A DNA stretch of 64,000 bases from the NCBI GenBank assembly GCA_012719645.1, contig JAAXZX010000116.1, forward strand, positions 1 through 64,000, in the 5' to 3' direction. This stretch comes from Clostridiaceae bacterium. Its GTDB lineage: Bacteria > Bacillota > Clostridia > DSM-8532. Below the pieces are notes generated by a model. That model was given only the letters and a program-made list of their open reading frames with translations, did not search any database and was not told where the DNA came from. Below, piece after piece: positions 1 through 64,000 of this stretch (positions are counted from its first letter, which is position 1; every line of letters begins with the position of its first letter). The position numbers were made by a program, and so were the translations under genes.

Positions 1-2235
1 GCGAGGGCCAGCCTGTTCGAAGTCCTGAGGCCCTTTGGTCTGTCCCTGTACTGTGCCGCCATGTTTACAGGACCGGCGAAGGTACTGGCTGCCGTTTCAA
101 TACTGATAGGAAACCTCATCTATTCCGGTCCCTACGAGGCGATCCGCCAATTGGCTGCCGTTTTGCTGTTTGAACTGGCCATACACTTCCAGAGGCTCAA
201 CGGCAATGCAAGGCCCACGCCCCTGAATCGCGCGGCGACCCTGGGTCTGGCTGTTCTTGTTACCGGGCTTGTTAAAGGCGTTGTGCAGGGGTTCCATGTG
301 TATGACCTTGTTGCTTCACTGCTATGCTCCGCCATTGCATTTTCGGCTTCAGTGCTTATACAGCCTGCACTGGCGCAGAAGGAAGACATGAAGCCGGGCC
401 AGTATGCCCGCAGCGGCTGGCTGACGGCAGCCAAGGCCATATTATTCTGCCTGATTGTCATAAGCCTGAGAGACCTGTATATAAGCGAACTTGATCTTAG
501 CAGCGTCATGGCCGGCCTGCTTGTCCTTGCCTTCGCACGCAGCAAAGGAAGCGCCTGCGGCGCCTGCCTGGGCGCCTGCGTGGGGCTTTTGCTGACCCTG
601 TACCGGGTTCCCGGTTCCCTGGAACTGCCTGGCTTGTATGCCCTGGCCGGCGCAGCAGCCGGGCTTCCGCTGAAAAAGAGGGTTTTCGCGGTAAGCCTCT
701 GGACGGCGGTAATCCTCTTTTTCACCGGGCTATCCATATTGAACGGCGATATGATCACGGGATATTACAGCGTCATGGTTTCGGGCGTCCTGTTCGTATT
801 CATCCCGCCAAAAGCACTGGGGTATATTTCTGAATACCTGGCAGGTCCTGTGGCCCGGAAGGCCATGGAGGACGAAGCCGGAAGGCGGGCAGCCCTGGAA
901 GCCGCAGACAGGCTTTATATACTGGGCAAGGCTATTTCAAGGGTTTCCAGAAGCCTCCGGGAGTTTATAAACGATGAAACCGATGATGAACAGACCATGG
1001 CCGAATCTGTCATGGAAATCGTGGCCGACAGGGTCTGCAGGCGATGTCCCCTGTGCGAGAGATGCTGGGGGACCAACTTTATCAAGACATATAAGCTTGT
1101 GGAGAAGGCCCTGTCAGATCTGAAAACTGACGAGACAGGGCTTTTGGAGATACCCGTGTGGTTCCGCAACGCCTGCACAAAAAATGAAAAGTTTATCGAG
1201 AGCCTGGGCATAGCCTTTACCGTATATAAAACCGAGAGACTCTGGCAGGCCAGGCTCAATGAGGCGCGGGAGCATATTGCCGAGCAGGCAGGCATCATTT
1301 CCGGCAATATCATGAGTATTGCCAGATCCATCGCGGAACGCAGGAGCCGGGATTATGAAATTGAGGAAAGCTTTCTTGAAACCGCCGCCGGCCTGGGCAT
1401 ACCTGTAGCGGATATCAGGATCGGCCCGGACAGCGGTTCCGGGATCTCGGCAGACCTCGTCTGCGAGGGAATCCACAGGATTGACATGGACCTCCTGGAC
1501 AGCACGGTACGGTCATTCCTGGGAAGCCAGATGGTAAGGGTGGGAGAGATGAGGCGGGATATCATGGGATACTCGGTCCTCAGGTATATGAAGAAGCCAA
1601 GGTTCCGGACAATAACCGGCGTGGCCCGGCTATCGAAGGAGGATTCATCCATATCCGGGGACAGTTTTACCTTCTTCATCAACGGGTACGGTTTCCACAT
1701 CAGCGCCATCAGCGACGGCGCGGGCAGCGGAAGCAAGGCCGAGCGGTACAGCAAGAACACCATCCAGATGCTGGAGTACCTGATGGACGAAGGGGTGGAT
1801 ATGGCTTTTGCAATACAGCTTATAAAGATGTACCTTGGAATCAGGGGTGACAGGGAATCGATCGCCACGCTGGATGCATGTTCCATCAGTCTTATGGACG
1901 GAAGCCTGAGATTCTTCAAACTGGGAGCGCCGCCATCGTATATAAGGACTATTGCGGGGGTCAGCGAAATCTCCTGCCCCGGTCCCGATTCGGAAGCGGA
2001 CGAAGCCGGCGAAAACGCAGCCCATGGAATTACCGAAGGTGATTTTGTAATAATGGTGTCGGACGGTGTCTACCATGCATTCAGTAATGACGGTCAGCCG
2101 ACCCTGCAGAAGTTTATAGAGGCCATGGATACTATCAATCCCCAGCAGATGGCCGATATAATACTGACTGAAGCAACACTGAGGGGCAAGGGCGCACGGG
2201 ACGACATGACGGTGCTGGTGACACGCCTATGGTGA
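1..2235 (+). CDS. spoIIE: SpoIIE, stage II sporulation protein phosphatase (5' truncated by window)
   Basis: Membrane-bound PP2C-type serine phosphatase that dephosphorylates SpoIIAA and so releases sigma-F in the forespore at the polar septum (family knowledge). The frame is open from base 1, so the N-terminus lies outside the window. The 744 visible codons show many hydrophobic segments in roughly the first 280 residues, a central region with a cysteine cluster (CRRCPLCERCWG, near codon 345), and a C-terminal PP2C domain from about codon 535. The PP2C motifs SGDSF, SDGAGSG, IMVSDGV and RDDMTVLV carry the metal-binding aspartates. The gene is convergent with murC and the two ends overlap by 9 bases. 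Identity is secure; only the start is unseen. Confidence 0.96.
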   Translation, partial: ARASLFEVLRPFGLSLYCAAMFTGPAKVLAAVSILIGNLIYSGPYEAIRQLAAVLLFELAIHFQRLNGNARPTPLNRAATLGLAVLVTGLVKGVVQGFHVYDLVASLLCSAIAFSASVLIQPALAQKEDMKPGQYARSGWLTAAKAILFCLIVISLRDLYISELDLSSVMAGLLVLAFARSKGSACGACLGACVGLLLTLYRVPGSLELPGLYALAGAAAGLPLKKRVFAVSLWTAVILFFTGLSILNGDMITGYYSVMVSGVLFVFIPPKALGYISEYLAGPVARKAMEDEAGRRAALEAADRLYILGKAISRVSRSLREFINDETDDEQTMAESVMEIVADRVCRRCPLCERCWGTNFIKTYKLVEKALSDLKTDETGLLEIPVWFRNACTKNEKFIESLGIAFTVYKTERLWQARLNEAREHIAEQAGIISGNIMSIARSIAERRSRDYEIEESFLETAAGLGIPVADIRIGPDSGSGISADLVCEGIHRIDMDLLDSTVRSFLGSQMVRVGEMRRDIMGYSVLRYMKKPRFRTITGVARLSKEDSSISGDSFTFFINGYGFHISAISDGAGSGSKAERYSKNTIQMLEYLMDEGVDMAFAIQLIKMYLGIRGDRESIATLDACSISLMDGSLRFFKLGAPPSYIRTIAGVSEISCPGPDSEADEAGENAAHGITEGDFVIMVSDGVYHAFSNDGQPTLQKFIEAMDTINPQQMADIILTEATLRGKGARDDMTVLVTRLW

Positions 2236-3621
2236 GCCGGTGCGGGAAAGATACATCTCGCCCACCATGTGGATATCCCCGGCTCCCATGGTTATAACCA
2301 GATCGCCGGTCTGGGCGTTTTCTTCTATGAAACGGACGATATCGCCGAAGTCCGAGATGTATACTGCATTACCCGTATTCCTGTTGATGCCTTCGGTTAT
2401 GGTACGGGAGTTGATAAGCCCGTTATCCTTTTCCCTGGCCGCATAGATATCGGTTACCACCACTGTGTCCGCAAGGGCGAAAGCGCGTGAAAAGTCGTCA
2501 AGAAGCTCATAGGACCTGGTATAGGTATGCGGCTGGAAGATACAGATTAAGTGGCCAGCCGCAAGGGCCCGGGCGGCTCTCAGCGTAGCCTGTATCTCGG
2601 TTGGATGATGGGCGTAGTCGTCCATTACCCGGATGCCGTTTTTCATGCCCTTGTCTTCGAGCCTTCTGTGGGTTCCCCTGTAGCCTTCCAGACCTTTTAT
2701 GATTGATGTCCGCGCGACGCCAAGGGCATGGCAGGCGGCTATGCATGCCAGTGAATTGGAAACATTGTGCAGACCGGGTACCTGCAGCTTCACCCGTCCC
2801 CAGGAGGATTTCTTATGGAAAACCGTAAAGCCGGCGCACCCGTCTTCGAAGGAGATATCCTCGCATGTCCAGTCTGCGTCCGGGGAGTTCAGCCCGTAGC
2901 TTACAAAAGGCCTGGTCAGGGATTTGGACAAAAGGCGGGTCTGGGGATCATCATAATTCAGGACAATTATACCCGGTTCTCTTACGTTGGAAAGGAAGGA
3001 CTGGAATGAGGACCGGATATGGTCAATATCCCTGAAATAGTCCAGATGGTCGGCTTCAATATTCAGGACCACAGCGAGCGTAGGCCTGATTTTCAGGAAA
3101 CTGTCCTTGTATTCGCAGGCTTCGGCTATAAACCATGAACTGCTGCCTATCCTTGTATTGCCCCCGATGGCGTCAAGCATTCCTCCCACATGAACGGTGG
3201 GATCAAGCCCGCCCTCCAGCATGACCTGCGATATCATGGAGGTGGTGGTGGTCTTTCCATGGGTTCCTGAAACAGCTATGCAATGCTGGAAATGGTCCAT
3301 GATCACGCCTAAAAGTTCAGCCCTTTCCATTACGGGAATTCCCCTGTTTCTGGCTTCCGCCAGCTCCGGGTTATCCTGCGGAATGGCGGCTGAATAGACC
3401 ACCAGGTCCTGGTTTGTGATGTTCGAGGCGTCGTGGGACGGAAAGACGACAGCGCCCATATTCCTGAGCATTTCTGTTATATCTGATTCACGGATATCAG
3501 ATCCTGTGATCTTTATCCCCTTATGCATCAATATTTCAGCCAGGCCGCTCATGCTGATGCCGCCAATGCCCACCATATGGACGGTAATATTTCCCGGCGT
3601 AAAAGAAATGCGGTTTTTCAT
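2227..3621 (-). CDS. murC: MurC, UDP-N-acetylmuramate--L-alanine ligase
   Basis: Cytoplasmic Mur ligase that adds L-alanine to UDP-MurNAc with ATP, the first step of the peptidoglycan stem peptide. Motifs in order are an N-terminal dinucleotide-like GIGGISMSGLAE, the ATP loop GTHGKTTTT, EADHLDYF in the central domain and DDYAHHPTEI in the C-terminal domain; the length of about 464 residues is normal. An upstream in-frame ATG at 3642 would add seven residues. I prefer the ATG at 3621 because a GGAG lies about 10 bases upstream and because the likely promoter -10 box (3656-3661) would leave almost no leader for the longer form. It is alone on this strand between spoIIE and spoVG. Confidence 0.95.
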   Translation of the reverse strand: MKNRISFTPGNITVHMVGIGGISMSGLAEILMHKGIKITGSDIRESDITEMLRNMGAVVFPSHDASNITNQDLVVYSAAIPQDNPELAEARNRGIPVMERAELLGVIMDHFQHCIAVSGTHGKTTTTSMISQVMLEGGLDPTVHVGGMLDAIGGNTRIGSSSWFIAEACEYKDSFLKIRPTLAVVLNIEADHLDYFRDIDHIRSSFQSFLSNVREPGIIVLNYDDPQTRLLSKSLTRPFVSYGLNSPDADWTCEDISFEDGCAGFTVFHKKSSWGRVKLQVPGLHNVSNSLACIAACHALGVARTSIIKGLEGYRGTHRRLEDKGMKNGIRVMDDYAHHPTEIQATLRAARALAAGHLICIFQPHTYTRSYELLDDFSRAFALADTVVVTDIYAAREKDNGLINSRTITEGINRNTGNAVYISDFGDIVRFIEENAQTGDLVITMGAGDIHMVGEMYLSRTGSP

Positions 3622-3655
3622 TAAGTACACGCTCCAGTGCATATATGCCAGATAG

Positions 3656-3685
3656 ATTATATATCAGCGGACAGGACGGACACAA
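3656..3685 (-). promoter_or_regulatory. Candidate sigma-A promoter for murC
   Basis: On the minus strand a perfect TATAAT (3656-3661) is preceded at 18 bp by TTGTGT (3680-3685), which keeps the TTG of the -35 consensus. Transcription would start near 3649, about 28 bases before the preferred murC start. The -35 is weak, so this is an inference. Confidence 0.45.
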
Positions 3686-3755
3686 GGTCCCCCAGGGGAA
3701 GTATTCCATGGAACAGGAAAATATATGCAATAATTTCTTTAAAATTTATAAATAA

Positions 3756-3784
3756 GAAGGATATTTGAAATTTATGCCGAAATA
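3756..3784 (+). promoter_or_regulatory. Candidate sigma-H promoter for spoVG
   Basis: GAAGGATAT at 3756-3764 fits the sigma-H -35 pattern RNAGGAWWW. GCCGAAATA at 3776-3784 fits the -10 pattern RNNGAATWW with one mismatch, and the 11-bp spacer is in the expected range. In Bacillus subtilis spoVG is the classic sigma-H target, so position and context agree. Start of transcription would fall about 50 bases before spoVG. Confidence 0.6.
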
Positions 3785-3840
3785 TTGTATTATTATTATA
3801 CCAAATCTACATGTATTTAACGGAAGGTGGGCTGCTAAAA

Positions 3841-4134
3841 ATGGAAATAACGGATATCAGGATCCGCAAGGTGGAAGCAGAAGGTAAAATGAAGGCTGTA
3901 GTGTCGGTTACTTTCGATAACGAGTTTGTTGTACATGACATCAAGATTATTGAAAGTCAGAACGGCCTGTTTATTGCAATGCCGAGCCGCAAGACCCCTG
4001 CTGGAGAATTCAGGGACATCGCGCATCCGATCAACGCGGATGCCAGGAACAAAGTCCAGAATGCCATTCTGGAGAAATACCAGTCGATGCTTGCAGAAGA
4101 AGAAGCGGCCGGGGCGCTTGCCAGCATCGAGTAA
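3841..4134 (+). CDS. spoVG: SpoVG, small RNA/DNA-binding sporulation and cell-division regulator
   Basis: A 97-residue protein starting [11 protein letters not shown], the full length of the SpoVG family. Family members bind nucleic acid and affect septation, capsule and sporulation; the exact target here is unknown. Family-typical features are the N-terminal MEITDIRIR strand, FVVHDIKII and a central MPSRKTP-type segment, followed by a short helical tail. The start is the ATG at 3841 because GGAAGGTGG lies 10 bases upstream; a longer frame from 3811 lacks such a site. A sigma-H-like promoter precedes it and a hairpin terminator follows. The order spoVG-glmU-prs is conserved in Firmicutes. Confidence 0.97.
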
Positions 4135-4156
4135 CACCAATACAACACATTTTTAT

Positions 4157-4188
4157 GGCACTTATATAATAAGTGCCTTATTTATTTT
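4157..4188 (+). terminator. Rho-independent terminator after spoVG
   Basis: A 9-bp perfect stem GGCACTTAT / ATAAGTGCC (4157-4165, 4169-4177) with a 3-base loop is followed by a T-rich run to 4188. It separates the short spoVG transcript from glmU, although read-through would allow a longer operon. Confidence 0.75.
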
Positions 4189-4275
4189 CCGCCTGATTAT
4201 CACTATGGACAATTGAAAACAACCGGCGAATATGAAACAATAATTGATGGAAGCGCCACTGAAAGGAGCAATTTT

Positions 4276-5658
4276 ATGCAAAATCTGATTACGGTTATAC
4301 TTGCGGCAGGGGCTGGTACGAGGATGAAATCCGACATTGCCAAGGTTCTGCATAAAATATGCGGGCAGACCCTGTTGTCTTATGTTGCTGACGCGGCAAA
4401 AAAGGCCGGGTCCGGCGAGATCATAGCGGTAATCGGACATCAGGCCGACCAGGTGAGGGAATCGGTTAAGGACGTTACATTTGTCCTGCAGGAGGAGCAG
4501 TTGGGAACCGGTCATGCGGTGATGCAGGCGCGTCCCTTCCTGGAAGGAAAAACCGGAACGGTGCTGGTCCTTTACGGAGATACGCCCCTTATAACTGCCG
4601 AAACATTAGGGAAGGCCTATGAAACACATCTGAGGGACAGGAACCAGGTTACTGTCATTACTGCCCGTGTCAGTGATCCAACCGGCTATGGCAGGATAAT
4701 CAGGGACGGGGAAGGAAGGATCAGTTCCATCGTGGAGCATAAGGATGCCACGGATGAGCAGAGGGCAATTAATGAGATCAACTCGGGCATGTACTTCTTT
4801 GAAGTACCCGCGCTGCTCAGGGCTCTGGAAGGGCTGAAAAACGACAACAGCCAGGGCGAGTACTATCTTACCGACACCATTGAAGCTATACTTTCCGATA
4901 ATGGCTCGGCAGGGGCGTACCTTGTCGATGACAGCAGCGAGATCCTGGGGATTAACGACCGCATCCAGCTTGCCGAAGCTGAAAAGATCATGAGGAACAG
5001 GATCATACATGAGCATATGAGGAACGGGGTTACCTTTATTCTACCCGAAACATCGGTAATCGGGCCCAATGTGAAAATAGGCAGGGATACCGTAATATAT
5101 CCGGGAACACTGCTTGAAGGCAGCACGCGCATAGGCGAACGGTGCATCGTCGGCCCCTATTCGCGCGTTTTGGATTCGGTGGTCTGCGATGATGTACATA
5201 TCATGAATTCAGTTATCCTGGAATCCGAGATAGGATCGAAGACCAAGGTTGGTCCCTTTGCCTATATGCGGCCCGGCTGCAGGATAGGGAGCAATGTAAA
5301 GATTGGTGATTTTGTTGAGGTAAAGAAATCCGAGATAGGGGACAATACAAAGGTGTCCCATCTTACCTATATCGGGGACGCGCTTGTAGGGAAAAATGTC
5401 AACATGGGATGCGGTGTTGTGGTGGTCAACTATGATGGCGTGAAGAAGCACCAGACCGTGGTGGGCGACTATGCGTTTGTGGGATGCAATGTCAACCTGG
5501 TTTCGCCGGTGGAGGTGAAGCCCCATTCGTATATTGCTGCCGGATCGACTATTACCGACGAGGTGCCCGAGTATTCCCTGGCCATAGCGCGCAGCCGCCA
5601 GACCATAATCAGTGACTGGGTGAAACGGAAGGGACTGGATAAAAAAAGTAAAGATTGA
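4276..5658 (+). CDS. glmU: GlmU, bifunctional UDP-GlcNAc pyrophosphorylase / GlcN-1-P acetyltransferase
   Basis: Makes UDP-N-acetylglucosamine, the precursor of peptidoglycan and teichoic acids, in two steps: acetylation of glucosamine-1-phosphate and uridylyl transfer. The N-terminal half has the nucleotidyltransferase signature [11 protein letters not shown] near residue 10. The C-terminal half (from about residue 250) is a left-handed beta-helix of hexapeptide repeats (for example [19 protein letters not shown]) with the acetyltransferase end. At 460 residues it is of normal length. The start at 4276 follows AAAGGAG at a spacing of 7; an upstream in-frame start at 4213 lacks a ribosome site. 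prs follows after about 20 bases. Confidence 0.97.
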
Positions 5659-5678
5659 TTCTGGAGGTCTTGCTCGAC

Positions 5679-6641
5679 ATGAATGTTCACGGTAAGGATA
5701 TTAAAATCTTTGCAGGAAACTCAAATCTCGAACTGGCTGAAGAGATTGCCCAAAAGATCGGCCTGCCCCTGGGAGAAGCAGTGGTAGGCCGCTTCAGCGA
5801 TGGGGAAACAGCGATCAGCATCAACGAACCAGTGAGGGGCTCCGATGTTTTTATCATCCAGTCCACCAGCACACCGGTAAACGAGAACCTTGTGGAACTG
5901 CTGATCCTGACCGATGCGCTGAGACGCGCCTCAGCCGGAAGGATCACGGCGGTTATGCCATATTTCGGCTATGCCCGGCAGGACCGTAAAGCCAAGGCAA
6001 GGGACCCCATATCGGCGAAACTGGTGGCCAACCTGATCACCACAGCGGGAGCCGACAGGGTGCTGACCATGGATTTTCATGTTCCGCAGCTGCAGGGATT
6101 CTTTGATATCCCCGTTGACCATCTTCAGGGTTTTCCCATCCTGGCCAGGTATTTCTGGGAGAAGTTCAAAGGCAAGGTTGACGATGTTGTGGTTGTTTCG
6201 CCCGACGTAGGCAGCGTGACAAGGTCGAGGAAATTCGCAGAAAGTCTTGATGTGCCCATGGCCATTATCGACAAGAGGCGTCCCAAGGCCAATGTCTGCG
6301 AGATCATGAACATCATCGGCGACGTCAGGGGTAAACGCTGCGTTCTGGTGGATGACCTGATAGATACCGCCGGAACCGTCGTCACCGCGGCCAATGCCCT
6401 TACCGACATGGGCGCTGCCGAGGTCTATGCCTGCTGCACCCACCCGGTTCTCTCCGGACCTGCCATTGAGAGGATCAGAGCTTCGGCCATCAAGGAAATG
6501 GTTGCCCTGAACACCATCCAGGTTCCCAGGGAGAAAAGGATCGAAAAGATAACAATCCTTTCGGTGGCCGATATTTTCGCCGAAGCCATTGAAAGGATAT
6601 ACGGCGACATATCAATTTCCACGATTTTCACACAGCAATAG
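5679..6641 (+). CDS. prs: Prs, ribose-phosphate pyrophosphokinase
   Basis: Transfers pyrophosphate from ATP to ribose-5-phosphate to give PRPP, used for purine, pyrimidine, histidine, tryptophan and NAD synthesis. Of 320 residues, visible landmarks are the N-terminal [15 protein letters not shown], the flexible-loop region [28 protein letters not shown], and the PRPP-binding signature [12 protein letters not shown] near residue 222. The ATG at 5679 is chosen: GGAGG lies 11 bases before it, and a TTG at 5655 overlaps the end of glmU without its own site. It sits in the usual glmU-prs-pth-mfd order. Confidence 0.97.
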
Positions 6642-6652
6642 GGGAGTAAGCC

Positions 6653-7213
6653 ATGCATATCATAGCAGGTCTTGGTAACCCGGGGACCAGATACCATATG
6701 ACCAGGCATAATGTCGGGTTTGACACCATTGATTTTTTAGCCGCCCAGTACCGGATGACCAATTTCAAATCCAGGCACAAAGCCCTGATAGCCGAGGGTA
6801 TGATTCAGGGCAGGAAGGTCATGCTGGTAAAACCTCAGACTTACATGAACAACAGCGGCGAATCGCTGGCCGGGATACTCAGTTGGTACAAGGCAGATCC
6901 GGCTCAGCTCATCGTTATCTATGACGATATTGATCTGGATCCGGGCAAACTAAGGATAAGGCAGAAAGGCGGCCCCGGAACCCATAACGGCATGCGTTCC
7001 ATTATCAGCCATCTTGGAACCGAGGATTTTCCCAGGGTCAGGATTGGGATAGGCAAACCCAATACGGAAATGGATCTGGCGGACTTCGTACTGAGCAGAT
7101 TCACGCCGGAGGAAAGAAACCTGGTCAATGAGGCCATTGAGAGGGCAGCACTTGCGGTGGCGACCATGATCTGCGCTTCGGTAGAGGTGGCTATGGGGAA
7201 ATATAACGGATGA
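6653..7213 (+). CDS. pth: Pth, peptidyl-tRNA hydrolase
   Basis: Releases peptides from prematurely dissociated peptidyl-tRNA, recycling tRNA; essential in bacteria. The 186 residues show the family pattern GLGNPGTRYHMTRHNVGFD with the catalytic His of TRHN, the substrate-contact region KPQTYMNNSGES, IYDDIDLDPGKLRIR and GGPGTHNGMRS. GGGGAG lies just upstream of the ATG. Its stop overlaps the mfd start by four bases (ATGA), which suggests translational coupling. Confidence 0.97.
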   Translation: MHIIAGLGNPGTRYHMTRHNVGFDTIDFLAAQYRMTNFKSRHKALIAEGMIQGRKVMLVKPQTYMNNSGESLAGILSWYKADPAQLIVIYDDIDLDPGKLRIRQKGGPGTHNGMRSIISHLGTEDFPRVRIGIGKPNTEMDLADFVLSRFTPEERNLVNEAIERAALAVATMICASVEVAMGKYNG

Positions 7214-10200
7214 AACAGATGTATTTACCGAACTCTATTCTGGCATCATCATCCCGTCTTAAAGCATTAACAGGCAAGATCCGGCCTGGCGCCGAACTGG
7301 TGGCGTCAGGGGTGTCAGAGTCCCAAAAACGGCACCTGGCCTGGTGGACAGCCCGCGAGTCCGGCATGAAAGGGATTTATGCGGCCTGGAACGAGATGCA
7401 GGCCAGGCAGGCCTTCATGGACCTGTCCTGGCTTACAGGTGATCGGGCCGTTTATCTTCCCGGCCGCGAGATCATGCTCTATGATGTGGAGGCCAGGAGC
7501 TTTGAACAGACATATGACAGGATAACAACCCTGGTCAGGATCCTGAAGGGTGACTACGATTTTGTGGTGACCTCGGCCGAAGCGCTCATGCACCGGCTTA
7601 TGCCGCCCCGGGAACTGGCCCGCTGCCGCCTGGAACTTCGGACAGGAGGACAGGCAGGGATTGAGGACCTGGAAGAAAAGCTCCTGGAAATGGGTTATGA
7701 GCGTGTTGACAAGGTTGAGGGCAAGGCCCAGTATGCCGTAAGAGGCGGCATAATGGATGTATTCCCCATCAACGCCGATATGCCCTGTCGTGTTGAATTC
7801 TTCGATATAGAAATTGATTCCATTCGCGTCTTCTCCCCTGAAACCCAGCGTTCTGTCCAGGCAATTGAGCAGATGGAGATCTATCCGGCCAGGGAGATCA
7901 TCTATACCCGCGGACAGATACCAGCCATAACCCGGCGTATCCGGGAAGCCCTGGATAAGGCTCTTGGAAAGGTCGCCCGGGATATAAGGCCGCTTCTGGA
8001 GAAAAACATCGGCCGGTACATGGAAAAACTGCAGGACAGCCACTATTTCACCGGGATTGACAAGTTTATACCGTTTATCCTGAAAGACAGCGCCGATCTT
8101 TTTGAATATACCGGGGAAGGGCATCTGCTGTTTTTCGAGGAGCCTGCAAGGACCCGAGAGAGGATGGAAAACCTGCAGGAAGAACTCCGTGGCCTTTGCG
8201 ATGTGCTTACTGAAAAGGGCATGATACTGGGTGAAACCTACGGGCTGCTCTTTGAAGCCGAAACCGTTCTCCGCTCGGCATTGAGGCATCCGGTTATGAC
8301 CCTTTCGTCCCTTGAAGATTCGGAAACCCTTACACCGAACCCTACAACTGTAATTAATATCAATGGGTCCAGCATAAGCCCCTATATCGGGAAGCTGGAC
8401 CTGCTGTTCGACGATTTAAGAAAATGGGCTGACCAGGGATACAAGGTATTCATACTGGTTTCCCGGGAGGACAGGATCGGGCGGTTACTGGATGAACTGC
8501 GCGAGAAAGGGATAACGGCGGCGGATGCCGGGCATTTCACAGCCTGGCCCCGGGGATATGCCGTACTGGTGGGCTTCGGCTGCCTCCACAGCGGCTTTGT
8601 CTACCGCGATGAAAAACTCGTGGTGGTGACCGAGAGCGATATTTCGGCCAGGAGCATGAAAAAGGCGCGAAGGAGAACCATCGGCCGCGGAAGACGCATT
8701 GAAACCTATACCGATCTCAAGCCGGGGGATTATGTGGTGCACCAGGTCCATGGCATAGGCATCTACCAGGGCATCGAACAGCTGACGGTGGAAGGGCTCA
8801 GGCGCGACTACCTGAAGATATCCTACAGGGATGGCGGCACTCTTTTCATCCCCACTACCAATATGGACCTGATTCAGAAGTATGTGGGTTCCGAAGGCCG
8901 TGAACCGCGGCTGAACAAGCTGGGCGGGACCGAATGGGCAAGGACAAAGAAACGGGTCAGGGAATCCCTGAAGGAACTGGCAATCTCACTGATCAGGCTC
9001 CAGGCCGAAAGAAAGAGCATGAAGGGTTATGCCTTCTCTTCCGATACTGTCTGGCAGAGGCAGTTTGAGGAGGCATTCGAATATGAGGAAACACCCGATC
9101 AGCTCAAATGTATTGAAGAGATAAAGCGTGACATGGAATCCGATGTGATCATGGACCGTCTGTTGTGCGGGGATGTGGGTTACGGGAAAACCGAAGTGGC
9201 CCTGAGAGCCGCTTTCAAGGCGATTATGGACGGAAAGCAGGTGGCTTTCCTGGTACCCACCACCGTTTTATGTTCCCAGCATTATGAGAACTTCAAGAAG
9301 CGTTTTTCGGGATTCCCCGTAACAGTCGAAATGCTGAGCCGTTTCAGGACCGATGCGGAGCAGCGCGCCATCCTGCGTGATCTTAAAGCCGGCCGGATTG
9401 ATATCATCGTCGGCACCCATATGCTCTTTTCGGAGGAGGTTAAGTTCAGGGATTTAGGCCTGCTTATAGTTGATGAGGAGCACCGGTTCGGGGTAGCCCA
9501 TAAGGAAACAATCAAGAACAGGTATCCCCATGTGGATACCCTGACCCTTTCCGCAACGCCCATACCCAGGACGCTGAACATGTCCCTGGCGGGTATCCGT
9601 GATATCAGCACCATTGAAGACCCCCCGGAGCACCGCTATCCGGTGCAGACCTATGTGGTGGAGTACCGGGAGGATATTGTCAGGGACGCCATCCACAGGG
9701 AACTGGCCCGAAGCGGCCAGGTGTTCTATCTTTACAACAGGGTCCGGGGCATTCAGTCCAAGGCTGCCCAGATACAGAAACTGGTTCCTGAAGCCCAGGT
9801 GGGTTTTGCCCATGGCCAGATGAGCGAGCGCGAACTGGAACAGGTTATACAGTCCTTCCTTGACAGGGAATTCAATGTTCTGGTCTGCACCACCATCATC
9901 GAATCGGGTATTGACATGCCCAATGTCAATACTATCATAGTAGAGGACTCCGACAGGCTGGGACTTGCCCAGTTGTATCAGCTCAGGGGGCGGGTAGGAA
10001 GGTCAAACCGCCTGGCGTATGCCTACCTGACCTACAAAAGGGACAAGGTCCTCGGTGAAACGGCCGAAAAGCGCCTGAAGGCAATACGGGAGTTCACCGA
10101 ATTCGGATCAGGGTTCAAGATAGCCATGAGGGACCTGCAGATCCGCGGAGCCGGGAATCTCCTGGGACCTGAACAGCACGGCCATATGGAGAGCGTGGGA

Positions 10201-10731
10201 TATGACATGTACCTCAGGCTTCTTGATGAAGCTATTGCCGAAATCAAGGGCGAGCCCATGAGGCGGGCAAGCATTGAAACCAGTGTTGAATTCCGGGTTC
10301 CCGCCCATATCGATGCCAGGTATATTCCCGATGAGGACCAGAGGATCGATATGTACAAATCCATAGCGTCGGTGGAAGATGAGGAGGAAGCAATGGACGT
10401 TATGGATGAACTCATCGACCGATATGGCGACGTGCCTGAGGAAACCAGGAACCTGATCGATATAGCCCTTATCAAGAACATGGCACTCACCCTCGGCTTC
10501 ATTTCCATCAAGGAAAAGGACGACGTGGTGATTCTCAGCTATTCCGACCAGGCAGCAATAGACCCGAGGATCATCATGGAGATAACAAGGAAATGGAGGG
10601 GACACCTGCTGTTCAGCGCCGGAAAGCAGCCCTATTTGTCATATCGGGTGAAAGACCTGGAAAAACGGGATCTGCTAAGGAATATTAAGATTCTATTACA
10701 TGACCTGGCGAAATTGAAGTCAATTGACTGA
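7210..10731 (+). CDS. mfd: Mfd, transcription-repair coupling factor
   Basis: ATP-driven translocase that removes RNA polymerase stalled at DNA lesions and recruits UvrA. The 1173 residues are typical. In order: an N-terminal UvrB-like region with the UvrA-contacting surface (about 1-350), the CarD-like RNA-polymerase interaction domain (GDYVVHQVHGIGIY, from about 505), RecG-like helicase motifs with Walker A GDVGYGKTE (about 654) and the DEEH box in IVDEEHRFGV (about 754), SATPIPRT, helicase motif VI QLRGRVGRS, and the C-terminal regulatory domain. It is coupled to pth by a 4-base overlap, the standard Firmicute arrangement. Confidence 0.98.
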   Translation: MKQMYLPNSILASSSRLKALTGKIRPGAELVASGVSESQKRHLAWWTARESGMKGIYAAWNEMQARQAFMDLSWLTGDRAVYLPGREIMLYDVEARSFEQTYDRITTLVRILKGDYDFVVTSAEALMHRLMPPRELARCRLELRTGGQAGIEDLEEKLLEMGYERVDKVEGKAQYAVRGGIMDVFPINADMPCRVEFFDIEIDSIRVFSPETQRSVQAIEQMEIYPAREIIYTRGQIPAITRRIREALDKALGKVARDIRPLLEKNIGRYMEKLQDSHYFTGIDKFIPFILKDSADLFEYTGEGHLLFFEEPARTRERMENLQEELRGLCDVLTEKGMILGETYGLLFEAETVLRSALRHPVMTLSSLEDSETLTPNPTTVININGSSISPYIGKLDLLFDDLRKWADQGYKVFILVSREDRIGRLLDELREKGITAADAGHFTAWPRGYAVLVGFGCLHSGFVYRDEKLVVVTESDISARSMKKARRRTIGRGRRIETYTDLKPGDYVVHQVHGIGIYQGIEQLTVEGLRRDYLKISYRDGGTLFIPTTNMDLIQKYVGSEGREPRLNKLGGTEWARTKKRVRESLKELAISLIRLQAERKSMKGYAFSSDTVWQRQFEEAFEYEETPDQLKCIEEIKRDMESDVIMDRLLCGDVGYGKTEVALRAAFKAIMDGKQVAFLVPTTVLCSQHYENFKKRFSGFPVTVEMLSRFRTDAEQRAILRDLKAGRIDIIVGTHMLFSEEVKFRDLGLLIVDEEHRFGVAHKETIKNRYPHVDTLTLSATPIPRTLNMSLAGIRDISTIEDPPEHRYPVQTYVVEYREDIVRDAIHRELARSGQVFYLYNRVRGIQSKAAQIQKLVPEAQVGFAHGQMSERELEQVIQSFLDREFNVLVCTTIIESGIDMPNVNTIIVEDSDRLGLAQLYQLRGRVGRSNRLAYAYLTYKRDKVLGETAEKRLKAIREFTEFGSGFKIAMRDLQIRGAGNLLGPEQHGHMESVGYDMYLRLLDEAIAEIKGEPMRRASIETSVEFRVPAHIDARYIPDEDQRIDMYKSIASVEDEEEAMDVMDELIDRYGDVPEETRNLIDIALIKNMALTLGFISIKEKDDVVILSYSDQAAIDPRIIMEITRKWRGHLLFSAGKQPYLSYRVKDLEKRDLLRNIKILLHDLAKLKSID

Positions 10732-10800
10732 TTGTTTATAATAATACCTGTACAGCGGGGCAATAATAATCTGGCCGGCTCGTATAAAAGGGTGAAATTT

Positions 10801-11952
10801 ATGGATAAAAAGAAAAAAATTGAGCAGGGCGGCAAGAAGAAAAAGCTGATCCGGACAAAACGCGAAACCATGATCATCAGGGTTGCAACAGTCCTGATCA
10901 TTTTCGTGATTGCTTTTCTGGCCTGGTATATGATTGATTCCCGCAGCTATGTAGCCAGTGTGGCCGGATACCGGATAAAGAAATTCGAGTACGAGTTTTT
11001 TCTTCGCCAACAGGTACTGAAGTCCGAGGATGACTGGGGAATATCGGGCAAATCCGATGAGGAGAAGGAACAGTACTGGCTGAAAACAGAGGGCGGGCAG
11101 AACCCCTGGGAAGCTGCCAAGAATGAGACCCTTAATACATCAAAGAAATACATGATACAGCTTATCAAGGCCAAGGAGATGGGCATAACGGTCGACAGCA
11201 GCGTGAAGAGCGAGGTTAATCAGACCCTCTTAATATACCAGCAGCAGCTTAACCTGTCAGATTCCGATTTTGCCCTGTGGGTGAAGCAGTCCACCGGCGT
11301 GACCCTTGACCAATACAGGAGGATACTTGAGAACACCAAGGTCAACGACAAGTTCAGAAGCGAATACCTGAAACAGAACTATAAACCCGCCGGGATAACC
11401 GAGGATGAGATAAAGGCTGAGTATGAGAGCAATCCGAAGCTCTATGACAGTGCTGACATCAGCTATATCTGGCTCAGCAAGTACGATGAGACCGGAACCA
11501 CCCTGTCCCAGGAAGAGATAGATGCTAAGATGGACATGGCCGGGACGATCCTGGAGAAGATCCGCAACGGCGAGGATATGGACAAGCTTATAGAAACCTA
11601 TACGGAAGAGGACACCGATGACTCAGACATTCCGCCGGGCAAGCTTACGGTAAACAGCAGCGCCTACCTGCAATTCCCGTATTTCGGTGACCTCTTTGAT
11701 TTTGCCCTTGAGGGAAAGGTCGGAGATTCGGATATAGTGGACACCGATATGGGCATTTTTATCGTCAGGATTGACGATCATACCGAACTGGATGATGTCA
11801 GGGGCTCGGTAAAATCCTACCTGGAAACAAGCAGGGAAAGCGAATGGTATAACAGCGAACTGGAGAAATGGAGCAGCGAAACAAGGTTCAACATCATAAA
11901 AAACGATGCCGTATATGACTCCATTACCTACGAAACATACCGCAAGAAATAA
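10801..11952 (+). CDS. PrsA/SurA-like peptidylprolyl isomerase or foldase, membrane-anchored
   Basis: Predicted extracytoplasmic folding factor. The 383 residues begin with a very basic stretch, then one hydrophobic anchor (about residues 21-42, no lipobox cysteine). A SurA/PrsA-type N-terminal helical region follows (the xVAGYxIxxxEYEFFLRQ pattern), and then a PpiC-like rotamase domain (about 215-345, from DISYIWLSKY to DMGIFIVRID) that looks divergent. The start at 10801 follows AAGGGTG by 7 bases; a frame extending to 10732 abuts the mfd stop without a site. Whether it has isomerase activity is uncertain, since the parvulin motifs are weak. It is the last gene before a strong terminator. 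Confidence 0.8.
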   Translation: MDKKKKIEQGGKKKKLIRTKRETMIIRVATVLIIFVIAFLAWYMIDSRSYVASVAGYRIKKFEYEFFLRQQVLKSEDDWGISGKSDEEKEQYWLKTEGGQNPWEAAKNETLNTSKKYMIQLIKAKEMGITVDSSVKSEVNQTLLIYQQQLNLSDSDFALWVKQSTGVTLDQYRRILENTKVNDKFRSEYLKQNYKPAGITEDEIKAEYESNPKLYDSADISYIWLSKYDETGTTLSQEEIDAKMDMAGTILEKIRNGEDMDKLIETYTEEDTDDSDIPPGKLTVNSSAYLQFPYFGDLFDFALEGKVGDSDIVDTDMGIFIVRIDDHTELDDVRGSVKSYLETSRESEWYNSELEKWSSETRFNIIKNDAVYDSITYETYRKK

Positions 11953-11995
11953 TCCTCATTTCCATCAGTAATACATGGTCCCCGAAGGGGATGGG

Positions 11996-12028
11996 AAACC
12001 GCTGTTTGATTGGAACGGCGGTTTTTTT
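11996..12028 (+). terminator. Rho-independent terminator closing the glmU-mfd-foldase block
   Basis: AAACCGC pairs with GCGGTTT, and the stem continues inward with a wobble pair and GTT/AAC, giving about 11 bp with a 7-base loop, followed by an uninterrupted run of T to 12028. A smaller CCCC-GAA-GGGG hairpin lies just before it (11980-11990). Confidence 0.85.
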
Positions 12029-12032
12029 ATAC

Positions 12033-12059
12033 ATATCGTTCCTGCCGCCGGCATAGATT
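12033..12059 (+). promoter_or_regulatory. Candidate sigma-E promoter for the spoIIIA operon
   Basis: CATAGATT at 12052-12059 matches the sigma-E -10 pattern (CATACA-T type) except at one base, with ATATCG 13 bp upstream as a partial -35. In B. subtilis the spoIIIA operon is transcribed by sigma-E in the mother cell, which makes this reading sensible. The spacer is short, so confidence is moderate. Confidence 0.4.
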
Positions 12060-12097
12060 TAAGCATGTCCCTGTATATGTAAAAGAGGTCGACAGTT

Positions 12098-13177
12098 ATG
12101 TACAAAGCGCAAAGAACCGGTGATCTGAGCCGGATCAGCTGCAATTTGCCGGACCGGATAAAGAGGGTTGTGGACAGGATCAGCCCGGAGATGGCTTCAC
12201 GCCTCGAAGAGCTCAGGATCAACGCGGGTGTCCCCCTCATGGGGGTATTCAGCGGATTCGACCGCTTTATCTGCGAAGACGGAACCTTCACCGACAAACC
12301 CGAAACAGCCTTCCGCGTTGGGCGTGAAGAGGTTGAGGAGCTTTTCTACAGGCTTTGCGAGCATTCGGTGTACGCTTACCAGGAGGATATTGCCCGCGGA
12401 TTTATCACCATTAAGGGTGGCTTCAGGGCAGGTATCTGCGGCAGGGTTGTATACCAGGGACAGGCCATAAAAGGGATGAAGGACATTTCATCGGTCTGCA
12501 TCCGCGTCTCGAGGGAACTGAAAGGCTGCGCAGAGGAGATCTTCCCATTTATCATGTCAGGCAGCCATGACATCTGGAACACTATGGTCATTTCGCCGCC
12601 CAGGTGCGGGAAGACGACCATGCTGAGGGACATCTGCCGGATTATAAGCACCGGGTCGGAAAAGGCCGGTTTCGCAGGGCTGCGTACAGTCATAGTGGAC
12701 GAGCGGTCTGAGATCGCGGCATGCTACATGGGTATTGCCCAAAATGATTGCGGTCCGAGGACCGACGTGCTCGACGGATGCAGGAAGCCTGAAGGCATTG
12801 AGATGGCGCTGAGGGGCATGTCGCCGGCTGTCATCGTGGTGGATGAGCTTGGAACAAGGCAGGACGCGGAAAGCGTAAGAATGGCATGGAATGCCGGCGC
12901 GAGGATTGTTGCCACAGCCCATGCATATGATACCGGGGATCTCAGGGAGCGGCTGGGATTTGGCATGCTGATAGGCAAAGGCGGTTTTGAGCGCTGCATA
13001 GTCCTTGGAATACGGGATGGAAAAAGATGGGTGAAGGTGACGGATGCTTATGGAAACCTGCTATACCGCAATGATAAGGCTCCTGGGATGCATGATGGTA
13101 TTTTTCGGATGCACGGCCATGGGGATGAGGCTGTCGGCGAGGCTGAAAGACAGGCAGCTTGCGCTTCAGAAGCTTAA
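12098..13177 (+). CDS. spoIIIAA: SpoIIIAA, secretion-type ATPase of the SpoIIIA-SpoIIQ channel
   Basis: Mother-cell ATPase related to type II/IV secretion ATPases, thought to power or assemble the channel that keeps the engulfed forespore alive. Motifs: an N-terminal GFRAGICGRVV, Walker A PPRCGKTTML (about residue 167), an Asp-box VDERSEIAA and a Walker B-like VIVVDELGT. At 359 residues it is longer than usual: after the family's normal end (around VKVTDAYGNLLY) there is a His/Gly-rich tail of about 30 residues that is read out of frame across the start of spoIIIAB. The ATG at 12098 follows AGAGGT. First gene of an eight-gene operon. Confidence 0.95.
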   Translation: MYKAQRTGDLSRISCNLPDRIKRVVDRISPEMASRLEELRINAGVPLMGVFSGFDRFICEDGTFTDKPETAFRVGREEVEELFYRLCEHSVYAYQEDIARGFITIKGGFRAGICGRVVYQGQAIKGMKDISSVCIRVSRELKGCAEEIFPFIMSGSHDIWNTMVISPPRCGKTTMLRDICRIISTGSEKAGFAGLRTVIVDERSEIAACYMGIAQNDCGPRTDVLDGCRKPEGIEMALRGMSPAVIVVDELGTRQDAESVRMAWNAGARIVATAHAYDTGDLRERLGFGMLIGKGGFERCIVLGIRDGKRWVKVTDAYGNLLYRNDKAPGMHDGIFRMHGHGDEAVGEAERQAACASEA

Positions 13178-13589
13178 GGATATCCTCCTGTTCCTGGAAA
13201 ATGAAATGTGCGCCATGGGAAAACCGCTCAACAAGGTTTTTGAAGACCTGGCGAAAGGGAATTACGGAGGGGTATGGACCCCGGTTTTTCACCTCTCAGG
13301 CGGCATACTGAAGGAGCAAAGCCTGAACGCCGGAAGCGCGTGGAGGATTGCCCTAAAGGAGACTGCGGCAACCCTTCCCCTTACCCTGGAAGACCTGGAC
13401 CTCCTCAGGGATTTTGGAGAATTGCTTGGTAAGACGGATCGTGAGATGCAGCAGGCGATTTTGAATATGGAGAAGGAAAAACTGGCGGCAATGGAGCAGA
13501 AAGCGAGAGAAGCCGCGGAGACAACCGGCAGGCTGTACCGCAATCTCGGGGCGCTTATGGGCGCCGCTGCGGTTATTCTTCTGATATAG
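13050..13589 (+). CDS. spoIIIAB: SpoIIIAB, stage III sporulation protein AB
   Basis: Single-pass mother-cell membrane protein, distantly like GspF/type II secretion inner-membrane components and part of the SpoIIIA complex. About 179 residues, with an N-terminal hydrophobic segment (MIRLLGCMMVFFGCTAMG), an amphipathic helical middle and a hydrophobic C-terminus. Start choice is uncertain: ATG 13044, 13050 and 13071 are all in frame. AAGGTGA lies 9 bases before 13050, whereas family alignment would favour 13071 (172 residues). In every case the gene begins inside spoIIIAA, overlapping it by 107-134 bases. Confidence 0.92.
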   Translation: METCYTAMIRLLGCMMVFFGCTAMGMRLSARLKDRQLALQKLKDILLFLENEMCAMGKPLNKVFEDLAKGNYGGVWTPVFHLSGGILKEQSLNAGSAWRIALKETAATLPLTLEDLDLLRDFGELLGKTDREMQQAILNMEKEKLAAMEQKAREAAETTGRLYRNLGALMGAAAVILLI

Positions 13590-13600
13590 GGAGCAAGGCA

Positions 13601-13795
13601 ATGGATGTGGATCTGATCTTCAAAATTGCAGCCATAGGCATTCTGGTGTCCATATTGAATATAGTGCTGAACAAGTCAGGCAGGGAAGAGCAGGCCATGA
13701 TGACCACCCTGGCTGGTCTTGTCGTCGTCCTGATGCTGGTTGTCAGGGAGATTGCCAACCTGTTTGACACCGTGAAAGCGCTGTTCGGGTTTTAG
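13601..13795 (+). CDS. spoIIIAC: SpoIIIAC, stage III sporulation protein AC
   Basis: A 64-residue integral membrane protein with two hydrophobic helices around a charged turn (LNKSGREEQAMM), the exact size and pattern of SpoIIIAC. With SpoIIIAD it is proposed to form a small membrane module of the feeding-tube channel. GGGAGCAAGG precedes the ATG. It lies 11 bases after spoIIIAB and 45 bases before spoIIIAD. Confidence 0.95.
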   Translation: MDVDLIFKIAAIGILVSILNIVLNKSGREEQAMMTTLAGLVVVLMLVVREIANLFDTVKALFGF

Positions 13796-13840
13796 ACGGG
13801 GAGTGCCTGGCGCTGCCTTTGGAAAGGTGATGCTGCCGCC

Positions 13841-14230
13841 ATGGAAACCGAATTGGTCAGAATTGCGGGGATTGGCATTGTGGGCGCAGTCCTCGCCGTC
13901 GTGGTTTCTGAGAAAAAGCCTGAGATGGGCATGATGATCGGGCTGGCGTTTGGCGCGCTTGCGCTGGCCATCGTGGCCGGCAAAGCCGGCGCGGTAATCC
14001 AGCTCATAAACGACAGCGTCGACAGGTCGGGAATAGACGCGAACCTCATAGTGCCGGTATTGAAGGTCACGGGGATGGCGTATATTACCCAGTTCGCCGT
14101 AGACGCATGCAGGGACGCAGGACAGAACAGCATAGCCTCCAAGATAGAAATAGCCGGAAAGATCATGATGCTGGCCGTAGCGGCGCCCATCGCCACGGCG
14201 CTTATAAGGATGGTTACGACCATTATATGA
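13841..14230 (+). CDS. spoIIIAD: SpoIIIAD, stage III sporulation protein AD
   Basis: A 129-residue polytopic membrane protein whose N-terminal half resembles SpoIIIAC (hydrophobic helix, then SEKKPEMGMM, then a second helix), with additional helices in the C-terminal half (KIEIAGKIMMLAVAAPIATAL). Member of the SpoIIIA channel. AAAGGTGA lies about 11 bases upstream of the ATG. An alternative spoIIIAE start overlaps its stop as ATGA. Confidence 0.95.
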   Translation: METELVRIAGIGIVGAVLAVVVSEKKPEMGMMIGLAFGALALAIVAGKAGAVIQLINDSVDRSGIDANLIVPVLKVTGMAYITQFAVDACRDAGQNSIASKIEIAGKIMMLAVAAPIATALIRMVTTII

Positions 14231-14253
14231 GTATAAGGGTGAGGGTACGAAAG

Positions 14254-15456
14254 ATGGCCAAAGGTGCGGCGATGAAACTGAAACTGATGGTGAAGGCGTG
14301 CCTGGTCTTCCTGGCTGTAACATGGCTGGCAATGCCGCAGGCTGTTTTTGCCGAAGACAGCCTTACAGGCGGGATCCGGGATCAGATCCTGGCTGACCAG
14401 CTTAAGAATGGTGAGGTCAATACGGTAAGGAAGGCAGTGGACCGGGCATTGGACGATGCCGGGGAACTTGACTATGATTTCAGCGTGGATGAAATCCTTG
14501 AAAACGCCGCCATGGGAAGGCCCATGGACCGCCTCGACGGGCTTCCCTCGGCCCTGCTTGGCCTTTTCGGGAAGGAACTCAAAAATAACGTCATATTGAT
14601 ATTGGAACTGTTTGCCATCATGCTTCTGGCAGCCCTGTTCAAAGGGCTTCAGCCCGGCGATGGCAGCGGGATATCCGGAGAGGCGGCGAAACTGGCTGTG
14701 AATGGCGCTATGGCTGTTATAGCGGCTGCCAGCTTCGGAGGACTGGTGCGGATAGCCCAGGGCGCCATAGAGTCGATGCAGACCCTCGCATCCATCGCGA
14801 TGCCGGCCCTGTACGCCATGATGGCGGCCTCCGGGCAGATTGTTTCAGCTGCAGCCCTTCAGCCGTTAGTGCTGGCCGGTGTCAATGCGGCCTGCCACCT
14901 GTTTAAAACCGTCATGCTCCCATTGGCGGTCATGGCGGGTGTCCTGTTCCTGGTGGACAGCATCTCCGACCGGTTCAGACTGAAAAACCTCGCAAAGCTG
15001 CTTAAGACAATAACCGTATGGGTAACCGGCGCCATAACGCTGGTGTTTTCCATTGCAGTAAACCTCCAGAAACTGTCGGGAAACACGGTGGACGCGGCTG
15101 CCGTAAAAACCGCCAAGTTTGCCATTGGAACATTGGTGCCCGTAGCGGGGAAGAACATGTCCGATGCCGCTGAAACCATACTGGCATGTACATACGCGGT
15201 GAGAAACGCGGCCGGGGTGGCGACTGTTATAGGATTGGGCATTATATTCGCCATACCGTTTGTAAAGGTTCTGGTTGTAATGCTGGTATACCGCCTTGCA
15301 GCCGCTTTCGGCGCCCCGCTGGGCAATGACGGCATCTGCGGCGCTCTTGAGGAGGCTGCCGGATGCATGTCCGTGATGATTGGCATAATGGGCGCTTCCC
15401 TGTTTGTGCTGGTTCTCCTGGCAGGAACGCTGATGAGCGGGACAGGATTCGCGTAA
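14254..15456 (+). CDS. spoIIIAE: SpoIIIAE, stage III sporulation protein AE
   Basis: Large polytopic membrane protein of the SpoIIIA complex. From the ATG at 14254 it has 400 residues, close to the B. subtilis length. It begins with a cleavable-looking signal sequence (hydrophobic core ending PQAVFAED) and has about seven further hydrophobic segments. Alternative in-frame starts are 14227 (ATGA overlap with spoIIIAD) and 14272; 14254 is preferred because GAGGG is 8 bases upstream and the signal peptide is then of normal length. Family role: channel formation with SpoIIIAC/AD/AF. Confidence 0.94.
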   Translation: MAKGAAMKLKLMVKACLVFLAVTWLAMPQAVFAEDSLTGGIRDQILADQLKNGEVNTVRKAVDRALDDAGELDYDFSVDEILENAAMGRPMDRLDGLPSALLGLFGKELKNNVILILELFAIMLLAALFKGLQPGDGSGISGEAAKLAVNGAMAVIAAASFGGLVRIAQGAIESMQTLASIAMPALYAMMAASGQIVSAAALQPLVLAGVNAACHLFKTVMLPLAVMAGVLFLVDSISDRFRLKNLAKLLKTITVWVTGAITLVFSIAVNLQKLSGNTVDAAAVKTAKFAIGTLVPVAGKNMSDAAETILACTYAVRNAAGVATVIGLGIIFAIPFVKVLVVMLVYRLAAAFGAPLGNDGICGALEEAAGCMSVMIGIMGASLFVLVLLAGTLMSGTGFA

Positions 15457-15471
15457 GACCGGAAAGGAGGT

Positions 15472-16038
15472 ATGGATTCCCTGGACGAGCTGAGAGTTTG
15501 GGTCATCAGCCTGATATCCATAACGGTCATATGTTCCCTGGCGGAGAAGTTTGCACCGGAAGGGGGCCTTAACAAGTATGTGAAGCTTGTCTGCGGCCTG
15601 GTTGTAGCCATTGTCATAATCGGTCCTGCCGTCAGGTTCCTTGGCGGCGGCTTCAAAGTACAGGAGACGGTATGGAATGATTATATGACCATATCAAAGG
15701 GGGAGATGGAAAAAAGGATACGGCGCCTGGAAGAGGAAAAGGCAGGGCAGCTCCTGGAAATATACCGCCAGTCTTTAGTCTCGGACGTGAAGTACCGCTA
15801 CCAGGGAGAAAGGGATTTCATGGTCACAGGGGTGGACCTGGTCCTTCAGGAAGACAGCAGAAGCACCGACTATGGCGCAATAAGGGAACTGTATATCAAG
15901 GTAGGCCCCCGACCGGGTAATGAAAAATCGGTTTTCGGCCGCCTTGACGAGGAAAGGATCAGGGACGAACTGTCCCGGACCCTGGGGATCGATAGGGACA
16001 GGATTATTGTGGACAGCAGCATTTTTGAAGGAAGGTGA
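15472..16038 (+). CDS. spoIIIAF: SpoIIIAF, stage III sporulation protein AF
   Basis: 188 residues with two N-terminal membrane helices separated by a short loop (EKFAPEGGLNKYVKLVCG) and a soluble C-terminal domain with the ring-building-motif fold shared by SpoIIIAG/AH and EscJ-type proteins (family knowledge). Oddity: the strong ribosome site AAAGGAGG ends one base before the ATG, far tighter than elsewhere in the window, yet no later in-frame ATG, GTG or TTG would preserve the conserved N-terminus. The stop overlaps a possible GTG start of spoIIIAG. Confidence 0.93.
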   Translation: MDSLDELRVWVISLISITVICSLAEKFAPEGGLNKYVKLVCGLVVAIVIIGPAVRFLGGGFKVQETVWNDYMTISKGEMEKRIRRLEEEKAGQLLEIYRQSLVSDVKYRYQGERDFMVTGVDLVLQEDSRSTDYGAIRELYIKVGPRPGNEKSVFGRLDEERIRDELSRTLGIDRDRIIVDSSIFEGR

Positions 16039-16043
16039 AGGAC

Positions 16044-16640
16044 ATGAAGAAACTGGCGTCCTTTTTTGTAAAGCAGAAAAAGGAGGGGGAGAAAAAGAAA
16101 CTGACCACCTTTGAAAATCTGGTCATAATTGTGGTGGTTGGTGTAATAATCATCTTAGCGGGTGGTTTTTTTTCAAGACCGGGAGGTTCGGGGGATGCAT
16201 CGAGGGCAGCCGTTTCAGCGCCGGATACTGACCAGGACACATGGTCACAGGCGTCCGGCCTTATCGGCGAGGATATCATAATGAACCTTGAAAAGCGCCT
16301 GTCCGCACTGCTTTCCCAGGTAGAAAGGGCAGGCAGGGTTGAGGTCATGATATATGCCGATTCAAGCAGCGAGATGGTGCCCGCGTATAATGACCAGTTA
16401 ACCAGCAGGAGCGATGAAGAAACAGACAGGATATCCCATGAAAGCAGCGAGAGGCGTGAACTTGCTCTGTCGGGCGATTATAAGCCCGTAATCCTCAAGG
16501 TGGAGATTCCCCAGATTAAAGGGGTCGTGGTAGTGGCGGAAGGAGCCGATGATTTCCTCGTCAAGCAGGAACTCAACAGCGCGGTCTGCACGCTCCTGGG
16601 CGTTCCCGAACACAGGGTACAGATCCTGAAACACAAATAA
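16044..16640 (+). CDS. spoIIIAG: SpoIIIAG, ring-forming stage III sporulation protein
   Basis: About 198 residues: a basic N-terminus, one membrane helix (NLVIIVVVGVIIILAGGFF), then an extracytoplasmic domain containing ring-building strands (VEVMIYADSS, KPVILKVEIPQIKGVVVVAEGA) that forms a large ring in the intermembrane space. The start at 16044 has AAGGTGA 5 bases upstream; a GTG at 16035 that overlaps the spoIIIAF stop is the alternative. It lies between spoIIIAF and spoIIIAH as in all known operons. Confidence 0.95.
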   Translation: MKKLASFFVKQKKEGEKKKLTTFENLVIIVVVGVIIILAGGFFSRPGGSGDASRAAVSAPDTDQDTWSQASGLIGEDIIMNLEKRLSALLSQVERAGRVEVMIYADSSSEMVPAYNDQLTSRSDEETDRISHESSERRELALSGDYKPVILKVEIPQIKGVVVVAEGADDFLVKQELNSAVCTLLGVPEHRVQILKHK

Positions 16641-16668
16641 CCGGTATGCTTGGTATGGAGGGAAGGTT

Positions 16669-17259
16669 ATGAAAAGAAAGCAGATTATTGTCCTTGGACT
16701 TGTTCTGGTCATTATTGCGGTAGGCATATTGCAATACCATTCGGGGGGCTCGGGGGAATCAGGCGACCTGGCCGGGGCCGGAAGCTATTACACTGCCGAT
16801 GGCGACGAGAACCCGGAGGACATTCCGGGAGCGGCTGTATATGTAAAGGATGACGACAACCTGGACCAGGCCTTGCAAGTATCCAAAGAATCTGATTCCG
16901 GCATCTATTCGGGATATTTCGCCGAAGCCAGGCTGGAGCGCGACAGGGCACGGAGCAGGCAGAAAGAAGAACTCAGATCCCTGGCGGAAAACGGAGACAC
17001 AGCCAACGCAGCCACCCTGCTGGCACAGGAGAAGCTGGTTGGCGTGATTAACAGGTGCGAACTCGAAACTACACTTGAAACCCTGATAAAGCAGAGGGGC
17101 TTTGCGGACGCGCTGGTTTATATAAGCGATACCGACTATATTGACGTCATCGTCAATGCCAGCAGCCTGTCTTCCCAGCAGGTAGCCGTAATCAGCGATA
17201 TAGTGGTCCGGCATGCGCAGGTGCCCATGGAAAACATCACGGTCAAGAATGTCAACTGA
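16669..17259 (+). CDS. spoIIIAH: SpoIIIAH, channel protein that partners SpoIIQ
   Basis: 196 residues with a short cytoplasmic basic start, one membrane helix (IIVLGLVLVIIAVGIL), an acidic linker, and a C-terminal ring-building domain (ELETTLETLIKQRGFADALVYI ... VAVISDIVVRHAQV). In B. subtilis this domain binds SpoIIQ across the intermembrane space. GGAGGGAAGG stands directly before the ATG. It is the last gene of the spoIIIA operon; a bidirectional terminator follows 30 bases later. Confidence 0.95.
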   Translation: MKRKQIIVLGLVLVIIAVGILQYHSGGSGESGDLAGAGSYYTADGDENPEDIPGAAVYVKDDDNLDQALQVSKESDSGIYSGYFAEARLERDRARSRQKEELRSLAENGDTANAATLLAQEKLVGVINRCELETTLETLIKQRGFADALVYISDTDYIDVIVNASSLSSQQVAVISDIVVRHAQVPMENITVKNVN

Positions 17260-17289
17260 AAGGCTCCCTGGCCTGTAAAAACTATAAAA

Positions 17290-17325
17290 AACAAAAAAAC
17301 GTACTTAAAGTACGTTTATTTTTTA
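17290..17325. terminator. Bidirectional terminator between spoIIIAH and rpsT
   Basis: AAACGTACT (17297-17305), loop TAA, AGTACGTTT (17309-17317). The stem is flanked by an A-run on the left and a T-rich run on the right, so it can end transcription of spoIIIAH on the plus strand and rpsT on the minus strand. Confidence 0.85.
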
Positions 17326-17349
17326 CTATGCGAAAATGCCCCGGAAAGA

Positions 17350-17610
17350 TCAGACCGAAGCCTTGTAAGCCTTCATGAGTTGTGACTTCTTCCTGGAGGC
17401 GGCGTTCCTGTGTATGATCTTCTTTGCCGCTGCCTGGTCAATCTTTTTGATGGCAACCTTCAGCAGCGTTTCAGCATTGTCTGCCTTGGCATCCATGGCC
17501 TCACGGTAACGGCGGATAGCCGTCCTGAGCTCGGACTTCTTCATCTTGTTCTGCAAGCGCTTGGCCTCGGAAACCTTAACCCTTTTCATCGCAGACTTAA
17601 TATTCGGCAT
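17350..17610 (-). CDS. rpsT: Ribosomal protein S20
   Basis: Small-subunit protein that binds 16S rRNA early in assembly. The 86 residues are rich in Lys/Arg/Ala with the family pattern MPNIKSAMKRVKVSEAKR and a C-terminal IHRNAASRKKSQL. The start at 17610 is preferred over a GTG at 17619, because AGGAGGTGA sits at normal spacing from the ATG and partly covers the GTG. Transcribed away from gpr and terminated by the shared hairpin. Confidence 0.97.
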   Translation of the reverse strand: MPNIKSAMKRVKVSEAKRLQNKMKKSELRTAIRRYREAMDAKADNAETLLKVAIKKIDQAAAKKIIHRNAASRKKSQLMKAYKASV

Positions 17611-17631
17611 CTGATTCACCTCCTGAGCGTT

Positions 17632-17662
17632 AAGTCAGCATCCAATAAAGTCAACATCCAAT
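17632..17662 (-). repeat. Tandem 15-nt direct repeat in the rpsT leader
   Basis: AAGTCAGCATCCAAT (17632-17646) and AAGTCAACATCCAAT (17648-17662) match at 14 of 15 positions with a 16-base period. They lie between the rpsT -10 box and its ribosome site, so they span the transcription start and the 5' leader. Function unknown; regulatory binding or a simple duplication are both possible. Confidence 0.6.
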
Positions 17663-17691
17663 ATATTAGCACGAACCATGTCCCAATGCAA
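17663..17691 (-). promoter_or_regulatory. Candidate sigma-A promoter for rpsT
   Basis: On the minus strand TTGCAT (17686-17691) is followed after 17 bp by TAATAT (17663-17668), preceded by TGC, so it reads as an extended -10 promoter. A start near 17656 would give a leader of about 45 bases. Confidence 0.5.
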
Positions 17692-17883
17692 TATCTTTTT
17701 GCTGATATTACTATGATTCCCGTTTTCCTCATTTGAAAAGGTAAATTCCACTCCAAAAAGGTACAAAGCGGAATTTAGTTTTTATTGACCATTCCCGTTT
17801 TCCGGCGGTATTTTTACGCATTTTTGCACATGCGCGGAAACGGTTTTCCCGGTGCTCCCCTCGTTTAGAGAGCGGCGCGGACG
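17692..17883. other. Intergenic DNA between rpsT and gpr promoters
   Basis: No convincing gene. A weak sigma-A-like pair TTGACC (17785-17790), 18 bp, TATTTT (17809-17814) points towards gpr. The remainder shows only short GC-rich runs and no stable terminator. Confidence 0.4.
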
Positions 17884-17912
17884 GGATGAAAAAACAGAAA
17901 CGGTTCATAATA
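17884..17912 (+). promoter_or_regulatory. Candidate forespore (sigma-G/sigma-F type) promoter for gpr
   Basis: GGATG (17884-17888) fits the -35 pattern G-N-A-T-R, and CATAATA (17906-17912) is a full sigma-G-type -10, separated by 17 bp. gpr is transcribed in the forespore in B. subtilis, consistent with this. Transcription would start about 35 bases before the gene. Confidence 0.55.
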
Positions 17913-17955
17913 AGCAGGGGAAAATAATTAAATCTGAGGAAAGGCATGTGTTGCT

Positions 17956-18954
17956 ATGACAAAACCAGTGAGAAGCATTCGTACAGATATGGCCGACGAA
18001 TCCCGCGCTGCAGGTCCGGGACCAAGGATGCTGCAGGAGCAGGGAGTTCAGGATGGCATCCGGGTGGAACAGGATGGAGACGATCAGGTCAGCATAACCC
18101 GGGTTCATGTAGTATCGCCTCTGGGTGAGCAGAATACCGGAAAACCCATGGGTACCTATGTAACCATGGACATGCCGGCAATCCGTGAACAAGGGAGGGA
18201 CCTCTATGAAAAAGCCTGCAGGATGCTGGCCGCAGAGCTTGAGAAAATGGTCAGGATCAATGACATGGACACCGTGCTCGTGGTGGGATTGGGCAACTGG
18301 AATGTCACTGCGGACTCCCTGGGACCCAGGGTATGCTCCCATCTCATGGTAACGCGGCATCTGCATGAATACCTGCCCGAGGAAGTGGATGACGGAGTAA
18401 GGCCGGTGTGCGCCATAGCTCCCGGTGTCCTGGGACTTACAGGGATAGAAACCGGGCATATCATCAAGGGTGTGGTGGATCAGATAAAACCGGCAATGGT
18501 AATTGCCGTTGATGCCCTGGCATCCAGGAATATGAACAGGGTAAACGCATCGGTCCAGCTGGCGAATACCGGCATTGCACCGGGTTCGGGCATAGGGAAC
18601 AAGAGGATGGCTATCGCCCAGGAAACCCTGGGAGTGCCGGTCATTGCCATAGGCATTCCCACCGTGGTGGACGCGGCTACAATCGTCAGCGACACCATTG
18701 ATCTCATGATGGACAGCATGAAAAAACAGAGTCCCCCGGACAGCGGCCTGTTCAACATGCTTTCAAATATCGATCTGGATGATAAATACCAGACAATTCT
18801 CAACTTCCTTGAGCCCTATTCCGGGAACCTGGTGGTCACACCCAAGGATGCTGATGAGATAGTTGAGTTTCTTTCCAAGATGGTGGCAAATGGCATCAAT
18901 ATGGCGCTCCACAAGAACATAGACGCCAAGGATGTGGACCGGTTCATACAGTAG
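17956..18954 (+). CDS. gpr: Gpr, germination protease for SASP
   Basis: Aspartic-type endopeptidase (family A25) that cleaves alpha/beta-type small acid-soluble spore proteins at germination. It is made in the forespore as an inactive zymogen and processed late. The 332 residues show VVGLGNWNVTADSLGPRV, the GIETGHIIKGVV region, VIAVDALASR, NTGIAPGSGIGNKR and IGIPTVVDAATIVSDT, all family signatures. The N-terminal 50 residues are the likely propeptide and less conserved. The ATG at 17956 follows GAGGAAAGG at a slightly long spacing of about 11. Its substrate family is represented by the SASP gene at 36.1 kb. Confidence 0.97.
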   Translation: MTKPVRSIRTDMADESRAAGPGPRMLQEQGVQDGIRVEQDGDDQVSITRVHVVSPLGEQNTGKPMGTYVTMDMPAIREQGRDLYEKACRMLAAELEKMVRINDMDTVLVVGLGNWNVTADSLGPRVCSHLMVTRHLHEYLPEEVDDGVRPVCAIAPGVLGLTGIETGHIIKGVVDQIKPAMVIAVDALASRNMNRVNASVQLANTGIAPGSGIGNKRMAIAQETLGVPVIAIGIPTVVDAATIVSDTIDLMMDSMKKQSPPDSGLFNMLSNIDLDDKYQTILNFLEPYSGNLVVTPKDADEIVEFLSKMVANGINMALHKNIDAKDVDRFIQ

Positions 18955-19007
18955 CGGGATGATGGCACGGAGCATAGGCGGGATCCCGTAAAAAAGGCCG
19001 TATTGCA

Positions 19008-19027
19008 GCAAAGCGGCCGGGCTTTGC
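19008..19027 (+). other. Hairpin in the gpr-amidase gap
   Basis: GCAAAGC-GGCCGG-GCTTTGC gives a 7-bp stem with a 6-base loop, flanked on both sides by GCGGGATCCC-like palindromic pieces (18979-18988 and 19026-19038). No T-run follows, so it is not a classic terminator; it may still shape the gpr 3' end. Confidence 0.4.
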
Positions 19028-19111
19028 GGGATCCCCGCGATTCAAATAACCTGACCGGACCGGCGTCCGCCATTGTTCGTTTTTCCTTTATTGGTGCATA
19101 TTGTACTTAAG

Positions 19112-19141
19112 TTGCACTATATTTTGAGTATGAATTATAGT
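19112..19141 (+). promoter_or_regulatory. Weak candidate promoter for the amidase gene
   Basis: TTGCAC (19112-19117), 18 bp, TATAGT (19136-19141) in an AT-rich stretch about 40 bases upstream of the start. The -10 is good, the -35 partial. A sporulation sigma factor cannot be excluded. Confidence 0.35.
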
Positions 19142-19182
19142 ATGATGGTTATACAGCGAAGTAACAGGAGTGATACATAATA

Positions 19183-22099
<2,917 letters not shown>

Positions 22100-22117
22100 A
22101 GGCTTTAAATCAAAACC

Positions 22118-22145
22118 ATGACAGATTTTGTACGATAAATATAAT
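22118..22145 (+). promoter_or_regulatory. Candidate sigma-A promoter for the HD-GYP gene
   Basis: ATGACA (22118-22123), 16 bp, perfect TATAAT (22140-22145), about 37 bases before the start codon. It would allow the HD-GYP and DUF881 genes to be expressed separately from ligA. Confidence 0.55.
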
Positions 22146-22182
22146 ATAGGGAAGTAACTGAGGACAAGGCAGGGGAGCCTCA

Positions 22183-23250
22183 ATGATAAGCAGGAGATTT
22201 ACCATCTCAGTGGATTCGTGCAGGCCGGGAATGCGCACCGCTGAGACCATAGTAAACAAATATGGCGCAGTCATCCTGTATGAAAATGTCACCCTTGACG
22301 AACGTGCCATCGAGAGGCTGAAGAACATGGGTATCCAGTATATTTCTGTTTTTGAGGATAGCATGCTCTCAGTGTCGGGCATGGACAGGGAATGGGCAAT
22401 AACTGATGACGGCTTCAGTTTTAATGTAAAATATGAACAGGATGTACATACCATAAAGATGATCTTTGCTGATATATCCGCCGGCAAGAGGCTGGACAAG
22501 GATATCACGGACCAGGTAGTGGACTCGATGGTCATAATGCCCCAGCAAAACAGGCATGTCGTCGATGCCGTGATGCAGACCAGGAGGATCGATGAATACA
22601 CATACTACCACTGTGTGAATGTAGCCATGCTATCCATGATGATAGCAAGGTGGATGAACCTTGATGAGTCCATGGTAAGAAAGTGTACCGAGGCGGGTCT
22701 CCTGCATGATGTGGGCAAAGCCAGGGTGCCGGTGGAAATAATCAATAAGCCGGGCAAACTGACCGAAAGCGAGTTTGAGGAGATGAAACGCCACTCGGAA
22801 TATGGCTATATGATTGCTATGCAGGACCGCAGGATTGACCCCGATGTCGCAACAGCCATTCTGACCCACCATGAGAAGGAGGACGGGAGCGGCTATCCCC
22901 TTGGCCTTACAGGCGACAAGATCAACCAGATAGCCAAGATAGTGGCGGTATCGGACATCTTTGACGCCATGACGGCAAACAGGGTGTACAAGTACAAGGA
23001 CACGCCGTTTAAAGTGTTCGAGATTATGCAGCACAGCAGTTTCGGTGTTCTTAACCCCCTGGTGCTCAACTCGTTTCTCAATAAAATGACCCATTATTAT
23101 GTCGGATCAAGAGTCAGGCTCAGCACCGGTGAAACTGCCGAAGTGGTTTTCATGAACCGGATGGATTTCTCGAAGCCGGTTGTCAGGGTTGAAGACCGTT
23201 TTATCGATCTTGCCGTAGCAAAGAAGGTTTCAATCGAGGAATTCCTGTAA
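22183..23250 (+). CDS. HD-GYP domain protein, probable c-di-GMP phosphodiesterase
   Basis: 355 residues with no membrane segment. The N-terminal ~120 residues are a variable, probably regulatory region. The C-terminal HD-GYP domain shows the metal ligands in HDVGKARVP (about residue 178), the downstream His pair in [14 protein letters not shown], and ISDIFDAMT-like [15 protein letters not shown]. The GYP signature is intact (SGYPLGLTG), so hydrolysis of c-di-GMP is likely by family rule. AGGGGAGC precedes the ATG. It is followed by the DUF881 pair; the link between them is unknown. Possible target processes in the window are the flagellar genes and the PilZ protein. Confidence 0.9.
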
Positions 23251-23279
23251 ATCGCATTAAGGAGCAGGTTCAAACAGAT

Positions 23280-23996
23280 ATGGTGAAGACCCGCAGAGCG
23301 CTTATGTTTATTGTATTCCTCCTGTTGGGGATGCTTATATCTCTTCAGTTCAGGGGAATTATCAATAACCAGGAAAACAATATATCGGTAAGGGAGATGG
23401 CCTTAAGGCTCGAAGCCGAGGAAGCCGAAGGCAGAAAGCTTCTGGAAGAGCTGAACAGCCTTGAAACCGAATGGAGCCAGCTGCTGAACAATATTGGGAG
23501 CCGCCAGCAGGATCCTGAAATCATGGAACTGATCCGGCAGCGGGATTATGAGTATTTCCGCGCCGGTCTAACCAATGTAAAGGGAGACGGCATCGTCATC
23601 ACCATGCAGGATGCCCAGACAGCGGGCGACATGAATATCAAAGACTATATCATCCATGATGCCGATATCACCGGCATACTTAACGAACTGCGCAGCAACG
23701 GGGCAGAGGCCATATCCATAAACGGCGAGCGAATTTTGGGAACTTCCAAGCTGGTTTGCGCCGGGCCCACCATCTTCCTTAACAAGAGCCGGTATCCGCC
23801 TCCGTATGTCATCAAGGCCATCGGTGATCCCGATACCCTGTATGATGCCATTGACCAGCTTCCCAATGTCGCGGTCATGAGACTCTACGGCATCAGGATC
23901 GACATCAGGAAGGAATATGACATGATTATCGAGAAGTACCGGCTTTATGAATCGGTCAGTGAATGGCTGAGCAATCTGGAGGTGGCGACGGAGTGA
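23280..23996 (+). CDS. DUF881 family membrane-anchored protein, first copy
   Basis: 238 residues: one N-terminal membrane helix (ALMFIVFLLLGMLISLQF), a coiled-coil-like acidic stretch (about 30-75), then the DUF881 domain outside the membrane with the conserved blocks VKGDGIVITMQD, AISINGERI and PPPYVIKAIGDPD. Homologues (YlxW/YlxX type) sit near division or wall genes in Firmicutes, but no biochemical role is established. The start at 23280 has AAGGAG about 15 bases upstream, a long spacing. Its stop overlaps the GTG start of the second copy (GTGA), so the two are translationally coupled. Confidence 0.88.
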   Translation: MVKTRRALMFIVFLLLGMLISLQFRGIINNQENNISVREMALRLEAEEAEGRKLLEELNSLETEWSQLLNNIGSRQQDPEIMELIRQRDYEYFRAGLTNVKGDGIVITMQDAQTAGDMNIKDYIIHDADITGILNELRSNGAEAISINGERILGTSKLVCAGPTIFLNKSRYPPPYVIKAIGDPDTLYDAIDQLPNVAVMRLYGIRIDIRKEYDMIIEKYRLYESVSEWLSNLEVATE

Positions 23997-24691
23997 AGCT
24001 GTTTAAAACCATGGCATTAACCCTTGTTTGCCTGCTGCTCGGCATTGCCGTAGCCTGGCAGTATAACAGCGTAAATGAAAACCTGGTACTGGCCCAGTAC
24101 GAAAAGAAGAACCTCAGTCAATTGGTGGAAGAGCTTCTGCTGGAGAGGGAGAACAATGAAAGACTCCGGGCGAGGATAGAAGAGCTCCAGCAGGAAGTGG
24201 CCGCCCTGAAGGACGATGAAAACATGGACATGAAATATGTTGAGGACCTGAAACAGTCGATCCTGATGGCCAGGGTCATGGCCGGGCTGGAAACCGTGAA
24301 GGGCACCGGGCTGGTAATAACAGTGGAAAGCGGCGGACAGATAAGGGTCAGGGCCAGCCATATCCAGGAACTGCTCAATGAACTGAAGGCCTCCGATGTC
24401 CAGGCTATAAGCGTAAATGACGAGAGGATTGTGGCAACCAGCGAAGTACGTGAGGCCGGCGATTATATCATGATCAACGGCCGCCAGCTGGTCCCGCCTT
24501 ATACAATAAAGGCCATCGGCGACCCGGACAGAATGGAGAGGTCGCTGAACCTGATGGGCGGTGTTCTGTCAAAATACCAGGTTTACGATTTCAATGTAAG
24601 CCTTGAAAAGAATGATAACGTGGTAATACCGGGCGTAAGGGATGACGGGACTGTGATACGGACCGACAGGCTGACGCCGGTTGTCCCGTAA
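23993..24691 (+). CDS. DUF881 family membrane-anchored protein, second copy
   Basis: 232 residues, built like its neighbour: an N-terminal membrane helix (TMALTLVCLLLGIAVAW), a strong coiled coil (about 35-75, ERENNERLRARIEELQQEV), and a DUF881 domain with VKGTGLVITVESG, AISVNDERIV and PPYTIKAIGDPD. The start is the GTG at 23993, because CTGGAGGTGG is 8 bases upstream and the upstream frame extension has no site. The copies are clearly paralogous but diverged. A Rho-independent terminator follows 90 bases later. Confidence 0.88.
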   Translation: MKLFKTMALTLVCLLLGIAVAWQYNSVNENLVLAQYEKKNLSQLVEELLLERENNERLRARIEELQQEVAALKDDENMDMKYVEDLKQSILMARVMAGLETVKGTGLVITVESGGQIRVRASHIQELLNELKASDVQAISVNDERIVATSEVREAGDYIMINGRQLVPPYTIKAIGDPDRMERSLNLMGGVLSKYQVYDFNVSLEKNDNVVIPGVRDDGTVIRTDRLTPVVP

Positions 24692-24781
24692 GCCGCCCCT
24701 GATATATTCCATATCGGCAAACCTCTTGCAGGTCTAAGCATTTTGGCCTGTCCATGGATAATATAATATAACGGATCTATG

Positions 24782-24812
24782 GGAGTCATTTAAAATAAAT
24801 GGCTCCTTTTTT
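24782..24812 (+). terminator. Rho-independent terminator after the DUF881 pair
   Basis: GGAGTCATTT (24782-24791) pairs with AAATGGCTCC (24797-24806) with one wobble, a 5-base loop and a six-T run. It ends the ligA/HD-GYP/DUF881 unit before pdaA. Confidence 0.85.
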
Positions 24813-24899
24813 CAGGTCGAAATTGCGCTGCGCAACGCCAGGAACCGACTGGAATTTGCCCGGCGCAAAACTGCCGTTCCATGGTGGGGGTGTGCCGTA

Positions 24900-25793
24900 T
24901 TGAAGGATATCAGCCGTTTGTTCGCAATAGTTGTTATCGCCGTCATGCTGGTCCTTACGCTGCGCATGGTTATAATGGCTGAAAGAAGCGAATACGCCGT
25001 TGATTTCGGGGAAGAAATATCCAGCCTTCTGGCTGACAGCCCCGAAATTATTATTCCGGATACTGCCGCAGCGAAAGGCGTTGATGGAAACAGCCTCCTT
25101 CGATGGGGGATTGTTCTGGGCGGACCCGGCAGGCAGCCGAAGCCCGACCCGGGAACTCCTGAACTCCTGAGAAAGTATAACAGTCTTTATGTGGGAAATA
25201 CGGATGAAAAGACGATATACCTCACATTCGACGAAGGCTATGAGATGGGGTATACCGGAAAGATACTCGATGTGCTGTATGAGAACGAGGTCAACGCGAT
25301 TTTCTTTATTACGGGCCCCTATCTTGAAAAGCACCATGAACTTGTCAGAAGGATGCTGGACGAAGGGCATGCGGTGGGCAACCATACCGTAAGCCATAAG
25401 AGCCTGCCCACCTTGAGCGATGAGGAGATAGAAAAGGAAACCACGGACCTGGACCGGAGATTTTATGAGAGATTCGGAAGGAATATGGTCTTCCTGAGGC
25501 CACCGAAGGGGGAGTACAATGAAAGAACCCTTAAGGTGACATCGGAACTGGGATATGTGAATGTTTTCTGGAGCTTTGCCTACAATGACTGGAACACCTC
25601 GAACCAGAAGGGCTGGGAGTACGCCTTCAATAAAGTCACAAACAACCTCCATAACGGGGCCATCCTGCTTTTGCACGCGGTGTCGTCCGACAACGCCGAG
25701 GCGCTGGACGCCATCATAAAGGAAGCCCGAAGGCAAGGGTACGAGTTTGGCGATGTTTTTGACCTTGAAGAAATGGCATGGAGGGAGAACTGA
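24900..25793 (+). CDS. pdaA: PdaA-type muramic-delta-lactam N-deacetylase
   Basis: Polysaccharide deacetylase of the NodB family that makes the muramic-delta-lactam of spore cortex after amidase action. The 297 residues start with a membrane anchor or signal (IVVIAVMLVLTLRMVIMA); the NodB domain from about residue 100 has LTFDEGYEMGYT, the metal-binding NHTVSH, the FLRPPKGEYN arginine motif and HAVSSDNAEALD. The block FWSFAYNDWNTSNQKGWEYA is characteristic of PdaA rather than generic deacetylases. The only in-frame start fitting the GGTGGGGGTG site is a TTG at 24900. The usual second Asp of motif 1 is Glu here. The stop overlaps the yqfC start (TGATG). Confidence 0.92.
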   Translation: MKDISRLFAIVVIAVMLVLTLRMVIMAERSEYAVDFGEEISSLLADSPEIIIPDTAAAKGVDGNSLLRWGIVLGGPGRQPKPDPGTPELLRKYNSLYVGNTDEKTIYLTFDEGYEMGYTGKILDVLYENEVNAIFFITGPYLEKHHELVRRMLDEGHAVGNHTVSHKSLPTLSDEEIEKETTDLDRRFYERFGRNMVFLRPPKGEYNERTLKVTSELGYVNVFWSFAYNDWNTSNQKGWEYAFNKVTNNLHNGAILLLHAVSSDNAEALDAIIKEARRQGYEFGDVFDLEEMAWREN

Positions 25794-26110
25794 TGAAGCG
25801 GGCCAGGAAAGAAACGGATAAAGACAGGAAACCCAGGCGGGGCATACTGGGCATAGGAGAAAAACTGGCTGAGTTGTTCGAGCTTCCCCCGGACATGTTT
25901 GGGAACAGGCCCAAGGTCACTGCTGTGGGCAGGGGAGAAGTGCTGATTGAAAACTTCAAGGGGATCATGGACTTCCAGGAGGGCATGGTGCGCATAAACA
26001 CCAGTACGGGCGTCATAAGGATAACCGGAAGCGGGATAACCATAAAGGAGATTACAAACGAATCCGTCATTATCGGCGGAAAGATATCCAATATTGATTA
26101 TGACGCGTAA
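25793..26110 (+). CDS. yqfC: YqfC family sporulation protein
   Basis: About 105 residues: a very basic N-terminus followed by a beta-rich domain (KVTAVGRGEVLIENFKGI ... TGVIRITGSGITIKEITNESVIIGGKI) typical of YqfC/YabP proteins. YabP-type proteins take part in spore coat or cortex assembly and are mother-cell expressed; YqfC has no known activity. The ATG at 25793 overlaps the pdaA stop and follows GGAGGGAG. Always found next to yqfD, as here. Confidence 0.9.
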   Translation: MKRARKETDKDRKPRRGILGIGEKLAELFELPPDMFGNRPKVTAVGRGEVLIENFKGIMDFQEGMVRINTSTGVIRITGSGITIKEITNESVIIGGKISNIDYDA

Positions 26111-26134
26111 AGCTGCGGCGAGCAGGAAGCGGGT

Positions 26135-27340
26135 GTGGCAGCGCTTATGTTTCTGGTTCATCTGTGGAATTATATCAGAGGATATGTTATTATTATTGCA
26201 AAAGGCGGCGTCGAGCGGTTTATTAATATCTGCACCAGAAGGCAGATTCTGTTGTGGGACATAACCAGGCAAGACAGCGACTCGGTGGTTATGAAGGCCA
26301 GCCTGAGAGGGTTTATGCTGATGCGCCCGGCCGCCCGGAAATCGGGATGCCGGATCCGCATAATGAAAAAATGCGGGTTACCCTTTCTGCTGAACCGATT
26401 CCGAAGAAGACAGGGCTTCAAGGCCGGATTGATTTTCTTTGCCGTATTGATTGTCCTCTTTACCTCCATGATATGGGAAATTGAGATCGAAGGCTGCAGC
26501 GGGGATGTTGCCCGGCAGATCATGAAGGTACTGGAGGATCGGAACATCGGAAGAGGAAGCTTTAAGATGGGGCTTGATCCCAGGAGTATTGCCTCCGATA
26601 TCCAGATGAACGTGGATGAAGTTGCCTGGGCGGGGGTGCATATCCAGGGCGTGAAAATGACCATTTCGGTCCGGAATATAACACCCAGGCCCGAGGTGGT
26701 GGATGAAAGCCAGTACTGCAACCTGGTAGCCGAGAGGGATGGGTTGATAACAAAGGTAGAGGTACTGGCAGGAACATTGAAAGTCAGGGAAGGCGATACT
26801 GTAACCAAGGGCCAGTTGCTGGTTTCGGGAACGCTGGAATCGCAGAAACCGGAGTTTGGCGCCAAAAATGTGCATGCCCTGGGAAGGATTACGGCAAGGA
26901 CCTGGTATGAAACGAAGGTACTCCTGTCGTACGAGTATACAAAACGCATACGGACAGGGAGGACGCATGAGAATACCTATATACGGATTTTAAACATGAA
27001 GATCGGGCTTTTTGGAAACCGTGAGGCCTTTGAGATGTATGACAGCGTATCCTATGACAAAATGGTGAAAGGCCCTTTCAATACGGAGATTCCCATAGGC
27101 CTGACCGTGGAAAAACTTTATGAGGTGGAAGAAAAAAAGGTAAGGCTGTCAGCCGAGGAGGCTGAGGCCTTCGCGCTGGAGAAGGCAAGGCTGGCTCTGA
27201 GCAGGGAACTGTCGCCGGACTGCAAGGTACTGGACGAAAGGGTGAACATTCTGAAAAGTGAAACCGGTGATGCCTGGCTGCAGCTCATCGTTGAGTGCGA
27301 GGAGGATATAGCCGGCCGGGAACCATTGGGAGGAGATTGA
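26135..27340 (+). CDS. yqfD: YqfD, sporulation membrane protein
   Basis: 401 residues with one strong membrane helix (about 92-112, GLIFFAVLIVLFTSMIWEIEI); most of the protein is predicted outside the cytoplasm. The N-terminal 90 residues form a cytoplasmic ferredoxin-like region, and there are lipoyl/HlyD-like segments (GLITKVEVLAGTLKVREGDTV). YqfD is required for efficient sporulation in B. subtilis, under sigma-E, with unknown mechanism. The start is GTG 26135 (AGGAAG 5 bases before) or ATG 26147. phoH follows with no gap. Confidence 0.92.
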   Translation: MAALMFLVHLWNYIRGYVIIIAKGGVERFINICTRRQILLWDITRQDSDSVVMKASLRGFMLMRPAARKSGCRIRIMKKCGLPFLLNRFRRRQGFKAGLIFFAVLIVLFTSMIWEIEIEGCSGDVARQIMKVLEDRNIGRGSFKMGLDPRSIASDIQMNVDEVAWAGVHIQGVKMTISVRNITPRPEVVDESQYCNLVAERDGLITKVEVLAGTLKVREGDTVTKGQLLVSGTLESQKPEFGAKNVHALGRITARTWYETKVLLSYEYTKRIRTGRTHENTYIRILNMKIGLFGNREAFEMYDSVSYDKMVKGPFNTEIPIGLTVEKLYEVEEKKVRLSAEEAEAFALEKARLALSRELSPDCKVLDERVNILKSETGDAWLQLIVECEEDIAGREPLGGD

Positions 27341-28318
27341 TTGGAAGCAGTTGTGGAAAAGGTTATAATCGTGAACGACCCAAGAGAAGCAGCCGATGTT
27401 TTCGGGGAGTATGACCGGAATGTCAGGCTTATAGAAGACAGGTTAGGTGTAAAAATAACCAATCGCAACAACGAAATCAGGATATCAGGGTTTGAGAGCA
27501 AAACGGAAACAGCCTATGACATACTGAAAAAACTGATTGCCATATCCGGAGGAGGAGACCCTGTTTCGGAACAGAACGTACGTTATCTGCTTGATCTGAG
27601 CAATGAGGAACTGAACAACGGAGAACTCCCGCTGGACCTGGTCTGCGTCACATACCGCGGGAAGCCGGTGAAATCCAAGACCTTCGGACAGAAAAGGTAT
27701 ATTGAAGCCTTGCGCAAATACCCCATCGTATTTGGAATAGGCCCTGCCGGGACGGGCAAGACCTTTCTTGCCGTAGCCCAGGCTGTCAAGTCTTTCCGTG
27801 AGAAGATGGTGAGCAGGATCATTCTGACCCGTCCTGCCGTTGAGGCCGGGGAGAGGCTTGGCTTTCTTCCGGGAGATCTCCAGAACAAGGTTGATCCTTA
27901 CTTAAGGCCGCTCTATGATGCCATGTATCACATCATGGGGCCCGATGCCTTCCATAGCAATATGGAAAAGGGAGCCATAGAAATCGCACCCCTTGCATAT
28001 ATGAGGGGGAGAACGCTTGATGATTCGTTCATCATCCTTGACGAAGCCCAGAATACCACACCGGAGCAGATGAAGATGTTCCTGACCAGGATCGGGGCAG
28101 GGTCAAGGGCGGTGATAACCGGGGATGTGACCCAGGTGGATCTTCCCGGCGACAAGAAGTCAGGTTTGATTGAAGCGCAGCGCATCCTTTCGGATGTGGA
28201 AGGTCTCGCTTTTGTCATGCTTTCCGAAAAGGACGTGGTGCGTCATGAACTGGTCCAGAGGATTATCAGGGCATATGAGCGTTATGAAAAGGCACATGGC
28301 AGCAGGCGTGACAAATAA
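27341..28318 (+). CDS. PhoH family ATPase (PhoH/YqfE-like)
   Basis: 325-residue P-loop ATPase related to the helicase-like PhoH group, which acts in RNA metabolism and is usually linked to ybeY. The N-terminal ~110 residues include a KH-like region (RLGVKITNRNNEIRISG). The ATPase has Walker A GPAGTGKTF (about residue 136), Walker B IILDEAQN (about 230) and RAVITGDVTQVD. The start is a TTG at 27341, touching the yqfD stop and preceded by GGAGGAG at 5 bases. It lies in the conserved yqfC-yqfD-phoH-pgpH-ybeY-dgkA order. Confidence 0.95.
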   Translation: MEAVVEKVIIVNDPREAADVFGEYDRNVRLIEDRLGVKITNRNNEIRISGFESKTETAYDILKKLIAISGGGDPVSEQNVRYLLDLSNEELNNGELPLDLVCVTYRGKPVKSKTFGQKRYIEALRKYPIVFGIGPAGTGKTFLAVAQAVKSFREKMVSRIILTRPAVEAGERLGFLPGDLQNKVDPYLRPLYDAMYHIMGPDAFHSNMEKGAIEIAPLAYMRGRTLDDSFIILDEAQNTTPEQMKMFLTRIGAGSRAVITGDVTQVDLPGDKKSGLIEAQRILSDVEGLAFVMLSEKDVVRHELVQRIIRAYERYEKAHGSRRDK

Positions 28319-30597
28319 TGAACGCCCAGGGGGGTGTAGCGTTGAACAGGAAGAACAGGAAAACCGGGAAAAATCTTTTTGATTTTTTGAAAAACGTATC
28401 CTTCCAAAGGCTGATAGCGCTTGTGGTTACCTTTTTGGCGCTGGCGACCATGGTGGCTTACCAGGCTGCGCCGAAGAAGTACAAGCTTTCCGTGGGTGAT
28501 ATCAGCGAGTATGATATCAATGCGCCGAGAGATATCGAGAATAAGCTGAAAACCCTTGAGAACGCGGAACTTAAGGCGGATGAGGAGCTCGAACCTGTCA
28601 TAGTGCCCATCGAAGGGGCGAACGACAGCATTACAGCCAATACCTACGCTTATTTTGACGGGCTTGGGTCACTCTTTGACCAGGTGAAGAACAGCGAGCA
28701 GGGTAAGGATGATCCTGCGGCACTGATAAAAGAGTATGACAAAAGGAATTACTACGGCGTTCTTGCCCGGATCCCGCAGGACAAGCTGTTGGCCCTTATT
28801 GCCGATGACAGTGAGATAACGCATCTGAAGTCTGTGATTATAAACAGCGTTCTTCCGGGGATAAAGAGGAAGCAGCTGATGGAGGACGACCTGGAGTATG
28901 AAAAGGAAACCGCATTGGCGCAACTGAAACAGGTCTTCGAGGATGAAAGCATTATCCTGATCGCTGAAGACCTTCTGGGCAAGGTCATTGTTCCCAATAG
29001 CCGGATAGACGAGGAAGCAACCGAGGAACAGAGGAACGCTTTCATTGACAGCTATGTCAAGGAAAACCCGGTTATCATCTACAAGGATGAGCGCATAATC
29101 AGCAAGGATGACAAGGTGACCAAGGATAAGTTTGAGGTCCTGAAGGAACTCAACTACATAGACAGCGAGGGCAGGCCGGATTATCTGCTGTATGCAGCCG
29201 TATTCCTGCTCGTATTCGCCATGTTCTTCCTCACCATACTGTATCTTCGGAACTTCCATAAAAAGCTTTATTTTGACAAAAACGCGGTTATGCTGGTGGG
29301 GGTTTCGATCCTTATTACGAGCCTGTTTGCGATGTTATTCAAGGAGTTCATACCCGATTATGCACCCCTTATCATCCCCACACTGATAGCTCCTGTGCTT
29401 ACCGCCATTTTCCTGGGCATACAACCTGCCATTTCGGTCAACCTGCTGTTGACTTTCAGTTATGCGCTGATGCTGGGAGGAAATATCCAGTTCATATTCA
29501 TGTCGCTTATCAGCGGCGCCATTGCCCCGTATCTTACCGTCAATGCCACCCAGAGGAGAAAAATATCGCTGGCAGGCCTGATGCTGGGCGGAATCAACCT
29601 TGTGGTGGTAGTTCTTATGGGCATACTTGAGAAAAAGAGCGTAGAGAGCCTGCTCAATGAAGGCGGGCTTGCCTTTGTAAACGGCATCTTTTCCATAATC
29701 CTTGCCATAGGCATCCTGCCCTTCCTCGAAAGCGCATTCAATATAATAACCCCCATGAAGCTGCTGGAACTGGCCGACCCCAACCATCCGCTGCTGAAAA
29801 GGCTTCTCCTGGAAGCGGCCGGAACCTACCACCACAGCCTGATGGTGGGCAACCTGGCTGAAGTGGCTACCAGGGAAATCGGGGGCAACTCCCTGCTGTC
29901 GCGGGTAGGCGCATATTACCATGATATCGGTAAGCTCAAGCGCCCGCACTATTTCAAGGAAAACCAGATGGCCGAGAATCCCCATGACAACCTTGCCCCG
30001 AGCATGAGCTCCAGGATAATCACATCCCATACCAGGGACGGTGAGGAATTGGCCATAAAATACAAGCTGCCCAGGGTTATCCGCGATATGATCGTCCAGC
30101 ATCATGGTACGACTATCATGGTGTATTTCTATCACATGGCGACCCAGAACGGAAATACCGAGGAACTGAACGAGGACGATTTCAAGTACCAGGGACCATT
30201 GCCCGATACCAGGGAGGCGGCAGTGGTCATGCTGGCCGATTCGGTTGAAGCCGCTGTAAGATCCATACCCGACAAGACCAGGGAAAAGATTGAAGGCCTG
30301 GTCCGGAAAATAATTAAGGACAAGCTGGATGACGGTCAGCTGGACCGATGCGATCTTACACTGAAGGAACTGACTATTATTGCGCAGAGCTTCATACAGG
30401 TTTTGAGCGGTATATTCCACGAAAGGCCGGAATACCCTGAAGTCGAGAAGAAAAATGAGCTCCTGGAACTGGACAACAGTATATACAACCTCCCAAGGAC
30501 TTTAAAGAAGGAAGGTGCGCCGAACCCAAATGGCGGTAACAGTTTACAACCGGCAGAAAAAGCTCAGCCTCCCGCGGGAAACAATAAGCCTTCTTAA
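28318..30597 (+). CDS. PgpH/YqfF-type 7TM-HD protein, probable c-di-AMP phosphodiesterase
   Basis: About 759 residues. An N-terminal membrane helix (near 27-44) is followed by a large extracytoplasmic 7TMR-HDED domain (to about 280), seven closely spaced membrane helices (about 285-480), and a cytoplasmic HD domain with HHSLMVGNLAE, YYHDIGKLKRPHYF and MIVQHHG. Proteins of this design hydrolyse c-di-AMP, which controls osmolyte and wall homeostasis (family knowledge). The ATG at 28318 overlaps the phoH stop but has no good site. A TTG at 28342 preceded by AGGGGGGTG is a strong alternative, shortening the protein by eight residues. Confidence 0.94.
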   Translation: MNAQGGVALNRKNRKTGKNLFDFLKNVSFQRLIALVVTFLALATMVAYQAAPKKYKLSVGDISEYDINAPRDIENKLKTLENAELKADEELEPVIVPIEGANDSITANTYAYFDGLGSLFDQVKNSEQGKDDPAALIKEYDKRNYYGVLARIPQDKLLALIADDSEITHLKSVIINSVLPGIKRKQLMEDDLEYEKETALAQLKQVFEDESIILIAEDLLGKVIVPNSRIDEEATEEQRNAFIDSYVKENPVIIYKDERIISKDDKVTKDKFEVLKELNYIDSEGRPDYLLYAAVFLLVFAMFFLTILYLRNFHKKLYFDKNAVMLVGVSILITSLFAMLFKEFIPDYAPLIIPTLIAPVLTAIFLGIQPAISVNLLLTFSYALMLGGNIQFIFMSLISGAIAPYLTVNATQRRKISLAGLMLGGINLVVVVLMGILEKKSVESLLNEGGLAFVNGIFSIILAIGILPFLESAFNIITPMKLLELADPNHPLLKRLLLEAAGTYHHSLMVGNLAEVATREIGGNSLLSRVGAYYHDIGKLKRPHYFKENQMAENPHDNLAPSMSSRIITSHTRDGEELAIKYKLPRVIRDMIVQHHGTTIMVYFYHMATQNGNTEELNEDDFKYQGPLPDTREAAVVMLADSVEAAVRSIPDKTREKIEGLVRKIIKDKLDDGQLDRCDLTLKELTIIAQSFIQVLSGIFHERPEYPEVEKKNELLELDNSIYNLPRTLKKEGAPNPNGGNSLQPAEKAQPPAGNNKPS

Positions 30598-31054
30598 GAA
30601 GGGGGTCCTGCTCTGTGCCAGGCAGAATGGTTTCGCCCATCCCTTTGACGTTTTTGTCACACTGGTGGACAATGACCTGATAGCGCAGATGAACTCGGAA
30701 TACAGGAATAACCATGCTCCCACGGATGTTCTTTCTTTCCCGCTTATTGAGTACAACGATGGCGTGCCTGACATCCAGCCCGGAGATATAGACCCGGATA
30801 CCAACAGGGTCGCTCTGGGTGATATTTTCATATCGGTTGAGAAGGCGCGGGAACAGGCAGCAAGCTATGGCCATTCCTTTGAAAGGGAAATTGTTTTTCT
30901 GGCCGTCCATGGCATGCTCCATCTGCTGGGGTATGACCATGAAAAGCCCGATGAGGAGAAGGATATGATCCGGAGGCAGGAGAAGGTCCTTGGGGAACTG
31001 GGACTCACACGGCAGCCTGCTTCTTGTGAAAGCGGCGATATGGATGAAAAATAA
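30530..31054 (+). CDS. ybeY: YbeY, endoribonuclease / rRNA maturation factor
   Basis: 174 residues. A zinc-dependent RNase family involved in 16S rRNA 3' end processing and ribosome quality control. The key motif is HGMLHLLGYDHE (H-x3-H-x5-H) near residue 130, preceded by ALGDIFIS and the substrate-binding TDVLSFP. The start is ATG 30530 with GGAAGGTG 12 bases away; a GTG at 30515 is possible. It starts inside pgpH, overlapping by 68 bases, and its end overlaps dgkA by 11 bases. Confidence 0.95.
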   Translation: MAVTVYNRQKKLSLPRETISLLKKGVLLCARQNGFAHPFDVFVTLVDNDLIAQMNSEYRNNHAPTDVLSFPLIEYNDGVPDIQPGDIDPDTNRVALGDIFISVEKAREQAASYGHSFEREIVFLAVHGMLHLLGYDHEKPDEEKDMIRRQEKVLGELGLTRQPASCESGDMDEK

Positions 31055-31415
31055 AAAACTGTCGGACAGCTTCAGGAACGCCTTTACGGGGATTTCAGAA
31101 GCCTTTGCCCGTGAACGCAATATGCGGATTCATTTGGCTGCGGCCATTATCTGCGTCATACTTGGCCTCATCCTTCGCCTTGACGCGGTGAGATGGTCGA
31201 TCCTGTTTATTGCCATAGGCCTTGTGTTTGCAGCCGAACTGGTTAACACGGCGATTGAAAACCTTGTGGATATGATTACCAACGAGTACTCCCAAAAGGC
31301 AAAAGCCGTAAAGGACATCGCCGCGGGAGCCGTGCTTGTTGCCGCGGCCGTGGCTGTTATGCTGGGAGTCTTTGTTTTTCTTCCTCCGTTGCTGCGTCTT
31401 GCCGGCTTATTATGA
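31044..31415 (+). CDS. dgkA: DgkA, undecaprenol/diacylglycerol kinase
   Basis: A 123-residue trimeric-type membrane kinase with three membrane helices. In Gram-positives it phosphorylates undecaprenol to recycle the wall lipid carrier. Signatures are the acidic helix ERNMRIHLAAA, the active-site block AAELVNTAIENLVD and AKAVKDIAAGAVL. The ATG at 31044 gives the same length as the B. subtilis enzyme; the ribosome site is weak (AAAGCGG), which fits coupling to ybeY. The usual following genes cdd and era are not here; an M50 protease gene follows instead. Confidence 0.95.
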   Translation: MKNKKLSDSFRNAFTGISEAFARERNMRIHLAAAIICVILGLILRLDAVRWSILFIAIGLVFAAELVNTAIENLVDMITNEYSQKAKAVKDIAAGAVLVAAAVAVMLGVFVFLPPLLRLAGLL

Positions 31416-31435
31416 AATGAGGTGCTGATGACACT

Positions 31436-32116
31436 TTGAACCAGATATTGGAAAGACTCACTGATGTGATTTTAATGATTCCCATACTTCTCATCGCGCT
31501 CCCTTTTCATGAGTATGCCCATGCCTTTGTGGCATACAAAATGGGAGACCCTACTGCGAAGGACGCCGGACGCCTGACCCTGAACCCGCTCAAGCATCTG
31601 GATATTCTGGGAACACTGATGATGCTTGTGGCAAGGGTGGGATGGGCCAAACCCGTACCTGTCAACTCAGGGTATTTCAAAGACAGGCGGAAAGGCATGA
31701 TCCTCGTTGCCCTGGCAGGGCCCATATCCAACCTGCTGCTGGCTTTTGTTTTCATGTTTATTTGGGGTGCCATGATAAAGCTGGTGGTGGTTGAAATCAT
31801 CCCTGTCAGGAGCGAAACGATGGTTACTGTTATATCCTGGCTCCAGGTATTCTTCCAGGTGTCAGTCCTGGTCAATATCAGCCTTGCGGTTTTCAACATG
31901 ATCCCTGTTCCGCCCCTGGACGGCTCACGGCTCATATCCTCGTTTATTCCCGAGGAAAGTTATTACCGGTTTGCCCGGTATGAGCAGTTTATAGGCCTGG
32001 GTTTCTTGGCGCTGGTCATCTTTGCGCCCAACGCGCTGAGTTCTGTTATCCATTTTGTGGCCGATCCCATTTACAACAGCATGGTTACCGCAATATCCTT
32101 TATTTTTGGGTTATAA
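31436..32116 (+). CDS. M50 site-2 protease family protein
   Basis: 226-residue polytopic membrane metalloprotease of the short M50 (YwhC/YdjP-like) group. HEYAH in the first membrane segment region supplies two zinc ligands, and FNMIPVPPLDGSRL (about residue 155) supplies the conserved Asp of the NPDG-like motif. No PDZ domain is present. The substrate is unknown, and it is not SpoIVFB judged by length and lack of a CBS domain. The start is a TTG at 31436 with GAGGTG about 13 bases upstream; no in-frame ATG lies near the conserved N-terminus. Confidence 0.88.
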   Translation: MNQILERLTDVILMIPILLIALPFHEYAHAFVAYKMGDPTAKDAGRLTLNPLKHLDILGTLMMLVARVGWAKPVPVNSGYFKDRRKGMILVALAGPISNLLLAFVFMFIWGAMIKLVVVEIIPVRSETMVTVISWLQVFFQVSVLVNISLAVFNMIPVPPLDGSRLISSFIPEESYYRFARYEQFIGLGFLALVIFAPNALSSVIHFVADPIYNSMVTAISFIFGL

Positions 32117-32158
32117 CCCTGCTACATCGCGAACGCGGCAATCGCATAAATAGAAGTC

Positions 32159-32240
32159 AGAAGTTAGATGTTAGAGGTTAGATATTATTAGCCCGGCTTC
32201 GCAGGCATTCTTGCATTCCAACCCCCAACATCTAACTTCT
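32159..32240 (+). repeat. 7-nt tandem repeat block and 14-bp inverted repeat
   Basis: AGAAGTTAGATGTT (32159-32172) is perfectly inverted at 32227-32240, with 54 bases between. The left arm lies in three tandem copies of NGTTAGA (32163-32183). The loop contains GCCCGGCTTCGCAGGCATTC. RNA from either strand could fold into a long hairpin. No T-run follows the right arm. Origin unknown; similar TTAGA-type repeats are seen in intergenic DNA of other bacteria. Confidence 0.6.
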
Positions 32241-32270
32241 TGCCTCCAGAACCATTGATGTCTTTTATGG

Positions 32271-32386
32271 TACGTAGTTGCGTTATAAAGACGTGCTGTT
32301 CAGCCTCGACTGACTCCGCATGAGCATGTACAACTTCCTGCGACGAGGACTGAAGGAGAGCCTGAACAGCACGGCTGCAACACGTA
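32271..32386. other. Unexplained structured element upstream of trpS (possible small RNA or mobile remnant)
   Basis: Complementary arms pair as TACGT/ACGTA, GTTGC/GCAAC and a perfect 12-bp CGTGCTGTTCAG / CTGAACAGCACG (32292-32303 with 32362-32373), i.e. 22 bp in total with a bulged A and one asymmetric internal loop. The apical part has CCTCG/CGAGG (32304-32308, 32344-32348), and CTCC at 32314-32317 could pair with GGAG at 32355-32358. It lies upstream of the trpS promoter, so it is not a trpS leader. I do not recognise the family. A 53-codon open frame (ATG 32320 to TAA 32481) overlaps it but has no ribosome site. Confidence 0.5.
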
Positions 32387-32399
32387 ATAACTGGAGAAG

Positions 32400-32418
32400 C
32401 GCAGCAGAGATTGCTGCG
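32400..32418. other. Second hairpin beside the structured element
   Basis: CGCAGCA-GAGAT-TGCTGCG forms a 7-bp GC-rich stem with a 5-base loop, 13 bases after the larger element. No T-run follows. It may belong to the same RNA or element. Confidence 0.45.
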
Positions 32419-32459
32419 TTCCGCTTAGACGGGGCTTGCAATTACACCCTTCCAAACTG

Positions 32460-32489
32460 TTGGCTTTTGGGGCATTTTTAATATATAAT
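32460..32489 (+). promoter_or_regulatory. Candidate sigma-A promoter for trpS
   Basis: TTGGCT (32460-32465), 18 bp, perfect TATAAT (32484-32489). A start near 32496 gives an 80-base leader containing CCTGCC/GGCAGG complementarity but none of the conserved T-box sequence. Confidence 0.55.
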
Positions 32490-32576
32490 ATTATGAAAAC
32501 TTCCTGCCTCGGTGGAACAGCGCATGGCAGGCAGGTATAAACTGAAGAATGAGATTTGAAAGGTCTGGTGCAATCC

Positions 32577-33572
32577 ATGCAGAAAAAAGGCATTATACTC
32601 AGCGGAATGAGGCCGACGGGCGCAATGCATCTTGGCAACTATTTCGGAGCCCTTGAAAACTGGATCAGGCTCCAGGATGAATACCAGTGCTATTTCTTCG
32701 TGGCTGACTGGCATGCGTTGACCACAGGCTACGAAGATACATCTGACTATAAAGACAATATCAGCAATCTGCTGATTGACTGGCTAAGCGCCGGCCTTGA
32801 TCCGGAAAAGAGCGTGCTGTTCATCCAGTCCTCCATAAAGGAGCACGCGGAACTCCACCTGCTGCTGTCGATGAACCTGCCGCTGTCCTGGCTTTACCGC
32901 TGCCCAACATATAAAGACCAGCTAAATCAGCTCAAGGAGAAGAATATTACCACCTATGGCTTCCTGGGATATCCCTGCCTGATGGCCTCGGACATCCTGG
33001 CCTACAAGGCTGATTTCGTGCCCGTGGGCGAGGACCAGCTTCCCCACCTGGAGATTACCCGGGAGATTGCCAGGAGGTTCAACTTCCTTTACAACTGCCA
33101 GGTGTTCCCGGAACCCCAGCCGCTGCTTACAGAAGCCAAGGTGCTGCCTGGCCTGGACGGTCGTAAGATGAGCAAGAGCTACAACAACACCATAGCCATG
33201 TCGGACAGTCCTGATGTGGTGCAGAAAAAGGTCATGTCCATGATTACCGATCCTGCCAGGATACACAAGACCGACCCGGGCCATCCCGAGATCTGCGCGG
33301 TATTTGCCTACCACAAGCTCTTTACCGCGGAAGAGGCGCCGGAGATCGAATCATGCTGCAGAAAGGGCGAAATCGGATGTGTGGCGTGCAAGAAGAAACT
33401 TGCGCAGAATGTGGCGAAATTCATGGACCCCATCTGGGAAAGAAGGCAGGAATGGCTTAAGAAGCCTGATGATATCAGGGATATCATAAAAGAGGGCAAC
33501 GCCAGGGCCCGTGAAAAGGCGTCCGAAACCCTGTCCGATGTCAGGGAAGCCATGAAGATCGACTGGATATAA
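32577..33572 (+). CDS. trpS: TrpS, tryptophanyl-tRNA synthetase
   Basis: Class Ic aminoacyl-tRNA synthetase that charges tRNA-Trp. The 331 residues show the HIGH-equivalent MHLGNYFGAL (about residue 17), the tryptophan pocket FFVADWHAL, GYPCLMASDILAYKADFVPVGEDQ and the KMSKS loop (GRKMSKSYNN, about residue 200). The ATG at 32577 gives the standard N-terminus QKKGIILSGMRPTGAMHLG. A TTG at 32556 would add seven residues with no better site. It has its own promoter and starts the trpS-scpA-scpB-ytfI-ytfJ group. Confidence 0.97.
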   Translation: MQKKGIILSGMRPTGAMHLGNYFGALENWIRLQDEYQCYFFVADWHALTTGYEDTSDYKDNISNLLIDWLSAGLDPEKSVLFIQSSIKEHAELHLLLSMNLPLSWLYRCPTYKDQLNQLKEKNITTYGFLGYPCLMASDILAYKADFVPVGEDQLPHLEITREIARRFNFLYNCQVFPEPQPLLTEAKVLPGLDGRKMSKSYNNTIAMSDSPDVVQKKVMSMITDPARIHKTDPGHPEICAVFAYHKLFTAEEAPEIESCCRKGEIGCVACKKKLAQNVAKFMDPIWERRQEWLKKPDDIRDIIKEGNARAREKASETLSDVREAMKIDWI

Positions 33573-33602
33573 CCGTATCTTTCGGGAAGGGGACTTGAAG
33601 GG

Positions 33603-34397
33603 TTGAAAAGTGCGCTGACTGATGCCTGCACACTCAAGCTGAATAATTTTGAGGGACCCTTTGATCTGCTGTTCTTTCTCATAGAGAAGAACAAAATAGA
33701 TATCTATGACATACCCATTTTTGAGATTACCGAGCAGTACATGGAGTATCTTGCGGCCATGCAGGAACTGGACCTGGAGATAGCCAGCGAGTTCCTGGTT
33801 ATGGCCGCGACCCTGCTTCATATCAAGTCCTGCATGCTTCTGCCCAAGCATGACGAAAAAGATGCCGAAGAGCTTGATCCCAGGGAAGAACTGATCCTCA
33901 AGCTCGTGACATACAAGAAATACAAGGAATTCTCAGAGATCCTCAAGGACCGGGAAGCTGCCTGGTCGAAGGTGCATTACAAGCTCCCCGAGATTATTCC
34001 CGTTATCCAGCAGGAAGAGGAGCTTGAGGTATCGCCTGTCATCCTCCGCCAGTGCATGATGGAAGTCCTGAACCGCTCCAGGGAGAGAATGAGCAACGAC
34101 AGCAGGAAGATGCAGCGGATTCTTGACCAGGAAAGGGTTTCACTGAGAGCTAAGGTCCGGGAGATCCTCGGCATACTTGCAAAGGGTATAAAGTTCTGCT
34201 TTTCCAAGGTATTTTCGCCCCTTACCAGGAGCAGGATTGAGGTTGCCACAGGGTTTCTTGCCCTTCTTGAGGTTGTGAAAATGGGCCGCGCAAGCGTGGA
34301 TCAGCCGGTGGCCTTTGGAGATATATATGTCACGCCCGAGAAACCCAAAAAGAAACGGGAAAATCGTGAGACTGAGAAGGAAAGTGATTTGGCTTGA
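33603..34397 (+). CDS. scpA: ScpA, segregation and condensation protein A
   Basis: Kleisin subunit of the bacterial Smc-ScpAB condensin. The 264 residues have the N-terminal Smc-neck-binding region (NFEGPFDLLFFLIEKNKIDIYDI), a middle ScpB-binding linker and a C-terminal winged helix (VATGFLALLEVVKMG). A charged tail (KPKKKRENRETEKES) ends the protein. The start is a TTG at 33603 with a GGGAAGGGG site. It overlaps scpB by 4 bases. Confidence 0.96.
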   Translation: MKSALTDACTLKLNNFEGPFDLLFFLIEKNKIDIYDIPIFEITEQYMEYLAAMQELDLEIASEFLVMAATLLHIKSCMLLPKHDEKDAEELDPREELILKLVTYKKYKEFSEILKDREAAWSKVHYKLPEIIPVIQQEEELEVSPVILRQCMMEVLNRSRERMSNDSRKMQRILDQERVSLRAKVREILGILAKGIKFCFSKVFSPLTRSRIEVATGFLALLEVVKMGRASVDQPVAFGDIYVTPEKPKKKRENRETEKESDLA

Positions 34398-34945
34398 GTA
34401 TTTTGATGGACTGTGAAACTATCATCGAAGCTGTTTTGTTCGCGTCCGGCGATCCGGTGCCCCTTGAAAAGCTGGCGGAGATAATCGAAAAGGACAAAAA
34501 GACCACCAGGGGGATCCTGGCCAATATGCAGTATAAGTTTGAGCACTCGGCAAGGGGCATCATGCTGCGGGAACTGGACGGGTTATGGCAGCTTTGCACC
34601 AAGCCCGAGCTTGACATATATATCGCGAAGCTGGGTGCTTTAAGGAAAAAGCCCGGCCTGACCCAGGCAGCTTACGAAACTCTCGCCATTATAGCCTACA
34701 ACCAGCCCGTCACAAGGGCATACATAGAGCAGGTCCGGGGTGTGAACTCCGACAGCGTGATCATGACATTAATGGAGAGAAACCTTATAAGGGAGGCTGG
34801 AAGAGATGATGCTCCCGGAAGACCCAAGCTCTATGAAACGACCGATGAGTTCCTGAGGGTGTTCGGTTTCTCATCCCTCAGGGAACTACCGCCGCTGGAG
34901 ATGAATGAAATACCCGAAGCGGTTGAAACCCTGCCCACAGACTGA
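34394..34945 (+). CDS. scpB: ScpB, segregation and condensation protein B
   Basis: 183-residue winged-helix protein that dimerises and binds ScpA in condensin. Visible: an N-terminal CETIIEAVLFASGDPVPLEKLAE wing, KPGLTQAAYETLAIIAYNQPVTRA, the IRGVNSD-like VRGVNSDSVI and GRPKLYETTDEFLRVFG. The start is the TTG at 34394 overlapping the scpA stop, because GAAGGAAAGTG lies at normal distance; ATG 34406 is the alternative. Confidence 0.96.
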   Translation: MSILMDCETIIEAVLFASGDPVPLEKLAEIIEKDKKTTRGILANMQYKFEHSARGIMLRELDGLWQLCTKPELDIYIAKLGALRKKPGLTQAAYETLAIIAYNQPVTRAYIEQVRGVNSDSVIMTLMERNLIREAGRDDAPGRPKLYETTDEFLRVFGFSSLRELPPLEMNEIPEAVETLPTD

Positions 34946-35004
34946 CACGAATCAGATCAGGAATATTTTGTCATGAGCCGGAGAAGCTATATCAGGGTGA
35001 TGAT

Positions 35005-35580
35005 ATGCTTCTTGCGGCTTTTATAATATCCCTCCTTATCGCAGTCGCGCTTCTGCCGCTGACCTTTAATGCCTCGGCTGTCTTTGACGAATGCGGTTTC
35101 AGTCTGAATATCCGCGTCAGGCTTGCCCATATTATTACTCTGTTTGGCTGGGACTCCGGTGAGGAAGGCCTGGATTTCCTGCTCAAGAAACGCGCCCGTA
35201 AGGAGAAAAAGAAGAAAAGCCGTATAAACAAAATCATCGGAGGCATTTTTAACCCGAGATCGCTGCTGAATATAAAGGGCATGACCATCGCCAGGTTCGA
35301 GGTCCGGGGGGTCATCGCAACCTCAGACGCCGCAAGGACCGCCATGCTTTATGGTTCGCTGTGCGCTGTTTTATCTGCTGTTGCTCCATTCCTTAACCGC
35401 AGCAGGACGCAGGTTGACTTCTACCCTGATTTCGAGAGGGAAAAGCCTGATTTTCACATAAGCTGCATAATCAGGGTCAGGATTATCCATATTATATATC
35501 TGATAGCAAGTCTTTATGTGGCTAAGTATCTGAAAGGAAGGTGGCACAGCCTATGGAACCGCATCCCATTGAAGAACTGA
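35005..35580 (+). CDS. DUF2953 (YtfI-like) membrane protein
   Basis: 191 residues with an N-terminal hydrophobic segment (LLAAFIISLLIAVALLPL), a Lys/Arg-rich cytoplasmic-looking middle (KKRARKEKKKKSR), a second hydrophobic stretch (YGSLCAVLSAVAPFL) and a third near the end (RIIHIIYLIASLYV). This is the architecture of DUF2953/YtfI, always placed before ytfJ in spore formers; its role is unknown. AGGGTGA is about 5 bases before the ATG. Its end overlaps ytfJ by 28 bases. Confidence 0.88.
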   Translation: MLLAAFIISLLIAVALLPLTFNASAVFDECGFSLNIRVRLAHIITLFGWDSGEEGLDFLLKKRARKEKKKKSRINKIIGGIFNPRSLLNIKGMTIARFEVRGVIATSDAARTAMLYGSLCAVLSAVAPFLNRSRTQVDFYPDFEREKPDFHISCIIRVRIIHIIYLIASLYVAKYLKGRWHSLWNRIPLKN

Positions 35581-36017
35581 TGAAGACGGCCATGGAAAGC
35601 ATAAAGGAAATGGTTGATGTAAATACGATTGTAGGCGACGCGGTACAGACGGTGGACGGCACGGTGATCATTCCCGTATCGAGGGTATCCTTCGGGTTTG
35701 CCGCCGGTGGAGGCGAATACGCCAAGGGGGACAGCAGGAACCAGGAATCCAAGTTTCCGTTTGCCGGCGGAAGCGGCGCGGGAGTGTCGATCAATCCTGT
35801 TGCATTCATGGTTGTCGGACGCAATAATACCGTAAAAATGATACCCGCTTCATTTAATAATCCCATAGACAGGCTCCTGGAAACCATACCCAATGTTATC
35901 GAGCAAATCAAAAAATCGGTGACAGGAAAGGACCAGGGAAAGCCAAGCAAGAAAAAGGATAACGGAAAGGAGGGCGAAACAAAGGAGGAAGAAAGCAATG
36001 AGAAGCAGGAATCGTGA
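35553..36017 (+). CDS. ytfJ: YtfJ, sporulation protein of the GerW family
   Basis: 154 residues with the GerW/YtfJ core: HPIEELMKTAMESIKEMVDVNTIVGDAV, IPVSRVSFGFAAGGGEY, GSGAGVSINPVAFMVV. In B. subtilis it is a forespore protein involved in the response to nutrient germinants. The C-terminal ~30 residues are a Lys/Glu-rich tail, variable in the family. ATG 35553 is chosen for its AAAGGAAGGTGG site at 9 bases; GTG 35541 is inside that site. A terminator hairpin follows. Confidence 0.93.
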   Translation: MEPHPIEELMKTAMESIKEMVDVNTIVGDAVQTVDGTVIIPVSRVSFGFAAGGGEYAKGDSRNQESKFPFAGGSGAGVSINPVAFMVVGRNNTVKMIPASFNNPIDRLLETIPNVIEQIKKSVTGKDQGKPSKKKDNGKEGETKEEESNEKQES

Positions 36018-36045
36018 TTCCTGTCGGCCCACGAAAACGCAAATA

Positions 36046-36065
36046 AAGGGGGCTTTCGCCCCCTT
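36046..36065. terminator. Shared terminator hairpin between ytfJ and the SASP gene
   Basis: AAGGGGGC-TTTC-GCCCCCTT forms an 8-bp stem with a 4-base loop. On the minus strand it is followed by TTATTTG, a modest T-tract, so it suits termination of the SASP gene; on the plus strand the tail is weaker. Confidence 0.65.
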
Positions 36066-36108
36066 AATCTCTATGAATCACTTGTTATTTGCCCATTGTT
36101 CCAGTACC

Positions 36109-36303
36109 TTACTTAGCCTGGGTAGGGTACTGATTTCCGGTGTAGGACTGGAATACCTTCTTAACGATGTTTCCACCGATTCTTCCGGCGTCACGGCTGG
36201 TGATATCGCCGTTATAACCCTGCTTGAGGTTTATACCCAACTGGCCGGCAATCTCATACTTCATGTTGTCAAAAGCAGTTCTGCTTCGGCTGTTGCGTGC
36301 CAT
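36109..36303 (-). CDS. Alpha/beta-type small acid-soluble spore protein
   Basis: A 64-residue DNA-saturating spore protein that protects DNA in dormant spores and is degraded by Gpr at germination. The signatures are KYEIAGQLGI, the region around the Gpr cleavage site, and the C-terminal block GDITSRDAGRIGGNIVKKVF. AGGAGGTGAATTTCA precedes the ATG, a very strong site suited to massive expression. It lies between ytfJ (convergent) and the flagellar operon (divergent). I could not find a clean forespore-type promoter upstream. Confidence 0.96.
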   Translation of the reverse strand: MARNSRSRTAFDNMKYEIAGQLGINLKQGYNGDITSRDAGRIGGNIVKKVFQSYTGNQYPTQAK

Positions 36304-36417
36304 TGAAATTCACCTCCTCAATTCTTATTATTTCTTATCGCCCATGCATTATAAGTAGAAAGTTATGGTGAGGCCGCGGCGCCGTTCTTCCCGCTGTTTT
36401 TAAAAAATGTGCCTTCG

Positions 36418-36483
36418 TTGACAAATTGTTGGTCATATTGACAGAAGATTTATTGTTTTATTCGATATATTGTGATATATTGT
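36418..36483 (+). promoter_or_regulatory. AT-rich control region with two TTGACA hexamers and tandem 10-mers
   Basis: Perfect TTGACA occurs at 36418-36423 and again at 36438-36443. The 10-mer GATATATTGT is repeated exactly in tandem at 36464-36473 and 36474-36483, directly upstream of the candidate flgB promoter. No good -10 stands at standard distance from either TTGACA (nearest is TTCGAT at 17 bp). Likely a regulator-binding region for the fla/che operon. Confidence 0.45.
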
Positions 36484-36511
36484 TCAATGAATACATATAT
36501 TCTGTTATTAT
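36483..36511 (+). promoter_or_regulatory. Candidate extended -10 promoter of the fla/che operon
   Basis: TGT-TATTAT (36503-36511) is an extended -10 box; TTCAAT 17 bp upstream is a poor -35, as expected for an activator-dependent or extended -10 promoter. A 6-bp hairpin ACGAGA/TCTCGT (36551-36567) sits just before the flgB ribosome site. Confidence 0.4.
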
Positions 36512-36583
36512 GGTGTCTGAAAAGAGGGTAAATAATAAACACATGACAAAACGAGATTAACTCTCGTAAAGGGGATGATTCCT

Positions 36584-36964
36584 GTGCTTCAGAATATCTT
36601 GTTCCCCAGGAGCAATCTCCAGAAAGCCCTGGACGCTTCCTGGCTGAGAAACGAGGTCATTTCCAACAATATCGCCAATGTTGATACGCCTGGGTATAAG
36701 CGCAAAACCGTCAAGTTCGAGGAATTTCTCAGCAGTGAAATGAAAACAGGAAGAATCAGCAAGGGGCAGACAAGGTTCCAGTCGTCTCAAATCGTTGTAT
36801 CCCGGGACTACAGTACCCTGAGTTACCGCTCAGACGGCAATAACGTGGACATCGAGAACGAGATGGCCGAACTGGCCGCAAATACATTACGCTACAATAC
36901 GTTAATACAGAAGATGAACGGCGATTTCCAGAACCTTCGCAAGGTGATCAGGGGAGGTGCTTGA
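36584..36964 (+). CDS. flgB: FlgB, flagellar proximal rod protein
   Basis: 126 residues, exported through the flagellar type III apparatus to form the proximal rod. The rod/hook family N-terminal motif is present (ISNNIANVDTPGYKRKTV), as is the C-terminal helix (NTLRYNTLIQKMNGDFQNLRKVI). An ATG at 36575 directly touches the AAAGGGG site (no spacer), so the GTG at 36584, 9 bases from that site, is the more credible start. First gene of the operon, separated from flgC by two bases. Confidence 0.95.
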   Translation: MLQNILFPRSNLQKALDASWLRNEVISNNIANVDTPGYKRKTVKFEEFLSSEMKTGRISKGQTRFQSSQIVVSRDYSTLSYRSDGNNVDIENEMAELAANTLRYNTLIQKMNGDFQNLRKVIRGGA

Positions 36965-36966
36965 TA

Positions 36967-37422
36967 GTGTCATTTTTCAGATCGTTCAACATCAGCTCTT
37001 CGGCGCTGACAGCGCAAAGGCTGCGCATGGATGTAATAGCACAGAATATCGCCAATGTTAACACCACCAGGACAGAGGATGGAACGCCGTACCGCAGGAA
37101 GACGCTTGTATTCCAGGAACGCGAAAGCGCACCATTTTCCCAGTACCTTTCCAGGGCAAGCAGGGAGCGCTTTTTAAGCGGATCCGGCGCCGGCGGCGGG
37201 GTCAGGGTAACGGCTATTGTCGAGGACCCGTCACCGTTCAGGGAGGTCTATGATCCTGGCCATCCTGATGCCGATGAGAACGGAATTGTGCAGATGCCGA
37301 ATGTGGACATCATTACCGAGATGGTCAACATGATCTCGGCTACAAGGGCATACGAAGCCAACGTAACGGCCTTGGACGCGTCAAAAGCCATGGCTTCCAA
37401 GGCGCTTGAAATCGGAAGATAA
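36967..37422 (+). CDS. flgC: FlgC, flagellar proximal rod protein
   Basis: 151 residues with the family N-terminus (RLRMDVIAQNIANVNTTRT) and the C-terminal ATRAYEANVTALDASKAMASKALEIGR. Rod component that follows FlgB in assembly. The start is GTG 36967 because GGAGG lies 9 bases upstream; a TTG at 36961 that overlaps the flgB stop is too close to the site. Confidence 0.95.
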   Translation: MSFFRSFNISSSALTAQRLRMDVIAQNIANVNTTRTEDGTPYRRKTLVFQERESAPFSQYLSRASRERFLSGSGAGGGVRVTAIVEDPSPFREVYDPGHPDADENGIVQMPNVDIITEMVNMISATRAYEANVTALDASKAMASKALEIGR

Positions 37423-37463
37423 AGCCAGCTGCAGGATGAGTCCTGAAACAGGGGGATGATAAC

Positions 37464-37766
37464 ATGGCGTTTGAAGCGATAAGTTCAATAAGCGGATCGC
37501 TGCCTGGCATAAACCAGGCGAAGGTTTCGGGCTCCAATAACTCTGAAGTGAGTTTTAAAGATATGCTATTGGATGCGATAAACAGCGTTAACCAACTGCA
37601 GCAGGAGTCCGACGCCATAACCGAGGATTTCATAGCCGGACGGACAGACAGCATCCACGATGTCATGATTGCCGGGACCAAGGCAAGCCTGGCCCTGGAT
37701 TTCATGATCGAGGTCCGGAACAAGATTATGGAAGCCTACCAGGAAATTATGAGAATGCAGGTGTAA
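37464..37766 (+). CDS. fliE: FliE, MS ring-rod junction protein
   Basis: 100 residues that link the MS ring to the rod and help open the export gate. The C-terminal half carries the family pattern SFKDMLLDAINSVNQLQQESD and AGTKASLALDFMIEVRNKIMEAYQEIMRMQV. GGGGG stands at normal distance before the ATG. Normal length and position between flgC and fliF. Confidence 0.95.
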   Translation: MAFEAISSISGSLPGINQAKVSGSNNSEVSFKDMLLDAINSVNQLQQESDAITEDFIAGRTDSIHDVMIAGTKASLALDFMIEVRNKIMEAYQEIMRMQV

Positions 37767-37772
37767 GATAAA

Positions 37773-37788
37773 TCCCGCACGTGCGGGA
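37773..37788. other. Perfect 16-nt palindrome between fliE and fliF
   Basis: TCCCGCACGTGCGGGA is fully self-complementary. It could form a compact GC hairpin in the mRNA or bind a dimeric protein. No T-run follows. Confidence 0.55.
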
Positions 37789-37834
37789 AGATATGTACAA
37801 ATGAAAGACCCTTTGCCGGAAGGAAGATGATGAG

Positions 37835-39394
37835 ATGCCAGAGGGATTAAAGAAACTGTTGGAAAAGATAAGGACTTACTGGAAGGAACTTGAGAAAAGC
37901 CAGAAAGTCAGGATTTACGTCATGGCGGCAATCGTTGTTCTTGCTGTTGTCGCAACCCTGGTAATGACACTGCGGGTGGACTACGTCCCTTTGTTTGACT
38001 CATCTGAAACCGTAAACCTAAAGCCTGTTGTAGAGTACCTGGATGAAAACGGTATCAAGTATAGGAAAGGGACCAACCAGATCTATGTTGACAGCAGGAA
38101 GAGGGAGGATATCGAGTTTGACCTGACCACCCAGGGCATTGTATCTCCCGAGGTGACCTTTGCCGAGACCTGGTCACAGCTTTCACTGACAGCTACCGAG
38201 GCTGACAAGCAAAACCTCTGGAAGAATTACCTGACCAATGACCTCGTATACAAGCTCAAGAAGTTTGAAAATGTTGAAAACGCGACCGTCCAGTATACCA
38301 AGCCCGAAAAGACCTACTGGGCCAGGGACAATGCCGAAGACCAGGGCAGCGCATACGTCATGCTGAAGACCAAAAACCCGCTTACTGCTGACCAGGTTGA
38401 TGCGGCAGCCAGGGTAGTGGCAGCATCATTGGGTGTTCCCGCGGACAGGGTTACCATAGTCGACCAAAACCTTAACCCACTGAGCCGCCAGGGCAGCAGC
38501 GACCTGGCGCGGGCGTCGACACAGGACGAAATGAGGCGGCAGCGCCAGTTTGAACTGGAGAGCAAGGTTTACGAAACCTTCAAAATCGGGTTAGTCCAGA
38601 ACGCCAACTTTGATACCATGAGCGTTTCCGCCAGCATCGCCCTTGATTTCGATACGCATAAAAGCGTATCAAAGGAATATTCGGCGCCTGACCCGGACGG
38701 ACAGGGATACAGGAACAGTTACGAATACCTGGAGGAAAACCTGACCAACGCTGAAGCCGGAGAGATACCGGGAACCGATAGTAATCCCGAAACCGTGCCG
38801 TCTTACCAGTTTGGCGAAAATGAGAATTCCAATTACAGCAAGGTCCAGTCCTATGAAGAGAGACTGTTCAATGAAACCAATTCGGAAACCGAGAAGGCGT
38901 TGGGCAAGCTTATAAGCAACCAGTCGACCATGTCCATCGTGCTCTGGTATGGCAAAGTGGTGGAAACAGCCGACGGGCTGACCCCTGATTACATGGAAGA
39001 GGTGAGGCAGCTGGCCTCGGACGCTACCGGCATACCCGTGCAGAATATAACCGTAAGCATACAGAAGCTTGTTCCTGAGCCCATGCCGGCTGTGACACTG
39101 GGCGACACGCTCAGGGAACTGTTCGACAGGTACGGTTTGTATGCGCTGATGCTGATCCTTCTGGTTATTATGGTAGTGACAGCTATGCCCAGGAAGAAGC
39201 CAGAAACCGCCCTGGAGCTTGCGACTGCCGAAGCTGCTGCCGGTGGGGTTCCGGCAGAAATGAAGGAATCCCTCCAGGATATCAGTATCGAAGAGCAATC
39301 AGAGCTTAAGAAACAGATTGACAGGTTCGCGCAGCAGAATCCCGATGCAGTGGCACAGCTGTTAAGGAACTGGATTGCCGAGGATTGGGAGTAA
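37835..39394 (+). CDS. fliF: FliF, flagellar MS-ring protein
   Basis: 519 residues forming the membrane ring on which the basal body is built. A first membrane helix (VYVMAAIVVLAVVATLV-like, about 29-46) is followed by ring-building domains (YLDENGIKYRKGTNQIYVDS; TVQYTKPEKTYW; VTIVDQNLNPLS), a less conserved periplasmic middle, a second helix (ALMLILLVIMVVTAMP, about 435-450), and a cytoplasmic tail that binds FliG. GGAAGGAAG is 8 bases before the ATG. Length is close to the Bacillus protein. Confidence 0.96.
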   Translation: MPEGLKKLLEKIRTYWKELEKSQKVRIYVMAAIVVLAVVATLVMTLRVDYVPLFDSSETVNLKPVVEYLDENGIKYRKGTNQIYVDSRKREDIEFDLTTQGIVSPEVTFAETWSQLSLTATEADKQNLWKNYLTNDLVYKLKKFENVENATVQYTKPEKTYWARDNAEDQGSAYVMLKTKNPLTADQVDAAARVVAASLGVPADRVTIVDQNLNPLSRQGSSDLARASTQDEMRRQRQFELESKVYETFKIGLVQNANFDTMSVSASIALDFDTHKSVSKEYSAPDPDGQGYRNSYEYLEENLTNAEAGEIPGTDSNPETVPSYQFGENENSNYSKVQSYEERLFNETNSETEKALGKLISNQSTMSIVLWYGKVVETADGLTPDYMEEVRQLASDATGIPVQNITVSIQKLVPEPMPAVTLGDTLRELFDRYGLYALMLILLVIMVVTAMPRKKPETALELATAEAAAGGVPAEMKESLQDISIEEQSELKKQIDRFAQQNPDAVAQLLRNWIAEDWE

Positions 39395-39414
39395 TTGCGG
39401 AGGTTTGAACGATT

Positions 39415-40437
39415 ATGGCCGTGAAAAGCGATCAAACAAGGAATCTGAGTGGCAGGGAAAAGGCTGCCATGCTGTTGATCACACTGGGGCCTGAACGTTC
39501 CGCGCAAATCTTCAAGCACCTCAAGGAGGATGAAATCGAACAACTCACCCTGGAGATAGCCAATATCAGGACCGTTTCTCCAGCGGAGCGTGAAAAGGTT
39601 CTGAGTGAGTTCTATTCGTTATGCCTGGCCCAGCAATACATAACCGAGGGCGGTATCAGCTATGCCAAGGAGATCCTGGAGAAGGCCCTTGGCACTGAAA
39701 AGACCATGGAGATCATCAACAAGCTGACCGTTTCCCTCCAGGTCAGGCCTTTCGATTTTGTGAGGAAAGCCGATCCGTCACAGATCCTCAACTTCATCCA
39801 GAGTGAGCATCCCCAGACCATAGCGCTTATCCTGGCATATATGAAGCCTGCGCAGGCTGCCGCAGTGTTGTCGGCACTGCCCCAGGACAAGCAGGCCGAC
39901 GTCGCCAAAAGGATCGCTACCATGGACAGGACGTCCCCTGAAATAATCAAGGAAGTGGAAAGGGTCCTTGAGAAAAAACTGTCCAACCTTGTAACAGAGG
40001 ACTTTATGGCAGTGGGCGGCATCCAGGCTATCGTGGATGTGCTCAACTCGGTAGACAGGGGAACTGAGAAATATATCATGGATACCCTTGAGATTGAGGA
40101 TGCCGACCTTGCCGAGGATATCCGCAAGAGAATGTTCGTGTTCGAAGATATTCTGCAGCTTGACAACCGCGCCATCCAGCGTTTCCTGCGCGAGGTGGAC
40201 AACAGCCAGCTTGCGCTGGCGCTCAAGGGTGCTACCGAAGAGGTCCAGAACATCATATACAGCAATATGTCCAAGCGTCTGGCCGAAATGATCAAGGAAG
40301 ACATCGAATACATGGGACCTGTCCGGCTGAAGGATGTGGAGGAGGCCCAGCAGAAGATCGTAAACGTGATCAGGAAGCTGGAGGATGCCGGAGAGATCAT
40401 AATATCACGCGGCGGAGGAGACGAAATCGTTGTATAG
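39415..40437 (+). CDS. fliG: FliG, flagellar motor switch protein
   Basis: 340 residues of the C ring that receive torque from MotA and bind FliF and FliM. N-terminal LSGREKAAMLLITLGPE, the middle EHPQTIALILAYMKPAQAA (the EHPQR-type motif that contacts FliM) and the C-terminal MFVFEDILQLDNRAIQRFLREVD with the charged torque helix are all present. GGAGG precedes the ATG. Eight bases overlap fliH. Confidence 0.97.
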   Translation: MAVKSDQTRNLSGREKAAMLLITLGPERSAQIFKHLKEDEIEQLTLEIANIRTVSPAEREKVLSEFYSLCLAQQYITEGGISYAKEILEKALGTEKTMEIINKLTVSLQVRPFDFVRKADPSQILNFIQSEHPQTIALILAYMKPAQAAAVLSALPQDKQADVAKRIATMDRTSPEIIKEVERVLEKKLSNLVTEDFMAVGGIQAIVDVLNSVDRGTEKYIMDTLEIEDADLAEDIRKRMFVFEDILQLDNRAIQRFLREVDNSQLALALKGATEEVQNIIYSNMSKRLAEMIKEDIEYMGPVRLKDVEEAQQKIVNVIRKLEDAGEIIISRGGGDEIVV

Positions 40438-41185
40438 CAATTCATACGGCTACAGTGTGTATAAGAGGAACCAGGTCAATCTGGGCAAGCCTATGCAGAT
40501 CAAGAGCAGCAGTCCCAAAACTGTTGCTGTTGATGAGCCTGACATGAAAAAAGCCGACGACCCTGAAAAGAAAGCCGAGGAGATTGTCGCAAGGGCAAGG
40601 GATGAAGCAAAGCTCATAATCCAGGAAGCCGAACTGGAGGCAAAACGCCTGATTGAACAGGCTAAAGCCCAGATCGAGGAGTATGCCGGAGAAATCGAGC
40701 AAAAGGCGAAGGAAGAGGGTTACAGAACAGGGGAAAGCCTTGCCCAGCAGCACTACCAGGGACTACTGGCCGAGGCGGAGGATTTCAGGAACAGGGCAAA
40801 AACCGAGTATGAAGAAACAATCCGCTCACTGGAGCATGACATCGTGGAGCTGGCTGTGAACATAGCAAGGAAAGTTCTGGAGGCCGAGCTTGAAACCAGC
40901 AGGGAAGCCATCCTGAAGATTGCCGGGGCTGCAATAGAGGCATGCCTGAACAGGGACAGGATCCTGCTGAGGGTCTCGGCCGATGATTATGACTATGTGA
41001 TGGAAAACAGCGAACGGATAAAAAACATGGCAGGGGATATAAGGGCGCTTGAGGTCCGGAAAGACCAGACATTGACGAAAGGATCCTGTATTGTGGATAC
41101 CGGTTACGGAATGGTGGACGGCAGCCTGGAAACCAAGCTGGAAATGGTGGAGCAGGCTTTCCATGAACTGATGGGTGACAGGTGA
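40430..41185 (+). CDS. fliH: FliH, regulator of the flagellar export ATPase
   Basis: 251 residues: an N-terminal variable region, a long charged coiled coil rich in Ala/Glu/Lys (about 45-130, with A-x3-A type spacing typical of stator-like FliH), and a C-terminal domain (HDIVELAVNIARKVLEAEL ... KGSCIVDTGYGMVDGSLETKLEMVEQAF) that binds FliI. The start is a TTG at 40430 preceded by GGAGGAG, inside the end of fliG. Confidence 0.94.
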   Translation: MYSNSYGYSVYKRNQVNLGKPMQIKSSSPKTVAVDEPDMKKADDPEKKAEEIVARARDEAKLIIQEAELEAKRLIEQAKAQIEEYAGEIEQKAKEEGYRTGESLAQQHYQGLLAEAEDFRNRAKTEYEETIRSLEHDIVELAVNIARKVLEAELETSREAILKIAGAAIEACLNRDRILLRVSADDYDYVMENSERIKNMAGDIRALEVRKDQTLTKGSCIVDTGYGMVDGSLETKLEMVEQAFHELMGDR

Positions 41186-41195
41186 AGGAACAGGA

Positions 41196-42524
41196 ATGAA
41201 TAACCATACCCTATTGGATAAATATCAAAAACTGCTGGACGAAGGAAACTTTGTCCGCCATATGGGCAGAGTCACCAAGGTTGTTGGTCTGACCATCGAA
41301 TCGGAAGGCCCCGAAACTCATATCGGGGCTTTATGCACTATAAAGTCCCGCGGACAGAAGAATATAATGGCGGAAGTTGTAGGTTTCAGGGACAACAGCG
41401 TCCTGCTGATGCCCATAGGGGACATGTCGGGCATCGGCCCCGGCAGCACTGTGACAGTCTACCACAAGGACCTGGAAGTAGCTGTGGGAGAGTCCCTGCT
41501 GGGCCGTGTCCTTAACGGTCTCGGCCATCCCATGGACGGCAAGGGCCCCATTGTGCCCGAAAGCTATTATCCGGTCTCCAACAGGCCGCCGAATCCCATG
41601 GCCAGGCCGAGGATAAGGGAGGTGCTCCCCCTGGGTGTAAAGTGCATTGACGGCCTGCTGACCGTGGGAAAAGGCCAGCGTATTGGCATCTTTGCCGGAA
41701 GCGGAGTCGGCAAGAGCACCCTGCTGGGAATGATAGCCAGGAATACCAAGGCCGACATCAATGTCATTGCACTGATCGGAGAACGCGGAAGAGAGGTGCG
41801 TGAATTCCTGGAAAGGGATCTGCAGGAAGAAGGCCTGAAAAGGTCGGTGGTGGTTATCGCCACCTCGGACCAGCCCGCCCTTATCCGTCTGAAGGGAGCC
41901 ATGGTGGCTACTGCCATCGCCGAATATTTCCGGGATAAGGGGAAGGATGTCCTGTTCCTGATGGATTCCCTGACACGTTTTTCCATGGCCCAGAGGGAGA
42001 TCGGGCTGGCAATAGGGGAACCGCCCGTATCCAGGGGATATACGCCTTCCGTTTTTGCTATCCTGCCCAAACTGCTGGAGAGGGCGGGAACCTCTGAAAA
42101 AGGCTCCATAACAGGTCTCTATTCGGTGCTGGTGGATGGCGACGACATGACTGAACCCATAACAGATACCGCACGGGGCATACTGGACGGCCATATCGCC
42201 CTTTCCAGGCAGCTTGCCCACCGGAACCACTATCCTGCCATCGATGTGCTTGGGAGCGTCAGCCGTGTCATGAACGATATTGTGGAAGAAGAGCACCTGA
42301 AGAATGCCAATGAGTTGAGAAGAGCCCTGGCTATCTACCGCGACGCGGAGGACCTGATCAATGTGGGCGCCTATGTAAAGGGAAGCAATCCTGCCATTGA
42401 CTGGGCCATCAGTTTGCACGACAGCATTAACGAGTTTCTTACCCAGGGTGTGTTTGAACGCTATTCCTTCCGGGATACCATCGAAAAAATGAAACAGGCA
42501 GTTACCATTAAGGAACAAAGCTGA
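41196..42524 (+). CDS. fliI: FliI, flagellum-specific export ATPase
   Basis: 442-residue F1-beta-like hexameric ATPase driving flagellar type III export. Walker A GSGVGKSTLLG (about residue 168), Walker B DVLFLMDSLTRF, and the family signature PPVSRGYTPSVF are visible; the N-terminal ~90 residues form the barrel domain. ATG 41196 is preferred (GGTGAAGGAA upstream) over a start at 41175 inside fliH. Normal length. Confidence 0.97.
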   Translation: MNNHTLLDKYQKLLDEGNFVRHMGRVTKVVGLTIESEGPETHIGALCTIKSRGQKNIMAEVVGFRDNSVLLMPIGDMSGIGPGSTVTVYHKDLEVAVGESLLGRVLNGLGHPMDGKGPIVPESYYPVSNRPPNPMARPRIREVLPLGVKCIDGLLTVGKGQRIGIFAGSGVGKSTLLGMIARNTKADINVIALIGERGREVREFLERDLQEEGLKRSVVVIATSDQPALIRLKGAMVATAIAEYFRDKGKDVLFLMDSLTRFSMAQREIGLAIGEPPVSRGYTPSVFAILPKLLERAGTSEKGSITGLYSVLVDGDDMTEPITDTARGILDGHIALSRQLAHRNHYPAIDVLGSVSRVMNDIVEEEHLKNANELRRALAIYRDAEDLINVGAYVKGSNPAIDWAISLHDSINEFLTQGVFERYSFRDTIEKMKQAVTIKEQS

Positions 42525-42587
42525 GTCGCGAAACGGCAGGGCCGCTATCCCTGGCTGGCATGTCCTGCTTTTTAAACGGAGTTAAAC

Positions 42588-43055
42588 ATGGCGGTTTTCA
42601 GGTTCAGGTTGCAGAAGCTGCTAGATCTGAAACAGCAGTTGGAGGACAAGATAAAAAACGAACTTGGGCTTGCCATCAAAGCCCATGAACAGGAGAAGGA
42701 GAAGCTCGCGTTGATTGACGCGGGCATTTCGCGTTTGACGGAGGATTTCAGGAAAGCCTGTTCGGGGACAATCAATCCGGACAGGATCAAGGAAATAAAG
42801 GCCTGGCTTGAGGTCCAGAAAGAGGCCAGGAAGCAGCAACTGGAGGCTGTTAAGATAAGCCGTGAAAATGTCGATAAAATAAGAGCAAGGCTCGTTGCTG
42901 CGATGCAGGAAAAGAAGGTCCTGGCAAACCTGAGGGAAAAGGAGTTTGAGAAATTCAGAAAGCAGGAGGAAAGAAACGAGCGGAAGCTTACGGATGAGCT
43001 TGTCAGTTACAGGGAGAGCCTGAAAAAAGCATCACAGGAAACGGGAGAGCAATAA
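42588..43055 (+). CDS. fliJ: FliJ, flagellar export chaperone / coiled-coil stalk
   Basis: 155 residues, nearly all helical and charged, starting FRFRLQKLLDLKQQLEDKIKNELG, the FliJ pattern. In the export apparatus it sits in the FliI ring like the gamma subunit of F1. CGGAG precedes the ATG. Weak sequence conservation is normal for FliJ; position directly after fliI supports the call. Confidence 0.92.
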   Translation: MAVFRFRLQKLLDLKQQLEDKIKNELGLAIKAHEQEKEKLALIDAGISRLTEDFRKACSGTINPDRIKEIKAWLEVQKEARKQQLEAVKISRENVDKIRARLVAAMQEKKVLANLREKEFEKFRKQEERNERKLTDELVSYRESLKKASQETGEQ

Positions 43056-43072
43056 ATCACGGATGAATATTG

Positions 43073-43090
43073 CTCCCCTTCGCAGGGGAG
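43073..43090 (+). promoter_or_regulatory. Hairpin that covers the ribosome site of the MotE-like gene
   Basis: CTCCCC (43073-43078), loop TTCGCA, GGGGAG (43085-43090). The right arm is itself the Shine-Dalgarno sequence, 7 bases before the ATG at 43098. If formed, the stem hides the whole site and would lower translation unless opened. Confidence 0.55.
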
Positions 43091-43097
43091 ATAAATA

Positions 43098-43916
43098 ATG
43101 GCTGAAAAAGCAAAGGGAAATCCAAAGAATCCCAGACCGACTGCGCGAAGTCCGGAAGGCAAAACAAGAAGTATACTGCAGGGATTTCTGGCGGTAATGC
43201 TGGCATTGGTTGTTGTCGCCATAGTCTTCTGCGGTGTTTTTTATATTATCCTGAAAAACAATGTCTATGGCCTCGGAGAGGCCTTCAGGCCTGCATTCCA
43301 GAACAGTCCCATACTCAGACTCGCCCTTCCTCCACTCCCGGAAGAAATCGATCCGGATGCTCCCGAGAATCTTACCGAGGCTGAAATCCGTAAGAAGTAC
43401 GATGAATACAGGCAGAAAGTTGCCGATCTCACCGTGAGGCTGGATGAGGCCAACCAGGTCATCAGCCAGTATGAGAGCCAACAGAACATCCTGGAGGAGA
43501 ACAGGGCTGTACTTGAGACCAATGAGAAGTTGCTGGCGTCCATACAGCAGGAGCAGGAAAAGCTTGAGCAGAAGAAGACAGAGATTGCCGGGCTGATTGC
43601 CTCGGGCAACAGGGATGGATTCCTGGAATACTACGCGCAGATAGACCCCGAAACCGCGGAGGCCATATATAAGGAGTTCGTAAAAGAGGATATCAACCGG
43701 CAGGCCAAAACCGAGCTGGCCAAGCCGTATGCTGCCATGGACCCTGCCAGCGCCGCAAGGGTTCTGGCCGAATTGTGGAACAGGGACAAGGAAACCGCCA
43801 TAGGCGTGTTTGAAGGTTTGAATGCAAATGCCAAGGCGAAGATACTCGAAAAGATGGAAGCGCCATTGGCGGCCGAAATTACCAGGACCCTTTCCGACAG
43901 GATGCTTGTCAGGTGA
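43098..43916 (+). CDS. MotE/YlxF-like flagellar chaperone with MgtE-N-like C-terminus
   Basis: 272 residues: a basic N-terminus, one membrane helix (about 32-52, AVMLALVVVAIVFCGVFYI), a long coiled coil (about 95-170), and a C-terminal helical domain (YAAMDPASAARVLAELWNRDKETAIGVFEGLNANAKAKILEKM) that resembles the MgtE N-domain and FliG repeats. This design matches the MotE/FlgX/YlxF proteins encoded between fliJ and fliK; MotE stabilises or guides the stator in some bacteria. Whether it does so here is inference. Its ribosome site lies in a hairpin. Confidence 0.85.
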   Translation: MAEKAKGNPKNPRPTARSPEGKTRSILQGFLAVMLALVVVAIVFCGVFYIILKNNVYGLGEAFRPAFQNSPILRLALPPLPEEIDPDAPENLTEAEIRKKYDEYRQKVADLTVRLDEANQVISQYESQQNILEENRAVLETNEKLLASIQQEQEKLEQKKTEIAGLIASGNRDGFLEYYAQIDPETAEAIYKEFVKEDINRQAKTELAKPYAAMDPASAARVLAELWNRDKETAIGVFEGLNANAKAKILEKMEAPLAAEITRTLSDRMLVR

Positions 43917-43983
43917 TATGAATGCCGCATCCGCAAGGATGAAGGTATAGAAACGTTAAATGTGAAGGGAGGTGAAAAAGGAA

Positions 43984-45525
43984 ATGGATGGCAGTATTTT
44001 AGCCAGTATGATGATATCCGGCGCTGCCGCGACCGGCAGAACGGGAACGGCCAGGAAGCAGGAAGCCGACGGTTCCTTTTCGGGCATCCTTGCAGAAAAG
44101 ATGCAGGAAAGCAGGACCGCGGGGAAAAGGGAAAGCCGGGCTGGCAAGGCAACAGGGATTGACAGCCGGGACAGACCCGGGGTCAAGATCAAAACACCGG
44201 ATAATGAACAAAGCCCTGATGTGGGCCTGAAGCCCGATGCGGCCAGGGGCAAAGGGAATGTTGATGCTAAGCGGGATATTCGTCCCAAGGCGGATACGTC
44301 GGCCCCTGAAACTGAAAAGGCCGATGGGTCAGAGAAAGAGGAACTGATCAATGAGCTCATCCTGCTGCTGGAAACGCTTTTCACGGGAATGTACGCAACG
44401 CTGTCAGGGGATGATTCCGCTGAAGTGACAGATGCCGGAGCACTGGAAGGCGGAGAGCCCAACCAGCTCACAGCGGTATTGCAGTCCATGCTGGGCAGCA
44501 GGCTGGACAGGCTCCAGGAACTGCTGGACCGTATCCGTTCCACAATGAAAAACGTACCCGGCCAGGAGGGGTTCCTTGCCCTGCTGGATGAGATCGAAAC
44601 GCTGATATCAAAGATGCAGGGGAGTGAAACCGGCCAGGATTCTGCCCTGGGCCTGCAGTTGGAAATTATGTCGGGAAAGGGCGGAGAGGATATTGAAGGC
44701 CTGATTTCCCAGCTCGAGAACCAATGCCGCGAGATTGCCGATAAGCTGAGAACCATGCATGATGGCGGCGGAACGCAGGATCAGGCTGTTGAAAACAGCG
44801 GGAACCCGGATAAGGAGCCCATTGCCGAAGGCGCGGAAGATAGCCGGGATGACGGGAAACTGGCTGATCATCCCAGGCACAGGGGAATAAATGCCGACAA
44901 GGCGACCGATACGTCCAGGAAGGCCCATGGTGCTGAAACCGGCAGAACCGGGGCAATGGAAAGCGACGAAACCATAAAAGGACAGGAAACCATTCCCCAG
45001 GGACAGCAGGTTCCCGATTCAGTAACTTCCAGGGACAACCCGCGTGTCATGAAGGCCGAGAGCACAGGCCACTACCTTTCGGACAAGCTGGTCAACCAGA
45101 CAGTCACCAGCCAGGTGACCATGAAAATAAGGCTGATGGCCGGGGAGAACAAACAGGAACTCGAAATGCAGCTGAAGCCTGACAGCCTGGGCAAACTGAC
45201 CCTGAAACTCATCCATGAGCGGGGGCAGGTCCTGGCCAGGATAACAGCCGAGAATGAGCAGGTCAAATCGATCCTGGAGAACAACATGCAGCTTCTTAAG
45301 GACGCCCTGGAGAGGAACGGATACTCGGTTCAAAGCCTGGAAGTGTCGGTAGGAAACCAGGACAGCGGAAACAGGCAGGCTGAACGAAAGGAGAAAGGCA
45401 GACAGGACCATATCGGGGAACCGGTAGCCAGGCCTTCTGCCAGCAGCATAAGGAGATTACCGGAAAGCGGCCTGTACCATATTGACATACCGGGTATCTC
45501 ACAGCAAATCGATCTTATAGCATGA
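43984..45525 (+). CDS. fliK: FliK, flagellar hook-length control protein
   Basis: 513 residues, mostly low-complexity, charged and Gly/Asp/Ser-rich, as expected for the molecular-ruler part. The conserved C-terminal export-switch domain (about 375-465) reads VTMKIRLMAGENKQELEMQL, DSLGKLTLKLI, VKSILENNMQLLKDALERNG, ending in a variable tail. The ATG at 43984 is 9 bases from GGGAGGTGA; the earlier GTG is part of that site. It lies just before flgD, which caps the hook that FliK measures. Confidence 0.9.
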   Translation: MDGSILASMMISGAAATGRTGTARKQEADGSFSGILAEKMQESRTAGKRESRAGKATGIDSRDRPGVKIKTPDNEQSPDVGLKPDAARGKGNVDAKRDIRPKADTSAPETEKADGSEKEELINELILLLETLFTGMYATLSGDDSAEVTDAGALEGGEPNQLTAVLQSMLGSRLDRLQELLDRIRSTMKNVPGQEGFLALLDEIETLISKMQGSETGQDSALGLQLEIMSGKGGEDIEGLISQLENQCREIADKLRTMHDGGGTQDQAVENSGNPDKEPIAEGAEDSRDDGKLADHPRHRGINADKATDTSRKAHGAETGRTGAMESDETIKGQETIPQGQQVPDSVTSRDNPRVMKAESTGHYLSDKLVNQTVTSQVTMKIRLMAGENKQELEMQLKPDSLGKLTLKLIHERGQVLARITAENEQVKSILENNMQLLKDALERNGYSVQSLEVSVGNQDSGNRQAERKEKGRQDHIGEPVARPSASSIRRLPESGLYHIDIPGISQQIDLIA

Positions 45526-45541
45526 GAAAGGGGTGAAGCAA

Positions 45542-46531
45542 GTGTCTGAAGTAAGTTCGGCAACAACATACACCCAGAAAACAATTGAACAAATCATCGA
45601 AGAGCAGGCCAACAAGTCCAGGAGCACAAGGAATACCGGGGAGCTTGGGAAGAACGACTTTCTGAAGCTTCTCATCACGCAGGTGCAGCACCAGGACCCG
45701 CTGGAGCCCCAATCCGACACCGACTTCATAGCCCAGATAGCCCAGTTCAGCGCCCTGGAACAGATGCAGAACCTGAACAATACCTTTGCCATGACCAAGG
45801 GCTTCGGCATGATCGGCAAGTATGCAATAGCACAGACTTCCGACGATGAAACCGGCAGAACCAGCTATATCGCAGGCATTGTTGAATCGGTCCGGGTGAA
45901 GGGCGGCATAGTCTATGCCATCATAAACGGGCGGGAGATCGATATTGACAAGATCATCGAGGTCTCCGGCACCGCCCTGGGAAGCACCGGCAAGATATCG
46001 GATTACGGCGGGCTTGTTGGAATGCTGGGCAGCGCCTACCTGTACAACCAGGACGGCGGCAGGGCAACTGTCAAAGGCATCATATCCTCTCTTGAACAGA
46101 GGACGGATGGCATCTACGCCCGCATGGACGAGGTGGACATCGATCCTTATAATCTGGACATGACAGGCTTTGAGAGTCCCGAGGAGTACGTGCTGGCCTA
46201 TGCAGGCAAGGAGGTCACTGTAAGGTTCAAAGATCCCAATACGGGCGAGGTTGTTAAGGTAACCGGAACGCTGCGTGACGGCTATTTCGATGACAGCGAC
46301 AGGCTGCACCTGATCCTTGACGGTGTCGCTCTTCCTGTAGAAACCATCTACTCCACTGAAATGGCTGACCTCTACTCAAGCGAGCACATGCTTCTCCAGC
46401 AGATCCTTTACATACTCCGGGACCGGCTGGGTGCAGGTAATCAGGATACTGAGCCTGGGGAGGAAACCGGCGAGGCTGATGCCGTGACCGAAACCGAAAC
46501 GCCGACCGATCCGGAAGGAGGGGTTGGATGA
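45542..46531 (+). CDS. flgD: FlgD, flagellar hook-capping scaffold
   Basis: About 329 residues. The N-terminal family block is clear (LGKNDFLKLLITQVQHQDPLEP, DTDFIAQIAQFSALEQMQNLN). Beyond it comes a longer than usual beta-rich region (about 110-270) and an acidic Glu/Thr tail (GEETGEADAVTETETPT), so the protein exceeds the ~140-220 residues of many homologues. The start is GTG 45542, 8 bases from AAAGGGG; GTG 45533 falls inside that site. Its stop overlaps the next gene (ATGA). Confidence 0.92.
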   Translation: MSEVSSATTYTQKTIEQIIEEQANKSRSTRNTGELGKNDFLKLLITQVQHQDPLEPQSDTDFIAQIAQFSALEQMQNLNNTFAMTKGFGMIGKYAIAQTSDDETGRTSYIAGIVESVRVKGGIVYAIINGREIDIDKIIEVSGTALGSTGKISDYGGLVGMLGSAYLYNQDGGRATVKGIISSLEQRTDGIYARMDEVDIDPYNLDMTGFESPEEYVLAYAGKEVTVRFKDPNTGEVVKVTGTLRDGYFDDSDRLHLILDGVALPVETIYSTEMADLYSSEHMLLQQILYILRDRLGAGNQDTEPGEETGEADAVTETETPTDPEGGVG

Positions 46532-46911
46532 ACATCAACAGGCCTGTTCAGAGCATAAACCAATATCTGAACACTGTCCCGAAGCCGGCGGGTGAACGGG
46601 TGAAAGCCCCGGCCGAAGAATTCTCAAGCATCCTGAGCCAGAAGCTCAGTGAGAGCAGGGATGTGAAGATCTCAAAACACGCGGCCATGCGGCTGGAGGC
46701 CAGGAATATCAGGATGGACGCCCAGATGCTCGAAAAGCTGAGGACAGCAGTTGACAGGGCCCAGGCCAAGGGGGTAAGGGATTCGCTGGTGGTAATGGAA
46801 GATGTGGCGCTTGTCGTGAACGTACCTAACAGGACCGTTATCACGGCTGTGAAGCAGAGCGAACTGAAGGATAATATTTTCACCAATATCGACGGAGCGG
46901 TTTTCACCTGA
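46528..46911 (+). CDS. TIGR02530-type flagellar operon protein
   Basis: 127 residues with the family block KISKHAAMRLEARNIRMDAQMLEKLRTAVDRAQAKGVRDSLVVMEDVALVVNVPNRTVITA (positions about 48-108). Such proteins are encoded between flgD and flgE in many Firmicutes; a role in hook assembly is assumed from position only. It starts within the flgD stop, so it is translationally coupled. A 110-base gap without features separates it from flgE. Confidence 0.88.
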   Translation: MNINRPVQSINQYLNTVPKPAGERVKAPAEEFSSILSQKLSESRDVKISKHAAMRLEARNIRMDAQMLEKLRTAVDRAQAKGVRDSLVVMEDVALVVNVPNRTVITAVKQSELKDNIFTNIDGAVFT

Positions 46912-47021
46912 GTGTGATCCGCGAAATAAAGGCATTTGGAATCAACTATTCAGCCGGACCCTTCCGGGAGGCTGATCGTTTCTGAATGACAGACGAAGCG
47001 AAAACGGGAGGTTGATTAATT

Positions 47022-48470
47022 ATGATGATGTCCATGTTTGCAAGCGTTTCAGGCTTGAAAGCGCATCAGATAAGGATGGACGTAATAGGCAACAATATCG
47101 CCAATGTTAACACCATAGGCTTCAAGGGAGCCAGGGCGACATTTCAGGAAATCTTCGCACAAACCCTGTCGTCAGGCGGAGCACCTGACACCATGACGGG
47201 AAGAGGCGGCACCAACCCCATGCAGATCGGTCTTGGCATGAATGTGGATGCCATTTCCACCGATATGGGAAGGGGCAGCGTGCAGCGCACCGAAAGCCCC
47301 ACAGATCTTTCCATAGAGGGTGAAGGCTTTTTCATCGTAAGAAGCGGCAATGAAGGAGCATACAGCTTTACCCGGGCAGGCAATTTCACCATCGACAAGG
47401 CCGGGAACCTGGTCACGTCTACCGGTAAGAATGTATATGGATGGATGAAATACACCTATGGGGAAAACGGATATGAGTTCGATACCCAGGAACCCATAAG
47501 GCCGATAAACCTCTATGAGGACATCTACAACACGAATAAGCGCATCATAGCAGCCAAGGCCACCACCGAGGCTATTCTCTCGGGCAACCTGGATGCGACC
47601 AGACCTGCGATATTCGGAACTACAGATGAAACTGAGCCTGTTGACATCACTGATGGTTTTTTGGCTGACGGAACGGCGTCTACTGCTGGGGATGGAATAC
47701 CTGATGTAGACGGACAGAACGTAAATCCTCACTTCATTGTCCCCATTAATGTTTACGACGACCTGGGTAATGAGTACAAGATCAACCTGAAGTTCTGGAA
47801 GACCTATGTATATGACGACCCCGATGATCCGGCGACCCGCATGACCCAGTGGTACTACCTGGTAGAGCCCGCCAATGGAGCATCTGCCTCTGTATCCGGG
47901 GAAGATTTCGCGTGCGGCTACCTGTGCTTTGACTCCAAGGGCAGGATTGTGACCACTGACAACAATTTCCCAACAACCAAGGATATAATGCTCACACCTG
48001 TGCCCGAATCAGGGGCAGGCCCCTTCATCTTCAGACTGGATATGACACAATTGTCCCAGTATGCCGATGATTCTTCGGTTAAGCCTACAAGGGTGGATGG
48101 CTATGCGCCCGGAACGCTGGTGACCTTCAGCATAGGGGATGACGGCGTCATTACCGGCGTTTACGACAACGGCCGGCAGCAGCCGCTGGGACTGATCGCG
48201 CTGGCGATATTCGAGAACCCGGCCGGCCTGGAAAAGGTGGGAGCCAACGAGTTCAGGCAGACCACCAACTCCGGTGATTTCAAGCTCCCGAACAAGCCGC
48301 GCACCAACGGCGCGGGATCCCTGGTCCCCGGAACCCTCGAAATGTCCAATGTGGACCTGGCGGGGCAGTTTACCGAAATGATCATCACCCAGAGGGGCTT
48401 CCAGGCCAACAGCAGGGTGCTGACGACTACCGACGAACTCCTGCAGGAACTTGCCAACATAAAGAGGTAA
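47022..48470 (+). CDS. flgE: FlgE, flagellar hook protein
   Basis: 482 residues building the hook. The N-terminal rod/hook signature (IRMDVIGNNIANVNTIGFKGARATF) and the C-terminal one (VDLAGQFTEMIITQRGFQANSRVLTTTDELLQELANIKR) frame a variable surface domain, including about 100 residues (around 175-290) that look like a species-specific insert. The start may be any of the ATGs at 47022, 47025 or 47031; GGGAGG lies before the first. Two strong GC hairpins follow the stop. Confidence 0.96.
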   Translation: MMMSMFASVSGLKAHQIRMDVIGNNIANVNTIGFKGARATFQEIFAQTLSSGGAPDTMTGRGGTNPMQIGLGMNVDAISTDMGRGSVQRTESPTDLSIEGEGFFIVRSGNEGAYSFTRAGNFTIDKAGNLVTSTGKNVYGWMKYTYGENGYEFDTQEPIRPINLYEDIYNTNKRIIAAKATTEAILSGNLDATRPAIFGTTDETEPVDITDGFLADGTASTAGDGIPDVDGQNVNPHFIVPINVYDDLGNEYKINLKFWKTYVYDDPDDPATRMTQWYYLVEPANGASASVSGEDFACGYLCFDSKGRIVTTDNNFPTTKDIMLTPVPESGAGPFIFRLDMTQLSQYADDSSVKPTRVDGYAPGTLVTFSIGDDGVITGVYDNGRQQPLGLIALAIFENPAGLEKVGANEFRQTTNSGDFKLPNKPRTNGAGSLVPGTLEMSNVDLAGQFTEMIITQRGFQANSRVLTTTDELLQELANIKR

Positions 48471-48483
48471 TGTAAGGCATTAG

Positions 48484-48537
48484 GGGCCGGTTTCCAGCCG
48501 GCCCTTCCTGGCTGCTGCCGGGCCAGCCCGGCAGCAG
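48484..48537 (+). other. Two consecutive GC-rich hairpins between flgE and flbD
   Basis: First hairpin: GGGCCGG / CCGGCCC (48484-48490, 48498-48504). Second: a perfect 12-bp stem CTGCTGCCGGGC / GCCCGGCAGCAG with a 2-base loop (48512-48537). No T-run follows, so they are unlikely to stop transcription fully; they may protect the flgE 3' end or lower downstream expression. Confidence 0.65.
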
Positions 48538-48590
48538 TGCAGGTATTTGCGTTGCAGGCGGTTTAGCCTGCTGAAACGGAGGTGCGAGGA

Positions 48591-48815
48591 ATGATCAAGG
48601 TTTCAAGATTCAACGGCACCAGCTTTGTCATCAACTGCGAGTGGATTGAAACGGTGGAAGCCACACCCGATACCGTTATCACCCTTGTCAACGGGAAAAA
48701 GTATGTGGTTAACGAAAGCGTTGACGATATAATCAATATGGTAATAGAATACAAGCGCAGAGCGGGGTTTATCCACAGATTAATTAATCCCTTGCAGGAA
48801 AATGACGATAAATGA
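48591..48815 (+). CDS. flbD: FlbD/SwrD family flagellar protein
   Basis: 74 residues starting MIKVSRFNGTSFVINCEWIETVEATPDTVITLVNGKKYVV, the FlbD pattern. In B. subtilis the homologue SwrD raises motor power by supporting the stator; a similar role is likely but not shown here. ATG 48591 follows GGAGGTG; an upstream ATG lies in the site. Located between flgE and fliL as usual. Confidence 0.92.
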   Translation: MIKVSRFNGTSFVINCEWIETVEATPDTVITLVNGKKYVVNESVDDIINMVIEYKRRAGFIHRLINPLQENDDK

Positions 48816-48846
48816 CATAGAATAGTTCAAAAAGGGGTGTCCCGAG

Positions 48847-49386
48847 TTGCAGGGTAAGTCTTTGTATGCCATATTGCTTTCAATAATCGCAGTACTCGCG
48901 CTGGCTCTCGCCATTATGGTAATCTTTTTGTTTACCACATACAACCGCATAAATAATACAGGCCAGGAGGCCAATAATGCCAAAGACTTGCCTCAGAAGA
49001 CCAGGGAAGTGCCTCCTGAAGAAGAAGCAAGAATCAACCTGTATGCCAGGGAAGACGGAACCGGCGGTGAAGCCATCTTCAACCTGAAATCATCACCCGC
49101 CCATGAGACAAGCTTTCTGAAGGCTTCCATCACCATTGTTTTCGATGCCGGGGAGAAGAAAAAGCTTCTGGAAGAACGCACAGAACTGATGAAAAACTGT
49201 GTCGGCGAGTTCAAAGAAGTTTGCATAGAGTATTTCAGGAGCCAGACCTTTGAACAGCTCACCGATGAAGCTGCCATGGAAAAGGCCAGGGATGCCCTGA
49301 AAGAGAAGTTTAACAATATCGTGTCCAAGAGGATTGACGAGAGGATTATTCTCCGGGTTGTCTTTGAAGACTGGATAGTACAGTAA
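48847..49386 (+). CDS. fliL: FliL, flagellar basal body-associated protein
   Basis: 179 residues with one membrane helix (YAILLSIIAVLALALAIMVIFLF) and an extracytoplasmic domain with the stomatin-like fold typical of FliL (SFLKASITIVFDA ... KARDALKEKFNNIV ... RIILRVVFEDWIVQ). It surrounds and supports the stator. The start is a TTG at 48847, 8 bases after AAAGGGGTG. Confidence 0.93.
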   Translation: MQGKSLYAILLSIIAVLALALAIMVIFLFTTYNRINNTGQEANNAKDLPQKTREVPPEEEARINLYAREDGTGGEAIFNLKSSPAHETSFLKASITIVFDAGEKKKLLEERTELMKNCVGEFKEVCIEYFRSQTFEQLTDEAAMEKARDALKEKFNNIVSKRIDERIILRVVFEDWIVQ

Positions 49387-49404
49387 AGGGGAGGCGAGCA
49401 GGCT

Positions 49405-50391
49405 GTGGGAGATATTCTTTCCCAAAATGAAATAGACAGGCTGCTTGCGCAGCTGAATGCCGGAGAGCTGGATGTCAAGGAATTTTCCAAGGAAACGGCT
49501 GAAAAAAAGGTCCGCAACCATGACTTCAGGCGCCCCAGCAAATTTGCCAAGGACCACATCCGGACCCTCAGCATTATAAATGAGAACTATGCCCGGCTGC
49601 TTACCAACTTTTTATCCGGATACTTAAGGACATTGGTCCAGGTGGATGTCCAGACCGTGCAGCCGCTGCAATATTCGGAGTTCACAAACTCCATAGCCAA
49701 CCCTGCTGTCCTGGGGATTGTCAACTTTGACCCATTGCCAGGATCCATCATCTTTGAAATCAATCCTTCCATCGCATACTCCCTGATAGACAGGATCCTT
49801 GGGGGCAAGGGGGTAGGGATTGACAGGGTGAGAGGCTTTACCGAGATAGAGCTTGCCATACTCATGAGGCTTATGACCCAGATGCTCTCCCTGATGCGCG
49901 AGCCCTGGGAGAATGTCACGGATATCAGGCCCAGCCTGGACAGGATTGAAACCAACGCCCAGTTTGCTCAACTGATGTCTCCCAATGAGATGGTGGCCCT
50001 GGTCACCTTCACCGCCAAGATCGGCGATGTTGAAGGGTTTTTGAATATCTGTATACCTCACATGGTGGTGGAGCCGGTTATGCCGAAGCTGTCCACCAAG
50101 CTGTGGTTCTCCCTGATCGAGAAGGGATCAACCCAGGAGACAAGGGAGTCCATTGAGCTGAGGGTCAGGGAAACAGATATTCCCGTAACAGCGATCCTCG
50201 GCAGGACTACATTGTCGGTCCAGGAGTTCCTGATGCTCCAGGAAGGGGACGTGCTCATGCTGAATACCAACATCAACGGCAAGCTTGAGGTATATGCCGG
50301 GGACATACTGAAGTTTTATGGAAAACCCGGTGTGCGTAACAAGAAAAACGCCGTCAAGATTACCGAAATTGTCAGATCGGAGGATGATTAA
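49405..50391 (+). CDS. fliM: FliM, flagellar motor switch protein
   Basis: 328 residues of the C ring. The N-terminal CheY-P-binding peptide is present (GDILSQNEIDRLLAQL), then a CheC-like middle domain (NPAVLGIVNFDPLPGSIIFEI, GGKGVGIDRVRGFTEIE) and a C-terminal SpoA domain (VTAILGRTTLSVQEFLMLQEGDVLML). GTG start at 49405 after GGGGAGG. Its stop abuts the fliY start. Confidence 0.97.
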   Translation: MGDILSQNEIDRLLAQLNAGELDVKEFSKETAEKKVRNHDFRRPSKFAKDHIRTLSIINENYARLLTNFLSGYLRTLVQVDVQTVQPLQYSEFTNSIANPAVLGIVNFDPLPGSIIFEINPSIAYSLIDRILGGKGVGIDRVRGFTEIELAILMRLMTQMLSLMREPWENVTDIRPSLDRIETNAQFAQLMSPNEMVALVTFTAKIGDVEGFLNICIPHMVVEPVMPKLSTKLWFSLIEKGSTQETRESIELRVRETDIPVTAILGRTTLSVQEFLMLQEGDVLMLNTNINGKLEVYAGDILKFYGKPGVRNKKNAVKITEIVRSEDD

Positions 50392-51609
50392 ATGGGCGAT
50401 ATGTTGTCGCAGGAAGAAATTGATGCCCTGCTTAGCGGAGTAAGTTCGGAAGATGAAAGCCCGGTTGACGAAAAGGCCGGTTATACCGAAGTGCCGCAAG
50501 GTGCGGTACTGACGCCTGAAGAGATCGATACCCTCGGTGAAATCGGTAATATCAGCATGGGTACTTCGGCGACTACCCTGTATGCCCTGCTTGGCCAAAA
50601 GGTGAGGATTACCACGCCGCGGGTTGAGATAACCACCTGGGATCAGATCGCCAAACTGTTTGTCAAGCCTTTTGTGGCTGTGAAGGTACAGTACGTAAAC
50701 GGTCTTGAAGGCGTGAACATGCTGATTATGAAGGAGGATGACGTCAAGGTCATAACCGACCTCATGATGGGTGGCGATGGCCTGGGGAATGTTTCGGGCG
50801 AACTCACCGAGTTGCATCTCAGCGCGATATCGGAAGCCATGAACCAGATGATAGGATCCGCATCCACATCCCTTTCATCCATGTTTGATAAAAGGGTTGA
50901 TATATCTCCTCCCGAATCCACATTGGTTGATGGGGCTTCCAACATAGATAAAATCAAGATAGATACCGACTCCTCCATCGTCATGGTCAGTTTCAAGCTG
51001 CAGGTAGGAGACCTTATAGACAGCGAGATCATGCAGCTCTTGCCCATCCCGTTTGCCAAAAGCATGGTGGAAAGCCTAATGGATAAAAACAAGCTGGGAC
51101 CGGCCGCAGAAGTTCCGAAAGCGCAGCAGCCGCCTGTTCAGGCCCAGGAGCCGCCCCAGTACCAGCAGCCCCAGTTCCAGCAGCCGCAGCAGGTTTCGTC
51201 GCAAATGCCGCCTCCGCCCCAGTTCACCCAACCTGCACAGCCGGCGCCGGGCTTCGGTATGCAGATGCCGCATATGGGACATCCGCAGCATCCTTCCACC
51301 CCTGTCAACGTGCAGCCGGCACAGTTCCAGTCCTTTGAGGACGAGGAGTATGCTTATGATACCAACAATATCGGACTCCTCATGGATGTTCCGCTCCAGA
51401 TTTCTGTTGAGTTGGGCCGCACGACCAAAAAAATCAGGGAAATACTTGATTTCGGGCAGGGGTCCATCATTGAACTGGACAAGCTAGCCGGCGAGCCTGT
51501 GGACATCCTCGTAAACGGCAAGGTTATCGCAAAGGGCGAAGTGGTTGTGATAGACGAGAGCTTTGGCGTGCGAATAACCGATATCCTCCATCCTTCAAAA
51601 AGACTTTAA
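50392..51609 (+). CDS. fliY: FliY, C-ring protein with CheC-type phosphatase domain
   Basis: 405 residues. An N-terminal CheY-binding-like peptide (GDMLSQEEIDALLSG) precedes a CheC/CheX-type domain with both ExxN active-site helices visible (LGEIGNISMG and ISEAMNQMIG), so CheY-P dephosphorylation is likely. A Pro/Gln-rich linker follows (about 240-315), then a FliN-like SpoA domain (VPLQISVELGRTTKKIREIL ... VRITDIL). This Firmicute form replaces FliN. GGAGGATGA lies just before the ATG. Confidence 0.96.
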   Translation: MGDMLSQEEIDALLSGVSSEDESPVDEKAGYTEVPQGAVLTPEEIDTLGEIGNISMGTSATTLYALLGQKVRITTPRVEITTWDQIAKLFVKPFVAVKVQYVNGLEGVNMLIMKEDDVKVITDLMMGGDGLGNVSGELTELHLSAISEAMNQMIGSASTSLSSMFDKRVDISPPESTLVDGASNIDKIKIDTDSSIVMVSFKLQVGDLIDSEIMQLLPIPFAKSMVESLMDKNKLGPAAEVPKAQQPPVQAQEPPQYQQPQFQQPQQVSSQMPPPPQFTQPAQPAPGFGMQMPHMGHPQHPSTPVNVQPAQFQSFEDEEYAYDTNNIGLLMDVPLQISVELGRTTKKIREILDFGQGSIIELDKLAGEPVDILVNGKVIAKGEVVVIDESFGVRITDILHPSKRL

Positions 51610-51651
51610 ATTTGTCAATATATCATATATAATCGTATTAATCGTATACAA

Positions 51652-51681
51652 TTGATAATTTCCGACAGATAGTGGTATGAT
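51652..51681 (+). promoter_or_regulatory. Candidate internal sigma-A promoter before cheY
   Basis: TTGATA (51652-51657), 18 bp, TATGAT (51676-51681), each one base off consensus, in the only AT-rich spacer of this part of the operon. Two copies of TAATCGTAT lie just upstream (about 51629-51646). Confidence 0.5.
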
Positions 51682-51718
51682 TTTATGTGTATAGACTTTT
51701 AAGGAGAGGATATGACCT

Positions 51719-52078
51719 ATGGCAACTATTCTGATAGTTGATGATGCTGCTTTCATGCGCATGATGATCAAAGACATCCTTACCAAGAACGGATACACTG
51801 TTATAGGCGAGGCAGAGAACGGTATCAAGGCGGTGGATAGATACAAGGAACTCAATCCTGATCTTGTCATTATGGATATCACCATGCCGGAAATGGATGG
51901 CATCCAGGCAGTCAGGCAAATAAAAGCTCTCAATGCCTCCGCGAAGATTATCATGTGTTCCGCCATGGGACAGCAAGCTATGGTCATTGAATCCATACAG
52001 GCAGGCGCACGCGATTTTATCGTGAAACCTTTCCAGGCCGAGCGCGTTATCGAAGCGGTGCGGAAGGTCATTGGCTAG
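51719..52078 (+). CDS. cheY: CheY, chemotaxis response regulator
   Basis: A 119-residue single receiver domain. Acidic pocket D8/D9, phosphorylated D53 (VIMDITMPEMDG), the switch Ser in MCSAMG and the Lys of FIVKPF are all present. CheY-P binds FliM and is hydrolysed by FliY in such organisms. AAGGAGAGGA is 8 bases before the ATG. Its own promoter may lie upstream. Confidence 0.96.
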   Translation: MATILIVDDAAFMRMMIKDILTKNGYTVIGEAENGIKAVDRYKELNPDLVIMDITMPEMDGIQAVRQIKALNASAKIIMCSAMGQQAMVIESIQAGARDFIVKPFQAERVIEAVRKVIG

Positions 52079-52101
52079 GAAACCGGAAGGAATGTGTGCC
52101 A

Positions 52102-52587
52102 ATGGAAGACATTCTTTTATTGCTGGGCATGCTGATAATATTTTCAGCAGTACTGTTCATAGCCTGGCTCACCACGAGGCTGCTGGGAAGGAAGATGGCC
52201 GGAGCGTCGAAGAACAGACTGATGAGTGTTGTTGAGACACTTCAGGTTGGAATGGACCGATACCTCTATCTTATAAAAGCAGGTGATCGCTTTTTTCTTT
52301 TTTATACAACCCGTAAGGGAATGGAACTGGTATCAGAGATAAATATTGACGAAGAAGCGCTGGCCGCGAAGGATGAAGCCTCGGGCAGCGGCAGCGGGTT
52401 TAATTTCAAGCGGATCTTTGACTTTTATTCCGGCTTGTCCCGAAAGGGCAAAAGCCAGGTTACAGAGGATATCGAACCAGACCGGCAGGAGGAGGCTGAT
52501 GAACAGCGCCAGGCCGGCCTTCCAGAGAGCATAAAGAAGCTCCGGAAGCTTAACCACAACCAGGAAGAGGATCAGTACAAAGGCTGA
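52102..52587 (+). CDS. fliO: FliO/FliZ family flagellar biosynthetic protein
   Basis: About 161 residues with one membrane helix (LLLLGMLIIFSAVLFIAWLTTRLL) and a small cytoplasmic SpoA-like region (SVVETLQVGMDRYLYLIKAGDRFFLFYTT), then a charged tail. FliO assists assembly of the FliPQR export gate. The start may be ATG 52102 or GTG 52096 with the same GGAAGG site. Confidence 0.88.
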   Translation: MEDILLLLGMLIIFSAVLFIAWLTTRLLGRKMAGASKNRLMSVVETLQVGMDRYLYLIKAGDRFFLFYTTRKGMELVSEINIDEEALAAKDEASGSGSGFNFKRIFDFYSGLSRKGKSQVTEDIEPDRQEEADEQRQAGLPESIKKLRKLNHNQEEDQYKG

Positions 52588-52605
52588 ATTCAGGCGGTGG
52601 AAGCC

Positions 52606-53373
52606 ATGCTAAAGAAGAAGCTTTGGATTACAATCATTCTTGCCGTTCTGTGCATGAACCTGCTCAGCACGGAAGCCTTTGCCGCTCCGGGCATTTCCCT
52701 GACCGACAACGGTATAACCATTCAGTCCACTGATGATCCCCAGGAAATATCCAACAGCATAAAGTTATTATTACTCCTAACGGTATTATCGGTATTACCG
52801 TCCATACTCATTATGATGACTTCCTTCACCAGGATCGTCATCGTATTTTCTTTTTTGCGGAACTCCATGGGAACGCAGCAGATTCCCCCCAACCAGGTTA
52901 TTATAGGTCTTGCCCTGTTCCTTACCTTTTTCATAATGACGCCGGTTTTGACAGACCTCAACCAGAATGCCCTTGTGCCTTTTTCGAATAACGAGATAAC
53001 GCTCGAAGAGGCTGCGGACAGGGCGTCTGACACCATGAAGGATTTCATGCTGGATTTTACAAGGGAAAAGGACCTGGCCCTGTTTGCCGGGATTGCAAAG
53101 GTGCAGCCCACCGAGAACCTGACTGACCTTCCGCTTACCGTGGTGGCGCCTGCCTTCATGGTAAGTGAGCTGAATACGGCTTTCCGGATGGGCTTCATGC
53201 TGTACATACCATTCCTGGTCATCGATATGGTGGTGGCCAGCACCCTTATGGCCATGGGAATGATGATGCTTCCGCCCTCCATGATATCAATGCCGTTTAA
53301 AATCCTGCTGTTCCTGCTTGTGGACGGGTGGAACCTGTTGACTGAAACCATAATCAAATCGTTTGTACGATAG
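52606..53373 (+). CDS. fliP: FliP, flagellar export gate protein
   Basis: About 255 residues with an N-terminal signal sequence (ITIILAVLCMNLLSTEAFA) and four membrane helices. Family signatures are TSFTRIVIVFSFLRNSMGTQQIPPNQV and PAFMVSELNTAFRMGFMLYIPFLVIDMVVAS. Core of the FliPQR gate. GTG 52597 is an alternative start. Confidence 0.97.
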   Translation: MLKKKLWITIILAVLCMNLLSTEAFAAPGISLTDNGITIQSTDDPQEISNSIKLLLLLTVLSVLPSILIMMTSFTRIVIVFSFLRNSMGTQQIPPNQVIIGLALFLTFFIMTPVLTDLNQNALVPFSNNEITLEEAADRASDTMKDFMLDFTREKDLALFAGIAKVQPTENLTDLPLTVVAPAFMVSELNTAFRMGFMLYIPFLVIDMVVASTLMAMGMMMLPPSMISMPFKILLFLLVDGWNLLTETIIKSFVR

Positions 53374-53432
53374 GCTCGATGATGGTATTTTAAATCGGCG
53401 TAACTGAGGGTAGTTCCCGGAAAGGAGCGGTT

Positions 53433-53702
53433 ATGGAGCAGTTTTTGCTGGATATGTCGAGGGATGCCATGATGACCATCCTGAAAGTATCGGTTCCGGT
53501 ATTGCTCGCCGGGCTGATCGTCGGGCTCGCGGTAAGCATATTCCAGGCAACCACCCAAATTCAGGAGCAGTCCCTCCATTTTGTGCCGAAGATCATTGCA
53601 ATGCTTGTTGCCCTGCTTATCCTGGGAGCCTGGATGCTGACGGTGATGAAGGAGTTTACCCTTCGCGTATTTGACGGCATGCTGAAGTTCATAGGCATGT
53701 AG
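53433..53702 (+). CDS. fliQ: FliQ, flagellar export gate protein
   Basis: 89 residues, two membrane helices, with the pattern LAGLIVGLAVSIFQATTQIQEQSLHFVPKI. Part of the export gate between fliP and fliR. GGAAAGGAG precedes the ATG. Confidence 0.97.
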   Translation: MEQFLLDMSRDAMMTILKVSVPVLLAGLIVGLAVSIFQATTQIQEQSLHFVPKIIAMLVALLILGAWMLTVMKEFTLRVFDGMLKFIGM

Positions 53703-53721
53703 CTTTTGGATGTGATGGGGA

Positions 53722-54510
53722 ATGACCATACCTCTTGATGGGATCTTCAACCTGTGGAACATCTTCCTGATAGTGCTTGTCCGTATTTCGGGCATGTTCT
53801 TTTTATCGCCCATCTTCGGAAGGAGGAACATCCCCGGTTACTTCAAGGTTGGCTTTTGCTTTATCCTGACCATCATAACCGCAAATTCGATTACGGTTCC
53901 CGATATGTCCTCATATTCATCCCTGGCATCCTATGTGTTCCTTATAGGGAAAGAGCTTCTTCTTGGGCTTACCATCGGCTTTATATCATACGCTCTGTTT
54001 TCGGCAATCTATATTGCCGGTCAGCTCATCGATACACAGATAGGCTTCGGCATGGTTAACGTGATCGATCCTTTAACCAACATCCAGGCGCCGATTACCG
54101 CCGATTTTTATGTCATACTGGCCACCCTTTTTATGCTGGTGACCGATACGCATCACCTGCTGATCAAGGCCATTGTTGACAGCTACTCCATTATCCCCCC
54201 GGGAGGCGCAAATTTTGGAACGGGCGTGGTGCGGCAGCTGGTGGACCTGTTTTACCACACGCTGGTTATAGGGTTCAAAATAGCGGCGCCCATAACAGCG
54301 GCTATTCTGATCACCAATGTAGCCCTCGGCATAATCTCAAAAGCCATGCCCCAGATGAACGTGTTCATACTGGGAATGCCCCTGAAGATCATAGTAGGCC
54401 TCATAATCATCCTTATTACCATAGCCTCCTTCAGGGGTGTTGTAACCTTCATCCTGGAAGGCACTTACAGGAATATTTACGATTTTCTGCAGAATGCGGG
54501 CGGAACCTGA
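53722..54510 (+). CDS. fliR: FliR, flagellar export gate protein
   Basis: 262 residues with about six membrane helices. Family features are RISGMFFLSPIFGRRNIP near the N-terminus, the middle GQLIDTQIGFGMVNVIDP and the C-terminal LGIISKAMPQMNVFILGMPLKI. Completes the FliPQR gate and contacts FlhB. GGATGTGATGGGG lies before the ATG. Confidence 0.97.
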   Translation: MTIPLDGIFNLWNIFLIVLVRISGMFFLSPIFGRRNIPGYFKVGFCFILTIITANSITVPDMSSYSSLASYVFLIGKELLLGLTIGFISYALFSAIYIAGQLIDTQIGFGMVNVIDPLTNIQAPITADFYVILATLFMLVTDTHHLLIKAIVDSYSIIPPGGANFGTGVVRQLVDLFYHTLVIGFKIAAPITAAILITNVALGIISKAMPQMNVFILGMPLKIIVGLIIILITIASFRGVVTFILEGTYRNIYDFLQNAGGT

Positions 54511-54525
54511 CAGGGAGGGCATGCC

Positions 54526-55674
54526 TTGAAAGTATTCGGACCCAGGCTTAACAGCAATACTGAATACAGGGGTCTGGTCTCAATCAACCTCCAGCTTTTC
54601 GCTGATACCAGCGGGAAAACTGAAAAGGCGACCCCAAAAAAGCGGGAGGAACTGAGGAAAAAGGGCCAGGTAATGCAGAGCAGGGAAGTGACCTCAAACC
54701 TGATCCTCCTGATGATATTCCTGTCTTTCAAGCTGGTGGGCAGCTATCTCTACACCGAGTTCAAATCGCTCTTCAACCTGTTTCTGACCGACACGGCGGC
54801 CTACAACCTGACCGATCCGAATGAGATCATGCGGCTGGCTGCCTTTGCCGCCCTGCAGATTGTCAAGATGGCCGCTCCCTTCCTTATTATTGCCATACTG
54901 TTTGGGGTACTCGGGTCGTATTTTCAGATAGGCTTCCTGTTCACCCTGGAGCCCATCAAACCTAAGTTTTCCCACATCAACCCCATTAACGGTCTTAAGA
55001 GGATTTTTTCTTCCAGGTCGCTGTTTGAGTTTATAAAATCCATCGCCAAGGTTGTCATAGTGGCGTGGGTGGCATGGGCTTCCATACAGGCTGAATTCCT
55101 GAACCTTACAAAGCTGATGGCCCTGGACCTGGGCCAGATAGTCATGTACACCCTCGGCTCCGCGGTGGATATAGGAATCAAGATATGTCTTGCCCTGCTG
55201 GCTGTTTCGGCGGTTGATTACTTCTTCCAGTGGCGGAAATACGAGAAGGATATACGCATGACCAAGCAGGAGGTCAAGGAAGAGTACAAGCAGTTGGAAG
55301 GAAATCCCGAGGTGCGGTCCAGGATAAGGCAGAAGCAGCGTGAGATATCCATGAGGCGGATGCTGAGCGAGGTTCCAAAGGCCGACGTGGTTATAACCAA
55401 CCCGACCCATTTTGCCGTCGCCATAAGATACGAACCCCAGAAGAAGCCAGCGCCCTACGTGGTGGCCAAGGGCGCAGACTATTTGGCAGAGCGCATCAAG
55501 GAGGTTGCAAGGAAGAGCAGGGTTGAGATCGTGGAAAACAAGCCCCTTGCCCAGGCTCTCTACAATTCGGTTGACATAGGCGATGTGATACCGCCCGAAC
55601 TGTACAGGGCCGTTGCCGAGGTACTGGCCTTCGTATACAACCTGCAGGGCAAAAACCCCCAGGCAGCGCTTTGA
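54526..55674 (+). CDS. flhB: FlhB, export specificity switch protein
   Basis: 382 residues: an N-terminal KTEKATPKKREELRKKGQV block, four membrane helices, and the cytoplasmic domain with the self-cleaving NPTH site (VVITNPTHFAVAIRY, about residue 290) that switches export from hook to filament proteins. It has about 25 extra residues before the usual start. The start is TTG 54526 after AGGGAGGGC; whether the extra N-terminus is translated is open. Confidence 0.96.
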   Translation: MKVFGPRLNSNTEYRGLVSINLQLFADTSGKTEKATPKKREELRKKGQVMQSREVTSNLILLMIFLSFKLVGSYLYTEFKSLFNLFLTDTAAYNLTDPNEIMRLAAFAALQIVKMAAPFLIIAILFGVLGSYFQIGFLFTLEPIKPKFSHINPINGLKRIFSSRSLFEFIKSIAKVVIVAWVAWASIQAEFLNLTKLMALDLGQIVMYTLGSAVDIGIKICLALLAVSAVDYFFQWRKYEKDIRMTKQEVKEEYKQLEGNPEVRSRIRQKQREISMRRMLSEVPKADVVITNPTHFAVAIRYEPQKKPAPYVVAKGADYLAERIKEVARKSRVEIVENKPLAQALYNSVDIGDVIPPELYRAVAEVLAFVYNLQGKNPQAAL

Positions 55675-55829
55675 GAGGGATGAGCAAAGTATTGTATTAA
55701 ACATCCAATTCATATAAAATACAAGTATAGGATAAAAGCTTGCATATTTCGACAGCAGGGTAATGGCCGCATCCTGTCATGCGGACAGGCATTTTACAAA
55801 AGATTGTAAGGTACTGGAGGGAAAGCAGG

Positions 55830-57854
55830 ATGAAGAATAAGAATATGCTGGTGGCAATATTTGTTGTCTTCATAGTGCTCTTCATCATTGTTCCCATTCC
55901 GCCGGTTATCCTGGACGTCCTGCTGGTTGTTAACATTACCCTTTCCTTACTGATACTGATCAACTCCATCTACGCCCCGGACGCGCTGTCCATGTCCTCA
56001 TTTCCAACCATGCTGCTGTTTACCACATTATACAGGCTGTCCCTGAATGTTATCTCCACGCGCCTCATTATAGGCAGAGCGGAGGCAGGAGAGGTCATCA
56101 GGAGCTTCGGGCGCTTCGTAGGCGGAAATGACCTGATTGTCGGTTTCATCGTCTTCCTTATCATAATGATCGTCCAATTCCTTGTCATCACCAAGGGCGC
56201 CGAGAGGGTTTCCGAAGTTGCCGCAAGATTCACCCTGGATGCTATGCCGGGAAAACAGATGGCCATTGATGCTGATCTGAATTCCGGGCTCATCAATGAA
56301 TCCGAAGCCAGGGAAAGAAGAAAGCGGGTGCAGCGTGAAGCTGACTTTTACGGCGCCATGGATGGCGCCGCCAAGTTTGTCAAAAATGACGCCATTTTCG
56401 GAATAATCTCAACAGCCATCAATATACTGGGCGGTGTTATCATGGGCCTGGTAAGGCTTGGCAGGACCTTTGAGGAAGTCCTGGAAACCTATACGGTCCT
56501 TACCATCGGCGACGGCCTTGTAAACCAGATTCCCGCCCTGCTCATCTCCATCGCCACAGGTATCATCGTTACAAGGGCAGCCGCCGAGAGCGATCTCGGA
56601 GGCGACCTGATCAGGCAGATCTTCAACAGTTCCAAGGTTATGTATATCGCAGCAAGCGCGTGCATAATCCTCATGCCCATACTCTGGCAATGGTCCCTGC
56701 TGCTTGTGGGCGGTTTCCTGGTATACCTGGGCATACAGATTGACAAGCGTAAGGTTGCCGAGTCCAAACAGGAAGAAAAGAAGATAGAGGAGCAGGAGGT
56801 TGAAGAGATCAGAAAGCCTGAAAATGTTGTTTCCCTGCTCCAGGTCGACCCGATTGAACTGGAATTCGGTTATGCCATAATACCCCTGGCAGACAAAAAC
56901 CAGGGCGGAGACCTCCTGGACCGCGTGGTGATGATCAGGCGCCAGCTGGCAATAGAGCTGGGCGTAATAGTCCCCACCATACGGCTTCGGGATAACATCC
57001 AGCTAAGCCCCAACCAGTATGTTATAAAGATCAAGGGGGTTGAAGCGGCTTCAGGCGAGCTGATGCTGGATCATTTTATGGCCATGAACCCCGGAACCGT
57101 GGAAGAAGAGATCGATGGCATCCCGACCAGGGAACCGGCCTTCGGGCTTGCTGCCCTGTGGATCCATGAAAGCCAGAGGGACCGCGCAGAGATGCTTGGT
57201 TATACGGTCGTGGATCCTCCCTCCATCGTGGCGACCCATATGACAGAGGTTATCAAGCGGCATATTCACGAACTTTTAAGCCGCCAGGATGTACAGACTC
57301 TTGTGGATAACGTCAAGACCACATATCCCGCCGTGGTTGAGGAACTGATACCAAAAGTCATGACCCTGGGCGAAATCCAGAAAGTCCTGAGCAATCTCCT
57401 GAGGGAGGGGGTATCCATCCGGGATATGGTGACCATCCTGGAGACGCTGGCGGATTACGCGCCCATCACAAGGGATACCGACATGCTCACCGAGTATGTG
57501 CGTCAGGCCCTTGGACGGGCTATTTCGAGGACCTATATCAGCCAGGACAGCGCAGATGTGATAACTCTTGACCCAAAGCTGGAACAGCTTATCCTTGACT
57601 CCGTGCAGAAAACAGAGGCCGGATCCTATATCGCCATGGATCCTGCCATGAGCAATAAGATCGTGAGGGAGACGGCAGCCATGACCGAGAGGATAGCGCA
57701 GACCGGGAAAATGCCCATCATTCTGTCATCCCCCGTGGTGCGTCTGTACTTCAAACGGCTGACTGAAAACAGTATCCCGGGATTGGTGGTTTTGTCCTAC
57801 AATGAACTTGACCCGACCCTGGAAGTAAACTCGGTTGGTATGGTGAGCGTATAA
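55830..57854 (+). CDS. flhA: FlhA, flagellar export apparatus protein
   Basis: 674 residues with eight membrane helices in the first ~330 and a large cytoplasmic ring domain that receives export chaperones. Signatures are the FHIPEP-type region (RFTLDAMPGKQMAIDADLN and ARERRKRVQREADFYGAMDGA). The ATG at 55830 is chosen because GGAGG lies 9 bases upstream and the length then equals the B. subtilis protein; an earlier in-frame start at 55779 has no site. The 155-base spacer after flhB has no clear promoter. Confidence 0.97.
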   Translation: MKNKNMLVAIFVVFIVLFIIVPIPPVILDVLLVVNITLSLLILINSIYAPDALSMSSFPTMLLFTTLYRLSLNVISTRLIIGRAEAGEVIRSFGRFVGGNDLIVGFIVFLIIMIVQFLVITKGAERVSEVAARFTLDAMPGKQMAIDADLNSGLINESEARERRKRVQREADFYGAMDGAAKFVKNDAIFGIISTAINILGGVIMGLVRLGRTFEEVLETYTVLTIGDGLVNQIPALLISIATGIIVTRAAAESDLGGDLIRQIFNSSKVMYIAASACIILMPILWQWSLLLVGGFLVYLGIQIDKRKVAESKQEEKKIEEQEVEEIRKPENVVSLLQVDPIELEFGYAIIPLADKNQGGDLLDRVVMIRRQLAIELGVIVPTIRLRDNIQLSPNQYVIKIKGVEAASGELMLDHFMAMNPGTVEEEIDGIPTREPAFGLAALWIHESQRDRAEMLGYTVVDPPSIVATHMTEVIKRHIHELLSRQDVQTLVDNVKTTYPAVVEELIPKVMTLGEIQKVLSNLLREGVSIRDMVTILETLADYAPITRDTDMLTEYVRQALGRAISRTYISQDSADVITLDPKLEQLILDSVQKTEAGSYIAMDPAMSNKIVRETAAMTERIAQTGKMPIILSSPVVRLYFKRLTENSIPGLVVLSYNELDPTLEVNSVGMVSV

Positions 57855-57895
57855 GCAGGTTGATATAGATTGGTGAATGGGTACCGGAGGAAACC

Positions 57896-59347
57896 ATGGT
57901 AATTCGCAGATATACCTGTAATAACATGCAGGAAGCCCTGCTCAAGGTCAAAATGGACCTGGGAAGCGACGCTGTGATCATGAACAGCCGCAAGGTGAGA
58001 AGAAAAGGGCTGATAGGGCTGTTTACAAAACCCATGATCGAGGTTGTGGCCGCCATTGACGACGATTATGTCAGGCCATCCAGGGCCCAGGCGCGAAGTA
58101 TCCAGCCTTCAGCGGCTAACGCAGGCCCGTATTATGAAAGCGCGCCGTCGGGGTATCCGGCAGGGGCTTTTCCACAGGCGCCGGCTTACGGCCAGGCGCA
58201 GGCGCCCTATCAAACCCGGGAATACCCGCAGGCCGCGCAAAATCCCCAGTCCCCGGCGCCGCCGCAGCCGCAGAATATTGTGCATCAGGGGCCGCAGCCT
58301 AATATGTTCCAGGCAGAGCAACAGCCGCAGCAGCAGGCGCAGCCGACCCAGGGGTCAAACACGGCCCAAACCGCTGCTGAGTCCTCTTCCGCAGCCGCCA
58401 GCCAGGACGATCACCCCAAGCTTGCTGAACTGGAAACCAAGGTTAAGAACATGGAAGCCATGCTGGAGCAAATATACCAGTCCGTCAAGGGGAAGGACGC
58501 TCCGGCGGCGTCGGAACCACCGAACGGGAAATCCGAAGCATCGGCATCTTCCGGGCAGGATGACCTGCCTGCCATCAGAAAAACCCTTGCCGAGATGGAA
58601 CTGGACAGCAGGTTGATAGACAGGATTGTGGAAAAGATCAGGGAGAGGGGCGGAAGTTCCCAAAAGCCCGAAGAGGCACTGTCCCTGGCTGCCAGGGTCA
58701 TGACCGTCCTTTTGGGTGAGCCGGATACCATCAAACTCAGATCAGACGGCCGCCCGCAGGTTGTCATATTCATAGGGCCCACCGGAGTGGGCAAGACCAC
58801 GACCCTTGCCAAGATTGCGGCCGATTTCACCCTGAACAGGCAGAAGAAGGTGGGGCTCATTACGGCCGATACATACCGTATCGCTGCTGTGGAGCAGCTT
58901 AAAACCTACTCGGAAATCCTGAATATACCGGTTTTGGTCGTCTATTCGCCTAACGAGGTGCAGGACGCCATCAGGGAACTTTCTGACAAGGATCTGATCC
59001 TGATTGACACCGCGGGAAGAAGCCACCGGAACAAGAACCATTTTGACGAACTGAAGGCTTTGGTCAAATCGGCGGAAGCCGACGAAGCCTATCTTGTGGT
59101 CAGCGCCAACACCAGCAGGCATGCGATGAAAGAGATACTTGAATACTACTCATTCATCAAGGACTTTAAGCTTCTCTTCACAAAACTGGATGAAGCCCCG
59201 GTTCCCGGTGTGATCATAAATGCACGATACCTTACCGGAAGGCCTCTGTCCTATACCACTGCCGGACAGAGCGTTCCCGACGACCTGGATGTGGCGAATC
59301 CCCGGGCAATTGTTGCAAGCCTTCTGGGCTCCGGGACAAACAAATGA
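57896..59347 (+). CDS. flhF: FlhF, SRP-type GTPase for flagellum placement
   Basis: 483 residues. An N-terminal B domain (IRRYTCNNMQEALLKVKMDLGSDAVIMNS) is followed by a Pro/Gln/Ala-rich low-complexity stretch (about 65-170), a helical segment, and the NG GTPase domain with G1 GPTGVGKTTTLAK (about 294), ITADTYRIAAVEQLKTY, LIDTAGRS and FTKLDE. Works with FlhG to set number and place of flagella. GGAGG is directly before the ATG. Confidence 0.96.
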   Translation: MVIRRYTCNNMQEALLKVKMDLGSDAVIMNSRKVRRKGLIGLFTKPMIEVVAAIDDDYVRPSRAQARSIQPSAANAGPYYESAPSGYPAGAFPQAPAYGQAQAPYQTREYPQAAQNPQSPAPPQPQNIVHQGPQPNMFQAEQQPQQQAQPTQGSNTAQTAAESSSAAASQDDHPKLAELETKVKNMEAMLEQIYQSVKGKDAPAASEPPNGKSEASASSGQDDLPAIRKTLAEMELDSRLIDRIVEKIRERGGSSQKPEEALSLAARVMTVLLGEPDTIKLRSDGRPQVVIFIGPTGVGKTTTLAKIAADFTLNRQKKVGLITADTYRIAAVEQLKTYSEILNIPVLVVYSPNEVQDAIRELSDKDLILIDTAGRSHRNKNHFDELKALVKSAEADEAYLVVSANTSRHAMKEILEYYSFIKDFKLLFTKLDEAPVPGVIINARYLTGRPLSYTTAGQSVPDDLDVANPRAIVASLLGSGTNK

Positions 59348-59385
59348 GAAAACCCTGAACCTCATCCGAGGGTATGGAGGTAATC

Positions 59386-60276
59386 ATGAGCGATCAGGCA
59401 GAAGTGCTGCGCAGAATAGTAGGCAATATGAATAACGGTTTGGCTGCTCCGGAAAACCGAAAAACGGAGAAGAGAGCCCGTATCATCACTATTACCAGCG
59501 GCAAGGGAGGAGTAGGGAAAACCAGCGTAACCGTCAACCTGGCCATTGCCTTAAGCAGGCTCGGGTTGAGGATCGCGATCCTCGATGTGGATTTTGGCCT
59601 TGCCAATGTTGACCTGCTGTTCGGAATAACCCCGAAGCATACCCTGCTGGATCTCATACGGGATGAGAAGTCCATATTTGAGGTCATGACCGACGGCCCG
59701 AACAACATCAAGTTCCTTTCAGGGGGATCGGGCGTTGAGGAACTGACGAGGCTTGACAGGAAGAAGCTCCGCAAGTTCATCAGCAACATAGCCCTCCTTG
59801 ACAAGCTCTATGACATTATCCTCATCGATACAGGCGCCGGGCTGTCCCGGAATGTCATGAGCTTTATCATGGCGGCTGATGAGATCATACTTGTTACCAC
59901 GCCAGAACCTACGGCCATCACTGATGCCTATGCCCTGGTAAAAATGGTGTCGAGGCGTGACAGGAAGAAGATCATCAGGATTTTGGTCAACAAGGCCGAA
60001 ACTGCCAGGGAAGCAGAGGATATCGCAAACAGGCTGTTGGTCGTATCCGAGAAATTTTTGTCATTAAAGCTCAATAAACTTGGGTATATATTATATGATG
60101 ACAACATAGTCAAGGCAGTTAAGCTGCAGAAGCCTTTCTGCCTGAGCAATCCCAAGAGCCAGGCTGCCAGGAGCATGTTTGCGCTGGCCGATGCGCTTGT
60201 GGAAAACCGGAACTCAGATGACCTGCTGGGTGCCAGAGGGTTCATCCAGAGGGTATTGTCGTTTTTCGGGGCATAG
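59386..60276 (+). CDS. flhG: FlhG (YlxH), MinD-like ATPase for flagellar number
   Basis: 296 residues with the deviant Walker A GKGGVGKTS (about residue 39), DVDFGLANVDLLFG, the Walker B-like IILIDTGAGLS and PEPTAITDAYALVKM. The N-terminal DQAEVLRRIV segment is the FlhF-activating peptide, and a C-terminal amphipathic helix (FIQRVLSFFGA) probably binds the membrane. ATG 59386 follows GGAGG. A 135-base gap follows before the PilZ gene. Confidence 0.96.
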   Translation: MSDQAEVLRRIVGNMNNGLAAPENRKTEKRARIITITSGKGGVGKTSVTVNLAIALSRLGLRIAILDVDFGLANVDLLFGITPKHTLLDLIRDEKSIFEVMTDGPNNIKFLSGGSGVEELTRLDRKKLRKFISNIALLDKLYDIILIDTGAGLSRNVMSFIMAADEIILVTTPEPTAITDAYALVKMVSRRDRKKIIRILVNKAETAREAEDIANRLLVVSEKFLSLKLNKLGYILYDDNIVKAVKLQKPFCLSNPKSQAARSMFALADALVENRNSDDLLGARGFIQRVLSFFGA

Positions 60277-60411
60277 TATGTGCCGCGGCTGCGGATTGGG
60301 TGAACCAGGAAGGGAATGGTCCGTGACAAGCTGATGTAAAGCGTCGATAAAAGCAGAAATTAGTTTAATATGGTAGTATATTATGTTAAACTAAGGGTAA
60401 TGGGGAAGCCG

Positions 60412-61089
60412 ATGATCAAGACTAAACTAACGCTGGGCACCAAGCTGGAACTTGAATTATACGATGCAAACGGAGACAGGATCGTACCCACTCTAATCAG
60501 CCAATTTGAATCAATACTGCCCGACGGCAGCATGGAGATACTTTCTCCCATAATGGAAGGAAGGATCTACCCGGTTCGCAGAGGTACGCATCTTAATGTG
60601 ATATATGAAAAGGATGGCGATCTGTTCACATTTGCGGCACAAGCTGTCGACCGGAGGCTGGAAGGGAATATTCACCTTCTCCGGATAATGCCGCTGTCCG
60701 GGGAGGAACAGATACAAAGGCGTTACTTCTTCAGGTTTAAATGTGTCAGGGACGTCGAATACAGGACGTTTGCGGAAAGGGAAACCAGGGAGGAGGAACG
60801 CGGAGATTTCAGAGTGGGAATAACGAAGGACATAAGCGGAGGCGGAATCTGCCTGTGTACGGATACAAAGCTTGAAATTGGCTGGCATGTGGAGGGCAGG
60901 CTGAAGATCCACCAGGCAATACCGTTCATCGGCAGGGTTGTCAGGGTTATCAACGTGCATGACCGCGGCAGGTACAGCTATGAGAACGGTATTGAGTTTG
61001 TTGAGATAACCAATATGAACAGGGAACGAATCATATCTTATATATTTGAAGAGCAGCGAAAACTGCTTAAAAAGGGCTGGACCAAATGA
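60412..61089 (+). CDS. YcgR-like PilZ domain protein, probable c-di-GMP-responsive flagellar brake
   Basis: About 225 residues: an N-terminal YcgR/PilZN-type domain (about 1-95) and a C-terminal PilZ domain with the c-di-GMP-binding motifs RRYFFRFKC (R-x3-R type) and DISGGGICL (D-x-S-x2-G type). Such proteins slow the motor when c-di-GMP is high. The start may be ATG 60412 or 60400; GGGGA lies 5 bases before 60412. A GTCGATAA just upstream (about 60343-60350) resembles a sigma-D -10 but lacks a proper -35. The end overlaps cheB (ATGA). Confidence 0.9.
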   Translation: MIKTKLTLGTKLELELYDANGDRIVPTLISQFESILPDGSMEILSPIMEGRIYPVRRGTHLNVIYEKDGDLFTFAAQAVDRRLEGNIHLLRIMPLSGEEQIQRRYFFRFKCVRDVEYRTFAERETREEERGDFRVGITKDISGGGICLCTDTKLEIGWHVEGRLKIHQAIPFIGRVVRVINVHDRGRYSYENGIEFVEITNMNRERIISYIFEEQRKLLKKGWTK

Positions 61090-62153
61090 CTGACGACAGG
61101 ATTGGAGTATTGGTAGTGGATGATTCAGCTTTCATGAGGCGCGTCATCCAGAACATGATCGAAACAGATCCGGGAATGTATGTCGTGGGCTCGGCGAGGA
61201 ATGGTCTGGATGCGCTGAAGAAAGCAAAGGAACTGAATCCTGATGTTATAACGATGGATGTCGAGATGCCGGTGATGGATGGCCTGACCGCCCTGGAGAA
61301 GCTCCTTCATCAGGATAATTATGCTGTCATCATGGTCAGCAGCCACACCCAGAAGGGCAAGTCCGCGACCATCAAGGCTCTTGAGCTGGGAGCCTTTGAT
61401 TTTATTTCCAAACCTGACAACGTTTTTATCATGCCGTCCGATGATATGCGGATTGAGCTTACCAAGAAGATACGGCTTGCTTTCAGGAGCAAAAGGAAGA
61501 GCCGAAGTACTTCAAAGGCCGCCGGTAAAACTGTACCGCTGGCTGTGGGAAGCGCTGAAGCGGCCAATGAACTGAAATACATTATCGCTATTGGCATCTC
61601 AACGGGGGGACCCAGGGCACTGAGCAGCATAATGCCCTTGTTTCCGGCCAACCTGCCCGCAGCCATTCTCGTGGTGCAGCATATGCCCGAGGGGTTTACC
61701 AAATCCCTTGCGCTCAGGCTTAATGAGATCAGTTATCTGACCGTTAAGGAAGCTGCCGACAACGATGTGCTCAAAGCCGGCATTGTATATATAGCTCCCG
61801 GCAGCCATCATCTCACAATAAAGTCGGAGGGAGGAAAGTCCAGGATAGTGCTTTCCGACCAGCCTCCCCTGGGCGGCTTCAGGCCGAGCGTGGATATGAT
61901 GATGCGTTCCATCGCTGAATCAGACATAACCGATATTATCGCGGTTATCATGACGGGTATGGGCAGTGATGGGACCAAGGGCCTGATAGAACTGAAACAG
62001 AAGAAAAATCCTTATGTAATAGCGCAGGATGAAAGCACAAGCGTTGTTTTTGGAATGCCCAAAGTTGCTATTGAGTCCGGAGTTGTGAACGAAGTGGCTC
62101 CGTTGATGGAGATACCCAGCAGAATCATGAATCACATGGGGGTGCGCCAATAA
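61086..62153 (+). CDS. cheB: CheB, chemotaxis protein-glutamate methylesterase
   Basis: 355 residues. The N-terminal receiver has D12/D13 and phosphorylated D58 (ITMDVEMPVMDG). After a basic linker (about 130-155) comes the methylesterase domain with the catalytic Ser in GISTGGP, His in VVQHMPEGF and Asp in MTGMGSDG. Removes methyl groups from chemoreceptors during adaptation. Coupled by overlap to the PilZ gene before and cheA after. Confidence 0.97.
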   Translation: MTDDRIGVLVVDDSAFMRRVIQNMIETDPGMYVVGSARNGLDALKKAKELNPDVITMDVEMPVMDGLTALEKLLHQDNYAVIMVSSHTQKGKSATIKALELGAFDFISKPDNVFIMPSDDMRIELTKKIRLAFRSKRKSRSTSKAAGKTVPLAVGSAEAANELKYIIAIGISTGGPRALSSIMPLFPANLPAAILVVQHMPEGFTKSLALRLNEISYLTVKEAADNDVLKAGIVYIAPGSHHLTIKSEGGKSRIVLSDQPPLGGFRPSVDMMMRSIAESDITDIIAVIMTGMGSDGTKGLIELKQKKNPYVIAQDESTSVVFGMPKVAIESGVVNEVAPLMEIPSRIMNHMGVRQ

Positions 62154-64000
62154 TGGACATGAACCAGTATCTTGACATATTTGTTGAGGAATCCCGGGAG
62201 CATCTGCAAAGCCTGAATTCTTCCCTGTTGGAGCTTGAAAAGGATCCATCGGACAAAGGTGTCCTTAATGAGATTTTCCGTGTCGCGCATACGTTGAAAG
62301 GCATGTCGGGTACCATGGGTTTTAACCGGATGCAGAGGCTCACCCACCATATGGAGGATGTTCTGGACGCATTGCGCAATGACCGGATATCTGCTGATTC
62401 CGATATTGTTGATATTCTGTTCAAATGCCTGGATGCCCTTGAGAATTATGTGAATACCATTGTCTCAACCGGGGATGAAGGCAATAACGAGTATAAGGAG
62501 ATTGTCGACGCGCTGGCTGACATATTGAAGAAGGGCGGCATTCCCTCTAAAGCGGCAAAGACCTCCGCAAAGAAAACCAGGGAAAAACCTGCAAAAGAAA
62601 AGGAAAGCGAAAAAGTAGCGGAGAAGGCAGAGGAGACAGCAGGTTCAGAGAGGGAACTCGTCGAGTTTAACGAGTATGATCTCAATATCATAAAGAAGGC
62701 TTTTGAAGCCGAAATGAATGTATTCCAGATCCATGTGGAGTTTGACAAGGGATGTCTGTTAAAATCAGCCAGGGCATTCATCGTTTTCCAGGTGCTGGAG
62801 AAGAACTCGGATATCATCAAATCGGTTCCCAGTGTGCAGGACATAGAGGACGAGAAGTTTGATTTCGAGTTTACGGTAGTGGTCATAACGTCCAATGACA
62901 AAGAGCTGTTTGAGAAGGAAATCGATTCGGTGGCGGAAGTGGTTGGCGTCCATGTCACGCCCATTACCCCCGAGATGCTGGGTATAAGCGATGAGGAACT
63001 CCAAGTCAAGGACGGGAAGATGGATGGCCAGGCAGTTTCCGATGCCGAAGACGGCAGTGCCCAGGCCATGCAGGACCAGTCCAAAAAGGCGCACAGGACC
63101 GGAAAGACAGTAAGGGTGGATATCGACAGGCTGGATGTCCTGATGAACCTGGTAAGTGAGCTCATCATCATAAAGAACGGCCTTGAAAACCAGATAAACG
63201 CGAAGGACTACAGCGCCTGGACCGAATCCATAGAATACCTGGAAAGGGTGACCACCAACCTCCACGATGCCGTGATGAAGGTCAGGATGGTTCCGGTGGA
63301 AGCAGTATTCAACCGCTTCCCAAGGATGATCCGGGATATCTCGAGAGAACTGGGTAAGGACATTGAGCTAAAGATGTCCGGTGTGGACACCGAGCTTGAC
63401 AGGACGGTTATCGATGAGATTGGAGATCCCCTCATACATATCCTCAGAAATTCCGCCGACCATGGCATAGAAACCCGTGAGGAAAGGATTAAGCTTAATA
63501 AGCCCCATATCGGGAGCATTTATCTCCGCGCTTACCAGGACGGCAACAATGTCGTCATTGAGGTGGAGGATGACGGCAGGGGCATCGATATCGGCAAGAT
63601 CAGGAACAAGATAATTGAAAAAGGCCTGGAATCCCCCGATATTGTAAATACCCTCTCTGAAAAAGAGGTTATCGATTATCTGTTCAGGCCCAATTTCAGC
63701 ACGGCGGACAAGATCACCGACCTTTCCGGCAGGGGTGTCGGACTGGATGTCGTCAAAACCAAGATTGAGGCGCTGGGAGGTACCGTTGAGGTTGAATCCA
63801 GGTTCGGTTCCGGAAGCAAGTTCATCATCAGGCTGCCGCTGACTCTGGCAATCATCCAGGCGCTGCTGGTGAGAATCGGATCGGAAAAGTACGCGCTGCC
63901 GCTTAGCTCAATACGGGAGATCGACAATATCAAGTTCGAAGACGTAAAGATGGTACGCAACCGCGAAGTGATCATATTGAGGGATATGGTAATACCGCTT
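62153..64000 (+). CDS. cheA: CheA, chemotaxis histidine kinase (3' end outside window)
   Basis: The 616 visible codons are open to the last base. P1 domain with the phosphorylated His46 (VAHTLKGMSGTMGF), a linker rich in Lys/Glu/Ala (about 130-165), a P2 CheY-binding region, P3 dimerisation (IDRLDVLMNLVSELIIIKNGLE), P4 kinase with HILRNSADHGIE, DDGRGID and FSTADKITDLSGRGVGLDVV, and the start of P5 (IQALLVRIGSEKYALPLSSIREID), which binds CheW and receptors. Only the last part of P5 is missing. The ATG overlaps the cheB stop. Confidence 0.97.
   Translation, partial: MDMNQYLDIFVEESREHLQSLNSSLLELEKDPSDKGVLNEIFRVAHTLKGMSGTMGFNRMQRLTHHMEDVLDALRNDRISADSDIVDILFKCLDALENYVNTIVSTGDEGNNEYKEIVDALADILKKGGIPSKAAKTSAKKTREKPAKEKESEKVAEKAEETAGSERELVEFNEYDLNIIKKAFEAEMNVFQIHVEFDKGCLLKSARAFIVFQVLEKNSDIIKSVPSVQDIEDEKFDFEFTVVVITSNDKELFEKEIDSVAEVVGVHVTPITPEMLGISDEELQVKDGKMDGQAVSDAEDGSAQAMQDQSKKAHRTGKTVRVDIDRLDVLMNLVSELIIIKNGLENQINAKDYSAWTESIEYLERVTTNLHDAVMKVRMVPVEAVFNRFPRMIRDISRELGKDIELKMSGVDTELDRTVIDEIGDPLIHILRNSADHGIETREERIKLNKPHIGSIYLRAYQDGNNVVIEVEDDGRGIDIGKIRNKIIEKGLESPDIVNTLSEKEVIDYLFRPNFSTADKITDLSGRGVGLDVVKTKIEALGGTVEVESRFGSGSKFIIRLPLTLAIIQALLVRIGSEKYALPLSSIREIDNIKFEDVKMVRNREVIILRDMVIPL

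Follow-up and report, generated by a model that had tools for sequence, protein, structure and literature searches.

A structured element upstream of trpS in a Clostridiaceae bacterium is probably a shortened copy of a dispersed, MITE-like palindromic repeat

Introduction

Prokaryotic MITEs are short, non-coding, intergenic elements that occur in multiple copies, possess terminal inverted repeats and give rise to transcripts that are predicted to fold stably (PMC10969869). Small folded repeats are also known from Streptococcus pneumoniae, where BOX, RUP and SPRITE are modular, are nested in one another, are over-represented downstream of genes and are probably parasitic (PMC3049150).

The present analysis concerns an intergenic region upstream of trpS in a Clostridiaceae bacterium, which is contained in a DNA stretch of 64,000 nucleotides (contig JAAXZX010000116.1, called the window below). 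A sequence-only reading had proposed an unrecognised structured element in this region. The comparison with further copies indicated that the feature probably belongs to a dispersed palindromic element, non-autonomous and MITE-like, of which it is a shortened and decaying copy.

Results

The copy in the window

The element is situated between a gene for an M50-family peptidase, which ends at 32116, and trpS. Its main features are listed in Table 1. The two arms of a perfect 12-bp stem are enclosed in a 30-nt inverted repeat (32278-32307 and 32358-32387) that is 77% complementary, and a second hairpin of 7 bp is formed by CGCAGCA (32400-32406) and TGCTGCG (32412-32418). RNA folding of 32265-32425 yielded -61.3 kcal/mol, compared with -45.2 +/- 3.7 kcal/mol for dinucleotide shuffles (z -4.4), and none of 200 shuffles was as good. 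The arms, the hairpin and the fold thus confirmed that a structured element is present. The extent that had been proposed, 32271-32418, stood with respect to the fold, but the limits had to be revised to the longer unit in Table 1, as judged from other copies. The ends of this unit are approximate because the flanking terminal-repeat portion of the family, to which the 7-bp hairpin belongs according to the comparison with other copies, is decayed. The view that the element matches no known RNA family was likewise upheld, as Rfam gave no match at the element in the window at gathering or permissive thresholds. When ten full-length loci were compared with Rfam at E values up to 5, no family was found at the element. 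An FMN riboswitch was detected at 1694-1821 of locus L055 (125.8 bits), on the opposite strand and about 150 bp away from an element copy of genome G026. A search of the open literature yielded no description of the repeat family. To our knowledge, such families from uncultured Clostridia are seldom described in print, and therefore this literature result is only weak evidence of novelty.

Table 1. Features of the element copy in the window and of the adjacent promoter-like site
Feature	Position	Strand	Basis
Whole short-form copy of the dispersed element	32255..32450	+	Alignment to other copies; sister species without core at the locus
5' arm of the perfect 12-bp stem (CGTGCTGTTCAG)	32292..32303	+	Same stem in full-length copies
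3' arm of the perfect 12-bp stem (CTGAACAGCACG)	32362..32373	+	
Deletion junction, CTCCGCA joined to TGAGCATG	32314..32328	+	Split matches to contigs C15 and C40; junction also elsewhere
Retained 3' part of the core, TACAACTTCCTGCGACGAGGACTGAAGGAGA	32329..32359	+	Conserved across two genera
7-bp hairpin, outer terminal-repeat module (GCAGAGATTGCCGCG...)	32400..32418	+	Comparison with copies
Probable trpS promoter, outside the element	32460..32489	+	Conserved in sister species

Copies in the same genome and the internal deletion

The genome of the window, 2.6 Mb in 142 contigs, was searched with the region 32150-32600. Many further places matched, the best ones with 82-93% identity, and seven core copies as well as a dozen or so partial or variant copies were found. 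The sequence-only reading had held that many genomic copies with transposon-like ends would argue against its proposal, and this is largely what the genome search and the copy comparison revealed. The comparison included full-length forms (L015, L016, L017, L019 and L024), copies with an interior replaced by a GAAGTTAGAGG-type palindrome (L010, L011, L012 and L014), a truncated form (L013) and the short form of the window. Many core copies are embedded in a palindromic repeat of the TGTCATTGCGAG type, which has 33 exact sites in the whole genome, versus none for a reversed control.

Further variation was observed in apparently orthologous gaps. In one of them (L009/L136) the window's genome has a full-length copy and the sister species G003 a short form, and the two are oriented oppositely with respect to the adjacent gene. 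In another (L014/L056) the outer arms are the same, and between them G003 has the core and the window's genome a GAAGTTAGAGG-type palindrome. A second dispersed inverted repeat, AGAAGTTAGATGTTAGAGGTTAGA / TCCAACCCCCAACATCTAACTTCT (88% complementary), is located directly upstream of the window's element at 32155-32240; related copies are present elsewhere in the genome, and the same type of palindrome replaces the interior of several element copies.

The short form in the window lacks about 118-119 bp of the full-length copies, as computed from the split matches. A GCA triplet is present at each end of the lost piece of about 119 bp, and the two sides are joined at this GCA microrepeat, so that slippage across the hairpin is a plausible origin of the short forms. 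The identical junction was found at three loci, i.e., in the window, on contig C137 of the same genome and on contig C17 of G003. The covariance model described below matched the remnant at 32314-32353 weakly (17.1 bits, E 0.017), and most of the covarying helices fall within the missing piece. The window copy is an internally deleted, decaying relict of a dispersed repeat without the conserved junction.

The folded core and its covariation

The full-length core of 160-205 nt has a GC content of about 0.55 and consists of a long irregular stem that leads to a three-way junction with two hairpins, the loops of which usually carry GGA. In the second genus of the family the junction stem is CTC-GA-ACGAGG / CCTCGT-GA-GAG, with the GA steps opposed. 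Compensatory changes in relatives had been named as a check, and they were present. RNAalifold predicted 61 pairs from a structure-independent MAFFT alignment of 21 copies, and changes on both sides occurred in 26 of them. In this alignment 96.5% of the cells pair, and the covariation score was 0.293, compared with 0.129 +/- 0.007 after shuffling (none of 500 shuffles as good) and with at most 0.057 in a control with slid partners. A model-fitted alignment of 48 copies, which is biased towards the model by construction, gave both-side changes in 38 of 52 pairs and a score of 0.394 versus 0.148 +/- 0.006. Because related copies share changes, there are fewer independent events than the cell counts suggest. 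Clear events are nevertheless the different stems of the same hairpin in the two genera, AACAAC/GTTGTT in one and TCTGC/GCAGA in the other. The unpaired segments of the junction are also conserved in sequence across genera.

The folding strand was examined by comparing G-U with A-C cells, and a first count pointed to the + strand (68 versus 18). When both strands were folded, 42 versus 24 cells and 21 versus 17 pairs were obtained. With this control the difference was mostly gone, and therefore the strand count was not used.

An open frame of 53 codons overlaps the structure (32320-32481), and a decayed or leaderless small protein gene had been considered. The frame indeed exists, and some copies of genome G023 likewise have an open frame running through the core. 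However, no frame is open across all 48 copies, the core lengths modulo 3 fall into all three classes, the 53-codon frame has no Pfam match, and the substitutions preserve base pairs instead. The chance that such a gene explains the element is therefore close to negligible.

Distribution among relatives

The core was found in one further species of the genus (86-91% identity) and, with roughly 70-77% identity, in a second genus of the family. Of the 32 genomes of the family searched with a covariance model, 8 contained it, with up to 22 copies per genome. The distribution was patchy: several genomes gave 7-22 matches, and three of the four sister species gave none. The mean identity of the aligned core was 0.91 within the window's genome, 0.92 between this genome and G003, 0.93 within G023 and 0.84 within G026, versus about 0.6 between G026 and the others, and thus the copies group by lineage. 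A search of 84,980 genome assemblies with the core pattern yielded 46 stretches, all of them within seven metagenome-assembled genomes named Clostridiaceae bacterium or Bacillota bacterium, among which the window's own genome may be missing. At the sensitivity of this pattern, no core match was found in plasmid and phage collections. In viral contigs a single match to the pattern was obtained by chance in unrelated sequence, which the covariance model does not match.

One weak match of the covariance model in another Clostridia family led to a multi-copy family (f64) in several of its genera. The f64 copies score 27-68 bits with a broadened model, the training set of which included this one weak match. 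They covary among themselves, with a score of 0.286 versus 0.103 in a model-fitted alignment. With the broadened model, copies were also found in a third family (f26), where genome G313 contains about 17 of them. Judged by model scores and shared architecture, f64 and f26 are likely relatives of the window's family, with weaker support than for the copies within that family.

In nearly all copies of the three families, GGA is present in both inner hairpin loops. Because of these loops, it was considered whether the family might act as a mobile RNA by titrating CsrA or another host protein. Of the 22 genomes examined, 14 yielded a csrA gene, but it was not found in the carriers G405 (94% complete), G025, G030, G406 and G410, some of which are incomplete, whereas it is present in the element-free genomes G002, G004, G012 and G016. 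In addition, hairpin 1 of L054 no longer has its GGA. A titrating role would thus appear improbable. The window's genome has two csrA genes at near-equal offsets on consecutive contigs (C98:1276-1428 and C99:1275-1427), which are possibly strain variants that were kept apart in the assembly.

Terminal repeats

The core, like the elements of about 322-346 bp in G313, is below the MITE size of about 500 bp, and it is non-coding and multi-copy. Terminal inverted repeats are clear in G313, in which TTAACCTGTAGTGC ends occur at about 110 sites, compared with 11 for the reversed pattern, and nine of the fetched copies have 322-346 bp between ends of this type. The G313 ends run into TTAA-rich palindromic sequence, and a target-site duplication is indistinguishable from the repeat. 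No inward pair with the spacing of a parental insertion sequence was found among the TTAACCTGTAGTGC sites listed for G313. Many inward pairs of TTAACCTGTAGTGC-type ends in this genome are 65-350 bp apart and mostly lack the core; they form a larger palindromic repeat family.

In the window's genome, G023, G026 and f64 the terminal inverted repeats are recognisable, but decayed or variable. They are apparently unrelated by lineage: the TGTCATTGCGAG type is found in the window's genome, GGCTGTCTCAAAA in some G023 copies, GTGCAAGTGGCACAGTC or GTGCAAAGGCTCTGCC in G026 and TTAACCTGTAGTGC in G313. In f64 the arms even differ between copies, yet they pair within each copy. This could be explained if the pairing were kept by arm-to-arm gene conversion or by template switching in palindromic DNA, and not by selection on a folded molecule. 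Nested palindromes, which are common (e.g., the copies L010-L014 with a GAAGTTAGAGG palindrome as interior), would also fit such a process. However, it would erase internal loops and mismatches, and yet the unpaired junction segments are conserved across genera and both inner hairpins retain stems and loops of their own. As a full explanation conversion is thus unlikely. It could help to keep the outer arms paired, but it leaves the conservation of the unpaired segments unexplained.

Placement and the trpS locus

The placement of the copies was analysed with simple ORF calls, and f64 copies were included. Genes were called on both flanks of 58 copies, of which 22 are located in convergent gaps, 34 in tandem gaps and only 2 in divergent gaps. 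The tandem-gap copies showed no orientation preference (14 sense, 20 antisense). A similar placement, away from divergent gaps and with no orientation preference, is reported for pneumococcal repeats (PMC3049150). Such a placement would be expected of tolerated insertions more than of a cis-acting RNA.

The only promoter-like site upstream of trpS, TTGGCT-18-TATAAT, is located downstream of the structure. It is conserved in the sister species and the element is not, which agrees with the claim that the element lies upstream of, and outside, the trpS transcript. In the four sister species (G001-G004) the flanking genes and the promoter are present, but the core is absent and other short repeats are found instead. 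At this one locus there is thus presence/absence variation at an orthologous site. The sister loci are heavily rearranged, and neither a clean empty site nor a target-site duplication could be discerned. The element is not specific to trpS, since copies are dispersed in the genome and the core is missing at the trpS locus of the sisters.

A functional structured RNA, i.e., a cis-regulator or an sRNA of trpS or its neighbourhood, would be in accordance with the stable fold in the gap and with the covariation in relatives. It is nevertheless very improbable: the core is absent from the orthologous locus of four sister species, copies are found beside many unrelated genes in both orientations, the window copy has no conserved junction, and it is located upstream of the trpS promoter. 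As a relict without the conserved junction, this copy is not expected to have a function at trpS; in its place upstream of the promoter it is probably carried along neutrally. In genome G026 (L134, C2:31200-32200), the same gap before trpS contains a truncated repeat of the G026 version (TGTGCAAACAGCTCTG...GGCAGAGCCTTTGCACG). This suggests that the repeat pieces before trpS in G026 and in the window's genome are independent insertions at one place.

Discussion

The interpretation as a MITE-like palindromic element is based on the multiplicity of the copies, their patchiness, the terminal repeats, the absence from the orthologous site, the covariation and the internal deletion. The element would spread with the aid of a transposase supplied in trans, and a protein may recognise the folded core, either as single-stranded DNA or as RNA. 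Some observations do not fit easily. No transposase with matching ends was found among the sites listed for G313, and neither a target-site duplication nor a clean empty site could be made out. The ends vary with the lineage, and within f64 even from copy to copy, which is unusual for one transposase, and the conservation of the core is far above what the interior of a MITE needs.

Many bacterial MITEs are regarded as hardly more than insertion-sequence ends. Here the interior is the best-conserved part: the core is kept by compensatory change across genera, and the ends differ by lineage. This suggests that something recognises the core itself, and it makes the idea of a mobile element based on structure testable in this family. 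It is tempting to speculate further that the uncatalogued folded domain, a three-way junction with two GGA-loop hairpins, could be a mobile functional module of Clostridia for which unrelated palindromic repeats have served as carriers in at least three bacterial families, and that a protein partner of its own might mediate its action in transposition or host regulation; this extended view is possible, but rather doubtful. The interest lies in the repeat family rather than in the copy near trpS. More generally, a lone intergenic hairpin in a bacterium can be what is left of such a repeat, and searching the same genome is a quick way to decide this.

Of the known systems, MITEs share with the element that they are short, non-coding, multi-copy and intergenic and have terminal inverted repeats. 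In contrast to MITEs, its interior is conserved across genera with covarying helices, its ends differ by lineage, and it is not particularly AT-rich. BOX, RUP and SPRITE, compared at the level of architecture and placement only, are likewise modular, folded and nested, but they occur in other organisms and do not have the three-way junction with two GGA loops. REP and palindromic-unit repeats are also palindromic, intergenic, high-copy and near gene ends; however, the element is far longer and branched. HEARO and other transposon-associated Rfam RNAs are structured and carried by mobile elements as well, whereas the full-length copies have no Rfam match and the element is too short for a nuclease gene. 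With CsrA-titrating sRNAs, nearly all copies share the GGA in the hairpin loops.
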